Below are positions 1 to 42,165 of a DNA stretch of 42,165 nt, piece by piece. Origin of the DNA: a virus; the IMG/VR virus record IMGVR_UViG_3300044684_000373, positions 1 to 42,165 of that record, one strand, 5' to 3'. A program made the translations under genes and the position numbers. The notes beneath the pieces are model-generated. The model saw only the letters and a program-made list of their open reading frames with translations. It was not told the DNA's origin and did not search any database. Each line of letters starts with the position of its first letter. The first letter of the stretch is position 1.

Positions 1-127
1 GGCCGGTGAACCGCAGTGACCGTCACCGCTCCCGCGCTGCCCACCACGCGACTCGTCGCCGCAGGGTGGATCGCCTACGCGCTCGACGCCGGCCCGTCAG
101 TGGTCGGTCTCACCCTGCCGCAGGACC
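1..127. repeat. Terminal direct repeat, copy 1 (contig overlap)
   Basis: These 127 bases are identical to 42039-42165. An exact overlap of 127 is a common signature of a circular contig closed by an assembler using a k-mer of 127, so it is most likely an assembly overlap and not a biological terminal repeat. It means the genome is complete and that the DUF1003 gene ending at 42057 runs directly into the tail terminator gene starting at 16. Confidence 0.95.
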
Positions 128-522
128 CCTCCAAATGGTTCGAGACGGGGTTCATTCAGGTCGGCCCGGTCGTCGGCGGCACACCCGACGCGTACGTCCC
201 GCTGCGCAAACCGGTGGTGTCAGTGCACTGCTGGGGCGTGAACGGCACCCCGTCGACCACGCCGGGCGGCCCGCTGAACGTGAGCAACAAGCCGCCGTGG
301 AATCGCACCGCGCAGTTGGCCGAGCGGATCGTGGCCGCGGCGCAGTCGATGCGTACCTCTGGCGCGGCGCGTCAGGTCTCGATGCTCGTCGGCGGTTACG
401 CGCACGCCACGGTGCATTCGGCACGGCTGCTGACCGAGCCGCGGGAGGTCTTCTCCGACGCGGCCAGCTATGCGCACTACCAGTTCGATCTCGCTCTTCT
501 CTGGACACCGCAGGAGTTTTGA
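16..522 (+). CDS. Tail terminator-like protein
   Basis: This 168-residue protein starts at a GTG that overlaps the stop of the preceding DUF1003 gene (GTGA, seen whole at 42054-42057). Size, mixed alpha/beta character and position (after the HK97 gp10-like protein and two inserted membrane proteins, before the tail tube) match siphoviral tail terminators, which cap the tail tube and join it to the head. The sequence itself has no diagnostic motif that I can see, so the assignment rests mainly on gene order. Its stop overlaps the next start (TGATG). A neck or connector protein of another type is possible. Confidence 0.6.
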   Translation: MTVTAPALPTTRLVAAGWIAYALDAGPSVVGLTLPQDPSKWFETGFIQVGPVVGGTPDAYVPLRKPVVSVHCWGVNGTPSTTPGGPLNVSNKPPWNRTAQLAERIVAAAQSMRTSGAARQVSMLVGGYAHATVHSARLLTEPREVFSDAASYAHYQFDLALLWTPQEF

Positions 523-707
523 TGGCCATCAGGCGCACCGTATTTCAGCCGGACCTCGAGGTGGAGTTACCCGAGGACGAGGAGGCGCTGCTCGAGCGCG
601 ACGGGCTGTTGCTGCCCATCGTCGAGGACGCGAAGCCGGCCAAGGCTGGCGCGACCGTCACCGCGGCCGCGCCCTCGAGGGAGGCGCCGTCCGATGGCAG
701 CAAGTAA
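522..707 (+). CDS. Small acidic-core protein in tail module, unknown function
   Basis: A 61-residue protein whose ATG overlaps the stop of the tail terminator gene. It begins MAIRRTVFQPDLEVELP, has a run of acidic residues (PEDEEALLERD) and ends in an Ala/Pro/Thr-rich tail that overlaps the start of the next gene by 14 bases. The tight translational coupling supports a real gene. No family recognised. Small proteins at this place in actinophage genomes are usually uncharacterised tail-region genes. Confidence 0.6.
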   Translation: MAIRRTVFQPDLEVELPEDEEALLERDGLLLPIVEDAKPAKAGATVTAAAPSREAPSDGSK

Positions 708-954
708 GAGCTCGAAGGGCTCCGGCAAGTCCGGGATCAACATCAAGAAGTCGCACGAGGGACGGCTACACCGGGCGCTCGGCGTGCCGGAAGGGCAGCC
801 TATCCCGGCCTCCAAGCTCGCCGCGGCGAAGAAGAGCTCGGATCCGGCGATCCGGAAGGAAGCCACGTTCGCGATCAACGCGAAGGGCTTCAACCACTCG
901 GGCGGCGCGAAGAAGCCGGCCGCGAAGAAGTCCACCCCTAAGAAGAAGGGCTAG
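694..954 (+). CDS. Small lysine-rich DNA-binding-like protein
   Basis: An 86-residue strongly basic protein. The middle (about residues 20-68, HEGRLHRALGVPEG to AINAKGFNH) resembles a small conserved phage and plasmid protein seen with the pattern LH..LGVP.G.PIP..KL. The last 17 residues are almost all Lys, Ala, Pro and Ser, like a histone H1 tail, which suggests nucleic-acid binding. It is coupled to its upstream neighbour by a 14-base overlap. A DNA-binding protein in the tail operon is unexpected. It could be a virion or ejection-associated protein, but this is inference. Confidence 0.6.
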   Translation: MAASKSSKGSGKSGINIKKSHEGRLHRALGVPEGQPIPASKLAAAKKSSDPAIRKEATFAINAKGFNHSGGAKKPAAKKSTPKKKG

Positions 955-957
955 CCC

Positions 958-1308
958 ATGGCTCGCTTGGCGCTCACCCCGCAGGTCGCCAGCTACAACG
1001 GCGTCAGCCTGAACTACCAGGCCATGACCGGGTTCACCGGCGTGCAGTGGTCCAACACCGGCCGGGAGATCCTGCTGGTCAACCTCGGCGCGACCGCGAC
1101 CACCGAGACCGAGAACATCGGCGTCTCGATCCTCGGCCAGGCCGTCACCGCGCTGACCCAGACGCCGACGGTCTCCACCATCACGCCGTACGGGCCGTTC
1201 CCGTCGGTGTTCAACCAGCCGTCGTCCGGCACGAACCAGGTCTACATCGACTTCTCCTCGGTCGCGTCGCTGACCGTGGCGCTGCTGCAGATCCCGGGGG
1301 TGTCCTGA
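958..1308 (+). CDS. Putative virion structural protein, beta-rich
   Basis: A 116-residue protein, rich in Thr, Val, Ser and Gly with short hydrophobic strands, consistent with a small beta-sandwich. It lies just upstream of the tail tube gene and starts 3 bases after the previous stop. Composition resembles the 152-residue protein at 36086 next to the capsid gene, so it may be a decoration or tail-associated structural protein. No specific family recognised. Confidence 0.55.
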   Translation: MARLALTPQVASYNGVSLNYQAMTGFTGVQWSNTGREILLVNLGATATTETENIGVSILGQAVTALTQTPTVSTITPYGPFPSVFNQPSSGTNQVYIDFSSVASLTVALLQIPGVS

Positions 1309-1309
1309 C

Positions 1310-1891
1310 ATGGCGGTGAACGGCACGAACGTTCTGGCCGGCGCCGGATCGCTGTACTACGCCAGCTTCGGCACCGTGTTCCCGGCCGACACCGCGGCCA
1401 CCGTGGCGGCCGGTGCGCCGGCGGGGTTCACCGACTTCGGGGGCACCTTCGGCGGCGTGGAAGTCGTCGCGTCGCAGAAGCTGAAGATGAAGAAGGTCGA
1501 CCAGATCCTGCTCGCGGTCGGCGCATACCCGACCGAGGAGACGATCCAGCTCAAGACTTCCCTGGCCGAGGCGACGCTCAACAACCTCAACGTCGGGCTG
1601 AACAACAAGTTCACCGTCACTCCGCAGGCCACGTATACGACGGCGGACTGGCAGGCGACGGTCAACAGCCAGCAGCTGTCGTACATCTCGCTGATCTTCG
1701 ACGGGTGGGCGCCCACGCTCGGCAGCGGCGCCGCGGCCCGTCGACGGTTGTGCGCCTACAAGGTGCTCTCCGAGGGCCAGATCGGCGCCAAGTACAAGGT
1801 CGACGACCAGGTGGTCTTCGCCGTCACGTTCGACGTGTTCTTCGTGAGCGGCAGTCAGACGCCGTTCCACTGGATCGACCAGACCTCGTAA
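1310..1891 (+). CDS. Major tail tube protein
   Basis: A 193-residue protein with the features of siphoviral tail tube subunits: a small, charge-poor, beta-rich protein placed immediately before the frameshifting tail chaperones and the tape measure. The segment GFTDFGGTFGGVEV (about residues 38-51), followed by a basic stretch and repeated Thr-rich strands, resembles actinophage major tail proteins. It should polymerise around the tape measure to form the tube. A purine-rich ribosome site (AGGAAGAGAGA) follows its stop and serves the next gene. Confidence 0.8.
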   Translation: MAVNGTNVLAGAGSLYYASFGTVFPADTAATVAAGAPAGFTDFGGTFGGVEVVASQKLKMKKVDQILLAVGAYPTEETIQLKTSLAEATLNNLNVGLNNKFTVTPQATYTTADWQATVNSQQLSYISLIFDGWAPTLGSGAAARRRLCAYKVLSEGQIGAKYKVDDQVVFAVTFDVFFVSGSQTPFHWIDQTS

Positions 1892-1907
1892 GGAAGAGAG
1901 ACAGATC

Positions 1908-2273
1908 ATGGGAGCTCGTGTCACCGGCAGCCCGGCGCGCAGCAGGAAGCCCGGGCCAGCCGTGTCGGCGACCGAGACACCTGCGACCAAGCAGGCCGCG
2001 GCGGACCGCATCACTCTGGCCACTATCAAGGGCAAGGACTACACCGCGCCCGCGAACGTGCCCTTTGGGCTGACGCTGAAGTACCTCGACCTGACGATGC
2101 GATTCAAGCCGCAGTACGCGCAGATCGCGATGGTCAAGGAACTGATCGGCCAGCAGGCATTCGACGAGCTGACGACGTCCATCGACGACAAGTCGGACTG
2201 GAAGCAGCTCGTCGACGCCGCCGCGGACCACCTGCTCGGCGCGGTCGAACAGGAGGCCGGCCAGGGAAACTAG
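1908..2273 (+). CDS. Tail assembly chaperone, short form (gpG-like)
   Basis: A 121-residue protein between the tail tube and the tape measure, the standard place for the lambda gpG equivalent. Its acidic helical C-terminal part (VKELIGQQAFDEL onwards) fits a chaperone that coats the tape measure before tube assembly. The last sense codons are GGA AAC directly before TAG, forming the slippery heptamer at 2264-2270, so a fraction of ribosomes should continue into the -1 frame. Confidence 0.85.
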   Translation: MGARVTGSPARSRKPGPAVSATETPATKQAAADRITLATIKGKDYTAPANVPFGLTLKYLDLTMRFKPQYAQIAMVKELIGQQAFDELTTSIDDKSDWKQLVDAAADHLLGAVEQEAGQGN

Positions 2274-2602
2274 CGCGGCGGCTCGCCCAGATCGGCTGGG
2301 TGGCCGCCTACCGGGCCGACGTCGAATCGGACCTCTCGGCGATCCACCACCTCCACGACCCGACCGAGCTGGACGGCCCGCGAATGCTGCGACTGGCCTA
2401 CCGGCTCGGGCACTACCCGGGGATCGTGCGCAACCGCGTCCTCGGCGCCAGCAAGCAACAGCCGACAGCGCCCGGGAAGACGACGCACACCGAGACCGGC
2501 GAAGAGATCACGTGGGTGCCCTCCACACCCGCGGCGATCGCCGCAAGCCCGCTGTCCAGATACTTCTCGACCACGACCGTAGGGAGCACGCATGAGCGTT
2601 GA
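1908..2602 (+). CDS. Tail assembly chaperone, frameshifted long form (gpGT-like)
   Basis: Slipping by -1 at GGGAAAC (2264-2270) puts the ribosome in the frame that is open from 2270 to the stop at 2600-2602. The product is about 231 residues: 121 shared with the short form and about 110 new. The new part (starting LARRLAQIGW, then AAYRADVESDLSAIHHL) reads like the T domain of tail chaperones, which binds the tail tube subunit. The second frame has no convincing ribosome site of its own and runs 11 bases into the tape measure gene. Both gene order and signal match the conserved G/GT arrangement of long-tailed phages. Confidence 0.85.
2264..2308 (+). promoter_or_regulatory. Programmed -1 frameshift site with stimulatory hairpin
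   Basis: GGGAAAC at 2264-2270 is a canonical X XXY YYZ heptamer in the correct phase (zero frame G GGA AAC, then TAG at 2271). Six bases after it a stem-loop can form: GGCGGC (2277-2282) with GCCGCC (2303-2308), and inside it CCCA (2286-2289) with TGGG (2297-2300). A hairpin 5-9 nt downstream is the usual stimulator of -1 slippage. Confidence 0.9.
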
Positions 2603-5600
2603 GGCAGGCTTCGAAGTCGCCTCCGCGTACGTCACGCTCCTGATCGACGACGCGGACTTCGAGGCCGCGGTCACCGAGAAGATCGAGGCCGCCTGCGCGA
2701 CCGGCGCCGCAACCGGCGGCGACGTCCTGGTCCAGGGACTCACCGGCGCCGCGGCCAAGGGCGGCGACGACATCGAGTCCGCACTGCTGGAGGCCATAGC
2801 CGGCAGCGGTGACGCCATGGCCGCGCAGATCGGTGACGGCCTCACCACGGGGCTGGTGCAGGCCGCGGAGCGCGCCGGTGACGAGGCCGGCCTTCAGGCC
2901 GGGGACCAGTTCACCAGCGAGTTCGAGTCCTCGACGTCCAGCGTTGCCGCGGATCTCGGTGACCGCCTGGTGGCCGGCGTCGCGCAGGCGGGCGATGACG
3001 CGGGGCACGAGATCAGCCGCGGTCTGGAATCCTCCCTCGCCGGCACCGGATTGCGCGCAGCAGGCGAGATCGCGAGCGGCATCCTGCTCGGATCGGCGCC
3101 GATCGGGCCGGCCGTCGGCCACGAAATCGGTGCCGGAATGGCTGCAACGCTGCCGGCGGCCGCGCGCGCCGCCGCGTCCGCAGCAGCCGGTTCGCTGACG
3201 GAGGGCCTGGTCGAAGGAGCGTCCGGGACCGGGGATCAGCTGGCGTCGCAGATCAGCGGCGAGCTACGTGCCGCGATCGGCAGCGAGACACAGGCGACGG
3301 CGGCCCAGCTGACCGATGCTTTGCTTGAGGGGGCTGCTGGTGCCGGCGACGCGCTCGCCGAGCAGATCGGCGTCGAGATGCAGCCCGGCATCGCGGCCGC
3401 GGGCGAGCAGGCCGGGGAAACGCTGAAGGAGGCGATCCTCGAGGGCGCATCCGGGCTCGGCGACGCGCTCGGCGCCGATCTGGGAGGCGGGATCTCGCAG
3501 GGCGCATCAATCGGCGCCGACGGGGGCGCCGCCGAGATCGAGCGGGCGATGCAGTCCGTGGCGAGCGATCTGGAACAGGAAGGCGAGGACGCTGGAGTCC
3601 GGTATGTGCAGGGCCTTCAGCGTGGGCTCTCGTCGGTCAACGTGCCCGCGGGCGGCATGTCGCTCGAGGAGTTGCTGAACGGCGGTCAGGGCCCTGACGA
3701 GTTCGTGCAGGATCCGAACGATCCGTATCGCACGGTGCGCCAGAGCGCGCTCGAGGCGGAGCAGGCCGCGCGGGAGTCCACTGAGGGACTGCTGGCCTCT
3801 GAGGCTCAGGCATTGCGCGGGACGCAGGACTACGACGTGCAGCTGCTGGCCACGTTCGAGGAGATCTACCGCGGCGGCGCGGGCCTGAGCGACCAGCTTG
3901 CCACGGCGATGACGCTCGCGTTCCAGGGCATCGAAGCTGATACCAGCGCTTTTACTGCCACCGAGCTGCGGTTGTTCACCGAGTTCTTCCAGACGCTGGA
4001 GACCGAGGGCGACCAGGCCGCGCTCGATCTGGCGACCCGGATGAGCATCGTCACGAATCCCGAGCTGTTCAACACGGACCTGATCGGCCAGGGTCTTTCG
4101 AGCGTCGGCAAGCCGATGGCCAGCGCCGGCGCTGCGGGCGCCACAGGTGCTGCGTCGCTCTCCGGGCTCGGCGACATGCACGCGGCGCAGCTGGCGGCCG
4201 AGAACGCCGCCGCGGCCGCCACCGAGCTCGGTACCGCCGAACAGGGCGCCGAGGCAGCGGCCGGTGGTCTCGGGGCGGCCATGGGCGGTCCGCTGATGTG
4301 GGGACTGCTCGGCGTCGCCAGCATGCTGCCGATGGTCACCAGCCTGTTCAACAACAGCAGCCAGGCCACGCAGGCGTACGCCCAGCAGCAGCAGCAGTTG
4401 CAGCAGGCGATCTCGCAGGACTCGGACATGATCGGCGCGAACACGGTCGCGACGATCGCGAACCAGATCTCTACCTCTGGCGCGGCGGACACGCTCAAGG
4501 GATACGGGATCTCGCTGACTGACGCGACCTCGGCGATCGCCGGAGTGCACTCCGCGCAGAAGGACGTCAACAGCGTCCTGAATGAGCAGATTGACAACCT
4601 CCAGTCGCTGATTCAGGAGCAGTCGGCGCACTCCCAGGGCGTGAACACCGATATCGAGGCCGAGCGGCAGCAGATCGAGCAGCTCCAGGTGACCAAGGAG
4701 GCGATGGCGCAGCTTGAGCAGGACACGATCGACGCGGTCCAGCACGATAACGATCTCGCTCAAGCGACGTTGAACGCCGAGCAGGCGATCGGCGTGTTCA
4801 ACGTCCAGGTCAGGGCCGGCGTGCTCGCGCTGGAGCAGCAGGCACAGACCCAGAAGATCAACGCGGACGCGCTGGCCAGCTATGACATGACCCTGACGTC
4901 CAGCTCGCAGGCCTACACCGACGCCGTGCACAACCAGGACATCGCTCTAGCCGACAACGCGATCAAAGCGAGGATCAACGCCGACGCGCTCAACGCGTCG
5001 CTCCCGCCACAGGCGCAGCTGTCCAACGAGGCGATCACGGCCGCTCTGGCGTACCAGCAGGCGAGCACGGCGACCAGCGCATACACCAACTCGCTGACCG
5101 CGCTCTACGGTCAGTACGGGCAGACCTCCAACGCCGAGGCCGCCGCGACGATCGCGATCGACAACCTCACCGGGAAGATCACGACCGGTAAGAACGCGGT
5201 CGACCTGATGACCGACGCCGGCAGCAAGAACTTCCAGATCTTCAACCAGGCCGCGTCCGCAGCCGAAGCCTACGCGGAGAAGGTCTACCAGCAGACCGGC
5301 GACACCGAGCAGGCCAACCAGGTGCTCCAGACGTTCGCCGGCAAGCTCGACACTGCGGCGTCGAAGGCCGGCCTGACGAAGGACCAGATCCACCAGCTCA
5401 ACGAGGAGCTGTTCGGGGTTCAGAACGCATCGGACATCACGATCAAGGTGGACGACTCGCAGGCCAGGCAGGAGATGAACGCGTTCTCCGACTTCGTGCA
5501 AGGCGAGATCGACAGCATGAACAACTCGGTGGTCGTACCGACCATCAACCGGGGTCTGCACGGGATCTCCGCGCGCGCCTCGGGAGGCCCCGTACAGGCC

Positions 5601-5813
5601 GGGCAGGTGTACATCACCGGCGAGAAGCAACCCGAGCTGTTCGTGCCCGAGAGCGACGGCTACATCTACCCGTCGCTGGAGGAGGGTCGTAAGGCGCTCG
5701 CCGGGACGGGGATGAGCGTGCACTTCAACTACTACGGCACGCAACAGCCGACCCATGAGCAGCGTGCTGACATGCTGCGGGAGCTCGCCGTCGCGGCGGG
5801 GGTGGGCGCGTGA
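2592..5813 (+). CDS. Tape measure protein
   Basis: The 1073-residue product is the longest in the genome and follows the tail chaperones, the classic tape measure position. At about 1.5 angstrom per residue it predicts a tail near 160 nm. Residues about 30-310 contain degenerate repeats of the form LxEGAxGxGDxLAxQI. A hydrophobic stretch (about 570-590, PLMWGLLGVASML) could insert in membrane. Residues about 600-960 are long Gln/Ala-rich helices. The C-terminus has the typical ARASGGPV ... GEKQPELFVPESDG motif of actinophage and Firmicute tape measures, just before the baseplate genes. The start overlaps the frameshifted chaperone by 11 bases. Confidence 0.92.
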   Translation: MSVEAGFEVASAYVTLLIDDADFEAAVTEKIEAACATGAATGGDVLVQGLTGAAAKGGDDIESALLEAIAGSGDAMAAQIGDGLTTGLVQAAERAGDEAGLQAGDQFTSEFESSTSSVAADLGDRLVAGVAQAGDDAGHEISRGLESSLAGTGLRAAGEIASGILLGSAPIGPAVGHEIGAGMAATLPAAARAAASAAAGSLTEGLVEGASGTGDQLASQISGELRAAIGSETQATAAQLTDALLEGAAGAGDALAEQIGVEMQPGIAAAGEQAGETLKEAILEGASGLGDALGADLGGGISQGASIGADGGAAEIERAMQSVASDLEQEGEDAGVRYVQGLQRGLSSVNVPAGGMSLEELLNGGQGPDEFVQDPNDPYRTVRQSALEAEQAARESTEGLLASEAQALRGTQDYDVQLLATFEEIYRGGAGLSDQLATAMTLAFQGIEADTSAFTATELRLFTEFFQTLETEGDQAALDLATRMSIVTNPELFNTDLIGQGLSSVGKPMASAGAAGATGAASLSGLGDMHAAQLAAENAAAAATELGTAEQGAEAAAGGLGAAMGGPLMWGLLGVASMLPMVTSLFNNSSQATQAYAQQQQQLQQAISQDSDMIGANTVATIANQISTSGAADTLKGYGISLTDATSAIAGVHSAQKDVNSVLNEQIDNLQSLIQEQSAHSQGVNTDIEAERQQIEQLQVTKEAMAQLEQDTIDAVQHDNDLAQATLNAEQAIGVFNVQVRAGVLALEQQAQTQKINADALASYDMTLTSSSQAYTDAVHNQDIALADNAIKARINADALNASLPPQAQLSNEAITAALAYQQASTATSAYTNSLTALYGQYGQTSNAEAAATIAIDNLTGKITTGKNAVDLMTDAGSKNFQIFNQAASAAEAYAEKVYQQTGDTEQANQVLQTFAGKLDTAASKAGLTKDQIHQLNEELFGVQNASDITIKVDDSQARQEMNAFSDFVQGEIDSMNNSVVVPTINRGLHGISARASGGPVQAGQVYITGEKQPELFVPESDGYIYPSLEEGRKALAGTGMSVHFNYYGTQQPTHEQRADMLRELAVAAGVGA

Positions 5814-7012
5814 CCGTCTACCAGGCCGGATCGCTGTACACGTTCACGGTCGACTATCTCAACGAGCCGGGCGGCACGCTGGTCGACCCGACGGGTTCGG
5901 TGCAGATCACCATCACCTATGGCACGACCAGCACGGTGGTCGCGGGGCCCTTCTCTTACGCCGGCGCTTCGTCGCCGTCGCCGACCGCGGTGTACCGGGC
6001 CGGTGTGGGCGTCTACGCGTACCAGTGGCAGATCCCGGTGTCCGCGGCCGCGGGCGTGTACGTCGCGAACTGGGTGATCACCGATGGTCCGCATGGCACA
6101 CAGTACTTCGGCGAAGAGACCATCACCGTCGCCGCGAACGGATTCGCCCCAACGGTCAGCGGCGATATCGGGTTCTGGACCGGGTCCCTGGCCTACGCCG
6201 CGGCCGGCGTCACGATCCCGCTCGGGTCGACCGACAGCAACGGCATCACCTGGCTGCTGGCGAAGGTCGACGGCATGGACGGTGCGCCGGTCGTCGGGCA
6301 GATCATGCAGCGGGCCGGAGACCACGGCGGGTATCCGACGCCGCAGTACTACGGGCCGCGGATCGTCACGCTGACCGTGCAGGCCAGTGCGCCGACGCAG
6401 GCCTTACGCGACACCGCGCGCGCGTTGATGCAGCAGGCGTGCCCGGTCTCCGACTTGGCGACGCTGGTGTACAACGAGTCGACGCCGAAGACCATGCAGG
6501 TGCGCCGGTCAGGCCGCGTGATCGAGGCCTATCCGACGCTGCTGGACGTCATCTTCACGATCGGCCTGGTCGCCCCGGATCCGCGCAAGTACGGCACGAC
6601 GACCTACGCGCTGACGGCGTCGGCGAACGGGCAGCTGCTCGGCATCACTCCCCCGCTGACCCCGCCGATCCTGCCGCCGGCGCAGCCGCCCCCGGGTTCG
6701 ATCACGCTGACGAATCACGGGAACTTCGAGACGCGGCCGCTGATCGTCATCAACGGTCCGATCAGTTCGCCGGCGCTCTACAACCAGACCACCGGGCAAA
6801 CGATCTCGTTCTCGATGCTGACGCTCGGCGCGAACGACCAGCTCACCGTTGACCTCTTGAATCGCACCGCATACCTGAACGGCAGTTTCCGGCCGGCCGA
6901 CCTGACCTCCTCCTGGTGGGTGCTGTCCCCCGGCACCAGCCAGGTCGTTCTGCAGGGCAGTGCGGCGACCGGCAGCCAGATGACCGTGACCTACCAAGAC
7001 GCGTGGATGTGA
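5810..7012 (+). CDS. Minor tail protein, distal tail (Dit)-like
   Basis: A 400-residue protein with a GTG start overlapping the tape measure stop (GTGA). Residues about 1-105 look like an Ig-like beta-sandwich (YTFTVDYLNEPGG ... YVANWVITDGP). The middle carries RSGRVIEAYPTLLDVIFTIGLVAPDPRKYG (about 240-265 in part), the pattern seen in siphoviral distal tail proteins, where LVAPDPR is typical. A Pro-rich linker (about 280-300) precedes a second beta domain ending in VTYQDAWM. The first gene after the tape measure normally encodes Dit, which forms the hub ring linking tube and baseplate. Confidence 0.75.
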   Translation: MTVYQAGSLYTFTVDYLNEPGGTLVDPTGSVQITITYGTTSTVVAGPFSYAGASSPSPTAVYRAGVGVYAYQWQIPVSAAAGVYVANWVITDGPHGTQYFGEETITVAANGFAPTVSGDIGFWTGSLAYAAAGVTIPLGSTDSNGITWLLAKVDGMDGAPVVGQIMQRAGDHGGYPTPQYYGPRIVTLTVQASAPTQALRDTARALMQQACPVSDLATLVYNESTPKTMQVRRSGRVIEAYPTLLDVIFTIGLVAPDPRKYGTTTYALTASANGQLLGITPPLTPPILPPAQPPPGSITLTNHGNFETRPLIVINGPISSPALYNQTTGQTISFSMLTLGANDQLTVDLLNRTAYLNGSFRPADLTSSWWVLSPGTSQVVLQGSAATGSQMTVTYQDAWM

Positions 7013-7015
7013 CAG

Positions 7016-8059
7016 ATGGCGACTAGTGCGAACATGCGGGCGTTCTGCTGGGGCGACGGCATTCAGGTCGCCGCGCAGGACCTTCGCCTGGGGGAGATCA
7101 GCGCGCTGCTCTCGATGCTCGGCGGCGCGGCGAACCAGCCGCTCGCGATCGGTCAGGGCGTGCGCGACGCCACCGGCAACCCGCTGAAGGTAGCTGTCTC
7201 ATCCGGGCTCTCGGTCACGGTGAACCCGGGTTTCGCCATGGTGCAGGGCACCGCGGCCGCCAACAGCGGCGCGTACTCGTGCACGCTGGATTCGACCGCG
7301 ACGCTGACGTGCGCCACCGCGGATCTGGTCAATCCGCGCATCGACTCGGTGATCGTGCAGGTCGTCGACAACGGCAACAACACCAGCACGGCCACCGTGA
7401 ACATCCAGACCGGGACGCCGGCGCCGTCCCCGTCGGCGCCGACGCTGCCGGCGAACTCGCTGCTGCTGTGCAACATCACGGTCCCGGCGAACGCGGTCTC
7501 GCTGACGTCCGGGAACCTCGCGGACTCCCGGACGTTCTACGTCGCGGCGGGCGGTATCCAGCCGGTTCTGAACTCGGGTTTCTACCCGACCACCGGCGGC
7601 ACCTCCGCGTATGCGCACGACCTGTCCACCGGCCGGCTCAAGCGGTTCAACTCCACGACCCTGATCGCCCCGCAGACGGCCGCTTTCGCCCCGTCCCTGG
7701 CCAGCCTCTCGGGGACCGCGACCGCGAACAGCGGGACCTATGTCACGCTGACCTCGACCACGATCACAGCGGACGGCAGCACCCAGGTGCATATCGACGC
7801 CGACGTGTCGTTCTTCACCTTCACCGGCAGCGTCGGCAACGGGTTCCAGCTCTCGATCCTGCGCGACGGCACCGCGATCAAGACCCTGGTCATGTACGTC
7901 GTGCAGACCAGCAGCCTGTTCCTCGACGGACGGTCGATGTGGCTGCACGAAACGCCGACGTCCGGGTCGCACACGTACGCGATCGCGATCAGCACGCAGG
8001 GCGCCGGCACCATCACCGGGCACAACGCGGACATCTGCGTGCGGGCGGTCTCCAGCTGA
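7016..8059 (+). CDS. Minor tail / baseplate protein
   Basis: A 347-residue protein. The N-terminal half contains the pattern LSVTVNPGFAMVQG ... LVNPRIDSVIVQVVDNGNN (about residues 60-125), which recurs in actinophage minor tail proteins and resembles the N-terminal domain of upper baseplate proteins. The C-terminal part (about 215-347) is Thr/Ser-rich and beta-structured and may be a receptor or carbohydrate-binding domain. It is 3 bases after the Dit-like gene, and its stop overlaps the next start. Confidence 0.65.
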   Translation: MATSANMRAFCWGDGIQVAAQDLRLGEISALLSMLGGAANQPLAIGQGVRDATGNPLKVAVSSGLSVTVNPGFAMVQGTAAANSGAYSCTLDSTATLTCATADLVNPRIDSVIVQVVDNGNNTSTATVNIQTGTPAPSPSAPTLPANSLLLCNITVPANAVSLTSGNLADSRTFYVAAGGIQPVLNSGFYPTTGGTSAYAHDLSTGRLKRFNSTTLIAPQTAAFAPSLASLSGTATANSGTYVTLTSTTITADGSTQVHIDADVSFFTFTGSVGNGFQLSILRDGTAIKTLVMYVVQTSSLFLDGRSMWLHETPTSGSHTYAIAISTQGAGTITGHNADICVRAVSS

Positions 8060-9249
8060 TGCCCACCTACCGGTACGTCGCCACCAACCTGCTCACCGGG
8101 CGCATCCTCGCCGATGACCTGCCTGTGGTCGTGCAGTCGGCCAGCCGCGTGATCAAAGGGATCGGCCGGTTGAACGGCTACCTGCCGTTGCAGCAGGACG
8201 GTGTGTCCAACAGCGCGTTCGTGAACGCGTTGACGCCGCGCCGCAGCGTTCTGTGGATCTTGCAGGATGGTTACCCGGTCGGCGCGTGGGTGATCACCGA
8301 CACGCCGCACCAGTCCATCCTCAGCAACCAGCTGCCGATCCAAGGGCAGAGCATCGAGTGGCTCTTCTCCACCCGGCACATCACCACCGCGCTCGCGTAC
8401 ACGAACATGGACCTGTTCGACATCGGCCGAAACCTGGTGACCTACGGGACGCAGGGCACGAACGGGCAGATCGCGGGTCTCACGCTGCTGCCGGGCGAGA
8501 GCGGCCAGAGCGACACGGTGACCTACGGGGTCAGCAACTCGCTCCAGGCGCCGCCCAACGTCTACTCCGGCACGTACGCGGACAATCAGCCGGTGCTCGA
8601 CGCACTCACCAGTACCTCGGATGCGGATAACTGGGAGTGGACGTTCGACCCGGTCATCGCGGGCACCGGGCTCGGCTGGAACTTCCGGCAAGGGTATCCG
8701 GCGATCGGCCAGTACAACGCGCCGCAGCCGTTCGCGTTGACCTTCCCCGGCAACGTGATCGACTACGGGCGGCCGATCATGGGCTCGAACGCCGCGAACT
8801 GGGTCATCGCCACCTCCGCCGCCAACGGGACCGGCACGACCTTCGCGGCTGCGTCCCCGCACGGTATCGACAGCGCGGACCTGAGCGCCGGATTCCCGCG
8901 CCAAGAGGCGGTGGTCATGTGGCCCGGTGTCGGCGTCACCTCCCAGGCGCAGATCAACTCCTACGCTGATCTGCTGCTCGGCCAGTACACCGCCGGCACC
9001 ATGGTTCCGACCGTCACGCTCGGCGGCGAAACCGAACCGCTGCTGCGCGAGCTCGGCCTCGGCGACAAGGTGAACTTCACGGCGATCTCCGACCTCGACC
9101 CGGCCACTCCGTCAGGCCAGCCGGGTTTGCAGATCAGCGCCCGTATCTCAGGCTGGACGCTCACCCCGCCCGCGGAGAACCAGCCGGAAAAGGTCGTGCT
9201 CGCGCTCGGCGCGCTCGTCGGGCAGGTCTCCACCGGGACGGTGTCCTGA
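8059..9249 (+). CDS. Minor tail protein, baseplate hub (Tal/Gp37-like)
   Basis: A 396-residue protein whose ATG overlaps the upstream stop (TGATG). Features of tail-hub proteins are present: an N-terminal beta-barrel region (LWILQDGYPVGAWVITDTP, about 65-85), a central domain with DADNWEWTFDP (about 190-200), and a C-terminal domain with LLRELGLGDKVNFT and ARISGWTLTPP typical of siphovirus ReqiPepy6 Gp37-like proteins. It should form the trimeric tip below Dit. No peptidase or lysozyme motif is visible, so wall hydrolysis, if any, lies elsewhere. Confidence 0.65.
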   Translation: MPTYRYVATNLLTGRILADDLPVVVQSASRVIKGIGRLNGYLPLQQDGVSNSAFVNALTPRRSVLWILQDGYPVGAWVITDTPHQSILSNQLPIQGQSIEWLFSTRHITTALAYTNMDLFDIGRNLVTYGTQGTNGQIAGLTLLPGESGQSDTVTYGVSNSLQAPPNVYSGTYADNQPVLDALTSTSDADNWEWTFDPVIAGTGLGWNFRQGYPAIGQYNAPQPFALTFPGNVIDYGRPIMGSNAANWVIATSAANGTGTTFAAASPHGIDSADLSAGFPRQEAVVMWPGVGVTSQAQINSYADLLLGQYTAGTMVPTVTLGGETEPLLRELGLGDKVNFTAISDLDPATPSGQPGLQISARISGWTLTPPAENQPEKVVLALGALVGQVSTGTVS

Positions 9250-9250
9250 C

Positions 9251-9550
9251 ATGGCGACGTTCTCCCTGCCGTTGGACGCGCGGTTCGTTGCGTTCCTGCG
9301 TTCGCTGCCGGGCAGGATCACGCGGCTGGAGCAGCGCACGCTGATGCTGGATCCGGGCTGCTACGTGGTCTGCTACACCGGCCAGATCCCCGGCTCGTAC
9401 GTCAGCGGTGACCCGACAGTGGTCATCACCGGCCAGAGCACGGCGACCGGGCCGTACCAACACCTGACCTCGTACACGCCGCACGCCAACGACACGGTGC
9501 TGCTGATCCCGGTCGGGCAGACGTACATCATCGCCGGAACCTACAGCTAA
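9251..9550 (+). CDS. Small minor tail protein
   Basis: A 99-residue protein, beta-rich (YVVCYTGQIPGSYVSGDPTV, then VLLIPVGQTYIIAGTYS). It lies between the hub protein and the fibre-like protein in an unbroken tail operon. The C-terminal portion resembles the small barrel domains that end tail spike or OB-fold tail proteins. No family named with confidence. Confidence 0.55.
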   Translation: MATFSLPLDARFVAFLRSLPGRITRLEQRTLMLDPGCYVVCYTGQIPGSYVSGDPTVVITGQSTATGPYQHLTSYTPHANDTVLLIPVGQTYIIAGTYS

Positions 9551-9561
9551 GGCGGAGGACC

Positions 9562-10521
9562 ATGGTTGCGACGATCTACGGCGCCGCCGACAGGGCATAC
9601 GCGTTCATCCCGGTCGCCGTCCAGACCGCGGCGTACACGGCGGCGCAGAACCAGCTCGTCCCCGTCAACACCACCGGCGGCGCCGTCACCGTCACGCTGC
9701 CGACCGCTCCGCCCGATGAGACGGTGGCGTGTATCAAGAAGGTCGCCGGCACCAACAACGTCACGGTCGCCACCGGCTCCGGAGACGTGTTCAACGTCGC
9801 CGGCGGCCCGACGACCTGGACGCTGGCGCTGGTCGGGCAGAGCATCATCATCCAGTACTCGGCCGCGGCGGCGATCTGGTACATCCTCGGCGATGGCGGC
9901 AACGGCACGATCACCGGGAACTTCTCCGCGTCGGGTAACGGCTCGTTCGGCGGCACGCTCGCGGTCACTGGGAAATCGACGTTCAGCGACCAGATCACGA
10001 TCAACAGCGGTGACGGCGCCGGGGCGCTGTTCATCGCTCAGTTCATCGGGACCAACCGCAACCCGGGCACGATCACTCAGCAGGAGTCTGCGTCGGGCAA
10101 TGGCGCCTATGGGTTGTTCGTCACCGGCGACAGTGTGCCGCGGTTCACGTGGATGGCCACCGGGGCGATCAGCTGGGGATCGGGTAGCGCCACGCAGGAT
10201 GTGACGCTGGGCAGGTCGGGCGCCGGCGTTCTGTCGGTGACGCTCGGCTCGTTCTCCGTCACCACGGCCGGCCAGGGTCTGCGGGTGAAGGAGGGCTCGA
10301 ACGCGAAGCAAGGGACTGCGACGTTGGCGGCCGGGACGGTGACGGTCTCGAACACGTCGGTGACGGCGAGCTCGAGGATTTTCGTGGGTACGGCGACGCC
10401 GGGCGGCACTGTCGGTGCGCCGTTCGTCTCGTCGGTGACCGCGGGTACCGGTTTCACGATCAAGTCGACGTCGAGCACGGATACCTCTGTCGTGGCTTAC
10501 GAGATCTTCGAACCGGCGTAG
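9562..10521 (+). CDS. Tail fibre / receptor-binding-like protein
   Basis: A 319-residue protein with a strong ribosome site (GGCGGAGGACC) and ATG. Residues about 20-110 form the domain AYTAAQNQLVPVNTTGGAV ... TWTLALVGQSIIIQYS, common in phage tail fibres with carbohydrate-binding function. The centre is Gly/Ser/Thr-rich. Residues about 240-319 (GLRVKEGSNAKQGTATL ... VAYEIFEPA) resemble C-terminal knob domains. It is the last tail gene before the lysis cassette, as expected for a host-recognition protein. Confidence 0.7.
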   Translation: MVATIYGAADRAYAFIPVAVQTAAYTAAQNQLVPVNTTGGAVTVTLPTAPPDETVACIKKVAGTNNVTVATGSGDVFNVAGGPTTWTLALVGQSIIIQYSAAAAIWYILGDGGNGTITGNFSASGNGSFGGTLAVTGKSTFSDQITINSGDGAGALFIAQFIGTNRNPGTITQQESASGNGAYGLFVTGDSVPRFTWMATGAISWGSGSATQDVTLGRSGAGVLSVTLGSFSVTTAGQGLRVKEGSNAKQGTATLAAGTVTVSNTSVTASSRIFVGTATPGGTVGAPFVSSVTAGTGFTIKSTSSTDTSVVAYEIFEPA

Positions 10522-10540
10522 GCGGCCGCTACCATGGCGA

Positions 10541-10556
10541 TCGAACACCAGTGCGA
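10541..10556. promoter_or_regulatory. Dispersed dyad site 1 (TCGAAC-ACCA-GTGCGA)
   Basis: This is one of six copies of an imperfect palindrome TCGAAC-N4-GTNCGA. It lies between the fibre gene and the lysis cassette. A possible -10 box TACCAT (10530-10535) with TTCGAA 17 bases upstream (10507-10512) sits just before it, so the dyad would overlap the transcription start. The function is inferred only from recurrence. Confidence 0.5.
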
Positions 10557-10569
10557 AACGGAGCGCGGG

Positions 10570-10755
10570 ATGAGTGAGACGAGCGAGCAGCCGGCGGATG
10601 ACGCGCTGGACGAGCTCACAAAGGCTCGCGCGCTGATCGCCGCCGAGGAAGCGCAGCGCGTACAGGAATGCGGGGCGCAGATCGAAGCCGTGCTCGCCAA
10701 GTACGGCATGACCCTGGAGCCCGTCGCCAGCCTGCAACTGCGGCCCCGCCGATAG
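10570..10755 (+). CDS. Small acidic helical protein at head of lysis cassette
   Basis: I chose the ATG at 10570 because it has a purine-rich ribosome site (GGAGCGCGGG) directly before it. An in-frame ATG at 10534 would place the dyad site inside the gene. From 10570 the product has 61 residues, beginning MSETSEQPADD. It is mostly helical and acidic up to about residue 40 and ends in a basic LRPRR. Family unknown. It is probably co-transcribed with the endolysin 13 bases downstream. Confidence 0.55.
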   Translation: MSETSEQPADDALDELTKARALIAAEEAQRVQECGAQIEAVLAKYGMTLEPVASLQLRPRR

Positions 10756-10768
10756 AAGGAGCGCCACG

Positions 10769-11554
10769 ATGACGCGCACGATGTACGACGGCGTCGACGC
10801 CTCTCGGCTGCCGACAGACGCGCAGCTCGTCGCCGGGTACGTCGACGGCGCGTTCGCGTGGTCGGCCGCGGACTGGGCGCGGTTCCCGCACTCGGTGAAG
10901 GTCCGCATCGCCTGCTTCGCCACAACCAACGACGGCGAAGTCCTGGACGTCGAGCCCGGCAACGCCACACCGGCCGAGTCAGTGGACTGGGTGCTGATGC
11001 GCCGCAAGGCCGGCGCGGACCCGACCGTCTACATGAACACCTCGACGTGGCCGACCGTGCGCGCCGCCTTCCAGGCCCGGGACGTGGCCGAGCCGCACTA
11101 CTGGGTCGCCCAGTACGACGGCGTCGCCTCGATCCCGGCCGGTGCGTTCGGCAAGCAGTACTTCAACAACAACCAGGCCGGATACGACCTGTCGGTGGTC
11201 GCCGACCATTGGCCCGGCATCGACGCCGCCCCCGCGCCATCCCCGGCGTCGGCCGGCCACCCGAGGAGGAACGATATGCACGTCGCGCTGAAGTACAACG
11301 ACACCCCGACCGTGTTCACGAACCCGGCGGCCGCACTCGGCGGGACGTCCACGATGCTGCTCGCGAGCGATTTTGGGGACGCTCAGGTGCGCGTGGCCAT
11401 GTACGACTTCAACACCGGCCATTGGACGGTCACCGAGCACACGATCGGCAGCGCTGGCGGCGCGCTCAGCGTGCCGCTGCCGCCCAACATCAACAAGGTC
11501 TCGTTGATCAACCAGACCGACGGCGTTCCGGTCGGCCTCGACGTGCTGGCGTGA
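10769..11554 (+). CDS. Endolysin, glycoside hydrolase (GH25-like) domain
   Basis: A 261-residue protein with an AAGGAG ribosome site. Residues about 6-155 form a TIM-barrel-type hydrolase. It starts with YDGVDAS, has VAGYVDG and DWARFP, carries the likely acidic catalytic motif LDVEPGN (about 59-65), and later PTVYMNTSTWP and HYWVAQYDG. This follows the DxE layout of GH25-like lysozymes that cut peptidoglycan glycan strands. Pro/Ala-rich residues about 153-168 link to a beta-rich C-terminal domain (about 170-261) that probably binds the cell wall. The following gene looks like a holin. No signal peptide is seen, so release should depend on the holin. An amidase is less likely because no His/Cys/Asp zinc pattern is visible. 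Confidence 0.8.
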   Translation: MTRTMYDGVDASRLPTDAQLVAGYVDGAFAWSAADWARFPHSVKVRIACFATTNDGEVLDVEPGNATPAESVDWVLMRRKAGADPTVYMNTSTWPTVRAAFQARDVAEPHYWVAQYDGVASIPAGAFGKQYFNNNQAGYDLSVVADHWPGIDAAPAPSPASAGHPRRNDMHVALKYNDTPTVFTNPAAALGGTSTMLLASDFGDAQVRVAMYDFNTGHWTVTEHTIGSAGGALSVPLPPNINKVSLINQTDGVPVGLDVLA

Positions 11555-11558
11555 TCAC

Positions 11559-11849
11559 ATGACGATCCCGATCCCGGAGGGCTCGGTCGTCATCACGCCG
11601 ATCCAGGTCTACCAGAAAGTCGAAGACACGCATCACGCGGTACAGCAGCTGATCGGCAAGATCGACGGGTTCGTCGGGACTATGGGCGATCACGAGACGA
11701 GGCTGCGCAAGCTCGAAGAGGCCATGCCGGACAACGCGGAGAGCCGGCTGCGCCATCTCGAAACGCGGATCGCCATGTACTCCGGCGCGTCCGGAGTACT
11801 CGGCGCCGCAGCTGGCTACTTGGCGAGTTGGGTCATCTACCACCACTGA
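11559..11849 (+). CDS. Holin-like membrane protein (XhlA-type topology)
   Basis: A 96-residue protein starting 4 bases after the endolysin stop. Residues about 15-65 form an amphipathic helix or coiled coil (VYQKVEDTHHAVQQLIGKI, then HETRLRKLEE). Residues about 72-92 are one transmembrane segment (SGASGVLGAAAGYLASWVIY), ending in HH. A coiled coil followed by a C-terminal membrane anchor is the layout of XhlA-like holin accessory proteins. Placement after the endolysin supports a role in membrane permeabilisation. Whether it is the holin itself or a partner cannot be told from sequence. Confidence 0.7.
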   Translation: MTIPIPEGSVVITPIQVYQKVEDTHHAVQQLIGKIDGFVGTMGDHETRLRKLEEAMPDNAESRLRHLETRIAMYSGASGVLGAAAGYLASWVIYHH

Positions 11850-11897
11850 GACATTGCGCGCGCTACCCTGCGTACCGAACTGATGCAGGGGGCGGAC

Positions 11898-12344
11898 ATG
11901 GACGGTGGAGCGGCAGCCGGCGGCGCAACGGTGATCGTCGCGCTCGTAGGGGTGGGACTGCGGGCGCTGATCTACGCCGACCGGTACGACCGCAGACGGG
12001 CGCGTAGCCGACCGTACCGGGCGCCGATGGTGCCGCGTTCCCCGCTGCTGGCCGAGCCACGGCCGCGCCGGGCGCCGGAAGACAAGCGGCCGCCGATCGT
12101 CGAAGTCCCGGATCGGCATCTGGTGCGTGCGGCCCGGATCGTGGTGAGCGAGCAGCGCGCGGACGCGCAGCTGCTCCAGCAGGCGATGCCGGTGATCGAG
12201 CCGATGGCGCGCCGGCTGATGGCCGCCCTCGAGGGCCGCGGCATCATCGGACCGCGCGACGAGGCCGGCCACGCGAAGGTACTCGTCACACCACAGCAGC
12301 TGCCCGGCGTATTCGAACGCTGGGGCATCGTCGAAGACGGCTAA
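11898..12344 (+). CDS. Membrane-anchored protein of the lysis region, unknown function
   Basis: I chose the ATG at 11898 because GGGGGCGG precedes it at the right distance; an ATG at 11883 lacks this. The product is 148 residues. One transmembrane helix (about 7-27, GGATVIVALVGVGLRALIYA) is followed by an Arg/Pro-rich cytoplasmic stretch (about 30-70) and a helical domain (about 75-148). It could be a second holin component or an inhibitor. Its stop overlaps by 4 bases the stop of the convergent GntR gene. Confidence 0.6.
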   Translation: MDGGAAAGGATVIVALVGVGLRALIYADRYDRRRARSRPYRAPMVPRSPLLAEPRPRRAPEDKRPPIVEVPDRHLVRAARIVVSEQRADAQLLQQAMPVIEPMARRLMAALEGRGIIGPRDEAGHAKVLVTPQQLPGVFERWGIVEDG

Positions 12345-13108
12345 GGCGTCTCCCCCACCGGGATCTCGTAGACCGCGTGGTAGTTCGGCGGCAGCACGAT
12401 GTTCGCCGTCTCTACCGGAGTCTCGTCGGCGTAGTAGGTGCGTTCGATCACGATGACCGGGATCCCGGAGCGCAGGTGCAGCTGCTCGGCCTCGGCGATC
12501 GTCAGTGCCCGCGGGACGAGTTCTTCGGTTGCGCGGGTAATGTGCACGCCGATGACCTCGAACCGGTCGACGACGCCTTTGCCTGCGTGTTCGCCCTTCT
12601 CCGGCATCATGATCGCCGTGCCGCCGGTGATCGAAAGCGGTTCCCACGAGGTCGACAGGTATGTCGGCGTGTCGTCGGCGGTGAACACGTAGCTGGTGCG
12701 CATCAGGCGCTCACCTGTCTGCACGCGCAGGCGCTCGGCGATCGCCGGCGGTGCCTCGACGCGGGTGGAGCGGGCGCGCCAGGATCCGCGGCGGCCAGCC
12801 GCTGCCATTTCGGCGCGCCAGGGTGAGCCCTTGCCGGCGGCGTCGCGATACCAGTGCCGCACCATGCGCACAACGTCGGCGCGGCGGCGCACGAAGGTCC
12901 CCGAGCCGGGTTTGCTGGTGGTCAGGCCTTCGTTGAGCAGCAGCCTGGTCGCGTCGTAGGCGGTGCGTTCGCTGACGTGGTAGCGCTCCATGAGCTCGGC
13001 GAGAGTGGGCATTTGCGTGCCGGGCGCAAGGGTCTCGTCGATGATCGCCTGACGCAGCTCATCGGCGATCTGTTCGTATTTCGGGGTCCGCTCGGCGATC
13101 GGTCCCAC
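12341..13108 (-). CDS. GntR family (HutC subfamily) transcriptional regulator with UTRA domain
   Basis: From the GTG at 13108 the protein has about 255 residues, the usual HutC-type length. Residues about 8-75 are a winged helix (KYEQIADELRQAIIDETLAPG, then SERTAYDATRLLLNEGL and GSGTFV). Residues about 100-250 form the UTRA effector-binding fold (RTSYVFTADDTPTYLS ... IVIERTYYADETPVE). An in-frame GTG at 13186 is rejected because the extra N-terminus would be encoded by the palindrome at 13151-13177, which looks like its own operator. Divergent from the ATPase gene at 13216, it probably represses itself and that operon. Related regulators control Streptomyces conjugative elements and metabolism; the ligand is unknown. 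Confidence 0.88.
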   Translation of the reverse strand: MGPIAERTPKYEQIADELRQAIIDETLAPGTQMPTLAELMERYHVSERTAYDATRLLLNEGLTTSKPGSGTFVRRRADVVRMVRHWYRDAAGKGSPWRAEMAAAGRRGSWRARSTRVEAPPAIAERLRVQTGERLMRTSYVFTADDTPTYLSTSWEPLSITGGTAIMMPEKGEHAGKGVVDRFEVIGVHITRATEELVPRALTIAEAEQLHLRSGIPVIVIERTYYADETPVETANIVLPPNYHAVYEIPVGETP

Positions 13109-13150
13109 CTCGGCTCTCGGTGAATCTTCTGCGCATAGCTTGACTCGGCA

Positions 13151-13177
13151 CTGTACAGAGGCGCAAGCTCTGTACAG
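13151..13177. promoter_or_regulatory. GntR operator: two CTGTACAG palindromes in a perfect inverted repeat
   Basis: CTGTACAGAG (13151-13160) and CTCTGTACAG (13168-13177) are perfect inverted 10-bp arms around a 7-bp spacer, and each contains the self-complementary CTGTACAG. Two palindromes 19 bp apart, on the same helix face within two turns, suit two GntR dimers. A possible -35 for the rightward gene, TTGACT (13140-13145), lies just to the left. The location between divergent genes supports joint control. Confidence 0.75.
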
Positions 13178-13215
13178 GACTGCCACGCTGTGTGGCTTCG
13201 ACCTGGGGATTCGTC

Positions 13216-13665
13216 ATGCCCGAGAGCTTGTCGCGCACGTTACCCGGCTTGCCGTCATCGGTGCGGCAGGCGCGGATCGAGCTGCGCGATTTCCTCGACG
13301 GGTACGGCCGTGTGGATGACGCGCAGCTGGTGCTCTCGGAACTGGCGACCAACGCGGTGGTGCATTCGCGCAGCCGGCAGGACGGCGGCGAGATCGAGGT
13401 CCGGTTCGAGTACTCGCCGGGCGTGGTGCGGATCGAGGTCGTCGACCAGGGCGACGAGCCCGCGCGCGACGGCGACCAACCCGAGCAGGCCGAGCAGATC
13501 GAGGCGTTCGCGCCGGCGGAAGATCCGGCCTTCCCCTACGGCGAGTCCGGGCGCGGCTTGAAGCTGGTCGACGCGCTCGCGGACAAGTGGGGCTGCGACA
13601 GCTCGCCGGGCGGCCCGGCGACGTGGTGGGCCGAGCTGTGGACCGAGGAGAGCACGGATGTCTGA
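13216..13665 (+). CDS. RsbW/SpoIIAB-like ATP-binding protein (anti-sigma factor type)
   Basis: A 149-residue GHKL ATPase. I chose the ATG at 13216 because GGGG lies 5 bases upstream; a GTG at 13192 is possible. The N box is QLVLSELATNAVVHS (about 42-56), the G1 box VRIEVVDQGDEP (about 75-86) and the G2 box GESGRGLKLVDAL (about 111-123), all with conserved Asn, Asp and Gly. This family includes anti-sigma kinases such as RsbW and many orphan Streptomyces ATPases. It is first in a small operon divergent from the GntR gene. In a prophage it might alter host sigma factor use, an inference. Confidence 0.85.
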   Translation: MPESLSRTLPGLPSSVRQARIELRDFLDGYGRVDDAQLVLSELATNAVVHSRSRQDGGEIEVRFEYSPGVVRIEVVDQGDEPARDGDQPEQAEQIEAFAPAEDPAFPYGESGRGLKLVDALADKWGCDSSPGGPATWWAELWTEESTDV

Positions 13666-13927
13666 GAGCGAAACCCCCTATGTCTTCGACCGCGGCCGGC
13701 CGTTCGTCGACCCGATCACCGAGGAGCGTGCTCGGGCGCTGTTCGAGGAGGCCTCTCGGCGTCCCGGCGCGGACCTGAAGGGGACGCTCGAGGGCGGCTT
13801 CGAGTGGACGGCGGCGCGGTCTGGCGCGGACAACTTCCTGCGGGTCGCTGTGCGGCCGATCGCGGAGTACGAGCGGCCCGCGACGCCACCCGACGTGGCC
13901 GACGAGGTCGGCGAGCAGGATGGGTGA
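13658..13927 (+). CDS. Hypothetical protein in the anti-sigma operon
   Basis: An 89-residue acidic protein overlapping the ATPase gene by 8 bases, so it is translationally coupled. It begins MSESETPYVFDRGRPFVDP and contains EERARALFEEASRRPG followed by GGFEWTAARSGADNFLRVAVRP, a mixed alpha/beta pattern. No recognised domain. Coupling suggests it works with the ATPase, perhaps as a binding partner. Confidence 0.6.
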   Translation: MSESETPYVFDRGRPFVDPITEERARALFEEASRRPGADLKGTLEGGFEWTAARSGADNFLRVAVRPIAEYERPATPPDVADEVGEQDG

Positions 13928-14033
13928 GTTTCTGGGTTACGTATGGGACGTGACGACGGGGCTGGAAGTGATCGCGTTTATCGGCATCGTGGTGGCCAAG
14001 GTCGTGAGGCGGCACAACGATCCGCGGGAGTAG
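13920..14033 (+). CDS. 37-residue single-span membrane protein
   Basis: This short gene begins at an ATG overlapping the upstream gene by 8 bases and ends at TAG just before a terminator. The peptide has a hydrophobic segment (LEVIAFIGIVVAKVV, about residues 15-29) and a basic end (RRHNDPRE), predicting an N-out, C-in membrane span. Position as the last gene of a three-gene coupled operon is the main support. Confidence 0.5.
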   Translation: MGEFLGYVWDVTTGLEVIAFIGIVVAKVVRRHNDPRE

Positions 14034-14060
14034 TGCGTCCAACTGGTGACGCTCAATGAC

Positions 14061-14110
14061 GGCCGTCCCCCGAGAGTGCCCGCACACTCCGGGGGGCGGT
14101 CCTTTTTGTT
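14061..14110 (+). terminator. Intrinsic terminator after the anti-sigma operon
   Basis: A GC-rich stem (CCGTCCCCCGAGAGTG against CACACTCCGGGGGGCGG, with some G-T pairs) and a CCCG loop is followed by CCTTTTTGTTG. The U tract is clear, which is unusual for this genome. It ends the 13216-14033 operon before the attachment region. Confidence 0.8.
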
Positions 14111-14153
14111 GTGCCCGGATGCTGGGATCTGATGCGGGTGAATCAGAGTTCTG

Positions 14154-14242
14154 TTGGGAGAAAAACGGGAGACGATCATGACTCCGAAACGCTAAGAAAC
14201 GCGAAGGAACGCAACGCAACGCGAAGTTTCGCGAAGGAATGC
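14154..14242. repeat. Left attP arm: direct and inverted repeats
   Basis: The sequence at 14154-14172 (TTGGGAGAAAAACGGGAGA) recurs with two changes at 14402-14420, on the other side of the attachment core. Between 14186 and 14242 there are iterated AACGC units, GCGAAGGAACGC (14201-14212) repeated as GCGAAGGAATGC (14231-14242) exactly 30 bp later, and an inverted pair GCGAA-GT-TTCGC (14221-14232). These are candidate arm-type integrase and Xis sites. Confidence 0.5.
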
Positions 14243-14299
14243 GCAGGTCGTGGAGTCGGGCCCTGTGGACGTCCTGATCGCAGGCTTGTCCGGACACAA

Positions 14300-14343
14300 C
14301 TTACAAAGCAGAGGTCGGCGGTTCGAGACCGTCTGTGCCCACC
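14300..14343 (+). other. attP: attP core: 3' half of a tRNA-Val(UAC)-like gene
   Basis: From 14300 the sequence reads as an anticodon loop CTTACAA (anticodon UAC), the 3' anticodon stem AGCAG, a variable loop AGGTC, a T arm GGCGG-TTCGAGA-CCGTC, a 3' acceptor strand TGTGCCC, a discriminator A and CC. No matching 5' tRNA half (GGGCACA) lies upstream, so this is not a full tRNA gene. Temperate phages with tyrosine integrases often carry exactly this piece so that integration restores the host tRNA. The integrase gene ends 78 bp away. Confidence 0.8.
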
Positions 14344-14354
14344 GTCCTGAACAG

Positions 14355-14396
14355 CATCGGAGCCCCCTTCTCAAGATCGAGAACGGGGCTCCGATG
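14355..14396. terminator. Long hairpin beside the attP core
   Basis: CATCGGAGCCCC (14355-14366) pairs perfectly with GGGGCTCCGATG (14385-14396), and inside it TTCTC pairs with GAGAA around a 6-base loop. It starts 12 bases past the tRNA-like 3' end and is followed by ATCATTT. It may be the terminator of the host tRNA gene carried in the attachment region, and may also stop the integrase transcript from the other side. Confidence 0.6.
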
Positions 14397-14401
14397 ATCA
14401 T

Positions 14402-14420
14402 TTGGGAGAAAAGTGGGAGA
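14402..14420. repeat. Right attP arm repeat
   Basis: TTGGGAGAAAAGTGGGAGA matches the left arm copy at 14154-14172 at 17 of 19 positions in the same orientation. It abuts the 3' end of the integrase gene, which stops at 14421. Direct repeats flanking the core are typical of arm-type integrase binding sites. Confidence 0.5.
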
Positions 14421-15599
14421 TCAACTTTCCACGACGCTCCAGTACCTCTCCCACCGCGCCTGAAGCACCCTCAGAATGTCAGCACGCATCTTCGGCGTCG
14501 CGTGGTTGTACGTGCCCTCCATCCCCGTCGTCGCGTGCCCCAGCCGCTCGTCCCGCGCGATCTTCTCGATGTGGTCCTCGCTCAGCCACGTCTCCTGCGT
14601 GTGCCGCAGATCATGGAACCGCAGTCCCTTCACGATCGGCGACGCGGCTTCCCGCGCGGCGTGCCCGCGCACCGTCTCCCGCGCCTCCCAGCCGTCGCAG
14701 GCCGGCCGCCACAACCGCCGGGTGAAGTTCGACCGGCGCCACGGGCCGCCGTCCCGATCCGGGAACAGCAGCTGCTGGCCGGCCGGGAGCGTCGCGAGGT
14801 AGACGGCGAGCAGTTCGACCAGGAATGGCGGCAGCTCGACGACGCGGCCCTTGGCGCCCTTCGGCGGCCCGAAGTAGAGGCCTCGCTCGGCGCTCTCGTG
14901 CAGCGCGCCTTCCTTCTCGTCCAGCTGGTAGTAGCCGGTCGGGCCGCCGGGCGCGTCGGGCATCAGCACCAGGTATTTGCGGCGCATCCCCGCGGCCTCG
15001 CCCCACCGCAGCCCGGTGAACACCGCGACCAGGACGAGGATCGCCTCTGTACGCGGCAGCCGGGCCCGGATCGCCTGGACGGTCTCCAGCTCGATCGCGA
15101 TGCCCTTGCGGGTGCGAAGGTCGGGCGCGGTGCGCTTGCCGCGCCGGCGCCGCGGCCGCACGGGTGAGGAGACGATGCGCCGGTCGTGCGCGGCGTCCGC
15201 CATCAGCAGGCGCAGCACGAGCATGATGCCGGTCACGGTGTTGGGCGCGAGGCGTTTGCTGAGTTTCTTCTCGAAGGCATCGACGGCCAGGCCGTCGATG
15301 TCCCGCAGCGCTTTCGGGCCGAAGGCCGGCTGGATGTGGTTGCGGTAGTAGGAGCCGTAGCGTTCCGCGGTGCGCGGTGCCAGGTCCTGCGCGGGCAGCC
15401 AGTCGCCCCAGTACTTATCCAGGCTGATCTCACCGCGGGCCGGGTCGATCCAGCGGCCTTCGCGGATCGCGGCTTCCTGCTCGTCGCCGAAGTTGAGAGC
15501 GGCTTTCTTCGTGTCGAACCCGGATTCCGATTCGTATCCGCCGTCGGGGCGCAGGTACCGGACGCGCCATTTCTTGCCGCGGCGTTCAGCGAAGGCCAT
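14421..15599 (-). CDS. int: Tyrosine integrase
   Basis: The 392-residue product is a full-length phage integrase. An N-terminal arm-binding domain (about 1-50, KWRVRYLRPDGGYES) and a SAM-like core-binding domain (about 58-150, LAPRTAERYGSYYRNHI) precede the catalytic domain. Catalytic residues are visible: Arg in TGLRWGEA (about 196), Lys near PPKGAKGR, HDLRH (about 325-329), GHATTG, and Tyr in EGTYNHAT (about 358). Its 3' end lies next to attP, the usual arrangement for recombination at a tRNA gene. The start overlaps the upstream membrane protein gene by 14 bases, so the two are probably one operon. Confidence 0.95.
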   Translation of the reverse strand: MAFAERRGKKWRVRYLRPDGGYESESGFDTKKAALNFGDEQEAAIREGRWIDPARGEISLDKYWGDWLPAQDLAPRTAERYGSYYRNHIQPAFGPKALRDIDGLAVDAFEKKLSKRLAPNTVTGIMLVLRLLMADAAHDRRIVSSPVRPRRRRGKRTAPDLRTRKGIAIELETVQAIRARLPRTEAILVLVAVFTGLRWGEAAGMRRKYLVLMPDAPGGPTGYYQLDEKEGALHESAERGLYFGPPKGAKGRVVELPPFLVELLAVYLATLPAGQQLLFPDRDGGPWRRSNFTRRLWRPACDGWEARETVRGHAAREAASPIVKGLRFHDLRHTQETWLSEDHIEKIARDERLGHATTGMEGTYNHATPKMRADILRVLQARWERYWSVVES

Positions 15600-16176
15600 G
15601 GTGCCTCGCCGGCCGCGGCGGGTGGATGGCTGCTTCGGCGGCCGCGCGGATGCGCAGCCTGGCCTCGAGGGCAGTCTCGCGTTCCTGGATGGCGTGGGTG
15701 AGCAGCGGGCCGACGACGGCGGCGCCGGTGCACTGGACGGCCGGGATCAGGACGATGACGAGCGCGAAGATCAGGTTGGTGCTGTCCGGGTGCCACACGC
15801 TGATCAGGATCGGTAGGCCGATGCCGAGTGCTGCGACCCACGATACCGCGCCGATCCAGCCGAAGACGCGCCAGCGTGCCGGGTCCGGTTCGGTCTGCTT
15901 CGTCGGGTCGACGGTGGCGTGCCAGATGTGGGCGAGATCGTCGAGTCCGACGCGCAGTGCGGAGAGCTGAAAGGCGAGGCAGGCCAGCGCGAGCACCATC
16001 GTTTCGCCGAAGTCGTAGACGGTGAGGTTGGCGTGTGGTGTGTGCAGGAAGGTGTGGTAGGCGTACCAGGCCAGTGCGATGCACCACAGGACGGTGGTGG
16101 TGATCGCGGCGGTTTTGGTGTCGACGTGTTCGACGGTGCGGGTGAGTAGGGATTGAGGGACGTTCAAGGCTCGCAT
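15586..16176 (-). CDS. Four-span membrane protein upstream of integrase
   Basis: A 196-residue protein with about four transmembrane segments: about 23-43 (TTTVLWCIALAWYAYHTF), 57-76, 107-128 (WIGAVSWVAALGIGLPILISV) and 134-157 (LIFALVIVLIPAVQCTGAAVV). A basic cytoplasmic C-terminus follows. AGGGGAG precedes the ATG. It shares a transcript with the integrase, so it could act in lysogeny, for example in superinfection exclusion. This role is inferred from context only, and I recognise no family. Confidence 0.7.
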   Translation of the reverse strand: MRALNVPQSLLTRTVEHVDTKTAAITTTVLWCIALAWYAYHTFLHTPHANLTVYDFGETMVLALACLAFQLSALRVGLDDLAHIWHATVDPTKQTEPDPARWRVFGWIGAVSWVAALGIGLPILISVWHPDSTNLIFALVIVLIPAVQCTGAAVVGPLLTHAIQERETALEARLRIRAAAEAAIHPPRPARHHGLR

Positions 16177-16234
16177 ACTCCCCTGTTAGCGATCTCAGTT
16201 CTTTGCGTCGGCCGCCCGCACAGCCGGACTTACC

Positions 16235-16262
16235 AAGTTACGACGGTCTTGCCGTCCGTAAA
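16235..16262 (-). promoter_or_regulatory. Candidate promoter for the membrane protein-integrase operon
   Basis: On the reverse strand TTTACG (16257-16262) and TAACTT (16235-16240) are 16 bp apart. The spacer holds an inverted repeat, GACGG-TCTTG-CCGTC (16242-16256), which could be an operator. The start codon lies about 60 bases downstream. The rest of 16177-16295 holds no gene; a minute ATG frame near 16270 closes after a few codons. Confidence 0.4.
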
Positions 16263-16295
16263 GGGAGATGGGATGAGCCGTTTGTAACAATACGG

Positions 16296-16781
16296 CTACG
16301 TACCGTTCGGCACTGTGTCTCCACGTTCTGCCTGATGGGCCCTCAGATCAGCTTCGAGCTCGAACTCGGCGAGGCGCCTTGCCTCCTCGACGCGCCGTAG
16401 AAAGTCCTCCGCGCGCGCCTTGCGAACTTCAATCGGCAGATGTTCGAGTCCGTAGATCTTGTCGAGCATCGGGTCGACGAGCGGGTTGCCGGTGTCCGCG
16501 ACGAGGTCGCTGTCCAGGACACGGCCGGTGCGCAGCAGCATCTCGCGCACATTCGTCCCGAGGTGGGGTGCGAGCTTGACCATGGTCTGCACATCGGGGA
16601 TGCGTTGCCCGTTCATGATCTTCGAAATCACTGCGAGCGACACGTCTGAATCCTCGGCGAGTCGCGTCGGGCCGCCTGCGCGGGTGCCGTCGATCGGGTA
16701 GCCGTTGCGGCGCATGAGGGTGACGAACCAGGCCCCGAAGCCTTGAGGGTCGTCGCGTCGCTCTGCTGGCTTGCTTGCCAT
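16296..16781 (-). CDS. XRE-family immunity repressor
   Basis: A 161-residue protein. Residues about 15-80 are a helix-turn-helix domain (FVTLMRRNGYPIDG, then PTRLAEDSDVSLAVISKIMNG and PDVQTMVKLAPHLG). Residues about 110-161 are helical and charged and could dimerise. No S24 peptidase domain is present, so induction would not follow the LexA-like cleavage route. It is divergent from the Cro-like gene at 17015, with operator-like sites between them, the standard layout of a genetic switch. No ribosome site precedes the ATG and a -10 box lies just upstream, so the mRNA is probably leaderless, as for lambda cI from PRM. Confidence 0.85.
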   Translation of the reverse strand: MASKPAERRDDPQGFGAWFVTLMRRNGYPIDGTRAGGPTRLAEDSDVSLAVISKIMNGQRIPDVQTMVKLAPHLGTNVREMLLRTGRVLDSDLVADTGNPLVDPMLDKIYGLEHLPIEVRKARAEDFLRRVEEARRLAEFELEADLRAHQAERGDTVPNGT

Positions 16782-16834
16782 ACGGAAAGAGTAGCGGGAC
16801 GCGCTGCCCCCTTTGTCATGGTTTCCGTTCGGAA
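16775..16834 (-). promoter_or_regulatory. Repressor promoter with two operator-like sites
   Basis: A reverse-strand -10 TACTCT (16788-16793) lies about 7 bases before the ATG, with a weak -35 ATGACA (16813-16818) 19 bp further up. TTTCCG-TT-CGGAAA (16821-16834) is a perfect inverted repeat, and TTGCCATACGGAAA (16775-16788) matches it at 11 of 14 positions while covering the start codon. This suggests autorepression. Confidence 0.5.
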
Positions 16835-16949
16835 AGTTTGCAGGTCAGCTGATCAACGCGCCGAGCCGCACATTTCCACACGTCAACGTGGGGCGCGCGG
16901 GGGCTCACTTCCGACAACCGTGCGAGAAAGCGCGCATCCCGACCCGTAC

Positions 16950-16994
16950 TTGCGGGACGTCCGGTTAGAGCGTAAATTGCGGGACGTCCGGAAA
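16950..16994 (+). promoter_or_regulatory. Early (Cro-side) promoter with duplicated operator
   Basis: TTGCGG (16950-16955) and TAAATT (16973-16978), 17 bp apart, form a good promoter. The 15-mer TTGCGGGACGTCCGG occurs at 16950-16964 and again at 16977-16991, 27 bp apart. Each copy contains the palindrome GGACGTCC. One copy covers the -35 and the other the start site. A CGGAAAG element also shared with the repressor-side sites sits at 16989-16995. The rest of 16782-17014 has no gene. Confidence 0.65.
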
Positions 16995-17014
16995 GTACGC
17001 AGGAAGGAGGCTCG

Positions 17015-17287
17015 GTGCCGACGAAGGAAAGGCTCTCGCTGCCCTCGACGGTGCAGTTGCGTCTCGACCACTTCGAGAAGATCTCGAAGACCGCCGGGCT
17101 AGCGACGCTGGCGGCGCAGGCTGCTCACTGCAACCTCACCGAGGGCGGCCTCAGCAAGATCAAGGCGCGGCGGTACGCGCCGAGCGGCCGCAGTATCGGC
17201 TCGATCATGAGCGCGTTCCCACAGTGGGCCTTCGAGGACCTTTTCGAGGTCGTGCCCACCGGTGAGCCCGACGAGGCCACACCGTGA
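17015..17287 (+). CDS. Cro-like DNA-binding protein
   Basis: A 90-residue protein from a GTG with an excellent ribosome site (AGGAAGGAGG). Residues about 20-75 read as a small helix-turn-helix domain (GLATLAAQAAHCNLTEGGLSKIK, then IGSIMSAFPQWAFEDLF), with basic residues in the recognition helix. It is the first gene right of the early promoter and opposite the repressor, the position of Cro-type proteins. Its stop overlaps the next start by 4 bases. Confidence 0.65.
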   Translation: MPTKERLSLPSTVQLRLDHFEKISKTAGLATLAAQAAHCNLTEGGLSKIKARRYAPSGRSIGSIMSAFPQWAFEDLFEVVPTGEPDEATP

Positions 17288-17535
17288 CCGCGCTCGCCGA
17301 CACCCCGGCCGAGCCGCTGATCTACGACCCTGCGCAAGCCTCGCTGCGGCTCGGCTGCGACGCGAACGGCCGGCCGATCAAGACGGCGAACTGGCTCAAG
17401 ACGCAGGCGCGCGCCGGGACAATCCCGCACACCCGTATCGGCAAGACCATCTGCTTCTCGGAGCAGAACCTGGTCGACCTGGTCGCGCAGGAGTCGCGCG
17501 AGGTCGGCAGCGGCGGCCGCAAGAAGCGCCGCTAG
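17284..17535 (+). CDS. Excisionase-like MerR-type helix-turn-helix protein
   Basis: An 83-residue protein, GTG start coupled to the Cro-like gene. Residues about 11-70 follow the excisionase HTH pattern: YDPAQASLRLG, then NWLKTQARAGTIPHTRIGKTI, then FSEQNLVDLVAQ. The C-terminus is basic (GGRKKRR). It is a good candidate for Xis, which would bind the attP arms and reverse integration, but similar small HTH proteins can serve as regulators. Confidence 0.7.
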   Translation: MTALADTPAEPLIYDPAQASLRLGCDANGRPIKTANWLKTQARAGTIPHTRIGKTICFSEQNLVDLVAQESREVGSGGRKKRR

Positions 17536-17615
17536 TTACTGCGGCCCACCGCTGTGAACGGTGAGCCGCGGACCCATCCACCTAAGAGCTCTCGATCGAG
17601 AGGTGAACGAGTTCT

Positions 17616-18251
17616 ATGTCCGCATTGAACCGCATCGGTATCGCGTCGGCCAAGCCCGGCCGCCACGCGCGCCGCGGCAACGAGCCGCGGGAATTGATGT
17701 TCCCGGAGTTGCACGAGCCGGTCGACGTCGACGAGTCGCCGACACCGCCGATCGCGACGGCGAGGGTGGTCGACGGGACGCCGAAGCCCGCGCAGGCGCC
17801 CGGCCTCGCGCCGGTCCCGGCGCCGTGGCTGCCGGCTGTGGTCGACGAGCCGTCGGCGCGCGGTCCGCGTCCGAACGTGCCCGCAGTGGGCGCGGCGTTC
17901 CCGGCGCGGATGACCGCGTGGGAGCACGAGATCCTGGCCGGCCGCAGCCACGCGCAGTTCGCGCAGGAGACCCGCGAGCAGAACGAGGCCTGGCAGGCGC
18001 GGATCGACCGCCTGGCCGAGTATTTCCGCCAGGTCGACGAGCGGTTCGTGCGCGGGCCCGAGCACTACGTGCGCGAGAAGACCATCTTCGACCTCGACCA
18101 GATCGGGCGCCGGTCGGCGTGGATGCGGCAGGAGCTGGTGGACCGCCCGTACGAGTTCGGGCCGCCTGCGCGGGCGCGTCACGCGTTGCCGCGCCGGATC
18201 CCCGGTGCCGCCCTGGCCGCGATCGAGGCCGCGCAGGCGGTGACGGTCTGA
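17616..18251 (+). CDS. Hypothetical early protein, 211 residues
   Basis: Start ATG at 17616 with GAGAGG upstream. The N-terminal half (about 1-100) is Pro/Ala/Arg-rich and probably disordered. Residues about 100-190 are charged helices (WEHEILAGRSHAQFAQETREQNEAWQ in part, then REKTIFDLDQIGRRS) that could form a coiled coil. It opens the early operon after an 80-bp gap and its stop abuts the next ATG. Family unknown. Confidence 0.6.
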   Translation: MSALNRIGIASAKPGRHARRGNEPRELMFPELHEPVDVDESPTPPIATARVVDGTPKPAQAPGLAPVPAPWLPAVVDEPSARGPRPNVPAVGAAFPARMTAWEHEILAGRSHAQFAQETREQNEAWQARIDRLAEYFRQVDERFVRGPEHYVREKTIFDLDQIGRRSAWMRQELVDRPYEFGPPARARHALPRRIPGAALAAIEAAQAVTV

Positions 18252-18529
18252 TGGCCGGGACGACCAGGCGCGTCGGTGCTCTCGCCGGCCTGCGCAGGAT
18301 GCTGGACGAGCTGGACGCGCACCCGACGCTGCCGGTCCCTTCGACGGTCACGGTCAACGTGCACGCCGACAACGACCTGGATGGTTTCGAGCGCGTGACC
18401 CGCGCTGCCCACGTGATGGGTGTGCCGACGGTGACCACGGCGAAAGGCACGCAGCGCGCCGAGAAGAAGTTCGGCCCGGTCACCTTCGCCGTCGTGTACC
18501 ACCCGACCAACGTGGCGGTGACCCGATGA
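18251..18529 (+). CDS. Hypothetical early protein, 92 residues
   Basis: The ATG follows the upstream stop directly (TGATG). The protein starts with a basic helix (RRVGALAGLRRMLDELDAHP), followed by an alpha/beta region (VTVNVHADNDLDGFERVTRAAHVMG in part) and a final strand pair (FGPVTFAVVYHP). The compact composition suggests a folded single-domain protein. I recognise no family. It overlaps the next gene by 4 bases. Confidence 0.6.
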   Translation: MAGTTRRVGALAGLRRMLDELDAHPTLPVPSTVTVNVHADNDLDGFERVTRAAHVMGVPTVTTAKGTQRAEKKFGPVTFAVVYHPTNVAVTR

Positions 18530-18846
18530 CCGCCGCAGGCAAGCGCGACTACGAGGTCACCTTCACTCGCATCGGCCGCACCGGAAACAGCGCGCCGCTC
18601 ACGCTCGCGGCGTCTGTCAACGACGGACCGGCAGTAGCCGTCGCCGAAGACTTGATCGAGGCCATCCACGGGCACGCGCGGCCGTACATCGCCTCCAGCG
18701 TGCTGGAAATCGTGCTCTCGTACGGCTCTGACGAAGAGCCACAGCCGCCGAGCGCCGACGACCTCGACGGATCGACCGGCAGCCTCATCGTCGGCGGCTT
18801 CCGCACGGCGGGTCAGTTCACCGTGCGGGAGGTGACCGCACGATGA
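18526..18846 (+). CDS. Hypothetical early protein, 106 residues
   Basis: Coupled by ATGA overlap with both neighbours. The protein is mixed alpha/beta (YEVTFTRIGRTG; VAVAEDLIEAIHGHARPYI; VLEIVLSYG), with a Pro/Asp loop about residue 70-80 and a closing strand (FTVREVTAR). No catalytic motif visible. The similar size and beta-alpha-beta pattern of this and its 92-residue neighbour suggest a functional pair. Confidence 0.55.
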   Translation: MTAAGKRDYEVTFTRIGRTGNSAPLTLAASVNDGPAVAVAEDLIEAIHGHARPYIASSVLEIVLSYGSDEEPQPPSADDLDGSTGSLIVGGFRTAGQFTVREVTAR

Positions 18847-19256
18847 CGATCATCGACCACACGACCGGCGCCGAGCTGCTGTTCGCGTCCGGCCAGGATC
18901 CGACCAGCACGCGGGATGCGGCGCGGGCGATCGTGCGCCAGTACCGGCTGCACCCGGACATCGCCGAGAGCGTGGCGCAGATGGCGCAGGAGTTCGGCGA
19001 CCACCCGGACGCGGCGGCCGCGCGCATGGCCCGCTGCCGGAAGCTCGCCCCGGCCCGGATCGACCTGCCCGACACCCTCGACCCCGACCTCGTGGCGCTC
19101 ATCGGCTGCAAGCACCCCGAGTGCCCGCGCACCGAGGGCCTCCAGCTCTACGGCCACGACCTGCTGTGCCCCATGCACGCCGCGGACGCATTGCGCGACG
19201 CGCTGCTCGGCGAGAGCGCCGGCTACACCAACGACGAGGAGTGCGACCGTGGCTGA
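18843..19256 (+). CDS. Putative zinc-binding early protein
   Basis: A 137-residue protein coupled by overlaps to both neighbours. Residues about 25-75 are helical. Residues about 88-117 hold CKHPECPR ... LLCPMHAADAL, that is CxHxxC followed by CxxH, a likely zinc-binding knuckle. It overlaps the Sak4-like gene by 8 bases, so it could assist recombination or replication. Function unproven. Confidence 0.6.
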   Translation: MTIIDHTTGAELLFASGQDPTSTRDAARAIVRQYRLHPDIAESVAQMAQEFGDHPDAAAARMARCRKLAPARIDLPDTLDPDLVALIGCKHPECPRTEGLQLYGHDLLCPMHAADALRDALLGESAGYTNDEECDRG

Positions 19257-20517
19257 CTTCGTATTCGCCCCGGCGACCAAGGAGCAGGAGAAGGCGCGCA
19301 TCGCGCTGGAGGGACCCTCGGGTTCCGGCAAGACGTGGACCGCGCTGTCGATCGCGCAAGGCCTCGGTCAGCGCACCGCAGTCATCGACACCGAACGCGG
19401 CTCGGCGAGCAAGTACGCGTCGGACTTCGCGTTCGACGTGTGCAAGCTCTACACCTTCGACCCGCGCGACCTGGTCAAGGCGCTTGCCGCGGCCGCGGCC
19501 GCCGGGTACGACACCGCGATCGTGGACAGCTTCTCGCACTTCTGGATGGGTGCGGGCGGCATGCTCGAGCAGGTCGACGCGTTCGCCAAGCGCTCCAACT
19601 CCGGCAACAGCTTCGCGGCGTGGAAGGACGCCCGGCCGATGGAACGCGACATGATCGATTCGCTGCTCGCGTTCCCCGGCCACGTGATCGTCACGATGCG
19701 GACGAAGTCCGAGTGGGTGATCACCGAGAACGACCGCGGCCGTAAGGAGCCGAAGAAGATCGGCCTGAAGGCCGAGCAACGCGACGGGATCGAGTACGAA
19801 TTCGACGTCGTCGGCACGCTCGATCTCGATCACAACCTGGTGGTCAGCAAGTCGCGTATCAGCATCCTGGCCGACAAGGTCATAAACCGGCCCGGCACGG
19901 AGTTCGGTGCGCAGGTCCTCGGTTGGCTTTCGGACGGCCAGAAGTTGCCGACCGTCAGCGACTACTTGCAGCAGTTGGCCGAGGCGACGAACGCGGACCA
20001 GGTGCGTGAGCTGTGGCGCGAGGTCGCGGGCCGGAATCTCGGCGGCGCGCCGTGCATCGGGCCGAACGGCGAGCCGACGACGCTGATCAACCTGATCACC
20101 GCGCGCGGTGGCCAGCTCGTTCCCGGCGCTCCCGCAACAGCACCGGCTCAGCCGCAGCAGGCGGCGCCGCAGCGTTCTGGGAAGGCTCAGCGGTCGAAGG
20201 GCGACCCGCCGGAAGACGACCCGTGGGCTACCGCGGCGCCGGCGACCACAACGCCTCCAACCCCGCCAGCCGAGGCCGCGGCCGGACCGCCCGAAGGCTG
20301 GACCGCGGAGGACGCCGAGCAGCTGTGCGCGGACTTCATCGTCAAGATCGAAGGCGCCCGGTCGGAGCGTGAACTGGTCGAGATCGCCGGCCAGATCGGC
20401 GCTGCGGTGCAGGCGAAGAAACTTACGCCCGAGCACCGGGACGTGCTGCTGGATCAGCACGCGAAGGCGCAGCGCGTCGGCCGCGGCCGCCGTCAGCCGG
20501 TCGGAGCGTCCTCATGA
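19249..20517 (+). CDS. Sak4-like RecA-fold recombination ATPase
   Basis: A 422-residue protein from a GTG overlapping the upstream gene. Walker A is GPSGSGKT (about 22-29), followed by IDTERGSASKYA (about 46-57) and a Walker B-like TAIVDSFSHFW (about 86-96). The block HVIVTMRTKSEW and the ISILADKVINRPG region match the phage AAA/RecA-core family called Sak4, a single-strand annealing recombinase partner. Residues about 300-340 and 370-422 are helical pieces separated by an Ala/Pro/Gln-rich linker, an extension beyond the usual core. Function is likely recombination-dependent repair or replication. Confidence 0.8.
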   Translation: MADFVFAPATKEQEKARIALEGPSGSGKTWTALSIAQGLGQRTAVIDTERGSASKYASDFAFDVCKLYTFDPRDLVKALAAAAAAGYDTAIVDSFSHFWMGAGGMLEQVDAFAKRSNSGNSFAAWKDARPMERDMIDSLLAFPGHVIVTMRTKSEWVITENDRGRKEPKKIGLKAEQRDGIEYEFDVVGTLDLDHNLVVSKSRISILADKVINRPGTEFGAQVLGWLSDGQKLPTVSDYLQQLAEATNADQVRELWREVAGRNLGGAPCIGPNGEPTTLINLITARGGQLVPGAPATAPAQPQQAAPQRSGKAQRSKGDPPEDDPWATAAPATTTPPTPPAEAAAGPPEGWTAEDAEQLCADFIVKIEGARSERELVEIAGQIGAAVQAKKLTPEHRDVLLDQHAKAQRVGRGRRQPVGASS

Positions 20518-21140
20518 CGACGCAGACGTTGATCGCGGGGACTCCGGAGGCCGACCTCGAGGCCGCGCGGCTGGAGCGTGACGGCAAGAGCGTCTCGCAG
20601 ATCGCCGCCCGGTTCGATCCGATGCTCTCGCCTGGAGCCGTGAAGGCTGCGATTGCGCGCGGACGTCACCAGCTCAACCAGCAGGCGCCGAAGCCGAGTC
20701 CGCTGGTGCGGCCCGCGCCGCAGGCCTCGCCGTCCGCATCCGAACCCGCCCCCGTGCCGGATCCGGTCGAGCAGCTGCTCGCGTGGGCCGAGTCCGCTGG
20801 TGCGGCCCGCGCCGCAGGCCTCGCCGTCCGCATACGTCGACAACTGACGGAGCTGACCGCGCTGCGCGAGCAGCACGTGAGGACCGAGGAGGCGCGCCGG
20901 TCCGTCTCCGCGCTGGAGAAGCAGCTCGCGGCCGCGAAGGCGCAGCTGCGGCAGCTCACCACGGTCAAGCCGAGGCAACCGGAGGCCGCGCAGGCGCCGC
21001 AGCCAGGTTCGAAGGAGGAGCGCACTCTTATCCGAGCGTGGGCGCGCGAGCAGGGCTACCCGGTGGGCGACGTCGGCGTGATCGGCAAGCAGATCGTCGA
21101 AGAGTACCGAGCGGCGCACGCCGGTTCGGGCGCTGACTGA
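20514..21140 (+). CDS. Protein with HTH and Lsr2-like C-terminal domain
   Basis: A 208-residue protein. Residues about 10-58 form a helix-turn-helix (RLERDGKSVSQIAARFD, then PGAVKAAIARGRHQL). Residues about 60-85 are a Pro-rich linker and about 90-150 a coiled coil (TALREQHVRTEEARRS, then ALEKQLAAAKAQLRQL). Residues about 170-203 match the Lsr2 DNA-binding fold (LIRAWAREQGYPV, then IVEEYRAAH), but the RGR hook of Lsr2 is replaced by VGV. Lsr2 silences foreign AT-rich DNA in actinomycetes. This protein might interfere with or mimic it. An exact 47-bp duplication lies inside the gene. Confidence 0.7.
   Translation: MTTQTLIAGTPEADLEAARLERDGKSVSQIAARFDPMLSPGAVKAAIARGRHQLNQQAPKPSPLVRPAPQASPSASEPAPVPDPVEQLLAWAESAGAARAAGLAVRIRRQLTELTALREQHVRTEEARRSVSALEKQLAAAKAQLRQLTTVKPRQPEAAQAPQPGSKEERTLIRAWAREQGYPVGDVGVIGKQIVEEYRAAHAGSGAD
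20693..20833 (+). repeat. 47-bp perfect direct repeat, two copies read in different frames
   Basis: Copy 1 is 20693-20739 and copy 2 is 20787-20833, offset 94 bp. Because 94 is not a multiple of 3, the same DNA encodes SPLVRPAPQASPSA in copy 1 and AESAGAARAAGLAVRI in copy 2. Copy 2 reads like the natural start of the coiled coil, so copy 1 is probably the inserted one. Confidence 0.9.
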
Positions 21141-21343
21141 TGAGCCCGGTCGGTCAGGCAGTCACCGGGGCGCTCGCGCTGCTCGGGCTCGCCCTCACTG
21201 CGTGGGGTTTGTGGCCGGCCTTCAGCGCGTGGCGTGCACAGCGGGTGATCCTGCGCCACTTCCGGCGGCAGATGCGTGCCCTGAATTCCGACCACGTCCG
21301 TAACTGGAGCTGGTCGAACGGCGGCCGTGAGCCGCCCCGTTGA
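21140..21343 (+). CDS. Small membrane protein, 67 residues
   Basis: The ATG overlaps the upstream stop (TGATG). One or two N-terminal hydrophobic segments (about 5-28, GQAVTGALALLGLALTAWG) are followed by a basic cytoplasmic tail (WRAQRVILRHFRRQMR). It is the last gene before a 200-bp structured gap. No family recognised. Confidence 0.55.
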   Translation: MSPVGQAVTGALALLGLALTAWGLWPAFSAWRAQRVILRHFRRQMRALNSDHVRNWSWSNGGREPPR

Positions 21344-21432
21344 AAGCTCCCCGGCGCGTTGCTCTCCCCTGACACGCGCGTCGGGACCGCAGCCGGCCGC
21401 CCTTGAGGGTGGGCGCTCCCGGCTGTGGAGAA

Positions 21433-21526
21433 GGGCCGCTCCCGATCTCCCGGTGCGTCGGGAGCGGCCCACCCTCCAACCCTCCCTAAAGCTCCGGTGG
21501 CCCGGGCCGCACTCCCGGGCCACCGG
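21433..21526. promoter_or_regulatory. Two perfect 13-bp hairpins in a 202-bp gap
   Basis: Hairpin 1 pairs GGGCCGCTCCCGA (21433-21445) with TCGGGAGCGGCCC (21458-21470). Hairpin 2 pairs CCGGTGGCCCGGG (21494-21506) with CCCGGGCCACCGG (21514-21526). GAGGGTGGG (21405-21413) could also pair with CCCACCCTC (21468-21476), giving an alternative fold. No U tract follows. The gap 21344-21545 has no gene I can support and interrupts an otherwise gapless operon, so it may be a terminator-attenuator, an RNA processing site or a small RNA. Confidence 0.7.
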
Positions 21527-21545
21527 CCTACCCGAAGGAACGTCA

Positions 21546-22100
21546 ATGCTCCCCTGGATCATGGCAGGACTGGTCGCAGTGGCCGGCATCATCGGCTGCG
21601 CTACCGGCTTCCTGCTCGCCGTCTTCCACGGCGGCCGCCTGGCCCACGACTACGCAGACTGGCGCGCCGCGAGCTGCCCCACCTGCACCCCCGACACCGT
21701 CGCCGAGGACGAGGAAGACCGCCTCGACGCGCTCGCGATCCGCGACCTCATCCAGACCGTCCAGCCGATCGCCATCAACGAGGACGTATTCCGGCTGCCG
21801 CATGTCGGTGAAGCAGCCGCGCTGCACCGAGCGCTCGCGACCGCACGAGACCGGTTCGCCGATTGGATCGAGTGGGCCGAAGGCGTCCCCGTCAGCGAGA
21901 CCGCCCTCGATGAGGACGACGAGGAGGAGGTCGACGAACTAGACGTGGACCTCACCCAACCGCACGAGCGCCTGGACGAGGAGGACGACGACCCGTACGC
22001 GGACCTCACCAATCGCGACGTCGACCCCGAAGCGGTTTACGCGACCGAGGACGACGACTTCTACGAGGAGCGCGTCGAGGCTCGCGACGGAGCGGTCTGA
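21546..22100 (+). CDS. Membrane-anchored acidic protein
   Basis: I chose the ATG at 21546 because AAGGAACG precedes it. Upstream in-frame starts would be translated through the hairpins. The 184-residue protein has an N-terminal membrane anchor (about 4-30, WIMAGLVAVAGIIGCATGFLLA), a central helical part, and a strongly acidic tail (about 118-180) with runs such as DEDDEEEVDELDVDL. Acidic tails of this kind can mimic DNA, but function is unknown. It overlaps the next gene by one base. Confidence 0.6.
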   Translation: MLPWIMAGLVAVAGIIGCATGFLLAVFHGGRLAHDYADWRAASCPTCTPDTVAEDEEDRLDALAIRDLIQTVQPIAINEDVFRLPHVGEAAALHRALATARDRFADWIEWAEGVPVSETALDEDDEEEVDELDVDLTQPHERLDEEDDDPYADLTNRDVDPEAVYATEDDDFYEERVEARDGAV

Positions 22101-22597
22101 TGGCCCTCAACGTCTCCGAGGCGAACGCGGTCAACACGCTGATCCGCCACCTGATCGGTGCGAAACACCCGCACGCGCTCCAGTCGCCGACGCGCAAGCA
22201 CGCGATCGACGCGATTGCGCAGCTCGCCGACGCCGCCTACAAGCGACTCGACGCCGGCTACTCCGGCGACTCGGTACGCGAAACGCTTCCCATCCTGTGG
22301 CGGCTGCCCGAAGCCACTCCCCCGCCGGTGTGGTGGCTCGAAGACGGCCGCGAGAGCCCCGAGCCCGACCTCTACGTCAGCGAGGGCGCTGCACGCAACG
22401 CAGCGCTCGAACAGTGGACCGCCGACAACCCGACGGTCACCCTGTTCGCCACCGAGTGGCCCGTCGACGAGAACGAGGAACCCAATGCTCGCAACGAACC
22501 GGTGGCTCGGCAGCTGAAGGCCAATGGCCACGACACCGGCATCTACGTGCGGCCGCTGCGGCTGAAGTTCTACCCGGGCGAAAAGGCAGCAGCCTGA
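22100..22597 (+). CDS. Hypothetical early protein, 165 residues
   Basis: Start ATG overlaps the previous stop (TGATG). Residues about 5-60 are helical (ANAVNTLIRHLIGAKHPH, then IDAIAQLADAAYKRLDAGY). The second half has Trp/Pro-rich loops (PPPVWWLEDGRESP) and a final strand (YVRPLRLKFYPGEK). Encoded amid coupled early genes. No motif recognised. Confidence 0.55.
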   Translation: MALNVSEANAVNTLIRHLIGAKHPHALQSPTRKHAIDAIAQLADAAYKRLDAGYSGDSVRETLPILWRLPEATPPPVWWLEDGRESPEPDLYVSEGAARNAALEQWTADNPTVTLFATEWPVDENEEPNARNEPVARQLKANGHDTGIYVRPLRLKFYPGEKAAA

Positions 22598-22998
22598 TGC
22601 CGGATATCGAGCACCGCATCAACCAGATCCTCGACGACGCCGAGCACGAGCCGATCCCGGCACCCTCGACAATCAAGGCCACTGACGCCGAGATGATCGA
22701 GTTCCTGCAACGCGAAGTAGCCGCGCGCGACCGGACCATCGCGCTGATGGAGAAGGAACGCGCGCAGGGCACAGCGCCCGGCGCGGCGGATCTCGCCGCC
22801 GGCGTCGACCCGCCCGCACCTGCCACGCCCGGCGACACGTCGGCCGTCGACGAGTCGCTGCGCGAAGCGAACCAGCGGCTGCGCTCTCACTTGCGCGCGG
22901 CCGAAGCGATGATCGCGCTTCGCGACGGCGTCAGCGTCGACGAGCTGACCGTCCCGTGGCCGAAACAAACCCCTCATTCGGGCGCGACGCGCCGCTAA
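22597..22998 (+). CDS. Coiled-coil early protein
   Basis: A 133-residue protein coupled by TGATG to its neighbour. Two helical blocks (about 25-55, DAEMIEFLQREVAARDR, and about 88-118, ESLREANQRLRSHLRAAE) flank an Ala/Pro linker. Hydrophobic heptads indicate a coiled coil. It lies directly upstream of the replication initiator and might be an accessory factor, which is inference from position. Confidence 0.55.
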   Translation: MPDIEHRINQILDDAEHEPIPAPSTIKATDAEMIEFLQREVAARDRTIALMEKERAQGTAPGAADLAAGVDPPAPATPGDTSAVDESLREANQRLRSHLRAAEAMIALRDGVSVDELTVPWPKQTPHSGATRR

Positions 22999-23085
22999 GA
23001 CGCCCTGGCGGCCGTGCGGTGCCTTCCCTTCCCCCGCGCGGCCGCCGGGGTTCCACACCTTCAGACCTACGACACGGGAGACGCA

Positions 23086-24060
23086 GTGAGCCTCGAAGCG
23101 ATCACGTGGGTGCTAAACGACGCTCCCGGTCTACCCGCGCACGCCTTCGGGGTCCTCGTCGGCCTGGCCAACCACGCCGACCCGGAAGGCAAGGGCGCCT
23201 TCGCCGCGCAAGGACGCCTCGGCCACTACTCCCGGAAAACCGACCGCCAGGTCCGCAGAGATCTCGAACTGCTCGAATCCATCGGCCTTATCCGGCGCGG
23301 GAAACAGGAACTCGTCCGGCATATCCCGGCAGACAGGCGGCCGATTGTCTGGGATCTCGCGATGGAGCGCCGGATGCCGGACTGGCATTTCGACAAGCGT
23401 AATCCGGAAGGCGTCGACGATCCCGCGGACGCCGAAGAACGAGCGGACACCCACGTCCGGCCGGACGTACACGACCGGACGCGCAAGACCGGTCGCAGAG
23501 GACCGGCCGGACGCCAGCGACCGGACGTAGATGTCCGGCCGGACACAGACGACCGGTCGTCCATGGCAGAGCGGCCGGACGTACACGTCCTACAAACCGT
23601 CCTTGAACCAACTACAACTACAAAACCTTGCGCACCGGCTGACGCCGACGCGCGGCAGTCCGACGCCAAGCCGAAGACCAAGATCGACGCGCTCGCGCGG
23701 TTCGACGACTTCTGGAAGATCTACCCGAAGAAAAAGGGAAAGGCCGCCGCGCAAAAAGCGTTCGCGAAAGCCGTCACCAGCGGCGCCGACCCCCAGGCAA
23801 TTATCGACGGCGCGCTCGCGTACGCCATGGAATGCCGGATGAAAGATCCGCAGTACGTCAAATACGCGCAGGGCTGGATCAACGACGGCCGCTACCTCGA
23901 CGAGCCCGACCGCGACTACGCACCGCCCGTCATCACCGGCCCGTCCGCGGCCGCCTCAGCCGCGCCGCCCCCGATCGGCGAAGTCCTCGCCAAGCAGGCC
24001 GGCTACGGCAGTGAACGCGACGACTTCTGGACTCGCGACTTCGACGAGCCGCCGTTCTGA
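23086..24060 (+). CDS. Replication initiator (lambda O-like / DnaT-like)
   Basis: I chose the GTG at 23086 because GGGAG lies 5 bases upstream. The 324-residue protein has an N-terminal winged helix (about 1-95: AITWVLNDAPGLPAHAFGV, FAAQGRLGHYSRKTDRQVRR, LLESIGLIRRGKQ) typical of phage O-type initiators. A linker with repeated RPDVH/RPDVDV/RPDTDD units (about 123-175) follows. The C-terminal domain (about 205-275: FDDFWKIYPKKKGKAAAQKAF, then AYAMECRMKDPQYVKYAQGW) belongs to the family found in DnaT-like and helicase-loader partner proteins. It should bind the origin and recruit host replication proteins. The repetitive linker DNA looks like the origin itself. Confidence 0.8.
   Translation: MSLEAITWVLNDAPGLPAHAFGVLVGLANHADPEGKGAFAAQGRLGHYSRKTDRQVRRDLELLESIGLIRRGKQELVRHIPADRRPIVWDLAMERRMPDWHFDKRNPEGVDDPADAEERADTHVRPDVHDRTRKTGRRGPAGRQRPDVDVRPDTDDRSSMAERPDVHVLQTVLEPTTTTKPCAPADADARQSDAKPKTKIDALARFDDFWKIYPKKKGKAAAQKAFAKAVTSGADPQAIIDGALAYAMECRMKDPQYVKYAQGWINDGRYLDEPDRDYAPPVITGPSAAASAAPPPIGEVLAKQAGYGSERDDFWTRDFDEPPF
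23453..23633. other. Candidate replication origin inside the initiator gene
   Basis: The region 23453-23590 is packed with CCGG-centred palindromes: ACGTCCGGCCGGACGT (23453-23468), TGTCCGGCCGGACA (23532-23545), GACGACCGGTCGTC (23548-23561), GACCGGTC (23487-23494) and near-palindromic GGACGTACACGTCC (23577-23590). The octamer ACGTCCGG occurs four times counting both strands. It is followed at 23591-23630 by a stretch that is about 60 percent A+T, far above the surroundings. Iterons then an AT-rich element inside the initiator gene is the layout of lambda ori in gene O. Confidence 0.65.
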
Positions 24061-24144
24061 CGCCTGCGCTACGGCCGAGCGACGTCTTCCCGCGCACCCT
24101 CGCCACCAGCCACGATCGGCACACAGACATGAAAGAGCACTGAC

Positions 24145-26163
24145 ATGACCCACCCGCCAACCGCGGAGCAGCAGGCCGCGATCGAGGCCTTCGCCACCGG
24201 CGACGACCTCGTCATCCAAGCCGGAGCAGGCACCGGCAAAACCTCGACGCTGCGCATGCTCGCCGAAACAACCCCACGCCGCAGAGGCCTCTACGTCGCC
24301 TTCAACCGCGCCATCGCCGGCGACGCCAAACGCAGTTTCCCCCGCAACGTCGAAGCCGCCACCGCCCACTCCCTCGCGTTCCGCGCCGTCGGCTACCAGT
24401 ACCGCGAACGCCTCGACGGCCCACGCGTCCCCGCCCGCCTCGCCGCCCAATACCTCGGCATCGTCGGCCCAACCCACATCGGCGACGACGTCCCGATCCT
24501 CGCCCCGCAGCAGATGGCCCGCATCGTCATGGGCACCGTCGCCCGCTTCGCCCGCTCCGCCGACCGCGAACCCCTGGCCGCGCACGTCCCACCGGTCACC
24601 AAGTTCGACAGCCCGACGCAACGCCGAGCCCTCGCCGGCGAAATCCTGCCGCTCGCCCGCCGAGCATGGGAAGACCTCACCGCCCCGCGCGGCCGCCTGA
24701 AGTTCACCCACGACCACTACCTGAAGCTCTGGCAGCTGTCCTACCCGGTGCTCCCGTGCGAGTTCGTGCTCTTCGACGAAGCGCAGGACGCCGACCCGGT
24801 CATCATGTCGATCATCGGCAACCAGCCGAACGCGCAGCGCATCGTCGTCGGTGACAGCGCGCAGGCGATCTACGAGTGGCGCGGCGCGATCGACGCGCTG
24901 GCGAAGTTCACCGGCAAGCGCCTCACGCTGAGCAAGTCGTTCCGGTTCGGGCCGGCCGTCGCCAACGAAGCCAACAGGTGGCTCGACGAACTCGACGCGC
25001 CGCTGCGCCTCGAGGGCCACGACCCGATCCCGTCCCGCCTGGTCGACGAGCTCGGCGAACCCGACGCCATCCTCTGCCGCTCCAACGCCGGCGCCATGAC
25101 GCAGGTCATGACCGCGCTCGCCCGCGGCCGCCGCGTCGCCCTGGTCGGCGGCGGCAAGGACATCCGCGACCTCGCCGCGGCCGCCATCGCGCTCAAGGCC
25201 GGCGCACCCTGCGACCACCCGGAGCTGTTCGCGTTCCGCACCTGGGGCGAAGTGCAGGACTACGTCGCCATGGACGAGGGCGGCTCGGACCTGCGCGCGA
25301 TGGTCAAGCTGATCGACGACTACGGCCCCGACTCGCTGATCGCCGCGATCGACAGGCTCGTCGACGAACCCTCCGACTCCGGCTCGAAGCCGATGGCGCT
25401 GACCACCGCCAAGCCGGACGTCATCGTGTCCACCGCGCACAAGGCCAAGGGCCGCGAGTGGCCGGCCGTGCTGATCGGCGAGGACTTCTACCCACCGAAG
25501 ATCGACGAGGACGGAAACCAGCGCGAGGCTGAGCCCGGCGAACTGCGCCTCGCGTACGTCGCCGTCACCCGCGCCCGCCTCGTCCTCGACCGCGGATCAC
25601 TGCGCTGGCTCGATGCCTACCGCCGCCAGTTGCCGCTTCCCGGGCCGGAGATCACCGCTGGCGCTCCCGTAGCCGCTTCCGCGCCCACCGGGCCGCCGAA
25701 CGCCCGTTCGACCCCGGAGCCGCCCGCTAGCGGCCCGCACTGTCCCGACTGCGACGCGCTCATCGGCCAGGCCCACGACGAGGACTGCGACGTCGCCCGC
25801 TGCGTCGTCACCGGCAACCAGCGCCTCAGCTGCGGCGGATGGCATCACGACTGCGGCAACCAGAGCTGGACCGGCCCGACGCCCGCTCCTGCAATCCCCA
25901 CCGGCTCCATCCTCTGCGGCCCCGGTGGACGCATCGCACCCGAAGACCTCGAAGACGGCGACAAAGCACAAGTCGAACGCTTCGCTCGATACCTGCGCGA
26001 GCGCAAGGAACTCACCGAGCACTACGGCCAGCTGCTCGCCGCCGCGCAACCCGGCACAGCCGAGTACAGCCGCATCGCCGACGAACGCGCCACAAAGGTC
26101 CGCCAGCTCCTGGCCGACTACGAACGCGACGCCAACACCATCACCACATGGGAGAACGCATGA
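24145..26163 (+). CDS. UvrD/Rep-type superfamily 1 helicase
   Basis: A 672-residue helicase. Motif Q/I: EQQAAIEAFATGDDLVIQAGAGTGKT, abbreviated here to AGAGTGKT (about 27-34). Motif Ia ATAHSLAFR (about 72-80), motif II DEAQD (about 210-214), motif III GDSAQAIYEWRGA (about 236-248), motif V region STAHKAKGREW (about 430-440) and motif VI YVAVTRARL (about 471-479). The C-terminal extension (about 525-575) has CPDCD, CDVARC and CGGWHHDC, a likely zinc-binding segment not usual in the core family. It follows the initiator by 84 bp and probably unwinds DNA in phage replication or recombination. The overlap with the next gene is 4 bases. Confidence 0.88.
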   Translation: MTHPPTAEQQAAIEAFATGDDLVIQAGAGTGKTSTLRMLAETTPRRRGLYVAFNRAIAGDAKRSFPRNVEAATAHSLAFRAVGYQYRERLDGPRVPARLAAQYLGIVGPTHIGDDVPILAPQQMARIVMGTVARFARSADREPLAAHVPPVTKFDSPTQRRALAGEILPLARRAWEDLTAPRGRLKFTHDHYLKLWQLSYPVLPCEFVLFDEAQDADPVIMSIIGNQPNAQRIVVGDSAQAIYEWRGAIDALAKFTGKRLTLSKSFRFGPAVANEANRWLDELDAPLRLEGHDPIPSRLVDELGEPDAILCRSNAGAMTQVMTALARGRRVALVGGGKDIRDLAAAAIALKAGAPCDHPELFAFRTWGEVQDYVAMDEGGSDLRAMVKLIDDYGPDSLIAAIDRLVDEPSDSGSKPMALTTAKPDVIVSTAHKAKGREWPAVLIGEDFYPPKIDEDGNQREAEPGELRLAYVAVTRARLVLDRGSLRWLDAYRRQLPLPGPEITAGAPVAASAPTGPPNARSTPEPPASGPHCPDCDALIGQAHDEDCDVARCVVTGNQRLSCGGWHHDCGNQSWTGPTPAPAIPTGSILCGPGGRIAPEDLEDGDKAQVERFARYLRERKELTEHYGQLLAAAQPGTAEYSRIADERATKVRQLLADYERDANTITTWENA

Positions 26164-26600
26164 TCGACGACGAAAACCCTAGCGGCAACCTGCGCTGCTT
26201 CCTCGCCACCGAACGAGCCGAAGGCGCAACCGACGACACACCCATCATCGACGGCGTTAACACCCTCACCATAGGCGACCTCGACGCCGTACTCACCGAA
26301 CTCGACGACACGAAAGCCAAGCTCAGAGCCGCACTCAAGGCGCTCAGCCAGGTGCCCAAAGCCGAGTTCTTCCAGCCTGGCGTGACCTACATCGAGCAGC
26401 GTCCCTTCGCCGCGCCCGAAACCCTCAGCATCTTCCACTGCCTGACCGTGGCAGAGCACCCCCGAGCCGGAGCCGGCCTGCGCGCCCTTGGCTTCGGATG
26501 CCACGCCCACCCCGGCAACGACTGGGTCAGCGCCGCCCTGACGACCAACGACTGGACAAGCGGTTGGTCCGTCTACACGCCACCGGAGCGACCGCAGTGA
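26160..26600 (+). CDS. Hypothetical early protein, 146 residues
   Basis: ATGA overlap with the helicase stop. Residues about 37-70 are helical (IGDLDAVLTELDDTKAKLRA). The second half is beta-rich with aromatic residues (FFQPGVTYIEQRPF, then LSIFHCLTVAEHP and GWSVYTPPERP). This pattern resembles small phage proteins with a coiled coil and a compact beta domain; no family name given. Overlaps the next GTG by 4 bases. Confidence 0.55.
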   Translation: MIDDENPSGNLRCFLATERAEGATDDTPIIDGVNTLTIGDLDAVLTELDDTKAKLRAALKALSQVPKAEFFQPGVTYIEQRPFAAPETLSIFHCLTVAEHPRAGAGLRALGFGCHAHPGNDWVSAALTTNDWTSGWSVYTPPERPQ

Positions 26601-26872
26601 CCGCCCGCCCGCCCCGCGACCTCCGCGCCGAAGCCAAACACGCCCTCGCACGCCGACTCCGACACGCCGAATGCGCCATCCCCGACGCACTCGCCGCCGA
26701 ACTCCTCGTCGTCCTCGACGGCATCCACATCGGCCTCACCGACACCCGGCCACCCGCCGACCCCGCAGCCGACTGGCGACCACCCACCGCCGTCGTCCCA
26801 CCCACCGCCGAAACCCCCGGACTCGCCGAATACCGCGCCGCACGCCAAGCCAAGAAAGGCCAACAGCCGTGA
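26597..26872 (+). CDS. Hypothetical early protein, 91 residues
   Basis: GTG start overlapping the previous stop (GTGA). Basic N-terminal helices (RAEAKHALARRLRHAECAIP, then ALAAELLVVLDGIH) are followed by a Pro-rich tail and basic end (ARQAKKGQQP). It could bind nucleic acid. Support comes from coupling on both sides. Confidence 0.5.
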   Translation: MTARPPRDLRAEAKHALARRLRHAECAIPDALAAELLVVLDGIHIGLTDTRPPADPAADWRPPTAVVPPTAETPGLAEYRAARQAKKGQQP

Positions 26873-27432
26873 CCGAGATCCGCCTCGACGACCCCTTCGC
26901 AGCCCCCGAACAACCTATCGACCCGGACCACTGCTCGCTGAACCACACGGCCTACCTGCTCGACGTCGACGCGAACCGCATCACCCTGACGTGCGCCATC
27001 TGCCACCTGCCCGTCAACTCGGACTGGATCGAAGACGCGATCAGCACAGGCTGCGAGATCCCCGTCACCGCCGAATGGATCTCCGACCCCGGCGATGGCT
27101 GGGAGCACGGACCAGAGCTCACCGGCACCCTCACCCCGCGAGACGCACCCGCTCGCATCACCATCAGCGATGAGTCAATCCAGCTACTCCGCAACACGCT
27201 CGGCGTGTGGGAAGACAACGCGAACGGCATCGGCTGCGCGCTCCCACACAAGCCTGAGTGGTACCGCGCACGCATCGCCGACTTCGAGCAGCTGCTCACG
27301 CTCGTCAAGCCAGCCGACCGACACCGGCCGCTGACCGACGAGCCCTGCGGCGTCATCCCCACCCCACGCGGCCAGCGACTCGTCGCCGAGTACCGCGCAC
27401 ACCGCACCAAGCAGCACCCGAAAGTGGTCTAA
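26869..27432 (+). CDS. Hypothetical early protein with possible zinc site, 187 residues
   Basis: GTG start coupled to the previous gene. Contains CSLNH (about 22-26), then LTCAICHLPV (about 40-49) and a later Cys (STGCEIP), which might hold zinc. The C-terminal half is helical (WYRARIADFEQLLTLV), and it ends in a basic HRTKQHPK. It is the last gene of the early operon. No family recognised. Confidence 0.55.
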   Translation: MTEIRLDDPFAAPEQPIDPDHCSLNHTAYLLDVDANRITLTCAICHLPVNSDWIEDAISTGCEIPVTAEWISDPGDGWEHGPELTGTLTPRDAPARITISDESIQLLRNTLGVWEDNANGIGCALPHKPEWYRARIADFEQLLTLVKPADRHRPLTDEPCGVIPTPRGQRLVAEYRAHRTKQHPKVV

Positions 27433-27449
27433 CCGCACCTTCGTGGCCA

Positions 27450-27455
27450 TATAAA
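27450..27455 (+). promoter_or_regulatory. -10 box for a leaderless transcript
   Basis: TATAAA at 27450-27455 is nearly consensus and stands out in this GC-rich sequence. The expected start site is about 27461-27464, which coincides with the GTG of the next gene, and there is no ribosome site. No convincing -35 box is visible at 17 bp. Confidence 0.55.
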
Positions 27456-27463
27456 CTCATCAG

Positions 27464-27748
27464 GTGAGTAACGCCACCCTCAAAACCGTCGAAGGGCTCT
27501 ACGCCCTACTCGACGACAAGCTCCAACCAATCACCGAGCTCCAACCCGCAATGTGGGGCTGGGCCTTCACCGCCTCTCCGACCGAGAGCAGCGGCTGGAC
27601 CTACCAGATCTACAAGCCGGACGCCGTCAAGGTCCCTTCCGGCCACGCGGCCTACTACCACGGGCTCTACTCGGACGAAGGCAAGATCGTCGCTGTGCTT
27701 CCGATCATGGGCAGGCCAATCACCCCAGGCACGACCATCCCGATCTGA
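27464..27748 (+). CDS. Isolated hypothetical protein (moron candidate)
   Basis: A 94-residue protein (SNATLKTVEGLYALLDDK ... WTYQIYKPDAVKV ... IMGRPITPGTTIPI), compact alpha/beta with several Trp and Tyr residues. It has its own -10 box, an apparently leaderless GTG start and a terminator hairpin 18 bases after its stop. Sitting between the early operon and the terminase genes, it is a free-standing unit that could be expressed in the prophage. Function unknown. Confidence 0.6.
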   Translation: MSNATLKTVEGLYALLDDKLQPITELQPAMWGWAFTASPTESSGWTYQIYKPDAVKVPSGHAAYYHGLYSDEGKIVAVLPIMGRPITPGTTIPI

Positions 27749-27766
27749 CCGATCGCCCACCACCGC

Positions 27767-27801
27767 GAACGCCCCGGCTTAGCTTCCTGGCCGGGGCGTT
27801 C
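27767..27801 (+). terminator. Strong hairpin terminator before the terminase genes
   Basis: GAACGCCCCGGC (27767-27778) pairs perfectly with GCCGGGGCGTTC (27790-27801) around an 11-base loop. There is no U tract, which is common for actinobacterial terminators. It separates the isolated gene from the late operon. Confidence 0.75.
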
Positions 27802-27811
27802 GCTATCACCC

Positions 27812-27843
27812 TTGATCGCCGTACACTTCGATCAAACGTTCGA
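27812..27843 (+). promoter_or_regulatory. Terminase promoter region with dyad site 2
   Basis: TACACT (27822-27827) is a plausible -10, with TTCGCT (27799-27804) 17 bp upstream. TTGATCG (27812-27818) and CGATCAA (27829-27835) form a perfect inverted pair. TCGATC-AAAC-GTTCGA (27828-27843) is a member of the dispersed dyad family and would overlap the start site. Confidence 0.5.
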
Positions 27844-27890
27844 CCAGCAACACGCCCAGTCGTCCACGTCGCCGCGCGTAGGAGGCCGGT

Positions 27891-28391
27891 ATGTCCGACC
27901 CGATGCCGGCCGAGACGGTGAGCGAGATTCGGGAGTTGGCCGCGGCCGGTGTGGCTCGTAACGAGATCGCGCGCCGGTTGCGAGTGTCGGCGACGACGGT
28001 GACGAAGTACGCGCCGCCGGGTTCGTTCGACCGGTCGGTGACGGCGAAGGCTGTGCGCGCGCATTCGATGGATATGGCGGCTCGGCGCGCGGAGTTGGCG
28101 CAGAACCTGCTGCGAGACGCGGAGCGGTTGCGTGAGCAGATCTGGCAGCCGGCCCTGGTCTACAACTTCGGCGGCAAGGACAACACCTACGAGGAGCATT
28201 TGCTCCAGGAGCAGCCGGTCGACGGGAAGCGGACGCTGATGCAGGCAGCGACCACCGCGATGAACGCGCATCTGCGGCTGGTCGACCACGACTCGGACGG
28301 CGGGATGGGCGAAGCCAAGAGCGTGCTCGACGGGTTCATGGACGCCGTCGCCCGGCGCGCCGGCGAGCTGCGGGACGACGGACAGCAGTGA
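27891..28391 (+). CDS. terS: Terminase small subunit
   Basis: A 166-residue protein with AGGAGG before the ATG. Residues about 8-42 are a helix-turn-helix (VSEIRELAAAGVARNEIARRL, then SATTVTKYAP). The rest is helical and suited to oligomerise (AELAQNLLRDAERLREQIW). It precedes the large subunit with a 4-base overlap. The role is to recognise phage DNA for packaging. Confidence 0.85.
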   Translation: MSDPMPAETVSEIRELAAAGVARNEIARRLRVSATTVTKYAPPGSFDRSVTAKAVRAHSMDMAARRAELAQNLLRDAERLREQIWQPALVYNFGGKDNTYEEHLLQEQPVDGKRTLMQAATTAMNAHLRLVDHDSDGGMGEAKSVLDGFMDAVARRAGELRDDGQQ

Positions 28392-29662
28392 GCGGCCCGA
28401 CGCTATCGGACAAGCAGATCCTCTCCATCGACGAAGCCACCGGCCGCGTGAACATGTGGCACGGCGCCGTCCGGAGCGGCAAGTCGATCGCCGCGGACTT
28501 CGCCTGGTTCAACCACGCCCGCAACGCCCCACCCACCGGCGACCTGGTGATGATGGGCCGCACCAAGGACACCGTCAACCGCAACGTCATCAACGTCCTG
28601 AAAGAATCCTCGATCTTCGGGCCGTTGGCACGCACCGTCTCGTACACGCCAGGCGCCGACACCGGAACCATCCTCGGCCGCACCTTCTACGTACTCGGCG
28701 CCAACGACGTCCAGTCCGAGGCGAAAGTCCGAGGCATGACCGTGGCCGGCGCGTACGCCGACGAGGCCTCAACCTGGCCGCAGGTCACCTTCCAACAGCT
28801 CGTCGCACGCATGTCCGTACGCGGCGCGCGCCTGTTCGGCACCACCAACCCCGACAGCCCGAACCACTGGCTGCTCACCGACTGGATCAACAAGAACGAC
28901 CCGGACAACCGCGTCTTCCACTTCGAGATCGACGACAACCCGTTCCTGGATCCCGCGTTCGTCGCCTACCTCAAGCGCCAGTACACAGGGCTCTGGTACC
29001 AGCGGTTCATCCTCGGCAGGTGGGTGCTCGCCGAGGGCGCCGTGTACGACATGTTCGACCGTCGCCGGCACGTCATCGACCCGCGCCGGATCCCGCCGAT
29101 CCAAACCTGGCTCGCGACGGGTGTCGACTACGGCACGACGAACCCCTTCCACGCCGTGATCATCGGGATCGGCATCGACGGCCGGCTCTACGTCGTGAGC
29201 GAGTGGCGGCACGACGCACGCAAAGCCCTGCGCCAGATGACCGATGCCGAGTACTCCCACGCGTACCGCACCTGGCTCTCGACGAAGGTGCCGATCCCGC
29301 GCACCGAGGGCTTCGGCGTCATCCCGCGCTATCACGTCATCGACCCCTCAGCCACCAGCTTCCGGGTGCAGCTGCACCGCGACGGCATCGCCTCCTGGCC
29401 GGCCGACAACAGCGTCCTGGACGGCATCCGCAACGTCTCCTCGCTGCTGTCCACCGACGCACTCGCCTTCAGCGCGGCGTGCAAGGCGACGATCGACGAG
29501 ATGCAGGGCTACGCGTGGGACGACAAGGCGCAGGCCAAGGGCGAGGACAAGCCGCTGAAGGTCAACGACCACGGCCCGGACGCGGTCCGGTACGGCATCC
29601 ACACGACACGCAACGATTGGCGTGGTCGGCTGCTCGTCGCCACCGGCCAGCGGGGCGCGTAA
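28388..29662 (+). CDS. terL: Terminase large subunit
   Basis: A 424-residue packaging motor of the Terminase_3/PBSX type. Walker A is GAVRSGKS (about 26-33), Walker B AYADEAS (about 121-127), and the coupling motif is GTTNPDSPNHWL (about 152-163). The nuclease domain begins at TGVDYGTTNPFH (about 248-259), has DPSA (about 320) and ends with NDHGPDAVRYG (about 395-405), giving three acidic metal ligands. It cleaves concatemers and translocates DNA into the prohead through the portal at 32284. Terminase and portal are separated by 2.6 kb of other genes, which is unusual. Confidence 0.95.
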   Translation: MSGPTLSDKQILSIDEATGRVNMWHGAVRSGKSIAADFAWFNHARNAPPTGDLVMMGRTKDTVNRNVINVLKESSIFGPLARTVSYTPGADTGTILGRTFYVLGANDVQSEAKVRGMTVAGAYADEASTWPQVTFQQLVARMSVRGARLFGTTNPDSPNHWLLTDWINKNDPDNRVFHFEIDDNPFLDPAFVAYLKRQYTGLWYQRFILGRWVLAEGAVYDMFDRRRHVIDPRRIPPIQTWLATGVDYGTTNPFHAVIIGIGIDGRLYVVSEWRHDARKALRQMTDAEYSHAYRTWLSTKVPIPRTEGFGVIPRYHVIDPSATSFRVQLHRDGIASWPADNSVLDGIRNVSSLLSTDALAFSAACKATIDEMQGYAWDDKAQAKGEDKPLKVNDHGPDAVRYGIHTTRNDWRGRLLVATGQRGA

Positions 29663-29682
29663 GCTGCCGCTGACACAGCCAG

Positions 29683-29698
29683 TCGAACACCAGAGCGA
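29683..29698. promoter_or_regulatory. Dispersed dyad site 3 (TCGAAC-ACCA-GAGCGA)
   Basis: This copy differs at one position from site 1 at 10541 and has the same ACCA spacer. It lies just after the terminase gene, and its right end merges with the ribosome site (GCGAGG) of the gene at 29705. Confidence 0.5.
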
Positions 29699-29704
29699 GG
29701 CGTG

Positions 29705-29932
29705 ATGCCGACCGACGTCGAACAAAAGACCGACCAAGTCCCGGTCTACGAGTACGAGCTCACGCTCAAGGACGGCACGAAACGCAAGGTCATCGCATGG
29801 GGTTACGAGCTCGACGGACCCTGGATGATCTTCGACGATGCGAACGGCAGCGTCCTGACCATCCGCGAAGAACTCGTCAACGAAGCCACCCGGCTCGACC
29901 AGGTCGGCACACAGGAGGTCGACGCACTGTGA
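29705..29932 (+). CDS. Small hypothetical protein, 75 residues
   Basis: ATG at 29705 with GCGAGG 4 bases upstream; a GTG at 29702 is an alternative. The protein is a likely beta-barrel (VYEYELTLKDGTKRKVIAWGY, abbreviated, then GPWMIFDD and GSVLTIREEL), ending in a helix. It overlaps the next gene by 4 bases. It looks like a small SH3-like or PH-like domain. Function unknown. Confidence 0.6.
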   Translation: MPTDVEQKTDQVPVYEYELTLKDGTKRKVIAWGYELDGPWMIFDDANGSVLTIREELVNEATRLDQVGTQEVDAL

Positions 29933-30375
29933 CCACCACCGCCGAGATGCGCCAGGCGCTCACCGAGATCTCGACCCAGCTCGCCAACGCCGTCACCGGC
30001 GCCGCGACCTCCGAGCTGCCGCACGCGACGCTGGTCGCCTCGATCGACCAGATCCGCGGCTTCGTCAACGCCATGGCCAACGCGGTCACCGAGGAACCCG
30101 CCGAGCCAGCGGTCGGCGAGCTCGTCCAAGCGCCCGCCTTCACGCTGGACTGCGCGGTCTGCATCCAGGACGCGCGCAACCGTGAGGCGATGGGCGAGAT
30201 CGCGCTGCCGGTGCTTCCGGCCCGGACGGTGATCAACGGTCTGGCGTTCTGCGACGACCGCCACAAGATCGTCACGCCGATGCAGCACGCCGCACAACAA
30301 GCCGGCGGCATCATCGTCCCCGGCCAGCAAGGCCCCATGCCCGGCCCCTTCGGCCCCATCAACGGCAGAGGCTGA
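29929..30375 (+). CDS. Hypothetical protein with CxxC-like site, 148 residues
   Basis: GTG start with AGGAGG upstream. Residues about 1-55 are helical. About residue 75-110 there is LDCAVCIQDARNRE and later LAFCDDRHK, so Cys and His residues could bind zinc. The last 25 residues are Gly/Pro/Gln-rich (VPGQQGPMPGPFGPING), probably disordered. It sits between terminase and portal; role unknown. Confidence 0.55.
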   Translation: MTTTAEMRQALTEISTQLANAVTGAATSELPHATLVASIDQIRGFVNAMANAVTEEPAEPAVGELVQAPAFTLDCAVCIQDARNREAMGEIALPVLPARTVINGLAFCDDRHKIVTPMQHAAQQAGGIIVPGQQGPMPGPFGPINGRG

Positions 30376-30377
30376 CC

Positions 30378-30755
30378 GTGGCCGAGAAGCTACCGCGGTG
30401 CGGCGCGACCCGCGACTCAGCGCCCGACAAGCCCTGCATCCGCCCGGCCGGCCATCCGCCGCTGCACGCCGACGCTGACGGCGACACGTGGGACGACGAA
30501 CCCGCGGCGACTCACGAACCGCTCGGCTACGACGTCGAAGCCAAGCAGCTCACGTGCGGCGAGTGCGAGGAGCCTGTCACCGGTGTCTATACACCGATCG
30601 TTCCGAAGCCGCGGCCGCGCAAGCCGTCCGACCCCGAGCTCTCCGTCGATGTCCAGGTGGACTTCGAGGGGATGATCTTGCAGCCGTGCGGCCACCGGTA
30701 CGACATGGACGCACCGGGCGCCGGAACGGTCACCCACGTGCGAACGGAGGGCTGA
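30378..30755 (+). CDS. Putative zinc-ribbon protein, 125 residues
   Basis: GTG start 2 bases after the upstream stop. Cys/His pairs are spread through it: RCGATRD, PCIRPAGHPPLH, LTCGECEEP and QPCGHRYD. CxxC and CGH patterns suggest one or two structural zinc sites. Its sequence style matches small Streptomyces phage proteins with no assigned role. Followed by GGAGG and the next ATG. Confidence 0.6.
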   Translation: MAEKLPRCGATRDSAPDKPCIRPAGHPPLHADADGDTWDDEPAATHEPLGYDVEAKQLTCGECEEPVTGVYTPIVPKPRPRKPSDPELSVDVQVDFEGMILQPCGHRYDMDAPGAGTVTHVRTEG

Positions 30756-30757
30756 CG

Positions 30758-31009
30758 ATGCCTCGCTACTGGCTGATCTGGTTCATCGTCACCTTCCCGC
30801 TCGGGTTCCTGATCCCCGAGACCGTCGCGCTCGTGCGTGGCCGGCCGCAGGACACGCTGTCAGCCGCGATCTGGCGCATGGAACAACTGGTCCCCGGCCG
30901 CGTCGAATGGCCGTGGCAGTGGACCGCAGCGCACCTGCTGTTCACCTCAGTGTTCATCGTGATCGCGCTGTGGTTGAGCGGACACTTCGGCTGGGGACTG
31001 TGGCGATGA
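30758..31009 (+). CDS. Two-span membrane protein, 83 residues
   Basis: ATG preceded by CGGAGG. Hydrophobic segments at about residues 4-25 (YWLIWFIVTFPLGFLIPETV) and 57-78 (TAAHLLFTSVFIVIALWL) predict two spans with a short polar loop between. It lies in the late region outside the lysis cassette, so a second holin is one option but unproven. Overlaps the next gene by 4 bases. Confidence 0.55.
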   Translation: MPRYWLIWFIVTFPLGFLIPETVALVRGRPQDTLSAAIWRMEQLVPGRVEWPWQWTAAHLLFTSVFIVIALWLSGHFGWGLWR

Positions 31010-31359
31010 GCGGCGAGCTGAAGCGGCACTTCGTCAGCGTGCGCGTCACTCGGCACGGCAAGTTCCGGAAGACGCACTTCGCCGAGATCAACGCACCGGA
31101 CGAGGCCGAGGCGCTGCGGCACCTGGAGAACCGGTGCAAGCCCGGCGGCGAGTTCGCCCGCAAGTTCCCCGGGGCGACCTTCGCTGAGTTCCAGGTGGTG
31201 CCGCTGTACGGCAAGCCGGTCCAGGGGCGCGATCGCGTCGTCAACGGGGACATCGCGCGCGAGAGCCTGGTGCGTGAGCACTACCTCTTCCCGTACCGCG
31301 CCGGAATCGCCCCGCCGCCCTCGGCGAGCATGTTGGGCTCGCTGATCACAGGAATCTGA
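31006..31359 (+). CDS. Hypothetical protein, 117 residues
   Basis: ATGA overlap with the membrane protein gene. The first half is a likely beta-alpha-beta domain (KRHFVSVRVTRHGKFRKTHFA, shortened, then EAEALRHLENRC) with many basic residues, and the second is extended. No known motif. Confidence 0.55.
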   Translation: MSGELKRHFVSVRVTRHGKFRKTHFAEINAPDEAEALRHLENRCKPGGEFARKFPGATFAEFQVVPLYGKPVQGRDRVVNGDIARESLVREHYLFPYRAGIAPPPSASMLGSLITGI

Positions 31360-31360
31360 C

Positions 31361-31561
31361 ATGGGCGAGCCTGACTTCGAAGTCGAACTGATCGGCGGAC
31401 CGCTGGACGGCGAACGCCGCACCGCGCCGGACAACCTCCGTCCCGGCGAGACCATCGTCTTCCAAGGCTGGTTCGGTCACATCGCGTACGACGTCGCGGC
31501 CGCGCAGCTCGGCGGCAACGGACCGCTCCGGTACGAGTACAGCGGACCGTTCGAGGGCTAG
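31361..31561 (+). CDS. Small hypothetical protein, 66 residues
   Basis: The protein starts MGEPDFEVELIGGPLDGERR. This GGPLDG(E/R) opening is common in small actinophage and Streptomyces proteins. The remainder is a short beta domain ending YEYSGPFEG. It closes the rightward run; its stop overlaps that of the reverse-strand gene by 4 bases. Confidence 0.6.
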   Translation: MGEPDFEVELIGGPLDGERRTAPDNLRPGETIVFQGWFGHIAYDVAAAQLGGNGPLRYEYSGPFEG

Positions 31562-31932
31562 CTGAGCCCTTCCGTGACCTCGTGGTAGACGGCGTCGACC
31601 TGGGCCGGATCCGGCCTCGTCACCGGCCCCTGCGCCCAACGCCGGCGGACGTTGTCCATGCCCTGCGCGATCCACTGCCGCAGTAGCTCGCGGTCGGCGC
31701 CGGCGTCGACCAGGAGCCGTGCGTCTGCCAGATCCCACGGCCAGTAGCTCATCGGGTTCGCTTTGCCGGCGCCGGCCTTGATCCCGGCTGCGCGCGCGAG
31801 CAGATCCGGCCGCTGCGTGATCTCGTGCAGGTGCGCGATCGCCGCATCGCGACTCATGCCCTGCGTACGCGCGTAGCTGACTGCGCCAGCCAGCTGCGCG
31901 CAGGCGATGTCATCAGGCGTTGATCCAGCCAT
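31558..31932 (-). CDS. Reverse-strand hypothetical protein in the late region
   Basis: I chose the ATG at 31932 because AGGAGG precedes it; a longer form from 31998 would translate through the hairpin at 31953-31986. The 124-residue protein is helical (DDIACAQLAGAVSYARTQG; AIAHLHEITQRPDLLARAA; LLRQWIAQGMDNVRRRW). It is the only leftward gene in the late half, so it may be a lysogeny-expressed accessory gene. No family recognised. Confidence 0.6.
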   Translation of the reverse strand: MAGSTPDDIACAQLAGAVSYARTQGMSRDAAIAHLHEITQRPDLLARAAGIKAGAGKANPMSYWPWDLADARLLVDAGADRELLRQWIAQGMDNVRRRWAQGPVTRPDPAQVDAVYHEVTEGLS

Positions 31933-31952
31933 CTCGCCTCCTGCCGGGAAAA

Positions 31953-31986
31953 CGATCGGCCCCGGATCGAGACCCGGGGCCGATCG
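31953..31986 (-). terminator. Hairpin plus U run in the leader of the reverse-strand gene
   Basis: CGATCGGCCCCGG (31953-31965) pairs perfectly with CCGGGGCCGATCG (31974-31986), and on the reverse strand the stem is followed by TTTT. This intrinsic terminator lies 20 bases before the start codon of the 31932 gene, so it could attenuate that gene or stop leftward transcription from further right. Confidence 0.7.
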
Positions 31987-32165
31987 CCGGGCCGCCATCC
32001 CGCCACACCGTCACTTGTGGCTTCGAGCCGCACCCTGCATCGTCGGGCACCGGTTTCGTGCCCTGAATTAGGAGCTGTGGTCCCGCCTGTCGACCTCATG
32101 CCTCCGGCAACGGGACTGAGACGCCTACCGGACCGCCTAGCGCCACCCCGCAGCATAACTCCCGA
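31987..32165. other. Non-coding structured leader, possible small RNA
   Basis: No gene is supported here. Three more short hairpins can form: TGTGGC-TTCGA-GCCGCA (32016-32032), GGGCAC-CGGTTTC-GTGCCC (32045-32063) and GTCCC with GGGAC (32080-32116). The density of hairpins suggests RNA structure, but I cannot name a known RNA family. Confidence 0.35.
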
Positions 32166-32188
32166 TCGAACAGTCGTGCGAGTACCCT
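32166..32188. promoter_or_regulatory. Dispersed dyad site 4 with -10-like box, before portal
   Basis: TCGAAC-AGTC-GTGCGA (32166-32181) is followed by TACCCT (32183-32188), a possible -10 box. The portal gene starts about 95 bases further on. Confidence 0.5.
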
Positions 32189-32213
32189 CCTGATCAGTAG
32201 CACCCTCGCGGAG

Positions 32214-32276
32214 CCCGGAAAGGGACCGTGCGGCCGCCGGAAAGGCACCCGACCCCGTTCCGGCCGCCGTAAAGGA
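32214..32276 (+). repeat. Three GNRNA mini-hairpin repeats in the portal leader
   Basis: CCC-GGAAA-GGG (32214-32224), GCC-GGAAA-GGC (32236-32246) and GCC-GTAAA-GGA (32266-32276) share a pentaloop of the form GNAAA. The outer pair changes from C-G to G-C with pairing kept in the first two. The third copy, with a broken outer pair, serves as the ribosome site for the GTG at 32284. Confidence 0.55.
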
Positions 32277-32283
32277 CACCGCC

Positions 32284-33999
32284 GTGGCGCTGCCCACCAC
32301 AGAAGACGCCCGCTACACCTGGCCACCCGGCATCTGGGACCCCGTCGCCCATGACCAGCGCCTCTGGTCAGCCTGGTTCAGCGGCAAAGCGAGCGAACTC
32401 GCATGGGCATACCTCAACCTCGGCGCCAACTCCCAGACCGGCCGCGCGTTCTTCCGCACCACCGGCGAGCGCAACGTCCGGATCCCGAAGCCCGGCCAGT
32501 ACCGCGGCGGCCTGCTCGGCTCGATCGACCGCACCTTCTGGGGCACGAGCCCGTCGGCCGGCGAGAAGCGCTCGAAGATCCACGTCCCCTTGGCGAGCGA
32601 CATCAGCAGCATGAGCGCGGACCTGCTGTTCGCCAAGCGACCGCGCTTCGACCCGCCGGACAACGGCGTCGACGACGCCAGCTCCGCGCAGGAATGGTGC
32701 GAGGAACGCTTCGACGACGACCTACACGCCAGCCTCCTCGAGGGCGCCGAGCTCTGCTCCGGCCTCGGCGGCCTGTTCCTGCGCACCGCGTGGGACACGG
32801 ACATCAGCGATAAGCCGTGGATCGACCTGGTCCACGCCGACGCCGCCGTGCCGACGTTCCGCAACGGCAAGCTCATCTCAGTGATCTTCTGGCGCGTCCT
32901 CCAGGACGACGGCGACCAGGTCCACCGCCATCTCGAAGACCACGACCTCGTCGCGAACACGATCGAGCACGCCGTGTACGTCGGCGACCAGATCTACCTC
33001 GGCCAGCGCGCAGACATCGCCGGCTACCCGGATCTCGCACCGACGTACACCGAGCTGAACACCGACGGCAAGATCATGCTGCCGGACCTGCCGAAAGACG
33101 CGAGCACCGTCACCTACGTGCCGAACATGCGCCCGAACCGCTACTGGCGGCACATCGCCCACGCCGCGGCGCTCGGCCGCTCCGACTACGCCGGCATCGA
33201 GTCGCTGATGGACGCCCTCGACGAGACATACTCGTCGTGGATGCGGGACATCCGGCTGGCCAAGTCCCGCCTCATCGTCCCGCCGAGCTACTTGGACGAC
33301 CTCGGCCCGGGCCGAGGCGCGATCGCGGACATCGACCGCGAGATCTTCACCCCGCTCAACATGCTCGCCGGCGAAGCCGACAAGGCGATGATCACCCCGT
33401 CGCAGTTCGTCATCCGTTGGCAAGAGCATCAGCAGTCGATGAACGAGACCATCAACGCCGCGCTGCGCGGAGCGGGGTACGCGCCACAGACCTTCGGCGA
33501 CGCGCCCACCACGGCGATGACAGCGACCGAGATCGAGAACCGCGAGCGTCGCACCCTGCTGACGCGGGCGAAGAAGTTGAACTACTGGCGCCCGGCGCTC
33601 GCTGACGCGCTCTATAGCCTGATGTGGATCGACAAGACGGTCTACGGGCGGCCGGTCGACCCGGTGCGGCCGGTGATCGTGTTCCCGGATGCGGTGCTCC
33701 CGTCGCTCGACGAGTTGTCGAAGACCGCCCTGGCGCTCTCCAACGCGCAGGCCGCGAGCAAGCAGACGCTGATCAAGATGCTGCACCCGGACTGGACCGA
33801 CGAGCAGGTCACCGAAGAGCTCGAACGCATCCGCGACGAGGCTGCGTTCGACATCCTCGGCCGCGCGCGGGTCATGCTCCAGGCGCCGCAGGACTCCGAG
33901 GCCACGATCGGCCAGGAGGTCGACGAGATCGCCGGCGACGTGCGCATCACTTCGGACGCGTCGACGGCGACTAACCCTGAACAGGAGATCTCCGCATGA
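32284..33999 (+). CDS. Portal protein
   Basis: A 571-residue portal of the SPP1 gp6-like type. GTG start with AAAGGA upstream. Landmarks are RSKIHVPLASDISSMSADLLF (in part; about 97-115), the wing region with GGLFLRTAWD (about 160-169), PNMRPNRYWRH (about 281-291), the long stem helices around DALDETYSSWMRDIRLAK (about 310-327), and the clip and crown part ending in an Ala/Ser/Thr-rich tail. It forms the dodecameric channel through which terminase pumps DNA. It overlaps the next gene by 4 bases. Confidence 0.9.
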   Translation: MALPTTEDARYTWPPGIWDPVAHDQRLWSAWFSGKASELAWAYLNLGANSQTGRAFFRTTGERNVRIPKPGQYRGGLLGSIDRTFWGTSPSAGEKRSKIHVPLASDISSMSADLLFAKRPRFDPPDNGVDDASSAQEWCEERFDDDLHASLLEGAELCSGLGGLFLRTAWDTDISDKPWIDLVHADAAVPTFRNGKLISVIFWRVLQDDGDQVHRHLEDHDLVANTIEHAVYVGDQIYLGQRADIAGYPDLAPTYTELNTDGKIMLPDLPKDASTVTYVPNMRPNRYWRHIAHAAALGRSDYAGIESLMDALDETYSSWMRDIRLAKSRLIVPPSYLDDLGPGRGAIADIDREIFTPLNMLAGEADKAMITPSQFVIRWQEHQQSMNETINAALRGAGYAPQTFGDAPTTAMTATEIENRERRTLLTRAKKLNYWRPALADALYSLMWIDKTVYGRPVDPVRPVIVFPDAVLPSLDELSKTALALSNAQAASKQTLIKMLHPDWTDEQVTEELERIRDEAAFDILGRARVMLQAPQDSEATIGQEVDEIAGDVRITSDASTATNPEQEISA

Positions 34000-34289
34000 G
34001 CACACCGAAGCCGAAGGGCACGGGCGGCAGCTCGAGCAAGAGCACCGGCGGGAAGGCGACACCGCGGCCGCGGCCCACGCCGATGGTGCACAACGGCCAG
34101 CCGGCCAACGGCAAGCACGTCCCCTCTGCCGCGGCCGGCCACCCGGGCCCGTTCGACTACTCCGGCGCTGTCGGCTCGAACGTCACCGGTGTGCCCGGCC
34201 CGGACCTCGAATCCGGTCAGGTGCTCTCGGCGCCGCCGTGGGAGGCCGCGTACCCGACGCCGGGACTAGAGCAGGCGCCGATGTACTAA
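33996..34289 (+). CDS. Low-complexity protein between portal and scaffold
   Basis: A 97-residue protein rich in Gly, Ser, Pro and Lys (KGTGGSSSKSTGGKATPRP; GHPGPFDYSGAVGS; PPWEAAYPTPGLEQAP), probably disordered. It is coupled to the portal stop (ATGA) and a recognisable promoter-like site follows. Function unknown; it might be a minor head protein. Confidence 0.5.
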   Translation: MSTPKPKGTGGSSSKSTGGKATPRPRPTPMVHNGQPANGKHVPSAAAGHPGPFDYSGAVGSNVTGVPGPDLESGQVLSAPPWEAAYPTPGLEQAPMY

Positions 34290-34295
34290 CGCGTA

Positions 34296-34315
34296 TCGAA
34301 CGTGTGTGCGATAAT
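34296..34315. promoter_or_regulatory. Dispersed dyad site 5 with GATAAT -10, before scaffold
   Basis: TCGAAC-GTGT-GTGCGA (34296-34311) overlaps a near-consensus -10, GATAAT (34310-34315). Position between low-complexity and scaffold genes fits a promoter for abundant scaffold and capsid transcripts. Confidence 0.6.
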
Positions 34316-34330
34316 CCGGCCGAGGTGATC

Positions 34331-34367
34331 ACCGAAAAGGTAGGTCACCGCACCACCCCGCAAAGGG
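34331..34367 (+). repeat. Two GNRNA mini-hairpin repeats in the scaffold leader
   Basis: ACC-GAAAA-GGT (34331-34341) and CCC-GCAAA-GGG (34357-34367), 26 bp apart. Outer pair A-T in one and C-G in the other, loops GAAAA and GCAAA. The second copy overlaps the ribosome site of the TTG at 34380. Confidence 0.55.
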
Positions 34368-34379
34368 AGAGAACGAACC

Positions 34380-35057
34380 TTGACCGAGCAGCCCATCGCG
34401 CCAGCAGCGCCGCCGACCGCGGCCGTGCCGGCACCAGTGCCCGCTCCGCCTGCGCAGCCAGCGCCGGCCGAACCGGACTGGAAGGCCATCGCCGAAAAGG
34501 CTCAGGCCGACGCCGAGTCGTGGAAGGGACACGCGCGCGACTGGGAGACCCGGGCACGCTCGAACAAGCAGACGTTCGACGAGCAGCTGGCCGCGCAGCG
34601 CGCCGAGATCGCTAAGGCGCTCGGTCTCGCTCCTGAGGAGCCGGATCCGGAGAAGATCGCCGCTCAGCTTCAGGCAGTGCAGGCCGAAAAGGCGTCGCTC
34701 GCCCGGCAGAACGCGGTACTCCTGGCGGCCCATACCGCAGGCGCGGACGCGGCCGCGCTGCTCGATTCGCGCTCGTTCCTGGCGTCGCTCGACAACGTCG
34801 ACCCGGCCAACCCGGCCGCAGTGCTCGACGCGGTCAAGGCTGCGGTAGCCGCGAACCCGCGCTACGGCCTCGCCGCGCCGCAGGCTGCTGCGCCGGCTCC
34901 CCCGCCGCGCCAGGCGTCGACCGCCGGATCGTTCAACGCAGCGCCCGGCACTGCACGCCAGCTCGGTGAAGCCGACATGAAACACATGACCGGAGCCGAG
35001 ATCTCCAAGGCCATGGCACAAGGCCTGTTCAGGGACTACCTGAACACGCCGAACTAG
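34380..35057 (+). CDS. Scaffolding protein
   Basis: A 225-residue protein from a rare TTG start with AAAGGGAGAGA upstream. It has a Pro/Ala-rich N-terminus (about 1-32), long helices (DWKAIAEKAQADAESWKGH; FDEQLAAQRAEIAKALG; AQLQAVQAEKASLARQ) and a C-terminal HMTGAEISKAMAQGLFRDYL typical of actinophage scaffolds. It lies directly before the major capsid gene. The role is to template prohead assembly and then leave. Confidence 0.85.
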   Translation: MTEQPIAPAAPPTAAVPAPVPAPPAQPAPAEPDWKAIAEKAQADAESWKGHARDWETRARSNKQTFDEQLAAQRAEIAKALGLAPEEPDPEKIAAQLQAVQAEKASLARQNAVLLAAHTAGADAAALLDSRSFLASLDNVDPANPAAVLDAVKAAVAANPRYGLAAPQAAAPAPPPRQASTAGSFNAAPGTARQLGEADMKHMTGAEISKAMAQGLFRDYLNTPN

Positions 35058-35095
35058 CACCACCGCACCACCAGCTTCACACCGCCGCTCGCCGC

Positions 35096-35162
35096 CCCGG
35101 AAAGGGACGACAGCGGATCGACCGGAAAGGTCAATCCCCTGTCAACCCGTGACCCGGAAGGC
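35096..35162 (+). repeat. Three GNRNA mini-hairpin repeats in the capsid leader
   Basis: CCC-GGAAA-GGG (35096-35106), ACC-GGAAA-GGT (35121-35131) and the shorter CCC-GGAA-GGC (35153-35162). The third overlaps the ribosome site of the capsid ATG. Copies are 25 and about 31 bp apart. The outer pair again covaries. Confidence 0.55.
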
Positions 35163-35170
35163 ACGGCAAC

Positions 35171-36070
35171 ATGACTGTCCTTCACTACAAGGCAGAGTTC
35201 TGGTCCAAGGTCCTGCTCGAGGCCTACCGCAAGAAGCTCGTCTTCGGCTCCCCGATGGTCATCAACCGGGACTACGAGGACGAGGTCTCCCGGTTCGGCG
35301 ATACCGTCCACATCACCTCGATCAGCGACCCCACAATCGCGACCTACACGCCCGGCGGCACGCTGAACTACCAGCAGCTCAACGACGCCGGACAGTCGTT
35401 CGTCATCGACCAGGCCAAGTCCTGGTCCGCGCAGATGAACGACGTCGACCGGCGCCAGCAGGTCGGCGACCTCCAGGGCTACTTCGAGGGCCGCGCCGCC
35501 TACCGCATCGCCGACGTGCAGGACCAGTTCATCGCGTCCCTGTACACCGGCGTCGATCCCGCGAACGTCCTCGGCTCCAGCGCGTCACCACTGACGCCGG
35601 CGCTCTACACCCCGACCACGCCGGCGGACTTCTACCTCAAGGTGATCCTGCCGCTCGGCGTGCTGCTCGACCAGCTCAACGTCCCGGAAGACGGCCGATA
35701 CCTGATCGCGCCGCCGTGGGGTGTCGCGATGGCCGCGCAGACGCAGGCCTTCGTGCAGTTCCCCGGCAACAACGGCGGCGTCGGCGAGGTCATGGGCACG
35801 CGCGCGGTCGGCGAGCTCGGCGGCTTCACCATCATGAAGTCGAACAACACCGTGCAGACCGTCGCCGGCGGCCCGGGCACCGGTGTGTGGGCGATCCAGG
35901 CCGGCCACAACAGCGCGATCACGTTCGCCGACCAGATCGCGGAGAACGAGGCGCTGCGCTCGCAGGCCGACTTCGCGGACCTGATCCGCGGCCTGAACGT
36001 GTACGGCGGCAAGCTGACGCGCCCGGAGGCGATCGCGATCGCCTACGTGCTGCGTCCGGTCGGGATCTGA
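35171..36070 (+). CDS. Major capsid protein
   Basis: A 299-residue protein after the scaffold. The opening (KAEFWSKVLLEAYRKKLVFG, then VINRDYEDEVSRFGDTVHI) and the pattern DQAKSWSAQMNDVDRRQ are typical of the P22 coat-like family of actinophage capsids within the HK97 fold. LIAPPWGVAMAA (about 177-188) and GELGGFTIMKSNN (about 214-226) fall in the peripheral domain, and LRPVGI ends the protein. It is expected to be the most abundant virion protein. Confidence 0.9.
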   Translation: MTVLHYKAEFWSKVLLEAYRKKLVFGSPMVINRDYEDEVSRFGDTVHITSISDPTIATYTPGGTLNYQQLNDAGQSFVIDQAKSWSAQMNDVDRRQQVGDLQGYFEGRAAYRIADVQDQFIASLYTGVDPANVLGSSASPLTPALYTPTTPADFYLKVILPLGVLLDQLNVPEDGRYLIAPPWGVAMAAQTQAFVQFPGNNGGVGEVMGTRAVGELGGFTIMKSNNTVQTVAGGPGTGVWAIQAGHNSAITFADQIAENEALRSQADFADLIRGLNVYGGKLTRPEAIAIAYVLRPVGI

Positions 36071-36085
36071 GGAAGGGGCGGAATC

Positions 36086-36544
36086 ATGGCGATCACGAAC
36101 GCAGCTTTCTCGGTCACCACGCCGAACGGCATCACCACGATGCCGACCGCGTACAGCATCGTCGCGGGCGACGTGTCCGCGGGCATCTCGATCCCGGCGT
36201 CGTTCTTCACCACCGCTGCCTCGTACGGGCAGTCCGGGTTCCTGCCGGAGAAGCTGTTCCTGTTCTTCAACACCACCACGGCCGGGACGAACTTCAACGC
36301 GATCATCAAGGCGACGAAGGCGACCACCGACGTGCCGAACTCGGCGCCCCCGTTCCCGCTGGCGAACCAGGGTGACCTGACGCTGAACATCAACGCGATC
36401 GGGACCTACCCGGTGTTCGGCCTGACGTCGGGCCGGTTCATGCAACCGGACGGCAGCATCCTGATCAACTTCTCGGGGACGCTCGGCGTCACGACGCTGT
36501 ACGGCTTCGTGCAGCCGTACGCGCCGCTCGGCCCCCGCGGCTAA
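36086..36544 (+). CDS. Putative capsid decoration or structural protein
   Basis: A 152-residue beta-rich protein 15 bases after the capsid stop, with GGAAGGGGCGG upstream. Alternating strands and Thr/Asn-rich loops (SAGISIPASFFTTAASYG; PEKLFLFFNTTTAG; LTLNINAIGTYPVFGL) suggest a small jelly-roll or Ig-like fold. Position directly after the capsid gene suggests a head decoration protein. No family recognised. Confidence 0.6.
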   Translation: MAITNAAFSVTTPNGITTMPTAYSIVAGDVSAGISIPASFFTTAASYGQSGFLPEKLFLFFNTTTAGTNFNAIIKATKATTDVPNSAPPFPLANQGDLTLNINAIGTYPVFGLTSGRFMQPDGSILINFSGTLGVTTLYGFVQPYAPLGPRG

Positions 36545-36568
36545 GCAAATCCTCGAAAGGACCCTGGC

Positions 36569-37273
36569 ATGGCGACAGCGACGCGACCGCGCGGCAAGCA
36601 GAGCAAGCCGAAGGCGGAGATCGTGTACTTCCAGCACCTGGAGGGAGGCGCGATCCACGGGTACGACAAGGCGTTCCTCGAGGGCGCGTTCGCGTCGCTC
36701 GCGCTGCCGCCGCACCTGAAGGCACAGCAGAAGCGCAAGCACCCGCTCGAGGAGATCGCGATCCAGATCCGCAAGCGGATCCTGCTGCCCGTGCAGGCTC
36801 CGCCGCCGAGCCAGGTGAACACGGTCGAGATCGATCCGGAAGTGGTCGACGAGATCCTGGCGAAGGAGCGGGAGCTCGCGCGTGAGCGCAAGTTGGCGGC
36901 GCTCGACGCGGCCCGGGCGAAGCTGGAGGCCGGCGAGGACGTCGACCTGACGCCGTACCTGGACGATTCGCCGTACATGGCGGCCGCGCCTGCGGTGGTC
37001 ATCCCGGATCCGGTGGAGCGCGAGCCGCGCCTGGCACCCGGGATGGTCGAGGACGTCGAGCCCGGATACGCCGTCGGCGGTCCGATCGATAGCAGTGAGC
37101 TGTACGTCGTCGGCGAGGACCCGGCCGGGCTGGCGCTCCCGTTCGGCGACGAGCTCTCGCCAGGTGCGCAGGACGTGGTGTCGCCGGACAGGCCGATGGC
37201 TGCGGAACCGGCCGGCGACACCACCACCGCCCCGCGCCGCCGCAACACAGGTGGTCGACGCCGACAGGAGTGA
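36569..37273 (+). CDS. Hypothetical head-region protein, 234 residues
   Basis: ATG with CGAAAGGA upstream. A basic start (RPRGKQSKPKAE), an alpha/beta segment (IVYFQHLEGGAIHGYDKAF), charged helices (AKERELARERKLAALDAAR, about 106-124), then an acidic Pro-rich tail and a basic end (RRRNTGGRRR). Found between capsid and connector genes. It may be a minor head protein or assembly factor. Confidence 0.5.
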   Translation: MATATRPRGKQSKPKAEIVYFQHLEGGAIHGYDKAFLEGAFASLALPPHLKAQQKRKHPLEEIAIQIRKRILLPVQAPPPSQVNTVEIDPEVVDEILAKERELARERKLAALDAARAKLEAGEDVDLTPYLDDSPYMAAAPAVVIPDPVEREPRLAPGMVEDVEPGYAVGGPIDSSELYVVGEDPAGLALPFGDELSPGAQDVVSPDRPMAAEPAGDTTTAPRRRNTGGRRRQE

Positions 37274-37276
37274 CCG

Positions 37277-37678
37277 GTGATCCGTCTCTACGCCACCGTC
37301 GCCGAGTACCAGGCCTATCCGCCCGGTGACACGTACACGCCGACCGCCACGGTGCAGGGACTGCTTCGTGACGCGTCGCGCGCGGTCGACCGGGCGGTGA
37401 TCGCCGCCGTGTACCCGACCGATCCGCAGGGTTACCCGCTGGACGCGAACCTGATCGACACGTTCAAGAACGCGACGATCGAGCAGGCGCGGTTCATGCG
37501 GGAGCTCGACGACCCGACCGGCGCGAAACAGAGGCTTGAGACGGTGAGAGTCGGGTCGCTCAACTTCCAGCGAGCACAGGGCACCGCCGGGTTGGCGATG
37601 CTCCCGCTCGGTCCGCGCGCGCTCGAGGAGCTGCGGCTGGCCGGCTGCCTGCCGGTCGCCCCGATGGTCAACTGGTGA
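37277..37678 (+). CDS. Head-tail connector (adaptor, gp6/gp15-like)
   Basis: A 133-residue protein from a GTG. It starts RLYATVAEYQAYPPGD, has a helical core LLRDASRAVDRAVIAAVYP (about 38-56) and FKNATIEQARFMRELDD, and ends LGPRALEELRLAGCLP. This succession matches head-tail adaptor proteins that sit under the portal ring. Followed by the stopper-like gene. Confidence 0.75.
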   Translation: MIRLYATVAEYQAYPPGDTYTPTATVQGLLRDASRAVDRAVIAAVYPTDPQGYPLDANLIDTFKNATIEQARFMRELDDPTGAKQRLETVRVGSLNFQRAQGTAGLAMLPLGPRALEELRLAGCLPVAPMVNW

Positions 37679-37682
37679 TCGC

Positions 37683-38018
37683 ATGCTGATGCCGCCGACG
37701 ACCACGATCGACGTCGACCGCGGCACGACGCAGGACGCGTTCGGCGACGACGTCGACGCGCTTACCCGCGTCTACGCGGGCATCCCGGCGATCATCTCGT
37801 ACCAGACCGCAGTCAGCCTTCCCCCGGCCAGCGGGCGGCCGGTTCAGGCCTCGGCCTACGAGATCGTCGTCGACTCATGGGTCCAGATGAAGGACCAGGA
37901 CGTCATCACGGATCGGCAGACCGGCGAGCAGTATCGGGTCACGACGGTGCGCAGGCTGCCGTCGTACGGCATCCCGACCGATCTTCAGCTGATCACGCAG
38001 CGGATCGACGGGACCTGA
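37683..38018 (+). CDS. Head-tail stopper protein
   Basis: A 111-residue beta-rich protein after the adaptor (ATG at 37683 or 37689). The pattern VYAGIPAIISYQT ... AYEIVVDSWVQMKDQDVITD ... YRVTTVRRL resembles HK97 gp7/SPP1 gp16-like stoppers, small barrels that close the head after packaging. Its stop abuts the next ATG. Confidence 0.7.
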   Translation: MLMPPTTTIDVDRGTTQDAFGDDVDALTRVYAGIPAIISYQTAVSLPPASGRPVQASAYEIVVDSWVQMKDQDVITDRQTGEQYRVTTVRRLPSYGIPTDLQLITQRIDGT

Positions 38019-39058
38019 TGGCCCCGGCCGGCCAGGATCAGCGCGAGAAGACGGACCGGTACGCGCAGCAGCTGCTCGCGATCGAACAGGCCGCTGTCGC
38101 CGCGGCGTCGGTGCGGTTGATCGCGACGCTCGCGATGCTGCGCCGGCAGGCGACCGGCAGTCTGCTGCTCGCGCGCACCCCGGACGACGAGCAGCGCGCG
38201 GCCGTGCGGCTGGCGGACGAGCTCGAGGCGCGCGTCGAGCCGCTGCTGACTCCGGGCCAGTTGTTGCAGGCGATTACGTTGCAGACCGAGCGCGCGGTCG
38301 ACCTGGCCGAGGTGTTCACGCTCGGGCCGGCCAACCCGTTCGTGCCCGTGGCGCCGCGGCCGCCGAAGGTCGATCCGCAGGTGCGCGCCGCGGTGGTGTC
38401 GGCGGAACGCAACGCGCTGGTGCAGATCCGCCGCGCCGGCGCCTCACTGCGGATCGCGCAGAGCCCGATGGATGTGCAGACCGCGCTGCGCACCGCGGAT
38501 CTCGCCGTCCAGTCCGTCGCGACCGGCGCCGAGTTCGCCGTCAACACCGCCGCGAACGCGGTCCCTGTCCGGCTGGCCACGCGGCTCGGCCAAGAGCTCG
38601 TATGGGTGGCCGAGCGGGACGCCTGCGTGGTGTGTCTGGCGCTGTCGGGTGACGTGATCGATCCAAACGCCGGCGAGTCCTTCGACGAGTTCGCGACCTT
38701 CGATACGCGGCCACCGCCGCCGGTCTGGCCGCCCGGTATGCCGCTGCTGCGGCCGCCTCGGCATCCGCACTGCCGGTGCATGGTGCAGGTCTGGAACGGC
38801 GCGCTCGTGGGCGGCTTCTACTCGTGGCCGACGCGGCTCAAGCACGAGGCGCTTCGCAGTGTGCTCAAGGGCTGGTCTCTGCCTTCGGAGTCGAACGCGG
38901 CCAGGTTGCGGGCGGCCGAGCGGATCCTGCGCAACGGGCAGGCCGGCCAGCTCCCGAAGAGCGTTCAGGCCGAGGGAGAGCAGGCGGTCGCAAAGCGGAA
39001 GTTCCGTTCCCGCTCGGTGCCGATCTATCGGTCACCGGCTCGAACGTCTGTACGATGA
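38018..39058 (+). CDS. MuF-like capsid morphogenesis protein
   Basis: A 346-residue protein. Helical N-terminus (about 1-190). The zinc-like MuF core is seen at WVAERDACVVCLALSGDVI (about 204-222) and PPRHPHCRCMVQVW (about 246-259), the CxxC ... HxHCRC pattern of phage Mu F-like head proteins. Such minor capsid proteins help head morphogenesis or are injected, and usually follow the portal gene. Here the gene comes after the connectors. The extreme 3' end overlaps dyad site 6. Confidence 0.75.
   Translation: MAPAGQDQREKTDRYAQQLLAIEQAAVAAASVRLIATLAMLRRQATGSLLLARTPDDEQRAAVRLADELEARVEPLLTPGQLLQAITLQTERAVDLAEVFTLGPANPFVPVAPRPPKVDPQVRAAVVSAERNALVQIRRAGASLRIAQSPMDVQTALRTADLAVQSVATGAEFAVNTAANAVPVRLATRLGQELVWVAERDACVVCLALSGDVIDPNAGESFDEFATFDTRPPPPVWPPGMPLLRPPRHPHCRCMVQVWNGALVGGFYSWPTRLKHEALRSVLKGWSLPSESNAARLRAAERILRNGQAGQLPKSVQAEGEQAVAKRKFRSRSVPIYRSPARTSVR
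39040..39055. promoter_or_regulatory. Dispersed dyad site 6 (TCGAAC-GTCT-GTACGA)
   Basis: It lies in the last codons of the MuF-like gene, 37 bases before the next ATG. TACGAT (39051-39056) overlaps it and could be a -10 box. The flank CGAACGT..GT.CGAT.AAT is very similar to site 5. Confidence 0.5.
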
Positions 39059-39091
39059 ATCGACCCCAAGGTCACCAACGGTTGGAGAATC

Positions 39092-39499
39092 ATGGACAGC
39101 ATCATCGACACCGCGCTCGCCTCAGTCGCGGGCACGGTCGCGAAGGACCTGGAGCCGGCCGCCGTGGCGACCCTCCAGGACCTGAAGACCTTCGTGCACG
39201 GCCAGGCGGACCGTCTGCGGACCGCTCTGCCGGTGCTCGAGGAGAAGGCGCTGGCGCACGTTCGTTCGATCAGCGCGGCGGTGCTCGGCGAGTACGACAA
39301 CGTGCTGGCGCGGATCGACTCGCACCTCGCTGGCAACCCGGCGCCGGCTGTCGTCGAGTCGAACGCGGGCTCGGCCGCGGTCGCGCCGGTGGACCCTACA
39401 GCGGCGGCTCCGGCGCCGCAGGACACGCCCACCGGCTCCTCGACCTCGTCCACGCCGCCGAGCACCGACTCGGCCTCGACTGATACCCCGGCGGTCTGA
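39092..39499 (+). CDS. Hypothetical protein with disordered tail, 135 residues
   Basis: ATG with TTGGAGAATC upstream. Residues about 1-82 are helical (IIDTALASVAGTVAKDLEP; VATLQDLKTFVHGQADRLR; AHVRSISAAVLGEYD). Residues about 83-135 are Ala/Pro/Ser/Thr-rich. It follows a dyad site and so probably starts a transcript. Role unknown. Confidence 0.55.
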   Translation: MDSIIDTALASVAGTVAKDLEPAAVATLQDLKTFVHGQADRLRTALPVLEEKALAHVRSISAAVLGEYDNVLARIDSHLAGNPAPAVVESNAGSAAVAPVDPTAAAPAPQDTPTGSSTSSTPPSTDSASTDTPAV

Positions 39500-39502
39500 G
39501 CC

Positions 39503-39829
39503 ATGGGTGCCAAGGTCGGAACGCACGTGCTGTTCACGCTCGGCCCCAGCGACGCAGCCGAGATCAACCGGCGCCGCGAGGACGCCGAGGCGTTCCGGCG
39601 CAACCCGGTCAGCGACACGCCAGGGGGCGCCGGCCGCACTGGGCACCAGCTTCACGTAGGCAACCGCGTCACCGAGGGCGAGCAGTACCCGGCGGTGATC
39701 GCACGCGTCTTCCACCCGGAGACTACGACCGCGAACCTCCAGGTCACGCTCGACGGGAACGACACCTACTGGGCCACCTCCCGGGTGCTCGGCGACGGCC
39801 CGGGCACCTACCAGCACCTCGAGGCCTGA
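39503..39829 (+). CDS. Hypothetical SH3-like protein, 108 residues
   Basis: Begins GAKVGTHVLFTLGPSDAAE, then HVGNRVTEGEQYPAVIARVF, NLQVTLDGNDTYWATS and a Gly-rich end. The order of short strands (value-of-environment strands around PAVIARV) is like small barrels in many Streptomyces phages. Its downstream neighbour shows the same plan, suggesting related folds. Confidence 0.55.
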   Translation: MGAKVGTHVLFTLGPSDAAEINRRREDAEAFRRNPVSDTPGGAGRTGHQLHVGNRVTEGEQYPAVIARVFHPETTTANLQVTLDGNDTYWATSRVLGDGPGTYQHLEA

Positions 39830-39832
39830 CCG

Positions 39833-40144
39833 GTGCAGAAGCCCAGCATCGGCCGCACCGTCCACTACGTCTCGTACGGCACACCCGGCGGCGAGTTCGG
39901 CAAGGAATGCCGCGCCGCGATCGTCACCGCGGTCAAGGACGAGCAGACCGTCAGCCTGTGCGTCCTGAATCCCACCGGCCAGTTCTTCACCCAGGACCTG
40001 CCGTACCACGACGGCGCCGAGGTCCCCGGCGACCCGAACTGCCCGAACGATCACGCCGCCGGGCCGCATCACTACTGCGCTTGCGGCTGGATGGAAGCCT
40101 CCTATTCGGGCGGCACCTGGCACTGGCCGGAGCGCGTCGAGTAG
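39833..40144 (+). CDS. Hypothetical SH3-like protein with Cys/His cluster, 103 residues
   Basis: GTG start 3 bases after the upstream stop. IGRTVHYVSYGTPGGEFG and CRAAIVTAVKDEQTVSLCVL give the same barrel plan as the preceding protein. The C-terminus adds CPNDHAAGPHHYCACGW, a likely metal site. This protein type is frequent in actinophages without known function. Confidence 0.6.
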   Translation: MQKPSIGRTVHYVSYGTPGGEFGKECRAAIVTAVKDEQTVSLCVLNPTGQFFTQDLPYHDGAEVPGDPNCPNDHAAGPHHYCACGWMEASYSGGTWHWPERVE

Positions 40145-40153
40145 CCCATAGAC

Positions 40154-40190
40154 CGGCCGCCCCGTGACTCTGCCGGCCCCGGGGCGGCCG
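40154..40190 (+). terminator. GC-rich hairpin terminator
   Basis: CGGCCGCCCCG (40154-40164) pairs perfectly with CGGGGCGGCCG (40180-40190). There is no U tract. It ends the 39092-40144 unit, 21 bases before the next start. Confidence 0.65.
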
Positions 40191-40210
40191 CACCACCCGC
40201 AGGAGGACGC

Positions 40211-40636
40211 ATGGCGCTGCCCGGCGATATCAGCCTCGTCACGCTCACCGGCACCTGGCTCGACGGCTCCGGCCAGCCGGTCAACAGCGACTCCACTGTG
40301 GGCTCGAAGAGCTACATCATGATCTCCCCGATGGTCCCGACGCGGTTCGTGGACATCGCCTCGAACATCGCGATCATGCCGCAGCGCCAGCAGATCTACC
40401 TCGACAACACCGGATCCGTGCCTGCAGGAACGCAGGTCATCGCGATCGACGCCGCAGCTCTCGCCGGGATTTCCGGGTTCCAATACGCCGTAGCCGTCCT
40501 GCTCTGGGACCACTCAGGGGCACAGATGTCCCCGTATTCGATCATCATCTCGCCGACCACCGGCTCCAGCCCGTTCAACCTCACCACCCCGTACCTGGCC
40601 GCGATCGGCCAATCCGTCGGCGTGCCCGCGATGTAG
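40211..40636 (+). CDS. Putative structural protein, 141 residues
   Basis: ATG with GCAGGAGG upstream. Beta-rich: DISLVTLTGTWLDGSGQPVN, then IMISPMVPTRFVDIA, RQQIYLDNTGSVPAG and YAVAVLLWDHSG. This looks like the N-terminal fibre or decoration domain used in actinophage virion proteins. Its place among head-tail genes, without coupling to neighbours, suggests a separately regulated virion decoration protein. Assignment is tentative. Confidence 0.5.
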   Translation: MALPGDISLVTLTGTWLDGSGQPVNSDSTVGSKSYIMISPMVPTRFVDIASNIAIMPQRQQIYLDNTGSVPAGTQVIAIDAAALAGISGFQYAVAVLLWDHSGAQMSPYSIIISPTTGSSPFNLTTPYLAAIGQSVGVPAM

Positions 40637-40664
40637 CCGCTAGCACGAGTGTTCGAACCGGCCC

Positions 40665-40715
40665 TACACTGATCGCAGTTCCGGCTGCGTCAGCCACCCT
40701 CCCGGAAACGGAGGG
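40665..40715 (+). promoter_or_regulatory. -10-like box and GNRA hairpin before the gp10-like gene
   Basis: TACACT (40665-40670) is a possible -10 with no good -35. GTTCGAAC (40651-40658) is a half-site of the dyad family. The hairpin CCCT-C-CCG-GAAA-CGG-AGGG (40697-40715) has a GAAA tetraloop, related to the mini-hairpins in the capsid leaders. The rest of 40637-40760 has no gene. Confidence 0.45.
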
Positions 40716-40760
40716 AACGCCGCCAAATCCGCACCGTGCCCGGAGAGGGGCGGCGAGACC

Positions 40761-41150
40761 ATGGCTGGCGCACGCGTCGTGCTGCACCCTGACTGGCGCG
40801 CCCAGCTGTCCGCCGCAGAGCACCAGCTCCTCGACGGCACTCTCGGTCCGGCGATCCTCGACGACATGCAAGCCGGCACTCCGGTCCTCACCGGCCGCCT
40901 GGTCGCGGCCGAGCGATTCGAGGTCGTCGACAACCCCGGCGCGGCGCCCGAGCTGCACGTCGGCGTCTACCCCGACGACGAGGGCCCGATCCCGTACAAG
41001 CTGGCGGTCGAGTTCGGGTTCCACGGCGAGGAGTTCGTCCGCGAATACGTGACCAGCACCGGCCACGTCATCCACGCGCACACCCGGATGGGCAACAGCC
41101 CGGAGCAGCCCTACATGCGCCCGGCGCTCTACCGGGTGAGGACGCCGTGA
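40761..41150 (+). CDS. HK97 gp10-like neck / tail completion protein
   Basis: A 129-residue protein. MQAGTPVLTGRLVAAERFEV (about 37-55) is the typical core of HK97 gp10-like proteins (xxxPvdTGxLrxs), and the end NSPEQPYMRPALYRVR matches the conserved QPfmrPAl motif. It joins the connectors to the tail terminator. Its stop overlaps the start of the VIT1-like gene by 4 bases. Confidence 0.85.
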   Translation: MAGARVVLHPDWRAQLSAAEHQLLDGTLGPAILDDMQAGTPVLTGRLVAAERFEVVDNPGAAPELHVGVYPDDEGPIPYKLAVEFGFHGEEFVREYVTSTGHVIHAHTRMGNSPEQPYMRPALYRVRTP

Positions 41151-41590
41151 CGCGGCGCGCGGCGCTGCTCGCCGCAAGCATCTTCGGCCTGTGCGACGGC
41201 ATGATGTCCATCCTCGGCGTCGTGCTCGACCTGCGCACCCACCCCGAGCTGATCCCGTGGGCCGCGACGGTGGGCGCGGTCAGCGCCGGCCTTTCGATGG
41301 CGGTCGGGCAGTTTCTCTCAGACAACGAGGACGGGGCCGCAGCGTCGCTCATGCTCGGCGCTGCCACCGCGGCCGGCTCGATCCTGCCCGCGCTGCCGTA
41401 CCTGCTGCTGCGCGGCACCGCAGCAATCTGCGTCACGGGTGCGATCTGTCTCGCGCTCGCCCTGGTGGTCGCCCGGCTGCGCGCGAACGGCTCGGCGCGG
41501 CGCGCGCTTCTCGCGCTCGGTCTGCTCGCCGCGGTGTTCGCCGTCACCCTCGGCAGTGCGCTGCTCGCACCGACCGGCGGTGCGGCATGA
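41147..41590 (+). CDS. VIT1/CCC1-like membrane protein
   Basis: A 147-residue protein, GTG overlapping the gp10-like stop. About four to five transmembrane segments. FGLCDGMMSILGVVLDL (about 12-28) and AGLSMAVGQFLSD (about 47-59), followed by GSILPALPYLLL (about 80-91), are the landmarks of the vacuolar iron transporter (VIT1/CCC1) fold: an N-terminal DG motif, SMAxGxxLS and PxLPYLL. The usual cytoplasmic metal-binding helices are missing and it is shorter than the about 230-residue family, so it may be a reduced form. It is an accessory gene inserted among tail genes. Confidence 0.7.
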   Translation: MTRRAALLAASIFGLCDGMMSILGVVLDLRTHPELIPWAATVGAVSAGLSMAVGQFLSDNEDGAAASLMLGAATAAGSILPALPYLLLRGTAAICVTGAICLALALVVARLRANGSARRALLALGLLAAVFAVTLGSALLAPTGGAA

Positions 41591-42057
41591 GACGCCTGGT
41601 CGCGCACTGGTGGACCGATCACCCCGGTGTCCGTTCGCACCACGAGCTGAGCCTCGGTGAGCGCGCGGCGGACCGTATGCGGCTCGGCATGGGCTCCTGG
41701 CCGTTCGTCTTCGCCGCGGTCGTGTTCCTCGCCGCATGGATGACCGCGAACATCGCACTGGCCAGCCGGGGCGGCGCATTCGACCCGTACCCGTTCATCC
41801 TGCTCAACCTCGTGCTCTCCTGCCTCGCGGCGTTGCAGGGCGCGATCCTGCTGATCGCCGCCAAGCGCTCGGACCAGATCAGCGCGGAGCTCGCCACGCA
41901 CACGCACGAGAACACCGCGCAGCTGGTGACGATGAACGAGCGGCAACTGGAGATCCTCGAACTCCTCGTCGGCCACCACGCGACGCCGTACGGGCATCTG
42001 TGGCCGGAGCTCTACGGCCAGAGCGCGGCCGAGGCCGAGGCCGGTGAACCGCAGTGA
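41587..42057 (+). CDS. DUF1003 membrane protein
   Basis: A 156-residue protein, ATG overlapping the VIT1-like stop. MGSWPFVFAAVVFLAAWM (about 37-54) and FDPYPFILLNLVLSCLAALQ (about 67-86) are the DUF1003 signature, two membrane helices. LLIAAKRSDQISAELATHTH and a helical tail (QLVTMNERQLEILELL) follow. DUF1003 proteins of bacteria are usually about 170-200 residues and have unknown roles. Its stop overlaps the tail terminator start (GTGA). With the VIT1-like gene it forms a two-gene membrane insert in the virion operon. Confidence 0.85.
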   Translation: MRRLVAHWWTDHPGVRSHHELSLGERAADRMRLGMGSWPFVFAAVVFLAAWMTANIALASRGGAFDPYPFILLNLVLSCLAALQGAILLIAAKRSDQISAELATHTHENTAQLVTMNERQLEILELLVGHHATPYGHLWPELYGQSAAEAEAGEPQ

Positions 42058-42165
42058 CCGTCACCGCTCCCGCGCTGCCCACCACGCGACTCGTCGCCGC
42101 AGGGTGGATCGCCTACGCGCTCGACGCCGGCCCGTCAGTGGTCGGTCTCACCCTGCCGCAGGACC
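42039..42165. repeat. Terminal direct repeat, copy 2 (contig overlap)
   Basis: Identical to bases 1-127. Removing one copy gives a circular map of 42,038 bp. No cohesive-end or pac site can be recognised from sequence alone. Confidence 0.95.
42054..42165 (+). CDS. 5' part of the tail terminator gene (duplicate of 16-127)
   Basis: This is the second copy of the beginning of the gene at 16-522, cut off by the end of the contig. It is present only because of the 127-base overlap and should not be counted as a separate gene. Confidence 0.9.
   Translation, partial: MTVTAPALPTTRLVAAGWIAYALDAGPSVVGLTLPQD

Follow-up and report, generated by a model that had tools for sequence, protein, structure and literature searches.

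Twin hairpins with GNRA-like loops in head-gene leaders: a putative cis-acting RNA element of actinobacteriophages

Rows of two, sometimes three, small hairpins in the 5' leaders of head and packaging genes probably (estimated at roughly 0.55) belong to an undescribed, conserved cis-acting RNA element of actinobacteriophages, with a loop-binding factor that controls translation. The loop is GNRA-like, G-N-A-(A)-N; its start, G-N-A (commonly G-N-A-A plus a free base), and the C-G closing pair are conserved, while the stem sequence is free. The 3' arm of the last hairpin usually forms the Shine-Dalgarno (SD) sequence (GGGAG, AAAGGG). Sequence comparison shows hairpins that occur on one strand, covary, and keep their positions, with the last one at the ribosome site.

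The window, i.e., the whole stretch of DNA analyzed, is a 42,165-base virus record (IMGVR_UViG_3300044684_000373, positions 1 to 42,165) with a GC content of 68 to 69% and recognizable genes for integrase, repressor, terminase, portal, scaffold-like, and capsid proteins. It is of the temperate actinobacteriophage type. Its head genes, like all other features listed here, lie on the plus strand: the portal gene (32284..33999; GTG start; phrog_533, E 7.6e-96), the scaffold-like gene (34380..35057; TTG start), assigned from phrog_9857 head scaffolding protein (E 4.6e-5) and its location 5' of the capsid gene, and the major capsid protein gene (35171..36070; phrog_267, E 1.7e-50). An SOS/LexA-box-like palindrome, TCGAAC-N4-GTGCGA (32166..32181), precedes the portal leader hairpins and, from its sequence, is likely part of the portal promoter. 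The palindrome TCGAAC-N4-GTGCGA also occurs in the scaffold leader, and with GATAAT at 34310-34315 it is the likely scaffold promoter (34296..34315). Since these predicted promoters lie a short distance 5' of the hairpins, the latter would be located close to the mRNA 5' ends.

Each head-gene leader in the window carries at least two C-GNA(A)N-G hairpins, with the last one at the SD sequence. All eight copies given in the preliminary description were found at their coordinates. The portal leader contains P1 (CCC-GGAAA-GGG, 32214..32224), P2 (GCC-GGAAA-GGC, 32236..32246), and the SD-proximal P3 (GCC-GTAAA-GGA, 32266..32276), in which AAAGGA is the SD sequence. The scaffold leader contains S1 (ACC-GAAAA-GGT, 34331..34341) and S2 (CCC-GCAAA-GGG, 34357..34367), with GGGAG of the S2 3' arm as the SD sequence. 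In the capsid leader are M1 (CCC-GGAAA-GGG, 35096..35106), M2 (ACC-GGAAA-GGT, 35121-35131), which is predicted to tip a longer stem (GACAGcGGAUcGACC-GGAAA-GGUCaAUCCcCUGUC, 35109..35143), and the SD-proximal M3 (CCC-GGAA-GGC, 35153..35162). The copies are 22 to 32 bases apart, close to the 22 to 31 bp first given, and the second loop base does run through all four letters. As claimed, the outer pair is Watson-Crick in six of the eight copies, with a chance of 0.008 by base composition; the two copies in which it is broken (32266 and 35153) are the SD sites of portal and capsid, and the start-proximal copy of each leader is, or overlaps, the SD site. The related hairpins reported elsewhere, TCC-TCGAAA-GGA (36550-36561) and CCTCC-CGGAAAC-GGAGG (40697-40715), are both present.

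The pattern CCGNAAAGG has 10 matches in the window, all on the plus strand, versus 0.73 expected, and none of 100 shuffles reached 10. Seven matches are in the leaders (three portal, two scaffold, and two capsid), where the copy at 35153 is a variant; the other three are at 34492 and 34684, within the coding sequence of the scaffold gene, and at 16256, a singleton. Window stems are only 3 bp, and thermodynamic folding alone gives a weak signal (window z scores of about -2 to -2.9, the latter for the capsid leader; near 0 in some relatives). In the portal leader, the predicted minimum-energy fold favors, over P1 to P3, a long-range pairing of P1 with the stretch around 32254-32263, where CCCGTTCCGG (32254..32263) is complementary to P1, as leader comparison also indicates; in this model, the pairing could represent a switch, or P1 could remain unformed.

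Every window copy contains AAAGG or AAGG, as a chance-like reiteration of the SD sequence in a GC-rich leader would produce. This explanation, to which we give practically no credence, is ruled out by the relatives of the window, obtained as a graded series by portal and capsid searches. A 98%-identical relative, L125 (of which L001 is a shorter fetch), has scaffold and capsid leaders identical to those of the window and a lengthened P1, GCCCC-GGAAA-GGGGC, in which changes on both sides extend the stem. In five relatives with portals 58 to 67% identical (L126, L206, L208, L127, and L211), hairpins occupy the window positions in all three leaders, mostly as NCC-G-NAA-C-GGN or NCC-GCAC-GGN, and L129 has related hairpins with other loops. 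All five have GCCGAAACGGC in the place of P2; GCCGAAAGGGC corresponds to P3 and CCCGCAACGGGAG/CCCGAAACGGGAG to S2 in relatives. CCCGGAACGGG is found at M1 in L126, L206, and L208, and the outer stem of M2 is common to L126, L208, and L127. Distal copies in the five relatives mostly read AAACGG instead of AAAGG yet are still paired, which argues that the copies are not reiterated SD sites. The compensatory change proposed in the preliminary description is thereby borne out: it had named as counterevidence homologues with the AAAGG core but no pairing partner, whereas the homologous leaders are still paired and the core is gone. Of 73 distinct copies, 58 have a Watson-Crick outer pair (CG 34, GC 19, AT 3, and TA 2), compared with 27.8±3.8 when arms were shuffled (maximum of 44 in 5,000 shuffles) and with 33% where an equal core occurs at other places in these contigs; the two relatives of 40 kb have the core largely within the portal, scaffold, and capsid leaders. 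A search of viral contigs for the exact CCGNAAAGG triple returned, for the most part, repeats in coding sequence and longer hairpins of no relation, with only L001 relevant.

Twins are also found in more distant phages. In Streptomyces prophages with portals about 40% identical, a twin lies directly 5' of the scaffold gene, e.g., CGCC-GCAC-GGCG followed by TCCC-GCAC-GGGAG; in one locus (L316), the first hairpin is GATCC-GCAC-GGATC. A pattern scan yielded 47 contigs, most with the twin 5 to 14 bases upstream of the scaffold start, and GAAAC-loop leaders of scaffold and terminase-small-subunit genes came from a second scan; other scaffold families have GCAAC/GCAAU loops and longer stems. Isolated phages with the twin include Actinomyces xhp1, Thermobifida P318, Streptomyces Success, Gordonia TinyDot, and Streptomyces phiSASD1, as well as Mycobacterium phage DotProduct, in which it lies 5' of the terminase small subunit gene. 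The DotProduct twin reads CCCC-GAAAU-GGGG / UUCCC-GAAAU-GGGAG and belongs to the leader of gene 1 (NC_042336, around positions 40-110). The family of the DotProduct gene was assigned via Pfam Terminase_7, and the record annotates a minor tail protein. Restriction of the hairpins to three head-gene leaders, as first proposed, thus holds in the window lineage, where the element is in the portal and capsid leaders besides that of the scaffold gene; elsewhere, the twin is mainly 5' of scaffold and terminase-small-subunit genes. A recognizable twin is absent from some scaffold leaders. A host origin of the element was rejected, as the element is rare and without enrichment in six host genomes. An association of the hairpins with the WKxxARxxExRAK motif of scaffolds was also discarded because many scaffolds that lack this motif have hairpins too.

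Twins, defined as at least two C-GNA(A)N-G hairpins with three required Watson-Crick pairs, were counted in 1,549 distinct 90-base leaders of loci for which protein homology was the sole basis of retrieval. The sense loop gave twins in 55 leaders, the antisense loop in 2, and six other control loops in 0 to 8. All but one of the 55 (54) are upstream of scaffold, terminase small subunit, portal, or capsid genes, as the author reads the proteins encoded downstream. Under less strict criteria, an earlier count found 72 twins versus about 4 in mononucleotide shuffles. The sense-strand bias argues for RNA over DNA. Sites bound at the DNA level by a phage transcription regulator are accordingly a very improbable source of the pattern: CCGAAACGG also occurs in longer operator-like palindromes beside a -35-like TTGAC in other phages (L399, L401, and L414), and mismatches in the twin stems (GU 27 versus AC 24) fit DNA as well as RNA, but the orientation is sense only (55 versus 2), hairpin spacing varies from 8 to 39 nucleotides (nt), the loop has 4 or 5 bases, and the second hairpin is tied to the SD sequence.

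Covariation was scored on an alignment of 43 pentaloop twins, part of them from pattern scans, with three inner pairs per hairpin required at selection; a first mixed alignment (A2) misaligned tetraloops and was not used. The score was 0.419, versus 0.122±0.017 for shuffled alignments (0 of 500 reached it) and at most 0.125 for slid versions, although the shuffles overstate significance, as the twins share ancestry. In the first hairpin, the three outer pairs, which had no part in selection, covary (CG, GC, UA, UG, GU, and AU). A covariance model (R1) was built from this alignment, with the window lineage and its relatives excluded from training and xhp1 included. In the window, R1 scores the scaffold leader best (34328-34372, E 0.0031; next match, 0.87), and it matches the scaffold leaders of L127, L211, L126, and L208 (E 1.5e-6 to 1.8e-3). 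The portal and capsid leaders of the window gave no R1 match up to E 5; they are members through homology to the leaders of relatives, not through R1. The window and 14 related loci gave no Rfam 15 family above its gathering threshold. The leader region gave one chance miRNA match in Rfam (E 0.5). A literature search, with incomplete coverage of subscription journals, found no description of the twin-hairpin element, and an earlier description is possible.

A phage or host factor would bind the loops and would probably be dimeric, because the hairpins are paired with like loops. Once bound, it would control ribosome access to the SD sequences of late head genes, through which the levels of scaffold, capsid, portal, and terminase proteins would be balanced. 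Among 153 twins, the S2 3' arm begins GGG/GGA in 102 and its third base is mostly 5 to 13 nt from the start codon; S1 and S2 have the same loop in 70, versus 24.6 expected, in this partly pattern-fetched set. The shared loops and the position of the S2 arm at SD distance suggest a loop-reading factor acting on ribosome access. Such translational control appears the likeliest reading of the leaders, and antitermination or attenuation is its main rival. A trans-acting factor remains the natural reading, as the preliminary description held in invoking an RNA-binding protein; the boxB identity that it suggested is not supported, as loops of relatives break GNRNA and no N-like protein was encountered.

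In the rival reading, which we consider unlikely, S1 and its relatives are terminators or antitermination sites (nut/boxB- or ANTAR-like) at which a factor lets RNA polymerase into the head genes. The window copies fit GNRNA, ANTAR targets are likewise tandem hairpins with like loops (PMC3369931), and a terminator-like S1 stem is followed by a T run in loci L392, L412, L419, L455, L458, L466, and L380 and in phages Success and P318. However, a T run follows S1 in only 10 of the 153 twins, one of them marginal, and in none of the window's leaders; antitermination does not need the S2-SD tie, and loops of relatives are neither GNRNA nor ANTAR hexaloops. Attenuation may be combined with translational control in some phages, given the minority in which a T run follows the first hairpin. 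Doubtful too, and ranked behind transcription control, is an arrangement without a factor, in which passive hairpins give the ribosome site a defined fold or shield the mRNA 5' end. GNRA-like loops are generally stable, and the scaffold copies of the window would be near the likely transcript start, but loops alike within a phage beyond chance, a loop conserved while the stem is free, and confinement to few gene types point to recognition.

For control of translation by a loop-binding factor, feedback by an assembly protein is a candidate, with the scaffold first, by analogy with the scaffolding protein of phage P22. The P22 protein regulates its own synthesis. More tentatively, a single conserved factor, phage-borne or host, may, across actinobacteriophages, read the GNRA-like twins 5' of terminase, portal, scaffold, and capsid genes and set head-protein proportions post-transcriptionally, which would constitute an undescribed RNA regulon for capsid assembly.

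RNA-level control of head-protein ratios (scaffold, portal, capsid, and terminase) in tailed phages is mostly unknown. The element is small, portable, backed by covariation, and present in many actinophages, isolates included, so its function can be addressed with ordinary reporters. Genome annotation would gain a new family of cis-regulatory RNA, and a binding protein, should there be one, would give actinobacteria a new pair of RNA tag and binder.

Among known systems, P22 scaffolding protein resembles the proposed one in that scaffold synthesis is set post-transcriptionally; to our knowledge, no RNA site of twin-hairpin form has been associated with P22 scaffold regulation. The start-associated sequences (SAS/ESAS) of cluster K mycobacteriophages (GGGATAGGAGCCC) are also short, one-orientation repeats at actinophage start codons, of unknown function (PMC3203893), but the GGGATAGGAGCCC repeats are spread over many genes; SAS in the window had 7 matches at 3 mismatches, not beyond chance (13.7 expected). 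The dual-hairpin targets of ANTAR proteins (EutV, NasR, and AmiR), which act in antitermination, share two small tandem leader hairpins with like terminal loops, there read by a dimer. Their loops are hexanucleotides with A at position 1 and G at position 4 (PMC3369931), whereas the twin element has tetra- or pentaloops, GNA(A)N, with G first and the second hairpin on the SD sequence. Known structures include GNRA-like pentaloops that differ in where the extra base sits, and in boxB complexes the looped-out base contacts protein (PMC12550061). The boxB of lambda and P22 nut sites is likewise a small hairpin with a GNRA-like pentaloop. Membership in the lambda type was rejected, since GNRNA holds in the window only and relatives have GNAAC, GCAC, GAAAG, GAAAU, and GCAAG, with a free last base; unlike boxB, the twin element is tandem and lies at ribosome sites.

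The palindrome TCGAAC-N4-GTKCGA, which resembles an SOS/LexA box, was found by pattern matching at nine sites in the window (10541, 25696, 27828, 29683, 32166, 34296, 39040, 39254, and 40641), with 15 strand matches at ≤1 mismatch versus 0.77 expected. Two of the nine sites lie at the likely portal and scaffold promoters, one at each, and most relatives keep palindromes at these promoters. The sites could be under host LexA control or, alternatively, could be operators of the phage's own repressor.

Similarity to the close relative L001/L125 (two fetches of one contig) drops sharply at 31999-32142, the stretch that separates the portal leader from the ORF preceding it. On sequence comparison, this loss is an apparent mosaic exchange that ends just 5' of the conserved portal leader. 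A fourth leader, similar in make to the portal, scaffold, and capsid leaders, is located at 40640-40760 and comprises promoter-like GTTCGAACCGGCCCTACACT followed by the hairpin CCTCC-CGGAAAC-GGAGG, before an ORF at 40761. Its promoter-like stretch resembles the scaffold promoter of L127 and L211, two relatives of the window.

The product of gene 1 of Mycobacterium phage DotProduct (L496; NC_042336), which a twin hairpin precedes, is assigned at E 4.9e-23 to Terminase_7, the Pfam family of phage terminase small subunits, whereas the record labels it minor tail protein.

Palindromes like ATAACCGAAACGGTATTGAC or ATTACCGAAAAGGTAAT, with TTGACA/TATGAT, occur in unrelated phages (L399, L401, L414, L434, L408, and L016); these are probably DNA operators, distinct from the twin-hairpin element despite a look-alike core. 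The scaffold leader of Streptomyces phages Raleigh and Ignacio (L323 and L325) holds a different twin, in which terminator-like GGGGCCCGCCAGGAGCGGGCCCC-TTT is followed by a second hairpin, GCCCGCCAGGAGCGGGC, which has an identical loop and contains AGGAG. Its layout is that of the window-type element, but the loop differs.
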